A DNA stretch of 28,550 nucleotides from a virus, in IMG/VR virus record IMGVR_UViG_3300046836_000375, positions 1-28,550 of that record. One strand, 5' to 3'. A program made the translations under genes and the position numbers. Positions 1 through 28,550 of the stretch are shown here, one piece after another. Position 1 is the stretch's first letter. Each line of letters begins with the position of its first letter. The notes beneath the pieces are model-generated. The model was not told where the DNA came from, did not search any database, and was given only the letters and a program-made list of their open reading frames with translations.

Positions 1-72
1 CGCGGCGCCGCGCGAGACGTTAGTGAGATTGATCGGCGCCGGCTCGGTCATACTGGCGTTTTTCTCGGTCAT
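1..72 (-). CDS. Early phage protein, N-terminal fragment (cut by left edge)
   Basis: The first 24 codons of a leftward gene are visible and the frame is still open at base 1. The ATG (70-72) follows a strong Shine-Dalgarno, GCAGGGAG, about ten bases upstream, and sits just after the stop of the MazG-like remnant. The visible protein begins MTEKNASMTEP and continues PINLTNVSRGAA. The second part resembles, from memory, the N-terminus of a phage early-gene family of unknown function that starts with an INLT..GRGAA-type stretch. Its 5' end duplicates the 5' end of the 23-residue ORF at 1463-1534, including the ribosome binding site. No function can be assigned from this fragment. Confidence 0.6.
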   Translation of the reverse strand, partial: MTEKNASMTEPAPINLTNVSRGAA

Positions 73-91
73 CGAAATAAATCTCCCTGCT
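44..91. repeat. Duplicated gene-start segment, copy A
   Basis: These 48 bp match 1506-1553 in the same orientation at 46 of 48 positions; the differences are at 48 and 73. On the minus strand the segment carries a Shine-Dalgarno (GCAGGGAG), the spacer, an ATG and codons for MTEKNASM. The two copies are 1462 bp apart and both begin leftward reading frames. Confidence 0.85.
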
Positions 92-279
92 AGATGCGTT
101 CAGGAAACCCGTACTCTTCTGACTTCTGATTGAAAACCTCGGCGATTATTTGCGCCGGATCTGTAATCCCGACTCGCGCCATAACCAACAGCCCATAGAT
201 GATGACGTCGGCAGTCTCTTTTGCTACCGCTCGCCGCGCGCTCTCAATATCTGTAAAATGCCGCTCCCGCCCGACTCAC
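90..279 (-). pseudogene. MazG-like pyrophosphohydrolase remnant, frameshifted
   Basis: A minus-strand frame open from 275 to the TAG at 90-92 encodes about 60 residues whose middle, KETADVIIYGLLVMARVGI, looks like the ExxD helix of MazG-type nucleotide pyrophosphohydrolases, which hydrolyse NTPs or dNTPs to monophosphates. No ATG, GTG or TTG opens this frame at a sensible place. A GTG at 277-279 with a GGGGG Shine-Dalgarno five bases upstream opens the neighbouring frame, runs eleven codons (MSRAGAAFYRY) and stops at TGA. A +1 shift at that TGA would join the two into a protein of about 63 residues. The first metal-binding EExxE helix of MazG is missing in either case. It may be a decayed gene, a sequencing error or a real +1 shift. 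The family call rests on one helix and is uncertain. Confidence 0.4.
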
Positions 280-295
280 CTTTTCCCCCGTTGAT

Positions 296-763
296 CTAGC
301 CCAATTTCGGCAATTCGATGCGAACTTGAGAGAGCGCCGCCCGATCCAGATTTTTCTTGTAGAGCAATCTCCCTTGTTCGGTGGCGATGCGAATGGCGCC
401 GAATACCGCGCCGGCAAACAACACCTGCTTTTGTTCGTCGAGACCGAGAGACTCGAAAAACTGTTCCTGTAAATTGCGCTGTGTCCGGTCGCCGCGTTTG
501 ACGGCGCGATCGATGCGCATGATTTTTGTGGACAAAATCGGCGCCACCCATTCGGCATCAGCCAGCACGATCCCATAATTACGTCGGCTCGTGTATTCGA
601 TGTTTCGGCGCCTGAGCGCCGCTCTCAATAGTTGCTTTCCTCTGGCATCCATCCTGATCCTGGTTTGATGTTCGATGGCGCTATAGCTGAGCGACGCCCC
701 GGCATTCTGTTCGGCTATAAACTTGCCGAGCACGATCGATTCCTCTAAAAGTTCCCTCTTCAT
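296..763 (-). CDS. Early phage protein, winged-helix-like N-terminus
   Basis: This encodes 155 residues. The ATG at 761-763 was chosen over upstream in-frame codons because a near-perfect AAGGAGAT lies seven to eight bases before it. I do not recognise the whole protein. Residues about 20-75 (SYSAIEHQTRIRMDARGKQ, then LLRAALRRRNIEYTSRRNYG) have the pattern of a winged helix-turn-helix: a helix, an Arg-rich second helix and a hairpin ending in a glycine. I remember this kind of domain in phage early proteins, so DNA binding is an inference. The C-terminal half is helical and charged with no motif I know. The gene follows the GGCNN pentamer tract directly and belongs to the leftward early operon that starts at 2775. 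Confidence 0.75.
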   Translation of the reverse strand: MKRELLEESIVLGKFIAEQNAGASLSYSAIEHQTRIRMDARGKQLLRAALRRRNIEYTSRRNYGIVLADAEWVAPILSTKIMRIDRAVKRGDRTQRNLQEQFFESLGLDEQKQVLFAGAVFGAIRIATEQGRLLYKKNLDRAALSQVRIELPKLG

Positions 764-776
764 TTCAAATATCTCC

Positions 777-901
777 TTGTCTTGCCGCGCCCCGCCATGC
801 CTAGCCGGGCCGAGCACTGCCGAGCCGAGCCGCGTCTAGCCCTGCCCTGTCTAGCCGAGCCCTGTCACGCTCCGCTGTACCGCGCCGCGCCATGTCATGC
901 C
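777..901 (-). repeat. Degenerate GGCNN pentamer array, 25 units
   Basis: Read on the minus strand, bases 901 down to 777 split without remainder into 25 pentamers of form GGCNN. Sixteen are exact GGC plus two free bases. The other nine each have one change in the first three bases: five GACNN, two AGCNN, one GGTNN and one TGCNN. The last two bases vary freely (AT, GC, TC, TA, AG, GG, AA and others). The array fills the space between the stop codon at 909-911, with 7 bp left over, and the Shine-Dalgarno at 771-776 of the next gene, which it abuts. It is transcribed inside the operon but lies outside both reading frames. It has no spacer structure and is not CRISPR. Function unknown. Confidence 0.9.
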
Positions 902-908
902 CCGCGTC

Positions 909-1466
909 TTACTTCCACGTGGTTGACACCACGCGAAACCTGCCATAGTAACCGTTGTTGCGCGGCCGAAACCGGCCAATGCCGATAAAGTTCCCCGCCT
1001 CGCGCAAATGGTTTTCGAATACTTCGGGCGTAATGGTGTCGTCTAGAATGTAGAAAGTGACCATGCCGCGCCAGGAATTGATGCGCGGAAAACACTTTGT
1101 GACCCTCTTGCCAGACCCGCGGCGACCGTCGGAAGGCACGAACAACCATTCGCCGACAACGTCGTCTTTGCTGACCTCGAGCTCTAACGGATCGGTTACC
1201 AAAATTCCGGCTTCGAAATGTTTGGTATAAGTCGTCTTACCTTTGCCAGGAATTTGTTGGCTGAGAAACTTCGCCACCTCGGACAAACAATTTTTGAACG
1301 CCATCGGAGGAATAAAAATCTTCCCTTTATCGTTGCCGTGCACCCGTTCGCGCCAGGTACGTCGTTCGTAGTCGTTGGGGTTTTCCTTGTCCAATTTCGG
1401 AGTATCGTGAAACTTCGATTGACTATAGGGACTGACTGACTCCAACATGGCATCGCATTTCCTCAC
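909..1466 (-). CDS. Early phage protein, possible Cas7/RAMP-like fold
   Basis: This encodes 185 residues from a GTG at 1464-1466. That start overlaps the stop of the upstream 23-residue ORF as GTGA and has GGGGG six bases upstream. An ATG at 1448 is the alternative but would remove the residues before LESVSPYSQSK. I recognise the protein as a conserved phage early-region family of unknown function. Near residues 48-68 it has GKIFIPPMAFKNCL and near 162-177 GIGRFRPRNNGYYGRF. The first resembles the strand-helix of RAMP/Cas7 proteins (IPGSSLKG-like), and the second a Gly/Arg-rich loop with a following strand. This comparison is mine and unproven; no catalytic residues are apparent. Strong charge and many lysines and arginines would suit nucleic-acid binding. 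A GGCNN array follows its stop codon. Confidence 0.8.
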   Translation of the reverse strand: MRKCDAMLESVSPYSQSKFHDTPKLDKENPNDYERRTWRERVHGNDKGKIFIPPMAFKNCLSEVAKFLSQQIPGKGKTTYTKHFEAGILVTDPLELEVSKDDVVGEWLFVPSDGRRGSGKRVTKCFPRINSWRGMVTFYILDDTITPEVFENHLREAGNFIGIGRFRPRNNGYYGRFRVVSTTWK

Positions 1467-1534
1467 GCCGCGCCCCCTATCACCCGATCGATGGCCAGGC
1501 CTAATTCGGCCATACTGGCGTTTTTCTCGGTCAT
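1463..1534 (-). CDS. 23-residue coupled small ORF
   Basis: This is a very short frame starting at the ATG 1532-1534. The ATG overlaps the stop of the 65-residue zinc-ribbon gene as ATGA, and its own TGA overlaps the GTG of the next gene. A good GCAGGGAG lies ten bases upstream. The peptide begins MTEKNASMAELGLAIDR and ends in IGGAA. The first eight codons and the ribosome binding site duplicate those of the gene at the left edge of the window. It is either a small peptide, a translational-coupling element, or the stub of a duplicated gene that was later truncated. The 4-nt overlaps on both sides argue that it is translated. Confidence 0.5.
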   Translation of the reverse strand: MTEKNASMAELGLAIDRVIGGAA

Positions 1535-1553
1535 TGAAATAAATCTCCCTGCT
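1506..1553. repeat. Duplicated gene-start segment, copy B
   Basis: This is the second copy of the 48-bp segment at 44-91, same orientation, differing at 1510 and 1535. It contains the Shine-Dalgarno and first codons of the 23-residue ORF. The last codons and the stop of the preceding gene also lie inside it. Confidence 0.85.
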
Positions 1554-1728
1554 TCGGTTGCGGTTGCTTCTCGCACAGGCGGCGCAAGGCCGCTTTACGC
1601 GTACGCTCGGCCAGGCATTCAAGGCATGGCCCGCGGCGCTTGTCGTCGACGCGATGCATGGTTTCCTTGCGGCAAACCTGGCACCATACCGAAACCGAAA
1701 CCGTATTGCTCGTGTAATGATGCGGCAT
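1531..1728 (-). CDS. Small zinc-ribbon protein (65 aa)
   Basis: The ATG at 1726-1728 has AGGGAA upstream and lies 1 nt after the preceding stop. Two CxxC knuckles, WCQVC near residue 16 and PCLEC near residue 35, are about 16 residues apart and fit a treble-clef or zinc-ribbon fold. A basic stretch follows (RTRKAALRRLCEKQPQPKQ). The C-terminal QGDLF is a short motif of the type seen in sliding-clamp-binding or other docking peptides (inference only). Such small zinc proteins are common in phage early operons, where they may bind DNA or a host protein; its target cannot be told. Its stop overlaps the 23-residue ORF. Confidence 0.75.
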   Translation of the reverse strand: MPHHYTSNTVSVSVWCQVCRKETMHRVDDKRRGPCLECLAERTRKAALRRLCEKQPQPKQGDLFQ

Positions 1729-1729
1729 T

Positions 1730-2023
1730 TTATTTCCCTGCGTTTTTGTGAACCTGGCGCGCCAGGTAAGCCCGCCGCCGGCGCGCTCGCTGCTCCTGTT
1801 TTTGTATGGCGAATATCTCGGCCGGCGAGCGGCCCCGCGGCCCAGGCGCCGCGCGCCGCCGGCGCTCGCGCTCGAGCTCGCGAAAATGAGCCGCCAGACA
1901 AGCCGGCCCCGAGCATAACGTGCGCGTCGAGTCGAACCAGTTGCAGGCCTCGCCGTCGGGCAAATGGCAAGGATTCGCCTCGGTACAACGGCAATAACGA
2001 CACACGCCGGCGATAGATTGCAT
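1730..2023 (-). CDS. Phage zinc-finger protein with CxxC...C pattern
   Basis: This encodes 97 residues with an ATG at 2021-2023 after GGGGGC. The N-terminal half holds about seven cysteines: CRYCRCTEANPC, then AC and a pair spaced CSGPAC, with a WFD motif between them. This matches a small phage zinc-finger type I know from early operons, in which cysteines flank a tryptophan-containing loop. The C-terminal half is strongly basic (ERERRRRAAPG, EQRARRRRAY) and probably binds nucleic acid. It sits between two other cysteine-rich genes with almost no gaps, so the three are co-transcribed. The biochemical role is unknown. Confidence 0.8.
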   Translation of the reverse strand: MQSIAGVCRYCRCTEANPCHLPDGEACNWFDSTRTLCSGPACLAAHFRELERERRRRAAPGPRGRSPAEIFAIQKQEQRARRRRAYLARQVHKNAGK

Positions 2024-2031
2024 GGCGCCCC

Positions 2032-2775
2032 CTATTGCGGCCGGACGTACTCAGGCGGCGCCGGCCTGGCCGCCTCTTTCACCACTCCATCGATAAACTC
2101 GCGAATCGCGGCCAGATGCCCGCGATGCAAATTGGAAATATCGAGCGCCAAAAGCGCCCATTGCGGCGTGGCCGCGGCAATCTCAGTAAAGGCGCGCTCG
2201 AGCCCTTCCGTCGGCGCACCGGCGCAAAGATTCACGGCCGCGGCGATACGGCGCGCCTGCTCAAAACTGGCCGGCATCAATTGCCGGTTGCGGTCTATCA
2301 CCGTGCGCCCGTTCGAACCCCCCCAGGCCTCGCCCTCTTCCACTAACGCACCATCCTCGCCAACTAACCACGGTTCCCCGAAATCCTCGAGCGTATTAGG
2401 CGCCCAATCAACAGGCACGGCGCCGGCCGCCGCCGCCGTGGCCGGCGGTTTCCTCGGCGCGTTATCTGTCTCGTAGTCCCACGCGTCGGCGGCATCGAGC
2501 GGCCAGATGGCCGCCAGCGTCTCAATCGATACGCGCCGATAGATTTCCTCCACCGCATGCGCCAGGCCGCCCACCGGGCAACCGGACGCGTGCCCTTGCG
2601 CGCGGCGGCCCTCGTCGAGCTCGGCATCGCAGCAAGAGCAATACAAGAGACTCGCGCCGGCCCGGCAATAGCAGACCCAAAAGAGCACTCTGCGGGCGGC
2701 CAGGAGCAGGCCGACAAAGGCCTCTAATTGGCGCCCGCCGGCGGCGGCATCGGCGATATTTTGAACGTTTCCCAT
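2032..2775 (-). CDS. First gene of leftward early operon, Cys-rich hypothetical protein
   Basis: This encodes 247 residues. The ATG at 2773-2775 has an excellent GGGAGGAA upstream. Near residues 35-66 there is a cluster C-Y-C, then C-S-C-C and a final C in GHASGC, with a possible His ligand, suggesting one zinc site. A central stretch is Ala/Pro-rich (KPPATAAAAGAVP) and looks like a linker. The C-terminal 100 residues are predicted helical (FEQARRIAAAVNLC, HRGHLAAIREFIDGVVKE). I do not recognise a family. It is divergent from int across a 308-bp region, so transcription of the left operon probably begins just upstream of it. Confidence 0.75.
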   Translation of the reverse strand: MGNVQNIADAAAGGRQLEAFVGLLLAARRVLFWVCYCRAGASLLYCSCCDAELDEGRRAQGHASGCPVGGLAHAVEEIYRRVSIETLAAIWPLDAADAWDYETDNAPRKPPATAAAAGAVPVDWAPNTLEDFGEPWLVGEDGALVEEGEAWGGSNGRTVIDRNRQLMPASFEQARRIAAAVNLCAGAPTEGLERAFTEIAAATPQWALLALDISNLHRGHLAAIREFIDGVVKEAARPAPPEYVRPQ

Positions 2776-3083
2776 GCGGCAAATTCCTCCCTGTAGAAAC
2801 CGCTCTTTTACCGCGGCGCCGTTGTAGAGTTTTCGCTCTGTAGTAGAGTTTTAGGTCGGAAAAGGGTGAAAATGAGGCAAAAACAGCAAAACAAGTTAAG
2901 AACAGTTAAAGCCGCAAATGACTGATTTTCCATTAGGTTAACTGATTCTAAAGACCCTCCATAAACCGTGTGCTGGCGTTGTGGCGCCCTTAAATATACC
3001 ATGCCGTAACTTCTTTCAAATAAATAACTTGCAGAAGGCGTTTTGCCTGTTGTAGAGTCGTTGTAGAGTCGCAAGGGGAAAAA
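2776..3083. promoter_or_regulatory. Divergent int/early control region, possible attP
   Basis: This gene-free stretch lies between the leftward early operon and int. Its middle (about 2865-3040) is markedly AT-rich compared with the flanks. GTTGTAGAGT occurs at 2821-2830, 3049-3058 and 3060-3069, and a related GTAGTAGAGT at 2840-2849, all in the same orientation. ACTGATT occurs at 2921 and 2941. A small inverted repeat, AGGC-GTTTT-GCCT, lies near 3036-3048. AT-rich DNA with repeated boxes beside int is typical of attachment sites with integrase arm-binding sites, but promoters for both operons must also lie here. I could not pick convincing -35/-10 pairs. Confidence 0.5.
3049..3070 (+). repeat. 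Tandem 11-bp repeat GTTGTAGAGTC
   Basis: Two perfect, directly adjacent copies of GTTGTAGAGTC lie 13 bp before the integrase ATG, just upstream of its Shine-Dalgarno (AAGGGG). A third copy of the first ten bases lies at 2821-2830. Candidates are an integrase or excisionase arm site, or an operator controlling int. Confidence 0.8.
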
Positions 3084-4484
3084 ATGAAGGATGAAAATTT
3101 TAAAAATTTGAAACATACGGTCGTGCTCATGCGCAGCCTGCGCACCGAAAGCGGTTGGATACGCCGCAAAGTCACCCCCGGCAAAAGTAGAAACTGGGAA
3201 CAGAGAATCGACCACGACCGGAAGCATTTCGGCGCCGATGTACTCGACCTGGGCAGCTACCAGATCCGCCGCTATGAGAACGGCAAAACCCGCTACGAGC
3301 CGGGCGGCGACACCTACACTCAGGCCGTGGCCGTTTACAACCGGCGGATCAACCGGGTCGCACTTCTCAGCGCCGCCAAAACCGCCGGCGTCGAACTGGC
3401 GCCGGAAGAAACGGAAACGGCCGCGCTCCCTGAACAGATGGAAGAATTTTGCAATGCCCGCGCAGCCACCGGCAAACATACCGCCCCGGCCACCCGCGAA
3501 TCGTACCGCCTGGCGCTCAGAGACTTTGTGTCGATCACTCGAGTACGCCGCGCCCGCGACGTAAAGGCGGCGACTCTGGTCGCCTATCTGGCCGGACTCA
3601 GGCGCCTGGGCCTGAATCCCCAGACCATCGCCAGCCGTTACATTTCCGTGGGCGCGATCCTGCGCTATGCGGATAAAAACCTGACCGGCCTGCTGCTCGA
3701 ATATAAGCCGCCTGTGCCCCGGCGCAAAAAGGTCAGCTACAGCGAGGAAGAGCTCGAAGCCTTCCTCACCTTCCTCCGCGGCCGGCCCCGTCAATATGCC
3801 AAGCTGGCTCTGGTCGCCGAAACCTACTTTAAAACCGGACTGAGGAATAAAGAACTGGCCTACCTGACCTGGGACGTGGTGGACCTCAACAAAGGCTTCA
3901 TTCGCAATCTGGACAACCGCGAGCTCAGTGTGCGCACGCCCGGCGGCCGAGTCGAAAAATTCCTCTATCGCACCAAGGCGCGCCGCGACCGTGAAGTTTC
4001 GATTCCGCTCGCCGACGGCCTGCTCGGCCGGCTGCGCGAGTGGCGCGAAAGCCACCCCCGCGACCGCTTCGTTTTCCCTACCCGGAACGGCAACCCGGAT
4101 CACGCTTTCCGCACCAAGATCCGCACCGCCATCTGTCACGCGGGCATGAATTGCCGGGCGTGCGACGTCTGCCTGGTTCCCTGCGGACGATGCCGGCATT
4201 GCCGCTGCAAGAAATGCGACAAATGTAGAAAGCGTCTGAAGTGCAGTCGTCCCCATCATGGCAATCAGCCCTGCACCCGGATCGAGTGCCGTAAATGGAA
4301 AATTCACAACTTCCGTCACTCTTTCATAACTCTGGCCCTGCATGGCGGAATCGACCCCGGCACCGTGAAAGACATTGCCGGGCACGCCGACCTGCGCACC
4401 ACCAATGGCTACTTGAGCACTATCGCGGAAGGCAAAGCCCGCGAAAAAATCAACCAGGTTTTCGCCTCGGCCTTCGGCGATTGA
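3084..4484 (+). CDS. int: Tyrosine integrase with Cys-rich insert
   Basis: This site-specific tyrosine recombinase of 466 residues would integrate and help excise the phage by strand exchange between attP and attB. An AAGGGG precedes the ATG. Residues 1-110 form an N-terminal arm-binding-like part (QIRRYENGKTRYEPGGD); about 115-205 form the core-binding SAM-like domain; 220-460 form the catalytic domain. Catalytic residues seen: R254 in TGLRNKEL, K298 in YRTKARRD, H408 and R411 in HNFRH, H434 in GHADLRTT, and nucleophile Y443 in NGYL. All are present, so the enzyme should be active. Residues 351-402, directly before the HxxR motif, contain 13 cysteines, many as CxxC. Shorter Cys motifs at this place occur, as I recall, in other integrases, but this one is long. 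It faces the excisionase-like gene tail to tail with a 4-bp gap. Confidence 0.95.
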   Translation: MKDENFKNLKHTVVLMRSLRTESGWIRRKVTPGKSRNWEQRIDHDRKHFGADVLDLGSYQIRRYENGKTRYEPGGDTYTQAVAVYNRRINRVALLSAAKTAGVELAPEETETAALPEQMEEFCNARAATGKHTAPATRESYRLALRDFVSITRVRRARDVKAATLVAYLAGLRRLGLNPQTIASRYISVGAILRYADKNLTGLLLEYKPPVPRRKKVSYSEEELEAFLTFLRGRPRQYAKLALVAETYFKTGLRNKELAYLTWDVVDLNKGFIRNLDNRELSVRTPGGRVEKFLYRTKARRDREVSIPLADGLLGRLREWRESHPRDRFVFPTRNGNPDHAFRTKIRTAICHAGMNCRACDVCLVPCGRCRHCRCKKCDKCRKRLKCSRPHHGNQPCTRIECRKWKIHNFRHSFITLALHGGIDPGTVKDIAGHADLRTTNGYLSTIAEGKAREKINQVFASAFGD

Positions 4485-4488
4485 TGGC

Positions 4489-4761
4489 TCACGCCGCATC
4501 GCTCACCTTCCTCTCGCCGGCGGCCCTCCCCCGCTGGCGCACCGTTCGGGGAGGCTTGACCACGATCATCGAATGCGCGCGCCACCAGGCCGCGGCCTGA
4601 TGCGGGTCGACCCAGTGAGTCCCCCCAATTTTGGTCGTCGGCAGGCCGTCATCCCTCACCCATCGGAATGCGGTCATATAGCAAACGCCCATAACCTCGG
4701 CGAATTTTGGCAATTTCATGGCGCCGCGGTGCGACTCCAGTTGTTTGGCAATATCGAGCAT
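4489..4761 (-). CDS. xis: Excisionase-like HTH DNA-binding protein
   Basis: This encodes 90 residues from the ATG at 4759-4761, with GGTGAT upstream. An in-frame extension to 5016 exists but reads as Cys/Arg-rich noise and overlaps the previous gene. Residues about 15-65 (KLPKFAEVMGVCYMTAFRW, VRDDGLPTTKIGG, HWVDPHQAAAWW) form the MerR/excisionase-type winged helix-turn-helix: recognition helix, a wing with KIGGTHW, then a final helix. Such proteins bend attachment-site DNA and bias integrase toward excision, or act as small regulators. The C-terminal tail is basic. It is convergent with int, so the two cannot share a transcript in the usual xis-int way. The 248 bp upstream (4762-5009) contain CCTCTGCAGG twice (4918 and 4979) and no gene I can support. 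Confidence 0.8.
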   Translation of the reverse strand: MLDIAKQLESHRGAMKLPKFAEVMGVCYMTAFRWVRDDGLPTTKIGGTHWVDPHQAAAWWRAHSMIVVKPPRTVRQRGRAAGERKVSDAA

Positions 4762-5009
4762 CAAATCACCATGCGCAAAGGAAACGTGTTTTTGAACAAA
4801 ACAGCTAAAGCAAGATAATGAAGAAAAACAATCGAAAAGCAAACTCCATTTTTTCCGCTCGTAATCCCTACATTCGACGCGCCCATGGATGTTTTTCAAC
4901 AGGCCGACTCGCCTTTTCCTCTGCAGGCTGCGCGGCCTCGCTCCCCCATGCCAACACGAAGAAACCAGGCCGGCGCGCCCTCTGCAGGCCACGATTAGCC
5001 GGCAGATTT

Positions 5010-5309
5010 TCAACATCTAGCTTTGAATTGCTCCACAAATGTATCGAGCTCGGCCTGAATCGCGCCCATGCGCATCAGGTCGTTATCGGTAGCCTCGGCG
5101 CCGGGCTCGAGCATCGATACGACACTGGCAAACATGTGCTGCGCGCCGGCGAAGAACGCCATGCGCATTTCGTGTACTTGAACCTCGGGCGCATCGGCGG
5201 CCATGGCCAGAAAGCGCAGACTCTCAAAGCCCGCCTCGACCAAGTTTCCCTGGTCGATTAAAGCCCGGCAAATCACCTTGTGCTCGTCTTTCGTCAATGC
5301 GTCGCGCAT
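5010..5309 (-). CDS. Hypothetical small helical phage protein
   Basis: This encodes 99 residues starting MRDALTKDEHKVICRALID. The ATG at 5307-5309 has GAGGGGAG upstream; longer in-frame starts up to 5399 run into the terminator hairpin region and are not used. The sequence is acidic and mostly helical, without signal peptide, membrane segment or zinc motif. I do not recognise a family. An intrinsic terminator (5401-5430) separates it from the operon upstream, so it probably has its own promoter in 5310-5400. There an inverted repeat (CGCGGCGT at 5357-5364, ACGCCGCG at 5386-5393) could be an operator. Confidence 0.7.
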   Translation of the reverse strand: MRDALTKDEHKVICRALIDQGNLVEAGFESLRFLAMAADAPEVQVHEMRMAFFAGAQHMFASVVSMLEPGAEATDNDLMRMGAIQAELDTFVEQFKARC

Positions 5310-5400
5310 GGTTTGTGCTCCCCTCGTGCCTGATAGTCCTTCATGCTTTGACAAGCCGCGGCGTAAACCACTCGGGGGATAGTCAACGCCGCGACTCAAA

Positions 5401-5430
5401 AAAAGGGCGCATGACGGGAAGCGCCCTTTT
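5401..5430 (-). terminator. Intrinsic terminator of the leftward early operon
   Basis: A perfect 10-bp inverted repeat (AAAAGGGCGC at 5401-5410, GCGCCCTTTT at 5421-5430) surrounds a 10-nt loop. On the minus strand the stem runs into seven T residues, continuing past 5401 to about 5398. It lies 25 bp after the stop of the 134-residue gene, so it ends the transcript that starts near 6600. Confidence 0.85.
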
Positions 5431-5454
5431 CCCGAACCTAGAGCGGAACCCTTC

Positions 5455-5859
5455 TCAAGCGGGATTCTTTACCCTGTGGCCCGAGCTCGAGAGTTTCCAA
5501 CCGGCGTCGGCCAGCGTCTGCCAGTGCTGGCCGTCGTAGCAAAGCATGGCGCCGCAATGCCAACACAACGTGCCTACTTCCGCATCAGGGTCGGCCGGCT
5601 CGTGCCAGCAACCATTGCCGATGAATGGCCCGGCCGCGGCCGCGGCCGGCGGCCCGTGATTCACCGGGCGCGCCGGCGGCGCCTCATGCTGCCCCCTGCA
5701 GGCCAAATGCGCCGGATTCTCGCGCACGTAAATGCCGGCCGCCCGCGGCCTTTGGCAAAAACAACAAAGCTCGTCGCCCAGCGTAACCAGGATTCGCTTA
5801 TCCGGTTGGCGCCGGTTCCAACATTCGTGACAAATGGCGTGTGTCCATACCGAACCCAT
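5455..5859 (-). CDS. Double zinc-knuckle hypothetical protein
   Basis: This encodes 134 residues; the ATG (5857-5859) directly follows the stop of the 34-residue peptide gene. Cysteine pairs are CHEC near residue 10, CCFC near residue 33 with HLAC near 53, and a last site near residues 84-104 with CWH, LCWHC and C. A linker of Pro and Ala (GPPAAAAAGPFIGNG) divides the two cysteine-rich parts. The part LCWHCGAMLCYDGQHW looks like a compact zinc ribbon. No enzyme motif is visible. It is the last gene of the operon that ends at the 5401-5430 hairpin. Zinc-binding is a good inference; the function is not known. Confidence 0.75.
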   Translation of the reverse strand: MGSVWTHAICHECWNRRQPDKRILVTLGDELCCFCQRPRAAGIYVRENPAHLACRGQHEAPPARPVNHGPPAAAAAGPFIGNGCWHEPADPDAEVGTLCWHCGAMLCYDGQHWQTLADAGWKLSSSGHRVKNPA

Positions 5860-5964
5860 TCACAACTTCCGTTTCTCCCGTCGTCGCGGCCGCGGCCAAA
5901 AGGTTAAAAGGAAAACGACCAATGCCGGCCAGAAAAGAACTTTCAGAATCTCGATCCAGAGCAC
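5860..5964 (-). CDS. 34-residue single-span membrane peptide
   Basis: This is a very small gene. A GTG at 5962-5964 has a perfect GGAGG seven bases upstream, and its TGA (5860-5862) directly abuts the ATG of the next gene; it starts 30 bp after the previous stop. The peptide begins with a short head (MLWIEILK), has a hydrophobic span of about 17 residues (VLFWPALVVFLLTFW), and ends in a basic tail (PRPRRREKRKL). By the positive-inside rule the tail would stay in the cytoplasm. Candidates are a holin-like or antiholin peptide, a superinfection-exclusion peptide or a membrane anchor. Nothing in the sequence decides between them, and no endolysin gene is next to it. Confidence 0.7.
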   Translation of the reverse strand: MLWIEILKVLFWPALVVFLLTFWPRPRRREKRKL

Positions 5965-5994
5965 GCACGCACCTCCAGGGAAAAATTGCTGCAA

Positions 5995-6591
5995 TCAACG
6001 AGCAGGCAACCAGCGCTCCAATTGACGCTTGCGCCGGCCGAGCCCAAACACGCGGCCGTACTGGCCTGATTCGCCCCACTCGAGCCCGCGCAACTCGAGA
6101 CGCAAGGCGTGTAAAACCTCGGCGCGCGTGGCCGCGCGCCCCTCGACGTACCATTCCACGCCCCGCGGCGGCCCCAGAAGAAACCAGGCCCGCCACCCAT
6201 CCGGCCCGGCCCCATACGGCACCGTCGACCAGCGGCGCGTGATCCATACCATTTTCACGTGCGGATCGCTATCCTCCGAACTCCGCAAGAATGGGCAATG
6301 GCGCATCGACCACGCGGCGCAATCGACGTGCGCCGGCGGCCAGAATGCCGCCCGTTCCATGGGCGTCAAGACGTAGCCGAAAAAACCCACCGGCGGCCGC
6401 AGGCGCCGGCCGCATACCACGCACACGTGCTGAAACCTGGCCCGTTCGAATTTCTGGTTAGAAATGCCGGCGGCAAAATCCGGGCGATTCTCCCGCCAGG
6501 GGGCGAACCACGGCACCGGCGCGCCCTCAAAAACCGGCAAAGCGGCAATGAGCGCCGGCATAGCCTGGCGCGCAAATTCTCCCTCGCACAT
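5995..6591 (-). CDS. Conserved phage protein with CxxC...HxxC zinc site
   Basis: This encodes 198 residues; the ATG at 6589-6591 has AAGGGG upstream. About residues 57-104 hold HVCVVCGRRL, a hydrophobic segment (PVGFFGYVL), AHVDCAAW and CPFL. I recognise this pattern (CxxCG..., a glycine-rich strand, HxxC, then CPF) from a conserved family of phage and bacterial hypothetical proteins of unknown function. The rest includes a Trp-rich stretch near residues 115-145 (VWITRRWSTVPYGAG, WRAWFLL) and a charged helical C-terminus. It is the first gene leftward of the 6592-7013 control region, so it is likely expressed early or as part of the lysogeny/lysis switch. Confidence 0.75.
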   Translation of the reverse strand: MCEGEFARQAMPALIAALPVFEGAPVPWFAPWRENRPDFAAGISNQKFERARFQHVCVVCGRRLRPPVGFFGYVLTPMERAAFWPPAHVDCAAWSMRHCPFLRSSEDSDPHVKMVWITRRWSTVPYGAGPDGWRAWFLLGPPRGVEWYVEGRAATRAEVLHALRLELRGLEWGESGQYGRVFGLGRRKRQLERWLPAR

Positions 6592-7013
6592 CTCGGCGCC
6601 CCTTTGCTATCGACGCAAGATTCGAGCCCGTACGCAAAGATTGAGGAAATAGGTTTTGCCTGAGAAACGCGCAGAGTCGCTTACGCTCCGCTAGGTCGTC
6701 CTCGCATGCCAGGCACAGGCCAGGCACGCGAAATTCGGCACGACGCCCATTCGATCATTAACGCGGAATCACTCACGCGCATCGGCGCCCGCTTCGAAAT
6801 TTAGATCGAACTTAAATCGAACCGTTTCGACTCACTCTAACTTCTAGAAATCGCCTGGTAATTCAATCGAAAGTACCCTACAAACTTGACAACCGACCTA
6901 AAGTAACCGGGCGCGCAATCGAAAGTCAAGCGGAAAATTGTCATTCTTTCTTCACGCACCGTGGTCCTTCTGTGTCTACACCGTAGCCACTAACTGGCCG
7001 TGAGTATAACCCC
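6592..7013. promoter_or_regulatory. Control region with repeated TCGAA boxes
   Basis: This 422-bp gene-free stretch is divergent between the leftward operon and the RHH gene. TCGAA or its complement occurs at 6621, 6750, 6794, 6806, 6817, 6826, 6867 and 6919; about one is expected by chance in random DNA of this length. Two sites are in an 11-bp repeat, CAATCGAAAGT (6864-6874 and 6916-6926), 52 bp apart, close to five helical turns. Possible -35 elements are TTGACA (plus strand, about 6886) and TTGACT (minus strand, about 6930), but no strong -10 pairs with either. It is likely the phage's early promoter/operator region, with the neighbouring RHH protein as a plausible ligand. Confidence 0.6.
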
Positions 7014-7178
7014 ATGCCAACACAGAGTGTCCACATCCGTTTACCTGCGCCCCACATTCGGCTGCTCGATAAGCTGGCCCGCAAGCTCGGCCTTGACCGT
7101 ACCAGCGTCTTAAAATTGGCCCTCTACCGGCTGGGCGTCGACGAAGGTTTTGCCCTCGAATACCGCCGCGACGACTGA
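7014..7178 (+). CDS. Ribbon-helix-helix (Arc/MetJ-type) regulator, 54 aa
   Basis: This short plus-strand gene (ATG 7014, TGA 7176-7178) encodes MPTQSVHIRLPAPHIRLLDK, then LARKLGLDRTSVLKLALYRL and GVDEGFALEYRRDD. It fits the RHH fold: a polar strand (SVHIRLP) that dimerises into the DNA-contacting sheet, helix A (PHIRLLDKLARKLGL), a turn with D-R-T-S, and helix B (SVLKLALYRLGV). RHH proteins bind direct or inverted repeats as dimers of dimers; the TCGAA boxes just upstream would be natural targets (inference). A weak GTGAG lies nine bases before the ATG. It is the only plus-strand gene besides int and ends 7 bp from the end of the late operon, tail to tail. Confidence 0.8.
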   Translation: MPTQSVHIRLPAPHIRLLDKLARKLGLDRTSVLKLALYRLGVDEGFALEYRRDD

Positions 7179-7185
7179 CACATAT

Positions 7186-7842
7186 TCAGGCCTCGAGCAC
7201 GTAACCGATGTTGGAAAAGCGCAGAGTGTAGCCGCCCGGCTCGCCGCGGTTGCACTGTTGCAGTTGGGTCACAATCTCACTCGGCGCCCAACCCACTTGC
7301 CGGGCAGGAATCCACCATAAACTTTCGGGCACTTCGAAACCCTCGTTGTCCACCTCTACAGAAACAACGGCGCTGGCCTTTTGCTGGTAGTCGAGCCGAT
7401 AGTGAATGGCGAACTCCACTACGTCGTACGCTCGGGCGGCGGGAATCACGATGCCCGTATCGGTCCACTTCCAATCGGCGTCATCGATTTGAAACATCCA
7501 CCCCTCGGCGCTTTTCACCATCTCCCACTGCGCGCTCAAATCATAGGTCCACCCCTGGCCGTCGGTAATTTTGGCATCGGTTTCCGCTACCTGCGCGCAG
7601 ATCCGCGTGGCATCGTCGGTCATCAGGTCATAGTGAAATTTGATGCGGGCACTTTCGAACACCAGCGGCGATACCTGCTTCGCCAACCATCCCGAATGAT
7701 CCTTCGACGAGCACATCACCAGGCTCAGCGCATCGTTGGCCTGCACAATGCGGTAATTCTCGGCGGCCGGCTCGTTGATATCCGGCCCCACTTCCGCCGT
7801 CCACTGCTCGTGCTCGAGCTCGAGTATCTGCGCGCGTATCAT
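7186..7842 (-). CDS. Last gene of the late operon, unknown (likely receptor-binding/fibre-associated)
   Basis: This encodes 218 residues. The ATG (7840-7842) has GGAGGGGG upstream. There is no signal peptide or membrane segment. The sequence is acidic, rich in Trp, and alternates polar and hydrophobic residues as in a beta-sandwich (FHYDLMTDDATRICAQV, WKWTDTGIVIP, FAIHYRLDYQQKASAVVSV). I do not recognise the family. Its place directly after the tail-fibre genes suggests an adhesin, fibre chaperone or fibre accessory, but this is context only. Its GC-rich composition is closer to the structural genes than to the AT-richer fibre genes next to it. Confidence 0.7.
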   Translation of the reverse strand: MIRAQILELEHEQWTAEVGPDINEPAAENYRIVQANDALSLVMCSSKDHSGWLAKQVSPLVFESARIKFHYDLMTDDATRICAQVAETDAKITDGQGWTYDLSAQWEMVKSAEGWMFQIDDADWKWTDTGIVIPAARAYDVVEFAIHYRLDYQQKASAVVSVEVDNEGFEVPESLWWIPARQVGWAPSEIVTQLQQCNRGEPGGYTLRFSNIGYVLEA

Positions 7843-7915
7843 GCTTTCCCCCTCCGCGGCCTGCGCTTCGCTCCCCCTCTAATCGCTCCGCGCGGCCGCT
7901 AAGAGACAATTGCGG

Positions 7916-8707
7916 TCATACTCCCCATTTCTGCAGGAAATAGGTGAAGATTTGATTGATCTGGGTCGCGTTGGGTTTGATGTTCAAGACGGCCACTTCG
8001 CAAAATGTATTTATGGCGGCAACGTTTGAAACTCCACTTGTACCCATACAGAATGGACCTTGAGTCATCACACCAGTTACTGTGTCAGAGATAGGTGTCA
8101 TTGTTTCCGCAACTCCATTTACATAGATTTGAATCCCCGTGTTATGTCCCGATCCGTCATACGTTACCAGTACCGCATAGGCTGAACCGGGTTGCGGTAT
8201 GGTCGTACTTTTGGCGGTCATCAAGCCAACGGACGATTGCATATACATTTGAAATGGGCCGGGATTCGTTCCGCAAGTCAAATGCCATCCCACAAAACTC
8301 GCGGTGATTACACCGTTACCAAACGTCACTTCAAACTGCCCACCGGGCGGACCTTTTACAAATACTATTGCCATCGCAAATGGTGTCGATGGTGTGAACG
8401 AGAAAGCGGGATTACCTGCAGCCGCCACCCAATAACCATGAGTAGCATCTAGCTGTTTCGCTCCCGGTAACCCATTCAACGCACCCGGAATCAACACCAG
8501 AGAACTCGCGGGAGTAGCGTTGGAAAGATTGTTTCCGTTACCGGTTAAATCGACCCAATTGGTAACCTGATTGGAACCGTTCACTGTCATCTGTTGTTCC
8601 GCCGACCACCATCCCACCACGTTGGGCGCCAGAAAACTAAAATCAAACAAGTTGGGAAGATTGGGAAGCGTGAAGGTTACTCCTGTCAGTTTAAGCGCTC
8701 GTGCCAT
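7916..8707 (-). CDS. LamG/concanavalin-like phage tail protein
   Basis: This encodes 263 residues from the ATG at 8705-8707, with AAGGGAG upstream (the same ribosome binding site as the upstream fibre gene). Longer in-frame starts would overlap that gene. Residues about 32-70 (VVGWWSAEQQ, VTNWVDLTGNGNNLSNATP) match the start of LamG-type jelly-roll domains found in phage fibres: a solvent-exposed WW strand, then a W-D-x-(S/T)-GNGNN loop. The remaining 190 residues (FAMAIVFVKG, GSAYAVLVTYDGSG, IQIYVNGV, AVLNIKPN) give the beta-strands of the same fold. These domains usually bind sugar or serve as a tail-spike decoration. It lies between the esterase-like fibre and the last gene of the operon. 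Confidence 0.75.
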   Translation of the reverse strand: MARALKLTGVTFTLPNLPNLFDFSFLAPNVVGWWSAEQQMTVNGSNQVTNWVDLTGNGNNLSNATPASSLVLIPGALNGLPGAKQLDATHGYWVAAAGNPAFSFTPSTPFAMAIVFVKGPPGGQFEVTFGNGVITASFVGWHLTCGTNPGPFQMYMQSSVGLMTAKSTTIPQPGSAYAVLVTYDGSGHNTGIQIYVNGVAETMTPISDTVTGVMTQGPFCMGTSGVSNVAAINTFCEVAVLNIKPNATQINQIFTYFLQKWGV

Positions 8708-8723
8708 GATAGCGACTCCCTTC

Positions 8724-10730
8724 TTAATTGCATACTTGAGAAAAGTGCACACACCAGTTAGGTAACGGATCCCCGTAGTAACTAGTGGTCGTATCTGAAT
8801 CACGCAAATTACCACGTTGCCCGGTAAACGGACCCGGCACTGCTCCCGTGGTAAACGAGTAAGCATAGCGCAATTGCTTATTGGATCCACTGGGAACAGA
8901 CGCCAGCACGATTTGCAGACTGGTCGGCCCAATAATGTTAACAGCGGTAATTGCCGGCGGCGAACCGCTTGCATCCCACCACTCAAAACCCGCTAAACTA
9001 CCGGCAACGAAACTAGGTTGAGTAATCGTAGTAGTGTCAATCACTATAGGTGGAACCGGAACCCAAAAGTCTACAAACACGTTGCTTCCATCGCGCACAA
9101 TTCTGCGCGGCGATAGTGGGCGCCAGGGCAGGTTTTGAATGACGGTTTTATACCACGCTTTGGCAAAATACCCGGCATTCTTTCGATAACCGGCCGCTTG
9201 CATGTGAACATTGGCATAAAGACATTGATACGACGGCCCTGTTAACACAACCTTACCGGGATTATTGATACTAACCTGCAGTTGCAGATAAGGTGATAAC
9301 AATGTTCCCGGCGCTACTCCAGCCTGATTACCGGCCCCGGAGCATTGACATAAAATCATCGGAATGTCTGTTGCCTGACCAGTGATCGTTTTTGTATCTG
9401 TCTCATAGTTGGTTTGCATGGTTGCTAATTGCGTATCATAAGATGCATTTTGCCAATCTGCTTCGCCGTGAACCCATAGCAAGCCGCGAGTGCCAACAGT
9501 CGGAAATCCTCCGGCAATGCCTACACTTTTGCCGTATGTAACCTGCGACTGCCCGTTTGCATACGGACCTGTGCCTTTAATTAATCCTGACATACCCATG
9601 CCGCCGATTGCCCAATTGGTTACGAGCAGCGGCATGACAATGCCGGATTCAAGTGCCCATTTAGTGATGCTGTTAACAAAACCACTGGCGATAGTTTCGC
9701 CATAACTACCATCCGTTTGTTCAATCAATGGCACCAGTGATGTGGGAACCGTAAAGGTACTGGAACCACCACCGTTGTTAGCAGCCTCGCTCACCATCCC
9801 GTAGTTGAACATGACATTGGAAAACGGTTGGGTTGTCGAAGTAGGCGGAGTTCCTGCCCACCCGATACCTAAACTTTGTCCCCCAATGGAAACATGAGAG
9901 AGTGCGTAGGCTGCAGTATACGCTGTTGCCATCGGCAATTTGTGTTGGCCGTAGCGATTCATTTTGAGAAGCGAGAACGCACCCCCGCCCACCGGCGTAC
10001 TCACATAGCGCACAGAACTGCCATCCTGATTAGGTTGCGGTTGGGTACAATGATTGGTTGTGCCACTGGTCAATTGGGTTTGCGCATCTACCGTTGTAAC
10101 AGTAGCTGTTTGTTGGCCGCTAGTTGTGGCAAACGTCGACGAATTACCGGGAGCAACTTTGTACACTTGCTGAACACTGCTGCCATCTAACGCATTAAAG
10201 TAACTAATAGAATCGACATTGGGCGCAAAAGGATTGCCGGTCTGATTTAGAGAGGCCGTACCGGACGAACTCGCCGCCGGCGCAGACGAGCCGCCGTAGA
10301 GTATTACCTGCCCTGTTTTAGAAACACCCAACGCCACGTTGTAATTCTGATCTATGATGGCAAATGCCAGACCTAGATAGTTGTTAGAATTGATCGTGAT
10401 AACTTCGCTATCCCGCATCACACCACTAGTCAAAGTCAAATTACCACTCGGCAAAGTCAGATTACCCGGCACAGTTATATTAGAACCTGAAAGCGTCGTA
10501 CCTACAGGAAGCAAGACCCCGCTGCTTGCCGGAATAACAACCTGACCTGTGTTTAAAATCCCAAAGGCAACCGCCCCGGTTATATCCTGAATCGCGTACG
10601 CCATATTTAAAACGTTTGGCTGAGCGAGCGATTTCATTTCAAGATCAAAAGCTGAGCCATTAATTGTCAGGATTGTGTTCGTTACCGTCGAACCTGGCGG
10701 CAGAATACCTGTCGAATCACCGTAGGCCAT
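8724..10730 (-). CDS. Tail fibre with SGNH/sialate-O-acetylesterase-like domain
   Basis: This encodes 668 residues; GAAGGGAG precedes the ATG. The N-terminal part has two copies of a repeat, MAYAIQDITGAVAFGILNTG (about 43-62) and LAFAIIDQNYNVALGVSKTG (about 121-140), each followed by QV(V/I). From about 270 to 530 it has the order of an SGNH hydrolase of the SASA kind: GGQSLG (nucleophile S286), HGEADW (421-426), and NVHMQAAGYR (catalytic-type H509). The usual Asp before the His is Asn here. About 560-668 form a beta-rich C-terminal module. By family, such fibre domains deacetylate or otherwise trim capsule or O-antigen sugars; substrate and activity here are not known. Composition is AT-richer than the structural genes. 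Confidence 0.85.
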   Translation of the reverse strand: MAYGDSTGILPPGSTVTNTILTINGSAFDLEMKSLAQPNVLNMAYAIQDITGAVAFGILNTGQVVIPASSGVLLPVGTTLSGSNITVPGNLTLPSGNLTLTSGVMRDSEVITINSNNYLGLAFAIIDQNYNVALGVSKTGQVILYGGSSAPAASSSGTASLNQTGNPFAPNVDSISYFNALDGSSVQQVYKVAPGNSSTFATTSGQQTATVTTVDAQTQLTSGTTNHCTQPQPNQDGSSVRYVSTPVGGGAFSLLKMNRYGQHKLPMATAYTAAYALSHVSIGGQSLGIGWAGTPPTSTTQPFSNVMFNYGMVSEAANNGGGSSTFTVPTSLVPLIEQTDGSYGETIASGFVNSITKWALESGIVMPLLVTNWAIGGMGMSGLIKGTGPYANGQSQVTYGKSVGIAGGFPTVGTRGLLWVHGEADWQNASYDTQLATMQTNYETDTKTITGQATDIPMILCQCSGAGNQAGVAPGTLLSPYLQLQVSINNPGKVVLTGPSYQCLYANVHMQAAGYRKNAGYFAKAWYKTVIQNLPWRPLSPRRIVRDGSNVFVDFWVPVPPIVIDTTTITQPSFVAGSLAGFEWWDASGSPPAITAVNIIGPTSLQIVLASVPSGSNKQLRYAYSFTTGAVPGPFTGQRGNLRDSDTTTSYYGDPLPNWCVHFSQVCN

Positions 10731-10785
10731 AAATTAACTCCCTTCTCAGGTTAAAGTCCATAAGCTGTAGCCGCGCAAGATCCCC

Positions 10786-11628
10786 TTAGATAATGTTCCA
10801 GGCGGTCGATGCCGAATCCCATATAAACGTGGCGGTTGGATAGATACCGGCCGCGCCCCCGGCCGGAATAATTTTAGATACCCCACCATCGATGGTGCCG
10901 CTACCGGGTAGGACTGTGACTGTGCCCGCGCCCGCATTCTTCACATAGACTAATTGCCCTACATTAGGGCTCGCAGGCAAGGTTACGGTGATCGAGCCCG
11001 AGCATCGATACAGGGTTTGATAGGCAACCGCGGGCACACTTGTATTAGTCGACACTGTTGCAACGGTAAGTGTTGTTCCTCCCGTCGCTCCGGTTGGACC
11101 TTGCGGCCCCGTCGCTCCCGTCAATCCGGTTGCCCCAGTGAGCCCGCTGGGGATGGTAAGATTCAGGGTTTGAGTCGGCGCCGCCCCGGTAATACTCGCG
11201 GCCGCGGCCGAGCCTGGCGTACCAGTCGTCACGGCACCTATAGTGAGCGAATTCGGAATCGTCAAGATAGTCGGGAAAGACCCGACATTGGGAATAAAGG
11301 CGTCAAAATTCCAAGTTGCGCCAGTAGGTTGGATCAGATACCCCGGCCCCAGCAGATTCTTCCCACTCGCGTTATCAATTACCTGCACGGCATAGAAGAA
11401 ATTGACGGGAATACAGAGAGCCACGTCTGCAAGCTGCACGCTAAATGCCCCGCTTGCGACCGTCGTCGTAATGGGAAGATCGATGGCTTGACCATTATTG
11501 TTAATGCAGAACGATAGTGCCATCCCGGCCGCTGTAGAAGGTTGAAACGAAATCACCGCATTGGAGATAGGTATGCCCGATGCATCGGTCAAATGAGCGC
11601 CCGAGACTGTCGTAAAACCCGTTGGCAT
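10786..11628 (-). CDS. Collagen-like tail fibre protein
   Basis: This encodes 280 residues; GGGGGAAAAT leads to the ATG. Residues 1-105 form an N-terminal beta-rich module (SGAHLTDASGIPISNAVISF) like the carboxypeptidase-regulatory-type start seen in phage fibres. A Thr/Ala-rich stretch follows. Residues 162-184 carry G-x-y triplets (GLTGATGLTGATGPQGPTG), a collagen-like trimeric rod. The C-terminal 85 residues (TLYRCSGSITVTLPASPNVG, VTVLPGSGTIDG) form a compact beta-domain common at phage fibre tips. It probably connects the baseplate tip (J-like protein) to the larger fibre downstream. A 94-bp gap to the J-like gene holds nothing I can identify. Confidence 0.85.
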   Translation of the reverse strand: MPTGFTTVSGAHLTDASGIPISNAVISFQPSTAAGMALSFCINNNGQAIDLPITTTVASGAFSVQLADVALCIPVNFFYAVQVIDNASGKNLLGPGYLIQPTGATWNFDAFIPNVGSFPTILTIPNSLTIGAVTTGTPGSAAAASITGAAPTQTLNLTIPSGLTGATGLTGATGPQGPTGATGGTTLTVATVSTNTSVPAVAYQTLYRCSGSITVTLPASPNVGQLVYVKNAGAGTVTVLPGSGTIDGGVSKIIPAGGAAGIYPTATFIWDSASTAWNII

Positions 11629-11722
11629 ATTTTCCCCCTTGCCTTTTTAGAACGGCTAGACTCGCGCAAGATGGATCGCACTCCTGCACGGCCCCCGTTT
11701 AGCATGCTCCCAGAAAAAGAAT

Positions 11723-14689
11723 CTAAGACATATTCATGAGCGAAAACGTGCGCGACGTCGACACAACCGGCGTGCTCGAAGTAGTCGACGCTTGCACGGA
11801 GAAAACGTGATTGCCGGCCGCGGGCGCCGGCGCCATCAATTCCGATGGCGAAAGACGCGCGCTTCCGGTTGCATCTGTCGAAACCGTCGCCGGCCCGAGA
11901 ATGGCGGCGCCATCCATGAGCACTTGCACGCTCACCTCAACATTGGCGGTGGGCGTAATCGCCGCAACGGTACAGGCATACGTGTGCGTGCCCGACGTGT
12001 AGTCGCTCGAGCCGGCCACAATATTCACCGTCGCCGTTGCCACGCTGTAATTCGATCCGCCGACTAGCGTCAGGGTCGGCGTCCAAATCGTATTGGCGCC
12101 GGCCGGAATGCCGGCCGCAAAGGAAACACTGGCCGTCGCGCCGGATCCGTCGCCACTGATGGAAATATCGACAGTCGGCGGCGCCGAGCCCTTGGCATTT
12201 CCGAACGACGTGCCGATATCTGTCACCGCGCCGCCCCCGCCGCGCGCCGCAAACTGCATATTGAGCGCCAGAAATACTGAATTCCCTGATAGGTCGACGG
12301 TAATGCTGTCGAGCTCTGGCAGGCCGGCCATGCCGGTAGTCGATACGGGCGCATTGGGCGTCGTGCCCGCAACCACTAGCGTGCCCGTAACCGGCCCGAC
12401 GGGGGGATGCTGCCAGTTATAGTTCGAGAAATTGGCCCAATCGCTCGTGGCCCCATTGCCGCGGATCGAACGCACGCGCGCATTCAGATAAGTAACCGCA
12501 TCGATGCCGTCGATATAGCAATAACTCGAGTCGCCATCGAACAGGCCAGCGTCGATCCAGGCGCCGCTTAGTAACTGCCCGGTCGCATCCTGATACTGCA
12601 CTTGAATGCGCCCGCCGATGTTTACATACGCGTCGTCGGGCGGCGTCCAGGAAATCAGCAAGCGCGGAATAGAAACCCCGTTGGCCAGCACCAGCCGCGT
12701 GGCCGCATCGTCCTCGAGATTGAGATTGGATGGCGGCAACGGATTGGCCGGCATAAAGCCTGGATTGGCGGCCACGTCGTAGGGCGTCAATTCCTCGCCC
12801 ACGCCCCACTCGTACACCGCGGGCGCCGTCTCTATCGCACTTACCGCGGTTGTGAGCCGCACCGCGGCGCCCTCGCCGCCCCCAGGTTCGGGCACAAACT
12901 CCACTCTCGTAATCTCGAAATACTTGCTCGCCCAACTCATTTGCGGAAACGTGAACTGCATCACATCGGCCTCTTGCATCTGCCAGGCGGCCAGGTTCAT
13001 GTGAAAACTGCCCGTGCCTTGTTGCCGGTTGCGCAGCAAGGTAATTTTGGCGATGCGTTGCGCCTGCACAATCGAAATCACGCCGCGCAGACTGATATCT
13101 TGCGGCAAGGGTACGCCGCCGTCGGCCTCGAGAAACACGTCGCTCGCAAACCCGTGCAACGGATCCGCGGCGTATTGGGGAAAGTTGGTGGGCTGAAAAG
13201 CGAACGCCCAAATGTTGTCTCTCGTGCCGTAATACCAACCGTTGCCATCGTAGAGATTGCCGGCCACCGAATAAGGGAAATTGGGCGCCGTATAGGTTCC
13301 CGTGACGCGATTGATTAACTCGCGAAAACTCCGGTAAGGATTCCAAACCGGCGCATCGATCAAAGCGCTTTGGTCGAACGAAAATGATGGCCCTTGCCAG
13401 TATGCCGGCCAGATAAACCACTCCCCGGCAATATAACTCAGCCGGCCCGCGGCGCAGGGCATCATCATGCCCAGCGCATCGCCGGCGCTGGTGCTCGTGT
13501 CGTAGTGAAGATTGAGCGTATAGCGCGCCTCGTTGCCCTGGCTCGTCAAAACCTGCTCGTCGCACACGTTGGCCGCCGCAATCCATTGCGCCAGGTTGAC
13601 GCCCGGATCGCCCACGCCAAATTGGGTGTCGGTCAAAACGTCGGCCACGCACAGCGCCCAATTGCTTGTGAACGTTTGTTTACTTGTGCGCGGATCGTAA
13701 ATCCGATTTTTGCCGTTGACGGTGATGCGTATCTCGGGATACGTGGGGAACATGGCCGCATCGCGCCCCACGTTCACGTAGAGATACGCACAACCGCCCA
13801 CATACGGCGTCCCGTTTTGTCTCACTGTGTAGGAAAGCCATTGCGGGTCATTGGTCGCGAGCTCTTGAATCACATCCCCCGGCAATTGGTCGCCGAATCG
13901 AATCTCGGCATACACTTTGCCGTCGAAGTTGTAGTGCTGGCCGCCTGGCCCGATACCGTACCCCAGGTGATAGCCGCCGCTCGACGGGTTGGGATCATCG
14001 GAACGCGCGTGCCCGCCGAACGTGTAGGCGCCCTGAATCTCGGCCGTCGGCGCCGTCGTGTAGCCCGAGCCGCCGGCCGTCATATGTACCGACCAGGCGC
14101 CCGGCCCGCCGGTTGCATAGGCCGCGGCGCCCGCGCCGCCGCCGCCATAGATGCGCACCCGATAGCGCGCCGGCGCCACGCTCGAAAAACCGGCGCCGCC
14201 GGTTGCCGTAATCGCGGTAACCTGGCCGCCGGCAATGGTGACCGTGGCCGCCGGCGGGCTCGAAACTTTCCCGGCGCCCACGTTGCCGATGCTGCCATCG
14301 GAACGAAAAAAAACTTGCCGGCCATCGAGATAGATATTTTGGACGCAATCAATCTCGTGGGTCGCCAGAACAATCACCATGTTGTAAACGAACAGGCCGC
14401 CCGAGCCGCCGGCGCCCGTCGTCGACTGATAGATCGTCGTGCCCCCGATGCGTTGCGTCCCATAGACAATTTGCCGAAAGCCGGCCGCCATGCGCGTGGA
14501 AATATCCATGCCGCGGTTGCTCGTCAAGGCCTGCGCGATGGCGCTCGCCTCCATCGAAACGCCGCCCGAGAGTAGCGCCCAAAACACCGGCTGCCAGAAA
14601 GCCGCAATGCCGCCCGTGGCATAGATCGCCACGGCGTCAAGGATGACGGCGCCGGCAATCATGGCCGCGCCCATGATGGCCTTAGACAT
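11723..14689 (-). CDS. J-like host-specificity / tail tip protein
   Basis: This encodes 988 residues; the start MSKAIMGAAM was chosen because it overlaps the peptidase stop by 8 nt, and 22 further codons upstream are also open. Residues about 4-40 are hydrophobic and Ala/Gly-rich (AAMIAGAVILDAVAIYATGG), as at the start of lambda J and gene-transfer-agent g15 proteins. A glycine-rich segment about 160-223 has the repeat GGxGYxxAP (GGAGFSSVAPA, GGSGYTTAPTA). Residues about 225-640 are the main hub/receptor body, and about 650-760 look like a fibronectin type III domain (LLISWTPPDDAY, RVRSIRGNGATSDW). The end is another beta-sandwich (SVQVLMDGAAI). It should form the tail tip that contacts the receptor and plugs the hub. 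It is the longest gene in the window. Confidence 0.85.
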   Translation of the reverse strand: MSKAIMGAAMIAGAVILDAVAIYATGGIAAFWQPVFWALLSGGVSMEASAIAQALTSNRGMDISTRMAAGFRQIVYGTQRIGGTTIYQSTTGAGGSGGLFVYNMVIVLATHEIDCVQNIYLDGRQVFFRSDGSIGNVGAGKVSSPPAATVTIAGGQVTAITATGGAGFSSVAPARYRVRIYGGGGAGAAAYATGGPGAWSVHMTAGGSGYTTAPTAEIQGAYTFGGHARSDDPNPSSGGYHLGYGIGPGGQHYNFDGKVYAEIRFGDQLPGDVIQELATNDPQWLSYTVRQNGTPYVGGCAYLYVNVGRDAAMFPTYPEIRITVNGKNRIYDPRTSKQTFTSNWALCVADVLTDTQFGVGDPGVNLAQWIAAANVCDEQVLTSQGNEARYTLNLHYDTSTSAGDALGMMMPCAAGRLSYIAGEWFIWPAYWQGPSFSFDQSALIDAPVWNPYRSFRELINRVTGTYTAPNFPYSVAGNLYDGNGWYYGTRDNIWAFAFQPTNFPQYAADPLHGFASDVFLEADGGVPLPQDISLRGVISIVQAQRIAKITLLRNRQQGTGSFHMNLAAWQMQEADVMQFTFPQMSWASKYFEITRVEFVPEPGGGEGAAVRLTTAVSAIETAPAVYEWGVGEELTPYDVAANPGFMPANPLPPSNLNLEDDAATRLVLANGVSIPRLLISWTPPDDAYVNIGGRIQVQYQDATGQLLSGAWIDAGLFDGDSSYCYIDGIDAVTYLNARVRSIRGNGATSDWANFSNYNWQHPPVGPVTGTLVVAGTTPNAPVSTTGMAGLPELDSITVDLSGNSVFLALNMQFAARGGGGAVTDIGTSFGNAKGSAPPTVDISISGDGSGATASVSFAAGIPAGANTIWTPTLTLVGGSNYSVATATVNIVAGSSDYTSGTHTYACTVAAITPTANVEVSVQVLMDGAAILGPATVSTDATGSARLSPSELMAPAPAAGNHVFSVQASTTSSTPVVSTSRTFSLMNMS

Positions 14690-15191
14690 GCCACGCCCGC
14701 CGAATTGCCATCGTTCGAACCTCAGTACCATCCTCGGCAATCGCCATCTCGGCAATCGCCGTGCGCTCCAGTCCCTTCGCGCCGGGCGTCACAATATCGC
14801 GGCCGTTCAAGTGAATCAATCCCAGCATCAGCCGGCCCGCCTGCATAAACGTACAAAAATCGCCCCGCCTGGCCTGGAGCGGAAAAGCCGCTTCCTCGAG
14901 CCCGAATTTTTGCGCGCAATACTCGGCCGCGGCGTCGACGGTCACAACTGCATCGGCCCCGGATACCCCGAGAACAGCCCCGCGCACGCGCCGAATCGCA
15001 TCCCAGGCGCCGGCCTCGTCCGTATAGCCGCGGAAATCGGCGGCAATATCTGTGCCCGTCATGGCCTCGATAGCGTCGGCCACAAACAGGGCGCAATCGT
15101 TCACGCCCCAGGAAAACGGCATAAAGGCGCGCGCTATCAGGAAATCGTTGAGCTCGCGCGTGTCCCAATAAGGTTTGCGTTCAAGCGCCAT
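14682..15191 (-). CDS. NlpC/P60-like tail tip peptidase
   Basis: This encodes 169 residues, starting next to the previous stop. Residues 26-37 (FSWGVNDCALFV) carry the catalytic-type Cys (C33) in the W-G-x-(N/D)-D-C context seen in NlpC/P60-related phage tail proteins. A later strand has RRGDFCTF (about 109-116). A possible His is in GLIHLNG near 127. In lambda K and gene-transfer-agent g14 this protein sits in the tail tip and cleaves host peptidoglycan peptides at entry. The family has many active-site variants, so activity is likely but not certain. Position between hub and J-like genes supports the call. Confidence 0.8.
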   Translation of the reverse strand: MALERKPYWDTRELNDFLIARAFMPFSWGVNDCALFVADAIEAMTGTDIAADFRGYTDEAGAWDAIRRVRGAVLGVSGADAVVTVDAAAEYCAQKFGLEEAAFPLQARRGDFCTFMQAGRLMLGLIHLNGRDIVTPGAKGLERTAIAEMAIAEDGTEVRTMAIRRAWHV

Positions 15192-15752
15192 TCATCCCCA
15201 CTTCAATGCCTGGTCGTTTAGTTGCTCGACCCATTGGAAAGCCGTGTCATCGGGATAGTAGACGTGCTGATCGGCGGCCGTGTAGCGCCGCGCATTCGGC
15301 CTCTGCAGGTTGGTAAAACGCGTCTCTAAATTGAGTGAAATGGTGATGCTCTGCAAGCCGGGCGTGATGGTCGGTTTATCGACCACGCCCCCAAATAGAC
15401 GCGGCGCCCCGAGAATGTTGCCCGCAGCATCGAACAACGCAAAGCTGATGGTCGCCGGCGCGCCTAATTGAATATCGGTCATCGATTCTGAGAACAATTG
15501 GGAATCGATGCCGCTCAAAGAAACCACCACGCCGCCGGCGGCCAGATCGACGCCGGCGCTCACGTGGGAAATGCGCCCCAGCGAGCCCACGCCGAGATAA
15601 GTGTGAGCGTTCCAAACCAGATTCCCAACCCCCGACCAGATATAGGAAACCTGCGATTTGAAATGAATTTCTGCCAGTAGCGCCGGCCGGATAAGGTTAT
15701 CGGTAAGCGAGCCTGGCCCCGAAATCATGGCCGCCGGCAAATTGCGCGGCAT
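15192..15752 (-). CDS. Tail hub protein (DUF2163 / lambda L-like)
   Basis: This encodes 186 residues, starting 3 nt after the previous stop. The sequence is a run of short beta-strands (ALLAEIHFKSQVSYIWSGVG, GGVVVSLSGIDS, PATISFALFDAAG, SITISLNLE) that fits the hub fold shared by lambda gpL, phage T4 gp27-type hubs and gene-transfer-agent g13. Near the C-terminus (NARRYTAADQHVYYPDDTAF) is a stretch often found at the end of these proteins. It should form the trimeric hub between distal tail ring and J-like tip. It is shorter than the usual 230-300 residues; the iron-sulphur C-terminal domain of lambda L (cysteine cluster) is absent. Confidence 0.7.
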   Translation of the reverse strand: MPRNLPAAMISGPGSLTDNLIRPALLAEIHFKSQVSYIWSGVGNLVWNAHTYLGVGSLGRISHVSAGVDLAAGGVVVSLSGIDSQLFSESMTDIQLGAPATISFALFDAAGNILGAPRLFGGVVDKPTITPGLQSITISLNLETRFTNLQRPNARRYTAADQHVYYPDDTAFQWVEQLNDQALKWG

Positions 15753-15755
15753 GCT

Positions 15756-16397
15756 TTAACGAACCTCGAGAATCTTGAAACTCATCGTGGTAAGCCGCAT
15801 GGGCGAAAATTGCGACTCGCGCCGGTTGTCGGCCAGGCGCCAAACGCCCACCGGCGAAGCCAGAATGAGCGACGTGCCGGCGGCCGGCGCTTCTCGCAAG
15901 CTCGGCCAAATGGTAATGGTCGCGTGCCCCGACGCGTCGGCGTTGACTTGCTCGCAGGCGCGGTACAGGTGATAGCCGACTTGAAATAAATCGCCGCGCA
16001 GGAGCACGCGAAAATTGTTCGCTTTCCATCCCGTGGTGGTGATCTGCGTCGCCGTTGTAATGTCGGTTCCGCTCATCTTGGGCACACTCCCTTGCACGTT
16101 GCCGCGCGGTTGTCGGCGCCGCGGATCCCCCAGTTGAAACACGTTAAGTTGGCCGCGCAATTCGGCCAGAAATCCTTCCCACTCGGCCGCCTGGTCGTTG
16201 GTAAGCGGCGGCAATATCACGGCGCCATCCCAGGCATCGGCGCCCGGCCAGGCCTGCGCCTGCATCTGCGCCGGCACGTAGGGCGATTGCACCACCGCGA
16301 TAGCGTCGCTCATGCCCAGCGACATTTCCGCGGCGCCCGGCGAGCTCGGCAGAGTCACGAGATTGTAAGTGTTATTGCCGATGGTGATGGCTTGCAT
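15756..16397 (-). CDS. Distal tail protein (lambda M / DUF2460-like position)
   Basis: This encodes 213 residues; the ATG (16395-16397) directly follows the tape measure stop. The sequence has an N-terminal strand-rich half (ITIGNNTYNLVTLPSSPGAA), a basic Gln/Arg-rich segment near residues 85-105 (FQLGDPRRRQPRG) and a second beta-rich half (VGYHLYRACEQVNADASGH). This fits a distal tail protein ring with a galectin-like or OB-like second domain. The assignment depends on its place just after the tape measure and before the hub. I do not find a diagnostic motif, so the family name is tentative. Confidence 0.6.
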   Translation of the reverse strand: MQAITIGNNTYNLVTLPSSPGAAEMSLGMSDAIAVVQSPYVPAQMQAQAWPGADAWDGAVILPPLTNDQAAEWEGFLAELRGQLNVFQLGDPRRRQPRGNVQGSVPKMSGTDITTATQITTTGWKANNFRVLLRGDLFQVGYHLYRACEQVNADASGHATITIWPSLREAPAAGTSLILASPVGVWRLADNRRESQFSPMRLTTMSFKILEVR

Positions 16398-18713
16398 TTA
16401 AACCCTCGTGCCGCTCGGCCGGCGGGCATTGTAGTTGCGCATCGTCTCCACCGTCATCGCCGGAATCTGCTGCAAATAGACGCCCATGGTGCGATGCACC
16501 GCGGCCTCGACGGCCGCCGGATCGCCGGCGCCGCGCGCGTCAACGTTGACCACGTGCGAAAACGAGCCGCCCATATTCATGGTGCGATTGGAAATGATGC
16601 GGCCCGACGTCGACGGCACAAAGAGCTCCGGGCCTGATTCGCCCACAATCGCCGGCATGCCGGTAGGAATATCGCCGCCGCCTTGAAAGTGGAGCAAGGC
16701 GCCAAGTAATTGCGTCCCGATGGAACTAAAGGTTGAACCCGCGGAAGTAACGTTCTTCCCTGAAAATAGCTTGCCGATAGCGCCAGGCACGGCGCCCGCC
16801 CCCAGGGCGGCGCCCTCCACCATCCTCACCCACATTGCATTGGCCGCACTGGCGCCCAATTTCCCCAGGCCGGGCACTAGCTTTCCGAGTGAACCCTCGG
16901 CCATCTTGAGCCCCGTGCCGGCAATGCCGGTAAAGATTTGCTTGCCGGCATCCTTCCATTGCCCGCGGTGATACGGATCGGTCAACGTGCGCAAGATTGC
17001 GCCGTTGATTGTGTCCACGGTTTGCGCCAACGTCTCGCGAATGTGCGCCGGCAAATCGGTAAATTGCGCCGCCAGTTGACTCGCCGAATCCTCGAGCGCG
17101 CCGAGCGCGGTTGCCGATTTTGCCGCGGCCCTATCCGTCTCGGCCTGGCGCCCCACGCCGGCGCCGTGCCGCTCGATATCTCGCAACGTAATGCCGGCGC
17201 CGCCCTCCTGCGCCACGCCCAGCGCCGCCTGCCACTGCGCGGCTGATAGCTCGTGCAATTGTTGCGCCGCGAGCGCCGCGGCCAGGTGCGACAATTGCCC
17301 GCGCTGCTCCTGCAGTTGAATCGCCGCCGCCTGGATCCGCTCGGCGGCCTCAATCTCGGCCGCGGTATTTTCGAAATTCGCGCGCGCCGCGTCTCGCTGC
17401 TCGCGCACTTGCTCGGCAATCGCTCGTTGCGCCTGCTCCCATCCCGCCACGACGGCATCGTGGATGCGCGCATCTTGCGCCTGCTCTTGCTGGAAAATGG
17501 TATTCGCGGCCACCCAACCACTAAATAAATCCTCTTGAAATGTTTTGTTCGCGGCCGCGACTGCCTTGTTGGCTTGATCAGTCACCGCAACCAGTAAGGG
17601 CGCGTTGCTCTTGACGGTTGCCGCGAGCCCTTGCCAGTAATTCGCCTCATCCTGCACGGAAAGATTGCGCACGGCTTTTTGGGCGTCGAGCGCGCGGCGC
17701 CATTCCTGCATTTGTTTTTCGGCGGCCTGTTTCTCCCACGTCGCGGCCGCGATTTGCTGTTGTTTTTTATCGAGCGCGGCCTGCGCAGTGTCTTGATTCA
17801 TCTGCGCCTGAATGCGCGCCTGCTCTGGCCGTTGATTGGCGAGCAATTCGTTTGTGGCATCAATCTCGGTTCGCAGGCCTGTGGCTAATATAAATTTGCT
17901 CTTGTCGAGCGTCTTTGTCTCCCCGGTTGCCGTGAGATAGGTACCCTTACCGGCCTGCGCGGCCTCGAGCTCGTTACGGCGCTCGATCAGCGAATTGTGA
18001 TATTTGACGCTCGCGTTTAGTTGATCCTGCAAAGACGTTGCTTCAGAAAGCGCCCTGGCGTGCGTCTTTGCCAAATCTTGTTCGTATTGCGTGCCCCCCT
18101 TGTGGAGAAACGTTTGCGCCATCCAGTCCGGCTGTTGCTCGGCCAATAGTTTACGCGCGTCATCGGTTGCGCGCAGTAATTCTTGATCGAGTTTTGCCAC
18201 CTCGACGGCCGTTTTCGCCATTTCCTCGGCCAGTTTGTTTTCCGGCTTGTGCTCCAGTTTGGCGAGTTCGTTCTGTAAATGAATGGTCGACGCGTCGAGC
18301 TCGAGATTCTGCAGGCGCAACGAATCGCGCGATTTCTCCCAGGCCTCGGCGTTCTTTTCGGCGGCCTCGCGATTCTTCTGCGCAAATTCGTAGACTTTTT
18401 TGCCCGTCTCGTAAATCGCCAGGCCGATACCGACAATCGCCACCGCGGAAAAGGCCGCGGCCATGGCCGACGCCACGCCCGGCAATTCGGCAATGAATGA
18501 GCGAATGTGCCGCGGTAAACGAAGGCCGATTTCCTCGCCGAGCAGGGCCATCGCGCCCTTTGCCTCGCCCATCTCGCGCTTGGTCGTGGACGCGGCCGAA
18601 CTGACATTGCCCTCCAATTGCTTTAACTGCGCTTTGGCTTTCTCGAGCGCCGCCGAATAAGACGTAGAGTCGACGGCCAGGATGATTTTTACCGAACCTG
18701 CAGCCTCGGCCAT
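16398..18713 (-). CDS. Tail tape measure protein
   Basis: This encodes 771 residues, starting after GAGGGGGG. The N-terminus (KIILAVDSTSYSAALEKAKA) is the usual tape measure start, with long heptad-like helices to about residue 70. Residues about 74-108 contain a hydrophobic span (AMAAAFSAVAIVGIGLAIYE) that may insert into the host membrane. Alpha-helical, Gln- and Ala-rich coiled coil continues to about 560. At 678-712 is a common C-terminal tape measure motif, GGDIPTGMPAIVGESGPELF, then VPSTSGRIISN. The length would suit a tail of roughly 110-120 nm at the usual rule of about 0.15 nm per residue. It measures tail length in assembly and is ejected ahead of the DNA. A hairpin (18743-18766) lies in its leader. 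Confidence 0.9.
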   Translation of the reverse strand: MAEAAGSVKIILAVDSTSYSAALEKAKAQLKQLEGNVSSAASTTKREMGEAKGAMALLGEEIGLRLPRHIRSFIAELPGVASAMAAAFSAVAIVGIGLAIYETGKKVYEFAQKNREAAEKNAEAWEKSRDSLRLQNLELDASTIHLQNELAKLEHKPENKLAEEMAKTAVEVAKLDQELLRATDDARKLLAEQQPDWMAQTFLHKGGTQYEQDLAKTHARALSEATSLQDQLNASVKYHNSLIERRNELEAAQAGKGTYLTATGETKTLDKSKFILATGLRTEIDATNELLANQRPEQARIQAQMNQDTAQAALDKKQQQIAAATWEKQAAEKQMQEWRRALDAQKAVRNLSVQDEANYWQGLAATVKSNAPLLVAVTDQANKAVAAANKTFQEDLFSGWVAANTIFQQEQAQDARIHDAVVAGWEQAQRAIAEQVREQRDAARANFENTAAEIEAAERIQAAAIQLQEQRGQLSHLAAALAAQQLHELSAAQWQAALGVAQEGGAGITLRDIERHGAGVGRQAETDRAAAKSATALGALEDSASQLAAQFTDLPAHIRETLAQTVDTINGAILRTLTDPYHRGQWKDAGKQIFTGIAGTGLKMAEGSLGKLVPGLGKLGASAANAMWVRMVEGAALGAGAVPGAIGKLFSGKNVTSAGSTFSSIGTQLLGALLHFQGGGDIPTGMPAIVGESGPELFVPSTSGRIISNRTMNMGGSFSHVVNVDARGAGDPAAVEAAVHRTMGVYLQQIPAMTVETMRNYNARRPSGTRV

Positions 18714-18742
18714 ACGCCCCCCTCATTTGAGACAAAAACACG

Positions 18743-18766
18743 AAAGGCCGCCCGCGGGCGGCCTTT
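18743..18766. terminator. Perfect 24-bp palindrome hairpin before tape measure
   Basis: AAAGGCCGCCCG is followed directly by its exact reverse complement, so the stem is up to 10-11 bp with a minimal loop. Read rightward, it runs into TTTTCTTT; read leftward, in the transcription direction, into TTTCGTGTTTTT. It lies between the stop at 18793 and the tape measure start. It may act as a leaky terminator that lowers tape measure mRNA relative to upstream genes. Confidence 0.6.
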
Positions 18767-18792
18767 TCTTTCCCCCTTGATGGTTGCCGGCT

Positions 18793-19203
18793 TTAGTGGT
18801 GATTAAAGCCGGAATAAATAATCGCGATAATCAAAGCGGCAATCAGGTTGCCGATGCAAACGCCCCAGGCAATACGCATAATCGTCAATGGTTTTCCTTG
18901 TTCTGTCATTTCGTTTTGCAACTCCCCCTTGCCACTAGTATAAACGCCTAAAAAAAGCCTCGCAGATGGCCTAGGACGCGCCGCCAGGCCGGCGGACGAC
19001 CCCAGGTATGGCGAAAACCGTTCTCCGGCGCCAGGCGGCCCGCCGGCCGGATCCGGACCCGGATCGGGCGGCGCATCTTCGCCCTGGCCGCCGACTATCG
19101 CCCACCACGATTCGGAGCACTCCGCTTCCCAACACATTTGACACAATAAACCGCCGCCCTTTCCCGGCCAACCATCGTGCCGCGCCCCGCATTTGCAATT
19201 CAT
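18793..19203 (-). CDS. Zinc-ribbon plus transmembrane small protein
   Basis: This encodes 136 residues; the start overlaps the preceding stop as ATGA. The N-terminus (CKCGARHDGWPG, then CQMCW) is a zinc ribbon of a type I recall from phage small proteins. Residues about 42-60 are Pro/Gly/Asp-rich (APPDPGPDPAGGPPGAG), echoing the tail of the previous gene. A C-terminal hydrophobic span is MRIAWGVCIGNLIAALIIAI. Between them (about residues 65-95) the sequence looks like untranslated DNA read through. There a TATACT (-10-like, 18937-18942) and a GGGGGAG precede an internal ATG (MTEQGKPLTIMRIAW) that would give a 37-residue single-span peptide on its own. It may be one gene or a fusion of two. 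Confidence 0.65.
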   Translation of the reverse strand: MNCKCGARHDGWPGKGGGLLCQMCWEAECSESWWAIVGGQGEDAPPDPGPDPAGGPPGAGERFSPYLGSSAGLAARPRPSARLFLGVYTSGKGELQNEMTEQGKPLTIMRIAWGVCIGNLIAALIIAIIYSGFNHH

Positions 19204-19559
19204 TTTGGCGGCCCGCCAGGCGGCCCCCCGGCCGGATCCGGATCCGGCGCCGGCGTTTTCAAATCGGCTTTTGCCTCTTCGAGCACCGGCTTATTCTCCG
19301 CCATCTGCTCGTGAGTCTCTTTGTATGCGCTCATCGCCTTTTGCCCGAGCGGCGATTTAACTAAAAGCGCCCCAAACGTCACGGCCACGCCCATAAAAAA
19401 GAATTTCCAAAGTTTGCCAGATCCGAAATCGTGCGGAAAAGAGTACTTAAGCGGATCCATCGATGCGGTAAAAGCGGCGGCGATTCCCCCGCCAAGAGCG
19501 GCCAGCAAAGAAACCTTTAGCCACTTGAGCGCAAGCTGCGACGCGCCGCCCATATTCAT
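19200..19559 (-). CDS. Small two-span membrane protein
   Basis: This encodes 119 residues from the ATG that overlaps the previous stop (ATGA at 19556-19559). Two hydrophobic spans are LKVSLLAALGGGIAAAFTA (about 12-30) and KFFFMGVAVTFGALLVKSP (about 51-70), followed by a soluble acidic tail that ends in Pro/Gly-rich APDPDPAGGPPGGPP. Two spans with a short charged tail would fit a class II-type holin. It might equally be a membrane protein for DNA entry or an accessory. The place between tail genes is odd for a holin. The DNA of the tail repeats a GGCCGGATCCGGA stretch in the next gene. Confidence 0.65.
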   Translation of the reverse strand: MNMGGASQLALKWLKVSLLAALGGGIAAAFTASMDPLKYSFPHDFGSGKLWKFFFMGVAVTFGALLVKSPLGQKAMSAYKETHEQMAENKPVLEEAKADLKTPAPDPDPAGGPPGGPPK

Positions 19560-20059
19560 TTTTTGGCCGCCTTTTCCACCCCCGCGGCCAGGGCGTTGCA
19601 ACAAACCTGCACGGCCTGCTCGCGCACACCCTCGTACGCCGGCCGGATAAACGGGTGAGCGGGCACGGCGCCCGTTTCATGCCCTGGCCCGCGCCGGCGG
19701 CCGCCCGGCATGATTTTCGAATAGCCGCCGCGCACTTGCCGATGCCCGTATTCCACCCAATTGGCAATGCGGCGGGTGAATTGACCAGGGTACACAATCA
19801 CGGCCGGCAACGATTGCCCCCCGTCCTCGGTTCTGGTCACAATGGAACGAATATCGTTTCTGAGCGCGCCCGGCGGCGCCGCCGTGCCGCTCGCGCCGCC
19901 CGCACGCACCGGCGCCCTGGCCCGCACCGCGGCCTCGAACACATAGCCCGCCTCTTTGAGCGCGGCATGAATAATGCGCTTAGCCTCTTTGTCGCCGAGC
20001 TCGCCGAGTTTTTGGTCGAGCTCGCGCAGGCCTGTCACTTGTGCCGTAAAGCCGCCCAT
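19556..20059 (-). CDS. HK97 gp10-like neck/tail protein
   Basis: This encodes 167 residues from ATG 20057-20059, with GAGGGA six bases upstream. Residues 1-35 (MGGFTAQVTGLRELDQKLGE) and 40-65 (AKRIIHAALKEAGYVFEAA) begin with the helix pair typical of HK97 gp10/phage minor tail proteins. The centre has RARAPVRAGGASG and an HFIRPAY-like end (VPAHPFIRPAYEGVREQ), both characteristic of this family: proteins that join the neck to the first tail ring or help the tail terminator. Normally the gene lies before the tail tube; here it lies after the chaperones. Confidence 0.8.
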   Translation of the reverse strand: MGGFTAQVTGLRELDQKLGELGDKEAKRIIHAALKEAGYVFEAAVRARAPVRAGGASGTAAPPGALRNDIRSIVTRTEDGGQSLPAVIVYPGQFTRRIANWVEYGHRQVRGGYSKIMPGGRRRGPGHETGAVPAHPFIRPAYEGVREQAVQVCCNALAAGVEKAAKK

Positions 20060-20060
20060 A

Positions 20061-20399
20061 TTAATCCCTCGTCGCCGGCGTCGCGAACAATTGCCGAAAT
20101 CGGTCGGCAATCTCGCCGCGAAATTTCTTGGTGAGCCGACGTTTTCTCCCCGCCGCCGGCCGGGCGCCGCCTGGCATCAGGTCGGCGAGCTCCAGCGGTT
20201 TCGCCGGCCGATACAAACTGTGATTGATTAGATCCACGCGCAACAGGGCAATCATGCGATGCGCGTCTTTTTGCTGCTCGAGCCACGTCTCGTGCATTTT
20301 GAAAAACGCCCGCGGCGTGAGCGCAAAGAATTCCCGTTTTGAGAACCCCATGCGGATCCGCGCGAACGCCCATAAATCGAGCCAGGCCGGCACGCTCAC
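20061..20399 (-). CDS. Tail assembly chaperone, second component (GTA g10.1-like)
   Basis: This encodes 112 residues from a GTG that overlaps the previous stop as GTGA. The N-terminus (WAFARIRMGFSKREFFALTP) holds the phrase G-x-S-x-x-E-F-F-x-L-T-P, which I know from gene-transfer-agent/rcc01693-type tail assembly chaperones. The C-terminus is basic (RPAAGRKRRLTKKFRGEI). In lambda the second chaperone is made by a -1 frameshift; here no slippery run is seen and coupling is by the overlapping codons. It would cover the tape measure protein with its partner before the tail tube polymerises. Confidence 0.75.
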   Translation of the reverse strand: MSVPAWLDLWAFARIRMGFSKREFFALTPRAFFKMHETWLEQQKDAHRMIALLRVDLINHSLYRPAKPLELADLMPGGARPAAGRKRRLTKKFRGEIADRFRQLFATPATRD

Positions 20400-20794
20400 G
20401 CGACGGCCGCGGCCGGCGTAGGGTTTTCGCTTTCGTCCTCATGTGGTTTGGCCCGCGCCTCATTCCAGGCCTCGCGTACCTTGACGGCCACCGTGTAAAT
20501 ATCCTCAAACGTGAGCAGGTCGCACGCCTCTTTGAAACTGAGCTCGGGCTGAAACGTGCGCACCGCGGCCGCAAAGACCACGCGCGTACTCGCCAGATTG
20601 CCGGCCGGCAACGCATAGAGTAAGTTGACGCGTTCTTCCGAGCCCTGGCGCGCGAGCTCCACGTTGATCGACGTTTCCGCTTCCGAAAGCGCCCCCAGCG
20701 TAAAGCACAAGTAGTACGTTTTGCCGTCAATCTCCATGGGCGTTTTCGGCAACGTCGCATCGGCAATCGTGCCGGCAATGTTTCTATGCTTCAT
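20396..20794 (-). CDS. Tail assembly chaperone, first component (lambda G-like)
   Basis: This encodes 132 residues, 16 bp after the tail tube stop. The pattern is GTIADATLPKTPMEIDGKTY, YLCFTLGALSEAETSINVEL and later FAAAVRTFQPELSFKEACDL. The beta-hairpin N-terminus with the phrase (Y/F)xLxFTLxALxxxE matches tail assembly chaperones of the G/T type, which bind the tape measure protein. The Pro/Ala-rich, acidic end (ENPTPAAAVA) is probably flexible. It comes directly after the tail tube and is coupled to the second component by a 4-nt overlap. Confidence 0.8.
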   Translation of the reverse strand: MKHRNIAGTIADATLPKTPMEIDGKTYYLCFTLGALSEAETSINVELARQGSEERVNLLYALPAGNLASTRVVFAAAVRTFQPELSFKEACDLLTFEDIYTVAVKVREAWNEARAKPHEDESENPTPAAAVA

Positions 20795-20810
20795 CGATTT
20801 CCTCGCTTTT

Positions 20811-21278
20811 TTAAGTGCCAGGCGTCACGTTCGACGGGCCCGAAACCTGCAAGTCTATCGAGAACTCGACTTGCTTGGTCGGCGAAACTGAAAAATCGAA
20901 CGATTGCACAATGGCCGAAAAGGTAATCGTGTCGCCGGCCGACGTTTGCAGTTTCGTCTTGGGCAAAGTTACTAGAAACGTGGTTGCCAGTCCCGATTGA
21001 TAGGCCGTCTCCACCGCAACCTGGCCGGCATCGGCACTGACGCGATTTCCCTTGACGTTCACGGTTGCGCCCTCGCGTACCGTGCCGATATATTCGGCGT
21101 CTTTGCCTGATTGAAAATTGGTGACGTTGGCCGTCGCCCACTTGGGACGATTCAACGGCAAATCGGACGCCTCGCCGATGACCGTGCCGGGCGCCGTTCC
21201 GATGCTGATAATTGTTCCGGCGCCGGTTTGCGCAAGCGTTCCTGCGTACCCTCCTACTTCTGGCGTCACTGTTCCCAT
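20811..21278 (-). CDS. Major tail tube protein
   Basis: This encodes 155 residues, beginning MGTVTPEVGGYAGTLAQTGA. It is rich in Thr, Val, Gly and Ser and has the alternating strand pattern of lambda V / HK97 gp6-type tail tube subunits: SVSPTKQVEFSIDLQVSGPS near the C-terminus and AEYIGTVREGATVNVKG in the middle. Hexameric rings of this protein would stack into the non-contractile tube. The position between the tail completion protein and chaperones is standard. Confidence 0.85.
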   Translation of the reverse strand: MGTVTPEVGGYAGTLAQTGAGTIISIGTAPGTVIGEASDLPLNRPKWATANVTNFQSGKDAEYIGTVREGATVNVKGNRVSADAGQVAVETAYQSGLATTFLVTLPKTKLQTSAGDTITFSAIVQSFDFSVSPTKQVEFSIDLQVSGPSNVTPGT

Positions 21279-21296
21279 TGTCTTTTCTCTCCCTTC

Positions 21297-21698
21297 TTAA
21301 ACTGGCATGGTGAAAAAAACGTAAACCTCGCACATACAAGAGAAATAGCGCGTGATGCCCGGCTCGAAATCGGTCCCAGGGTCGAGTAAATTGCACGTGT
21401 CGATAAACGTGCCGTCGGGCAATAGTTGCTTTCTCCACTGCTTGAGCGCCACCGTGGCCGCATAACGCAGCCGCATGGCCTCGGCGGCGCTCGTCGAGAA
21501 TGCCGTTATCTCGACACGTTGCCGGATCATGCCGGCGCCATCCTCGAAAATCGCCGCGCCCTCGCCGCCGGCGCACTTGTAAACCAGGCAAGGGTAAACC
21601 TCGCCCTGGTCGGGCGCCTGAATGGCAAAGACGCGCGTCGTGATGGCATGCACGCCGGCATTGTTCTCGAGTAAGGCGGCGAGCCCTTCCTGCATCAT
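21297..21698 (-). CDS. Tail completion/terminator protein (DUF3168-like)
   Basis: This encodes 133 residues from an ATG overlapping the previous stop as ATGA. It has an N-terminal helix (GLAALLENNAGVHAITTRVF), then PCLVYKCAGGEG, GMIRQRVEITAFSTSAAEAM and a C-terminal strand pair (GITRYFSCMCEVYVFF). This is the pattern of DUF3168/lambda U-type proteins, which cap the tail tube at its head-proximal end. Its neighbours (head closure before, tail tube after) agree. Confidence 0.8.
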   Translation of the reverse strand: MMQEGLAALLENNAGVHAITTRVFAIQAPDQGEVYPCLVYKCAGGEGAAIFEDGAGMIRQRVEITAFSTSAAEAMRLRYAATVALKQWRKQLLPDGTFIDTCNLLDPGTDFEPGITRYFSCMCEVYVFFTMPV

Positions 21699-22060
21699 GC
21701 CTGCTGATTCACCTCGCTACAGGAAAGTATCAGCACGCGATTGCGCTCGAACAAATTCGTTACATCATGCACGGCAAAAACACGCGTGCCCCAGAGCACG
21801 CGGAAATTGGCGCCGATAAACGTCGGCGTCCATCGAATCGTGATACGGGTCGAAGATTCGCTCACTAATTGCCCGGCCTCGCTGCGCTCGCCGCTTGCCA
21901 CTTCCTCGATAGCCGCGCGCACCGTGAGTACCGTATTCCACGTGTCGGGCGTGATCGATTGCCCAAACGAATCGCCGGGCGCCGTCTGCGGTTGCTGAAT
22001 TTCGATTTTGTGCGCGAGCTCGCCGGCGCCGATAGACGGATTGGTTATGGACCTCAGCAC
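21695..22060 (-). CDS. Head closure protein (SPP1 gp16-like)
   Basis: This encodes 121 residues from a GTG at 22058-22060 that overlaps the previous stop by 7 nt and has GGGGAGA nine bases upstream. An ATG at 22105 would add 15 residues rich in Arg and is less likely. It begins MLRSITNPSIGAGELAHKIE, and the motif AGELxHKIEIQQP matches the start of head closure/head-tail adaptor proteins. The middle has ASGERSEAGQLVSESSTRIT and IRWTPTFIGANFRVLWGTR, the conserved strands of the family. It sits below the connector and closes the head after packaging. Confidence 0.85.
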   Translation of the reverse strand: MLRSITNPSIGAGELAHKIEIQQPQTAPGDSFGQSITPDTWNTVLTVRAAIEEVASGERSEAGQLVSESSTRITIRWTPTFIGANFRVLWGTRVFAVHDVTNLFERNRVLILSCSEVNQQA

Positions 22061-22947
22061 GGGCGATAGTCTCCCCAGGTAATCACGTGCCCCTCGAGCA
22101 GGCAATCAACCGCCATCGGCACCGTTTTTAAAGTCAAGTCCGTGGTCGCCTCGGGATTGCGGTACCAGTGAGCAATCAGCATCAATAAAGCGTTGGTAAT
22201 GTCGTCGGGCACATTCTTGACGTCGTAATCCACCGTCAAGGCCTGGCCGGCCAGGGCGCCAGGCAATACCAGGGAACTCGTGCCCGTCGCCGGATCCGTT
22301 TGAAGCAACGCGCCGGCCACCGCGGCGCCGGTTCCATCGACCAACCTCTCGAGCCCGGTTGCCCATAACTTTTTTAGTTGATAGTTCGACGTGCCCCCCG
22401 CGGCCGCGGGCGCAGTAAAGGCCTCGCCGATAATGGCCGCGGTATAGTTTGCAACCTCGTAAAGAATTTCTACCGAGCCCGGTAAATATTGCCCTTGCCA
22501 CGGCCAGCACAAAGAAGTTTTGGCCGGCGTGAGCCGCGCCGGAATACTCGCCAGGTCGGCCCGGTAGACGCTCGGATCCGCGGTAAACATGTTGCCGTTG
22601 CCGTCGAGATAGGAAAGCGAATTGATTTTGCGCGTGCGCCCGCCGGGCAAATCGATGACAATGCGATTCCAAATCTGCGCCGCGAACGGCCACCCCGCCC
22701 TATCGGCCGGCGAAATCGTGGTGTCGTAGTTCGCGGCCAGAGGAAAGTTGTCAATCGTGCGCCGCCAGGTGCGATTGAAAAACGAGCCCTGCACCTTTTT
22801 CTCGGCCAGGCGCCGCGCGGCCCCGATATAGACAAGCAACAATTGGTCGTCATCGCCAAAACTCGCATCGATGCGACATTGCTGTTTGGCGAGCGCCAGC
22901 GTCACCGGCTCGAGAATGGCCTCGGTAATCGGATATGCATTCAGCAT
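22054..22947 (-). CDS. Head-tail connector, gp6-like (phiE125 gp8 family)
   Basis: This encodes 297 residues, with the ATG just 3 bp after the previous stop. The N-terminus (EPVTLALAKQQCRIDASFGD, DQLLLVYIGAARRLAEKKVQ, FFNRTWRRTIDNFPL) is diagnostic of gp6-like connectors. The C-terminus (PDDITNALLMLIAHWYRNPE) is the usual final helix. Between them, at about residues 175-245, is extra sequence (KKLWATGLERLVDGTGAAVA, then GTSSLVLPGALAGQALTVDY) that makes the protein about 100 residues longer than the typical 190-200. This connector forms the ring below the portal. Confidence 0.85.
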   Translation of the reverse strand: MLNAYPITEAILEPVTLALAKQQCRIDASFGDDDQLLLVYIGAARRLAEKKVQGSFFNRTWRRTIDNFPLAANYDTTISPADRAGWPFAAQIWNRIVIDLPGGRTRKINSLSYLDGNGNMFTADPSVYRADLASIPARLTPAKTSLCWPWQGQYLPGSVEILYEVANYTAAIIGEAFTAPAAAGGTSNYQLKKLWATGLERLVDGTGAAVAGALLQTDPATGTSSLVLPGALAGQALTVDYDVKNVPDDITNALLMLIAHWYRNPEATTDLTLKTVPMAVDCLLEGHVITWGDYRPC

Positions 22948-22950
22948 GCG

Positions 22951-23193
22951 TCACCGTTTCGAACGCGCGGCGTTGTCGCGCGGTTTGCGCGCCGGCTTTT
23001 CCTCCGGCTCTTGAATCGCCTTTTCGGCCGGCGCGCGAATTGCCTGTTCCTCGCCTGGCTCGTCCATGCGCCGCGCCAGGCCGAGCCGGATCCACTCGCC
23101 TCCGAGCTCGTCGGCCGGCTCGAGCACTTCGCCAGGCCGCGCCGGCCGCATCATGCCCGGCCATTGAAAGTTGTCGACGGCAATCACGCGCAT
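22951..23193 (-). CDS. Small basic head-region protein
   Basis: This encodes 80 residues from the ATG at 23191-23193, with GAGAGGA upstream; a longer in-frame start at 23259 overlaps the capsid hairpin. The N-terminus (MRVIAVDNFQWPGMMRPARP) is ordered; the rest is charged and Pro/Glu/Ala-rich (EEQAIRAPAEKAIQEPEEKP), probably flexible. Many siphophages carry such a small gene between capsid and connector. Its function is unknown; no motif is seen. Confidence 0.65.
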   Translation of the reverse strand: MRVIAVDNFQWPGMMRPARPGEVLEPADELGGEWIRLGLARRMDEPGEEQAIRAPAEKAIQEPEEKPARKPRDNAARSKR

Positions 23194-23219
23194 TGTAAAG
23201 AATCCTCTCGGAAAAGAGC

Positions 23220-23257
23220 GTGCGGCGCCAAAAAGTTTTGCCGAGCCGGCGCCGCAC
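23220..23257 (-). terminator. Hairpin downstream of the capsid gene
   Basis: A perfect 10-bp inverted repeat (GTGCGGCGCC at 23220-23229, GGCGCCGCAC at 23248-23257) flanks an 18-nt loop. On the minus strand the stem is followed by GCTCTTTTCC, a short, imperfect U-tract. It lies 15 bp after the capsid stop, so it may partly end or process the late mRNA and raise capsid output relative to the next genes. Confidence 0.6.
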
Positions 23258-23272
23258 ACTTGGCAACACGTT

Positions 23273-24517
23273 TTAAACGTGCGTTTTTAGACCCACGCAA
23301 GGATGCGTGCCGGGATCCGTCACGTTGCCGCCGGCGCGCATGTAGGCCAGGAAACCAACCATCAACTGATCCGCGTACCGCTCGTCGAGCCGCTGCATGG
23401 TCATTTCGCCATCGTCGCGCAGCAAATAGGCCTCTTCTAAATCGCCGAACACGATACCGAGCGCCGTCGCCGTGGTCGAGTTTGGCAAATAGGCCGTCAA
23501 ACGAATGGGAAAGCCCAGGATTTGATCGAGCATACCAGTTTGTGGATTGGGTAAAAAGAGCGGCCGATTGAGTGTATCGAGCAGGCCCATGGTGTAATTA
23601 CGCGTCGCCTTGTTCATGTACCAGGCCGCGGTTGGCTCGTACGCCACGTCGAGCAACGTCTCGCAGGCCACGTAATCGGCATAGACCGGCCCGGTTGCCG
23701 CCGCGGTTGTGGCAAAGGTTGTAATCCCCGTAATCAGGCCGGCGATGTTTGCCGTGTCGCCGTTGGCAATGAAATTTTCGAGCCCGCGCAAAAAGCGCTT
23801 GCCGAGTCTATCGCGAAAGAGCGCCGGCAAATCGAAACCGGCGTCGGCGAGCTCTTGCCGGCTCACTTTTATCATGGTTGCGAGCGTATCGGTTGACTGA
23901 ATGATTCCTGAAAACAGGGGATCGCTTTCGGTCACCGGCGTATTCTCGGCCACGAGCACAACCGTGTTGGCCGTGTCGTTTTCGTAGCCAATTTTCATGG
24001 GCGCGCCGTTGCCTGGCGTTGTCTTGTGCCGCACGTTGCCAAACAGGGCGCCGATGTATTTCTGGGCTGAAATGAGCTCGTTGTAGAACTGTTGCGGCAC
24101 GATATAGTTTCCTGTGCCGCCCACGGTGATATCCCGTTTCTCGCCGCCAATCAGGATGGGATTTTTGTCGAGTTTCCTTTGCCCGCTCGTGAGTAAGGCG
24201 CGTTCATTCTCGCGCAGGGCACGCTCGCCGCCGCGCATGTAAACCTCGAACGCGTTCTGGTAGTCGCGCGCGCGCGCCACCCCTTCATCAGACAAACCCT
24301 CGTCGTCGGCGCCGGGCGCCGGCCGCGCCGGCCGCGGCATCTCTTGCCAGGCGCCACTCCGTTCCAGTAATTGAATCTGCACAGTAAGCCCGTCGGCCTC
24401 GTCGAGCATAGCCGCGGCCTTGGCCCGCTGCTCGGCCGAGCATTTAGGCGCCGTGAGTAATGCGTGCGCCTCGGTTCCAAGCTGCCCGCGCCTCAATTTC
24501 AAATCGTTGATTCCCAT
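23273..24517 (-). CDS. Major capsid protein, HK97 fold
   Basis: This encodes 414 residues, starting after GAGGT. Residues 1-115 are charged helix (LKLRRGQLGTEAHALLTAPK, EQRAKAAAMLDEADG), the scaffold-like delta domain normally removed by the prohead protease. From about 130 on come the HK97 features: GNYIVPQQFYNELISAQKYI, the long E-loop and spine helix region, FRDRLGKRFLRGLENFIANG, NRPLFLPNPQTGMLDQILGF and near the end GDLEEAYLLRDDGEMTMQRL followed by FLAYMRAGGNVTDP. It builds the icosahedral shell. A hairpin follows it. Confidence 0.95.
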   Translation of the reverse strand: MGINDLKLRRGQLGTEAHALLTAPKCSAEQRAKAAAMLDEADGLTVQIQLLERSGAWQEMPRPARPAPGADDEGLSDEGVARARDYQNAFEVYMRGGERALRENERALLTSGQRKLDKNPILIGGEKRDITVGGTGNYIVPQQFYNELISAQKYIGALFGNVRHKTTPGNGAPMKIGYENDTANTVVLVAENTPVTESDPLFSGIIQSTDTLATMIKVSRQELADAGFDLPALFRDRLGKRFLRGLENFIANGDTANIAGLITGITTFATTAAATGPVYADYVACETLLDVAYEPTAAWYMNKATRNYTMGLLDTLNRPLFLPNPQTGMLDQILGFPIRLTAYLPNSTTATALGIVFGDLEEAYLLRDDGEMTMQRLDERYADQLMVGFLAYMRAGGNVTDPGTHPCVGLKTHV

Positions 24518-24674
24518 TCGTTACCTCGTTTCTCGCTCACGCGCGTTATCGGTCAATCTAGAACGCCCTCGCCGTTTGAAAAGCAAAGGCCGGCATCGAG
24601 AATGGAAATTTGCCGCAAACCAGTGAAGGCGGCGCCGCGAGAGCGCACGGGAAATTTCCGGCAAAACTTTTCTT

Positions 24675-25511
24675 TTACACTGCGCCCATGTGCGCCCGCG
24701 CGCGTAGTTGATCGCGCGCCAGGCCTTGCGCCGAATCACACAAGCAATCCATGCAATCGCAATCGACGTGCGAGCAATTCTCGCAATCACCGGCCATGCA
24801 CTCGGCACAATCGCAGGTGCAATACCCCGGCTCGGCGCTCGCGCGCCCCCCGACCAGGCCTAAAGAGCGCCGGCGGCGGCCTGGCGCCGGGCTGCCCTGG
24901 CCCGCCTGGCGCCGCTCAAGGTAGCGCCGCACATCGGCCGGCAATCCTTCCGGCCAAAGCCCATGCACCGCCTCGCCGCAAAGCTCGCCCACGGCGGCGC
25001 GCGCCGCTTTTACGTCCACGCTCGTCGCCGTATAGGCGGGAAACGTCACCGGCCCGACGTCGAACAAATCCACGTCCTCAATCTCGCGATAACTCTGCAC
25101 GTAATTGCCGTTCGCATCGTACTCGTCGCGCCAGGATGCCATACGCACGTTGAATGAAAACGAACAACCGTCAATGTCGCCGCGGCCAATCATGGCCGGC
25201 ACGTCGCGCCCCACGCTCGTGGTTGGATCCGTATCGGCCTCGAATTTCAAGCCCGCGGTTGAATCGACCAGGCGCAAGGTTCCATTTTTAGTGCGCGCCA
25301 GAATTTGATTCACGTCGTGGTTGAACAGGCAACGCACGTCTTGTTGTTCGACCAGGGCGCGCGTAAAGGCGCCCGGCATAATGCTCTCGACATACCATCC
25401 GGTATCGTACTGCTGCGAATACACCGCGGCCACTCCCTGAATGCCGGGCGTCGCGCCCTCGGCGGCGCGCAGGCCGGCGCCGGAAATAAAACGTCTCTCG
25501 CGTGTACTCAT
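24675..25511 (-). CDS. Prohead protease with Cys-rich C-terminal tail
   Basis: This encodes 278 residues from ATG 25509-25511, overlapping the portal stop as ATGA; longer in-frame starts are ignored. The herpes/HK97-type serine protease core is residues about 7-185: GIQGVAAVYSQQYDTGWYVE, then MPGAFTRAL, CLFNHD with catalytic H65, GCSFSF with nucleophile S117, and DVGPVTFPAYTATS. It matures the head by cutting the capsid delta domain and itself. Residues 231-258 carry ten cysteines (CTCDCAECMAGDCENC, then CDCMDCLC). This tail is not part of the usual family and looks metal-binding. No separate scaffold gene is seen, in line with a fused delta domain. Confidence 0.9.
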   Translation of the reverse strand: MSTRERRFISGAGLRAAEGATPGIQGVAAVYSQQYDTGWYVESIMPGAFTRALVEQQDVRCLFNHDVNQILARTKNGTLRLVDSTAGLKFEADTDPTTSVGRDVPAMIGRGDIDGCSFSFNVRMASWRDEYDANGNYVQSYREIEDVDLFDVGPVTFPAYTATSVDVKAARAAVGELCGEAVHGLWPEGLPADVRRYLERRQAGQGSPAPGRRRRSLGLVGGRASAEPGYCTCDCAECMAGDCENCSHVDCDCMDCLCDSAQGLARDQLRARAHMGAV

Positions 25512-27181
25512 AACAAAACGTCTCCCTCTCCGCGCACCTCTTGCTCGGCCTGAATGGCCGCGCCCTCGCGCGCGGTTTGAATGTGAATGCTGCGAACTAG
25601 GCGGCGAAATTCCTCCCGGCAAAATTGCTCGCTCAAGCGAAATTGATTGCCTACCGATTGACGCCGCACGCGCCGTAAACTCCCCTCGAGCCCTTCGCCG
25701 GCGATACGTTTTTGCGTCTCATCCGGCCAGAAAATAAACGGATGCTCACGCGCCGCGGCATCGGCCAGGCCGGCGGCCACGCTCCCCAGGCCGACGCGCA
25801 ACCGTTCCACGTCGCCATTGGCGGCGCGAAACGCACGCACAAAACCGGCGCCATGCTGCGCCGCATACCGGCCAAGCAAGCGCCCCTCTTCCGAGTCGAG
25901 CTCGGCCGCGGCCTGGCCGGCGGCCGCGGGCGCCGGCGCCGGCGCCCCCTGCTCGTCAATCTTGCGCGCATCGATCATGTTGAGCGGCGAGAGATATACG
26001 TCGCCCTCAGCGCCGATAGGATTCAAATTCATTCCTCGGCGCACGTCGTTGGCGCTCAACCATCCCCATTGACGCCCCAACGCCATGCCCTCTTGCGTGG
26101 TCACAAAATCGCCGCGCAACCGTTCCGATACGTCGAATTCGATTTGCAGCGTGTAAGCATTCGGCCCCGAGCGCGGCAACAATTTGCGCTCGAGCTCCTG
26201 CTCGATGCGGTTCAAATAAGGCCGCAACGTATCGGTCACAAATGCGAGCGATTCCTGCTCGTGGTTGTTATTCGATAGCCGCGTAGTGTCGCCGACCTTG
26301 TGCGGCGCCACTCCAAACAGGCCGGCGATTTGCGAGCGCGTGAATTGTTGCGTGCCGAGAAACTGCGAATCCTCGGGAGAGATACCGAGCGCCTGCCATT
26401 TCCAGGGCGCCGTGAGAACGGCCACGCGCCGCTGATTGTCGCCGCCGTAATTGCGCTCCCATGACTCTTTCAAATCGGCCTTTTGCTTGTCAGTAATCAC
26501 ACTTCCGGCGTCGGGCGCCAGGATGCCACTCGGAAAAGCGCCGTTGCCGAAAAACTTCGCCCCGAATTTTTCCGTAGCCTTTGCCACGCCCAGCATTTGC
26601 CGCGCCAGGGTAATCGGATTAAAACCTTTGAGCCCGTCAAATCCGAGCAACGGGCAATGAATCATATCGCTTTTAGAAATCACGCGCTCCCGGCCGTCGA
26701 CGTTTGTCACATATTCGAGCTCGTTGGTTTGCGTATTGCGCCGCGGCGTCGTCACGCCCGAGCTCAAGGGATAAAGCCCCACCACCGAGCCGCCGCGGGT
26801 GCGCAGAATTTCGGCATAACCATTGCCAGTCGCGGCCATATTGCCGGTAAAGGCCTCCCAAAACGTGGCCGCACTCATCTCGTCGTTTGGTTCGTTCGAT
26901 AGGATCCAGGTTAAATCGTGGTCGACGCGCGCCCGCCCGCCGCTCTCTTTCGATGCATAGATGACAATCGGCAAACTGGCCACGCTCTCGGCCAGCAATC
27001 GCACGCAACGGTAAACTGTCGTAATCTGCAGAGCACTGGCAACGTTGATAATCTCGCCGCTCGCCGTCGGCTCGCCGGCGCCGAGCCATCCCAGGAAAGC
27101 GGCGAGCGAAAGCGGCACGCTCGGATTTTCAAGACTCGCGCGCGCGCTCATCCATTCGCGGATTCGCGATATGAATTTCAT
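25508..27181 (-). CDS. Portal protein, HK97 type
   Basis: This encodes 557 residues. The start is ATG 27179-27181 with GCAGGA upstream; an in-frame TTG at 27235 lacks a ribosome binding site. The body (INVASALQITTVYRCVRLLA, then ESVASLPIVIYA, TAATGNGYAEILRTRGG-type core, GGDNQRRVAVLTAPWKWQAL, and FTRSQIAGLFGVAPHKVGD) is the standard portal family. The C-terminal 140 residues (after DARKIDEQGAP) are an Ala/Pro linker plus a helical extension, longer than HK97 portal. The dodecameric ring is the DNA gate and the docking site of terminase. Confidence 0.95.
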   Translation of the reverse strand: MKFISRIREWMSARASLENPSVPLSLAAFLGWLGAGEPTASGEIINVASALQITTVYRCVRLLAESVASLPIVIYASKESGGRARVDHDLTWILSNEPNDEMSAATFWEAFTGNMAATGNGYAEILRTRGGSVVGLYPLSSGVTTPRRNTQTNELEYVTNVDGRERVISKSDMIHCPLLGFDGLKGFNPITLARQMLGVAKATEKFGAKFFGNGAFPSGILAPDAGSVITDKQKADLKESWERNYGGDNQRRVAVLTAPWKWQALGISPEDSQFLGTQQFTRSQIAGLFGVAPHKVGDTTRLSNNNHEQESLAFVTDTLRPYLNRIEQELERKLLPRSGPNAYTLQIEFDVSERLRGDFVTTQEGMALGRQWGWLSANDVRRGMNLNPIGAEGDVYLSPLNMIDARKIDEQGAPAPAPAAAGQAAAELDSEEGRLLGRYAAQHGAGFVRAFRAANGDVERLRVGLGSVAAGLADAAAREHPFIFWPDETQKRIAGEGLEGSLRRVRRQSVGNQFRLSEQFCREEFRRLVRSIHIQTAREGAAIQAEQEVRGEGDVLL

Positions 27182-27216
27182 TTTCCTGCTCGCCTCTTTT
27201 TGTCGGGAAAGAAAAC

Positions 27217-28550
27217 TTACCCCAGGAAAAAGCAATCGCCGGCCGCGGCCGGATTGCCGACCATGGCCCGATTCATGGCATTGAATAGAGCGCTCGCCGG
27301 ATCGATTTTTTGTAAGCCGGCGCCCGTCGTTTCCTTGCGTGGAAAAATATTTTCGTTGGCATCCTCGCGCACCATGACATTCGAAATCGCCCAGGTCAGA
27401 ACTGGGTTTGCGTCATGGTGAAAACGCCCCGAAAGCACCGCGGCCTCGAGCTCTTTCATGGCCGGCGAAAGATATTGGACCGTTTGCGGTATGGAAATCA
27501 CCACGTCGTTGGCCGTACGCGCGGCGAGCTCTTGCTGCATCTGCAACGCCGACCACGGGTCGAACGCAATAGCGACAAATTGAAAGCGCTCGAGCTCATC
27601 CTCGATTTCGCGCTGAATCTTCGGCAATTGAATTTCCGGCCCGTCGTGAGCAACCAGGGCGCCGGCGTGTACCCATTTTTCGTAATGGGGATGCCGCGTA
27701 TCTAGCGCTCGATCGCGCGGCACGTAACTGCGCGCGAAAACGTAATAATGCCGGATCCCCTCTTCGTCGCGAATAAAAACCTTGACGCGACTCGCCAAAT
27801 CAATTTTGGCGGCCAGGTCGGCGCCCTCGTAACACGGTTCATGGCGAAAATCGTCCACGCGCAAACTGGCATCTCCGCACCGGCGCCAGGCTTCCATATT
27901 CATCCAGGCGCGCCGCGCGTTCACCCAACAATCGAAATGTTTGGTCTTAACCGTGGCCTGTTTGTGCGCCGACTGCATCGCCTCTCGTTGTTGCGAGCGC
28001 AGAAACTCCAGCGAAACCGACACGCCGGCGTTGGGATTCGCCTTGAAAATGCCGGCATCGGTTTTCCATTCTTCCTCTTCATCAAGAGTAAAAATCAGCA
28101 CAAAGAAACGATCGTTCTCGAGCGTACCCTCGAGAACCTGCTGCGCCTCTTGTTGCATGATGTAACACGGTCCCTCAATCAACGAGCCCGCGGTTGTGAT
28201 AACCATAATCAACGGTTGTTGACGGGCGCCCGTGCCTGTCTCCATCGTTTCTAAGAGCTCGGGCGTCGAATGCTCGTGATACTCGTCGATAATCGCGCAC
28301 GACGGGCTCGCACCGTCGCCCGGTTTGCCGATAACGGCCTCAAATCGTGAGTAATCGGCATCGATAAGCAAACTCTTTGCGTTGATAGTCACGCCAAAAT
28401 ATTGCTGTAATTCCGGCGTTTTCTGCGCCATCAACCAGGCCGGCCGAAATACTTCCCAGGCCTGTTTTTCAGTCGTGGCGCCGGAATAGACCTCGGCGCC
28501 GTATTCCCCGTCGGCCGCAAACATGTATAGGCCCACCGCGGCGGCCCATG
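27217..28550 (-). CDS. terL: Terminase large subunit, C-terminal part (cut by right edge)
   Basis: About 444 residues are visible; the frame is open to the last base, so the N-terminus with the Walker A ATP site lies outside. The first visible residues (WAAAVGLYMFAADGEYGAEV) correspond to the helix just after Walker A. Walker B is CAIIDEYHEH, the coupling motif is VITTAGS, and the RNase H-like nuclease has acidic residues in YEGADLAAKIDLAS, IAFDPWSAL and DPASALFNAMNRA. This is the HK97/Terminase_1 type that packages DNA and cuts at genome ends. It precedes the portal gene by 35 bp. Confidence 0.95.
   Translation of the reverse strand, partial: WAAAVGLYMFAADGEYGAEVYSGATTEKQAWEVFRPAWLMAQKTPELQQYFGVTINAKSLLIDADYSRFEAVIGKPGDGASPSCAIIDEYHEHSTPELLETMETGTGARQQPLIMVITTAGSLIEGPCYIMQQEAQQVLEGTLENDRFFVLIFTLDEEEEWKTDAGIFKANPNAGVSVSLEFLRSQQREAMQSAHKQATVKTKHFDCWVNARRAWMNMEAWRRCGDASLRVDDFRHEPCYEGADLAAKIDLASRVKVFIRDEEGIRHYYVFARSYVPRDRALDTRHPHYEKWVHAGALVAHDGPEIQLPKIQREIEDELERFQFVAIAFDPWSALQMQQELAARTANDVVISIPQTVQYLSPAMKELEAAVLSGRFHHDANPVLTWAISNVMVREDANENIFPRKETTGAGLQKIDPASALFNAMNRAMVGNPAAAGDCFFLG

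What the first reader, a model, noticed from the sequence alone, without database searches (positions are those of the whole stretch)
777..901. 125-bp intergenic tract built only of GGCNN pentamers
On the minus strand, 25 pentamers lie end to end without a break. Sixteen are exact GGCNN and the other nine have a single change within the GGC. The two N positions vary widely. The tract fills the gap between a stop codon (7 bp spare) and the next Shine-Dalgarno. A coding repeat would use a period of 3 or 6; a period of 5 in a transcribed gap suggests selection on RNA or DNA form, or slippage expansion followed by drift held to one change per unit. It could be a binding array for a protein, a translation spacer, an origin-like element or an unstructured RNA leader. 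I have seen similar GGCNN runs mentioned for other phages only vaguely and cannot verify it.
Basis: seen in the sequence. Interest (0 to 1): 0.8.

Follow-up and report, generated by a model that had tools for sequence, protein, structure and literature searches.

The report
Phage guide-RNA array (VIPR system)
The strange run of GGCNN five-letter repeats is very probably the gene for a guide RNA of VIPR, a CRISPR-like phage system first described in 2026, and here it sits in a small cassette that a close relative of this phage lacks.

Summary
In detail: 777-901 on the minus strand is 25 unbroken pentamers (16 exact GGC, 66/75 matches; shuffles reach at most 45). It is a guide-RNA (vrRNA) array of a VIPR system (preprint PMC13142463), not a spacer, origin or slippage remnant. 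The gene upstream (909-1466, start GTG 1466) encodes a Vipr protein: its profile hits PDB 36pp, 'SUSP1 Vipr', and the family's model folds like CRISPR RAMP proteins. The gene downstream (296-763) belongs to the accessory (vap) family of related loci. Of 81 loci (80 relatives found by protein, plus the window), 71 carry such arrays, nearly always read with the genes, ending in NNYAANNYAAGG; the window ends GGCAAGACAAGG. A close relative (L123) lacks the whole 1.4-kb cassette, which is flanked here by a 48-bp direct repeat. Decoding the NN pairs by the published one-base-skip rule found no convincing target in IMG/VR. Beyond the preprint's main text: within this one Vipr clade the fixed triplet differs between loci (GGC, CGC, GAC, CTC, GTC, GTT), while position 3 stays a pyrimidine; the window's is RRY (24/25). 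The preprint's unread supplement ('a related consensus') may cover this. Expression, RNA processing and targeting are inferred.

The parts
777..901 (-). vrRNA repeat tract: 25 pentamers, consensus GGCNN (RRYNN in 24 of 25); NN = AT AT GC GC AC GG GT AG TC TA AG AG TA GC TC TC AG TC CC TA AT GG GC AA AA
   Evidence: same element beside vipr genes in 71 of 81 loci of the clade
775..786 (-). conserved vrRNA 3' end motif NNYAANNYAAGG (here GGCAAGACAAGG); its last letters also form the Shine-Dalgarno of the next gene
   Evidence: motif 211 times on the gene strand against 10 on the other in 80 related loci plus the window segment; 186 against 0 preceded by an array
909..1466 (-). vipr gene, 185 aa, GTG start; RAMP-fold guide-RNA-binding protein
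   Evidence: phrog_4652; PDB 36pp SUSP1 Vipr; family fold; start aligned with L008 Vipr
296..763 (-). vap gene (VIPR accessory protein), 155 aa, predicted winged-helix DNA-binding domain plus long helices
   Evidence: Member of a 60-protein family downstream of vipr in related loci, HMM E 2.9e-27; model pLDDT 89; weak winged-helix matches
773..778 (-). AAGGAG Shine-Dalgarno of vap
   Evidence: Sequence
1463..1534 (-). 23-codon leader ORF that starts in the left direct repeat; its TGA overlaps the vipr GTG (GTGA), suggesting coupled translation
   Evidence: Sequence; inference
1506..1553 (-). left copy of the 48-bp direct repeat flanking the cassette
   Evidence: 46 of 48 identical to 44-91; L123 has one copy
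44..91 (-). right copy of the direct repeat; start region of the conserved phage gene that follows
92..1505 (-). inserted VIPR cassette, absent from relative L123; G+C 54.6% against 58.8% for the rest

Best explanation
The tract is the guide part of a vrRNA, the guide RNA of a phage-borne VIPR system. It is transcribed with the neighbouring genes. Copies of the adjacent Vipr protein (a small RAMP protein of the CRISPR Cas7-like fold) would line up along it, holding the fixed triplets and presenting the two variable bases of each unit. Read with one base skipped per unit, the variable pairs would spell a gapped DNA target, probably in a competing phage or satellite, whose genes the complex would silence, with the DNA-binding Vap protein helping. 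Shown here: array, Vipr, Vap, conserved 3' end, orientation, cassette. Inferred from the preprint: transcription, complex, skip rule, silencing.
For: Array real. Of 158 proteins flanking GGCNN arrays in viral contigs chosen by DNA pattern (plus six genome contigs and the window), 49 fall into one family that includes the window's gene; all 49 match phrog_4652, and their profile hits PDB 36pp 'SUSP1 Vipr protein' at 7.5e-41. A profile of the window and four relatives alone hits it at 3.3e-11. AlphaFold model of a family member pLDDT 95.5; its 38 PDB matches at E<=0.001 are type III or VII CRISPR RAMP subunits as far as their descriptions tell. The converse search, by Vipr protein, gave 80 loci; an unsupervised period-5 scan finds arrays in 71 of 81 with the window, 0 of 790 shuffled stretches. 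Over 143 non-redundant arrays positions 1-3 are conserved and 4-5 near flat. In 5342 GGC-selected units the commonest deviation is C to T at position 3, as GGY predicts. Vap family of 60 proteins. Preprint text.
Against: No target found in IMG/VR by the one-base-skip rule. The tract has 25 units against 9-16 in the preprint's main examples, and only 17 of 25 triplets are strict GGY. No room for a separate structured tail before vap; the predicted fold is not special (z -1.33). No expression data. The window Vipr sequence alone matches 36pp only weakly (E 0.67); the link needs a profile.
Confidence: 0.92

Rival explanations
1. A decaying vrRNA: the cassette is a VIPR system, but this guide array has drifted and no longer works well.
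For: 9 of 25 units off GGC, 25 units instead of 9-16, no target found.
Against: All 25 third positions are pyrimidines and all 25 second positions purines; the 3' end motif is intact; vipr and vap are open over full length; near relatives such as L288 also have loose triplets.
Confidence: 0.25
2. A pentanucleotide microsatellite made by slippage and then mutated.
For: In the genome collection most exact GGCNN hits are such microsatellites.
Against: Microsatellites keep one or few NN; here NN takes 10 values in 25 units, while the triplet is held. Arrays track the Vipr family and the gene strand.
Confidence: 0.02
3. A translational spacer or leader controlling the downstream gene.
For: The tract runs into the Shine-Dalgarno of vap.
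Against: In relatives arrays also lie upstream of vipr, several in a row, or before genes on the other strand, which a spacer for one gene does not explain. A double role of the 3' end remains possible.
Confidence: 0.04

Closest known systems
VIPR system of Escherichia phage SUSP1 (PMC13142463; PDB 36pp)
   Same: Vipr-family protein, pentamer array with hypervariable NN next to vipr, small locus with an accessory gene, phage-borne
   Different: 25 units rather than 9-16, RRY rather than strict GGY, one array between vipr and vap, 3' end motif NNYAANNYAAGG merging with a Shine-Dalgarno rather than a separate structured tail; Vap sequence not compared with SUSP1 vap1
Class 1 CRISPR-Cas effector complexes (Cas7/Csm3 backbone)
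   Same: RAMP fold of the family; a protein backbone on a guide RNA with periodic unpaired positions
   Different: no spacer-repeat array and no cas operon in the cassette, guide split into dinucleotides; same fold but not a CRISPR system
TIGR-Tas (PMC12045711; abstract only)
   Same: phage-borne tandem guide arrays that target DNA
   Different: different protein family and array architecture (not compared by computation; resemblance of kind only)

Membership tests
VIPR | Vipr protein, a RAMP homologue | tested here: met
   Profile hits 36pp at 3.3e-11 (A3) and 7.5e-41 (A1); phrog_4652; RAMP fold of a family member
VIPR | vrRNA of tandem fixed triplet plus hypervariable NN pentamers in the intergenic region of the locus | tested here: met
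   71 of 81 loci of the clade
VIPR | fixed triplet is GGY 'or a related consensus' | tested here: inconclusive
   Consensus GGC, but strict GGY in 17 of 25 units; RRY in 24 of 25. Supplementary fig. S17 could not be read
VIPR (type II examples) | 9-16 repeats per vrRNA, as given for the preprint's SUSP1 analysis | tested here: not met
   25 units. Taken here as a trait of the examples, not of the whole family: a minority of arrays in other loci also exceed 16. I do not file it as type II
VIPR | accessory vap gene, DNA-binding in several types | tested here: met
   Family of 60 proteins downstream of vipr; winged-helix-like model and weak DNA-binding matches
VIPR | vrRNA expressed and bound by Vipr | not testable with these tools
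   needs RNA sequencing and pull-down
VIPR | DNA target read by the one-base-skip rule | tested here: inconclusive
   No extended match in viral contigs; held loci too small to tell skip lengths apart
CRISPR-Cas | repeat-spacer array and cas operon | tested here: not met
   Neither was found around the cassette: no family hits to Cas proteins among the ten window proteins scanned, and the array is of another architecture

The most novel reading that the evidence does not exclude
In the window's Vipr clade the fixed triplet is not universal. Each locus keeps its own (GGC 46, CGC 10, GAC 7, CTC 3, GTC 2, GTT 1, GGT 1, AGC 1), the triplet has switched many times, and Vipr residues may follow it: residue 126 is F in 46 of 46 loci with base 1 = G and Y in 8 of 11 with base 1 = C; residue 165, in the glycine-rich loop, is R in 45 of 45 loci with base 2 = G. 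That would be a protein-RNA pairing code giving mutually independent VIPR systems.
Probability: 0.45. Interest if true: 0.7.

Novelty: new member of a known kind. Interest (0 to 1): 0.58.

Why it matters
VIPR is known, in the library searched, from one 2026 preprint that proposes it as older than CRISPR. This window adds a system caught as an insertion, with the empty site in a near relative. The related loci show that the fixed triplet changes between close relatives, so which Vipr residues read it becomes directly testable. It also identifies phrog_4652 (unknown function) as the Vipr family.

Tried and rejected
Chance: rejected. Microsatellite slippage: rejected by NN diversity and the link to Vipr. 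Protein-coding repeat: the tract lies between genes in sense orientation in most clear cases; first counts of 'inside an ORF' I attribute to GC-rich false ORFs made by the arrays, though this was not tested separately. Known RNA family: none in Rfam. BLAST of an array against phages found nothing. Literature on GGCNN: nothing relevant; the preprint was reached through PDB 36pp. The search for related loci with the 155-aa ORF found nothing, though its family later appeared downstream of vipr. Target search: four 8-unit blocks. The first (units 18-25) included the 3' end motif, which is probably not guide, so units 16-23 were searched afterwards. Best candidate L365/L367 matches 13 of 25 pairs but outside the searched block only in scattered units: not accepted. 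Reversed sequence as a null for arrays was not independent and was replaced by the opposite strand and by shuffles.

Full report
OBSERVATION. The window is a 28,550-base linear virus record of IMG/VR. At 777-901 on the minus strand 25 pentamers follow one another without a break: 16 exact GGCNN, 9 with one change, 66 of 75 triplet letters matched. The best of 5000 dinucleotide shuffles of the tract reached 45, the best of 200 whole-window shuffles 43. No other place in the window exceeds 43 at period 5. The changes are ordered: position 1 is a purine in 24 of 25, position 2 in 25 of 25, position 3 a pyrimidine in 25 of 25.

HOW IT WAS IDENTIFIED. Nearly all are arrays with varied NN, often several in a row. 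In the genome collection most hits are plain microsatellites with few NN types. The viral arrays lie between genes with GGC on the coding strand; in 124 of 160 cases the upstream ORF runs the same way, usually ending within a few tens of bases. This gene calling masked the arrays, so it assumes that they are not coding. Clustering the 158 flanking proteins gave one family of 49 that includes the window's upstream gene. All 49 match phrog_4652, of unknown function. The family profile hit one solved structure strongly: PDB 36pp, 'SUSP1 Vipr protein', E 7.5e-41. That led to preprint PMC13142463, which describes VIPR: a RAMP protein, Vipr, with vrRNAs of alternating GGY and NN that recognise double-stranded DNA through the NN pairs with one base skipped, and that act against competing phages.

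THE VIPR GENE. The ORF 909-2003 is a fusion of frames: its first half matches the relative L123, its second half is Vipr. The real start is probably GTG 1466, which aligns with the start of L008's Vipr and overlaps the stop of a 23-codon leader ORF (GTGA, read). The 185-aa product is 68% and 64% identical to the Vipr of L073 and L008. A profile of five sequences of this subgroup alone hits 36pp at 3.3e-11. A model of one family member (pLDDT 95.5) matches CRISPR RAMP subunits of the Csm/Cmr and type VII kind. The window's own Vipr was not modelled.

CONVERSE TEST. To avoid choosing by array, 80 viral loci were fetched by the Vipr protein (58-73% identical). An unsupervised period-5 scan found arrays beside vipr in 71 of 81 loci, window included; 0 of 790 shuffled stretches reached the threshold. 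A 3' end motif NNYAANNYAAGG occurs 211 times on the gene strand and 10 times on the other; 186 against 0 are preceded by an array (overlapping motif positions are counted separately, and the window segment is included). The array test there scored a pyrimidine at position 3, so that count alone is partly circular. In 143 non-redundant arrays, taken at fixed distance from the motif without selection on the array, position 3 is a pyrimidine in 89%, positions 1 and 2 are G in 68% and 61%, and positions 4 and 5 are near flat. The window ends GGCAAGACAAGG, so its motif fits; the last letters are part of the Shine-Dalgarno of the next gene.

THE ACCESSORY GENE. The 155-aa ORF 296-763 belongs to a family of 60 proteins encoded downstream of vipr in these loci (HMM E 2.9e-27; up to 63% identity). 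Its model (pLDDT 89) has a winged-helix-like start and two long helices. [quoted passage not shown]

THE CASSETTE. Relative L123 matches window 1506-4786 at 82.6% and window 1-91 at 98.9%, with nothing between: it is the empty site. In the window a 48-bp direct repeat (46 of 48) stands at both ends, 1506-1553 and 44-91; L123 has one copy. The 1.4-kb insert is poorer in G+C (54.6% against 58.8%). It carries the end of the leader ORF, vipr, vrRNA, vap and, before the right repeat, a 56-aa stretch with a weak MazG-like match (E 0.011, below the curated cut-off). How the insertion arose is not known; that L123 is the ancestral state rather than a deletion is an inference from its single repeat copy.

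TRIPLET SWITCHING. Within this clade the fixed triplet differs by locus: GGC 46, CGC 10, GAC 7, CTC 3, GTC 2, GTT 1, GGT 1, AGC 1; examples can be read. On a tree of 66 different Vipr proteins the labels (first two bases, with 'no array' as a state) need 22 changes (shuffled mean 27.5): partly clustered, yet switched repeatedly. Residue 126 is F in 46 of 46 loci with base 1 = G and Y in 8 of 11 with base 1 = C; residue 165 is R in 45 of 45 loci with base 2 = G and not R in 5 of 12 others. Only two or three supported independent pairs exist and many columns were scanned, so this is a lead, not a result. The preprint's main text allows 'a related consensus' (fig. S17), which I could not read, so priority is open.

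TARGET. By the one-base-skip rule the guide reads ATxATxGCxGCxACxGGxGTxAGxTCxTAxAGxAGxTAxGCxTCxTCxAGxTCxCCxTAxATxGGxGCx. Scans of IMG/VR for four 8-unit blocks gave 43 stretches; none extends convincingly beyond the block. A test of skip lengths on the 2.7 Mb held was uninformative. The target may lie outside the collection, carry mismatches in every block, or the guide may be shorter or drifted.

JUDGEMENT. That this is a VIPR vrRNA locus is nearly certain from the joint presence of array, Vipr, Vap and 3' motif. That it works as an RNA-guided silencer is inferred from the preprint. It is a new member of a kind reported only in 2026. The switching triplet is the part most likely to be new.

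Noticed in passing
window 909-2003: The long ORF is a false fusion; the first half belongs to the region shared with L123, the second half is Vipr.
   Followed up: yes
window 90-260, minus strand: 56-aa stretch with a weak MazG-like match (PF12643, E 0.011) just inside the right direct repeat; perhaps a truncated gene carried with the cassette.
   Followed up: partly
L282 (OR003939.1, phage DSL-LC04) 1986-2929: Vipr homologue deposited as 'helix-turn-helix transcriptional regulator', with GGYNN repeats in the gap upstream.
   Followed up: partly
L104:1655-2140, L121:3458-3898 and 14 more: A second family (mostly about 150-170 aa, motif SPLHxxFEWDDxxAA) flanks GGCNN arrays in 16 contigs; no Pfam match. 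Possibly another VIPR-linked gene.
   Followed up: partly
L009 6311-7010 (+), L036 1404-1978 (coordinates on the reverse strand): Very long GGCNN arrays, 140 and 115 pentamers in one phase, far beyond one guide.
   Followed up: no
L332, L339, L347 downstream of vipr: Series of 6 to 9 vrRNA-like arrays in a row beside one vipr gene.
   Followed up: no
L343, L344, L346, L348, L351 upstream of vipr: CGC-type arrays with perfect triplets; a GGY search misses them on the gene strand and in some cases reports them on the other strand, so GGY-based surveys would miss or misorient them.
   Followed up: partly
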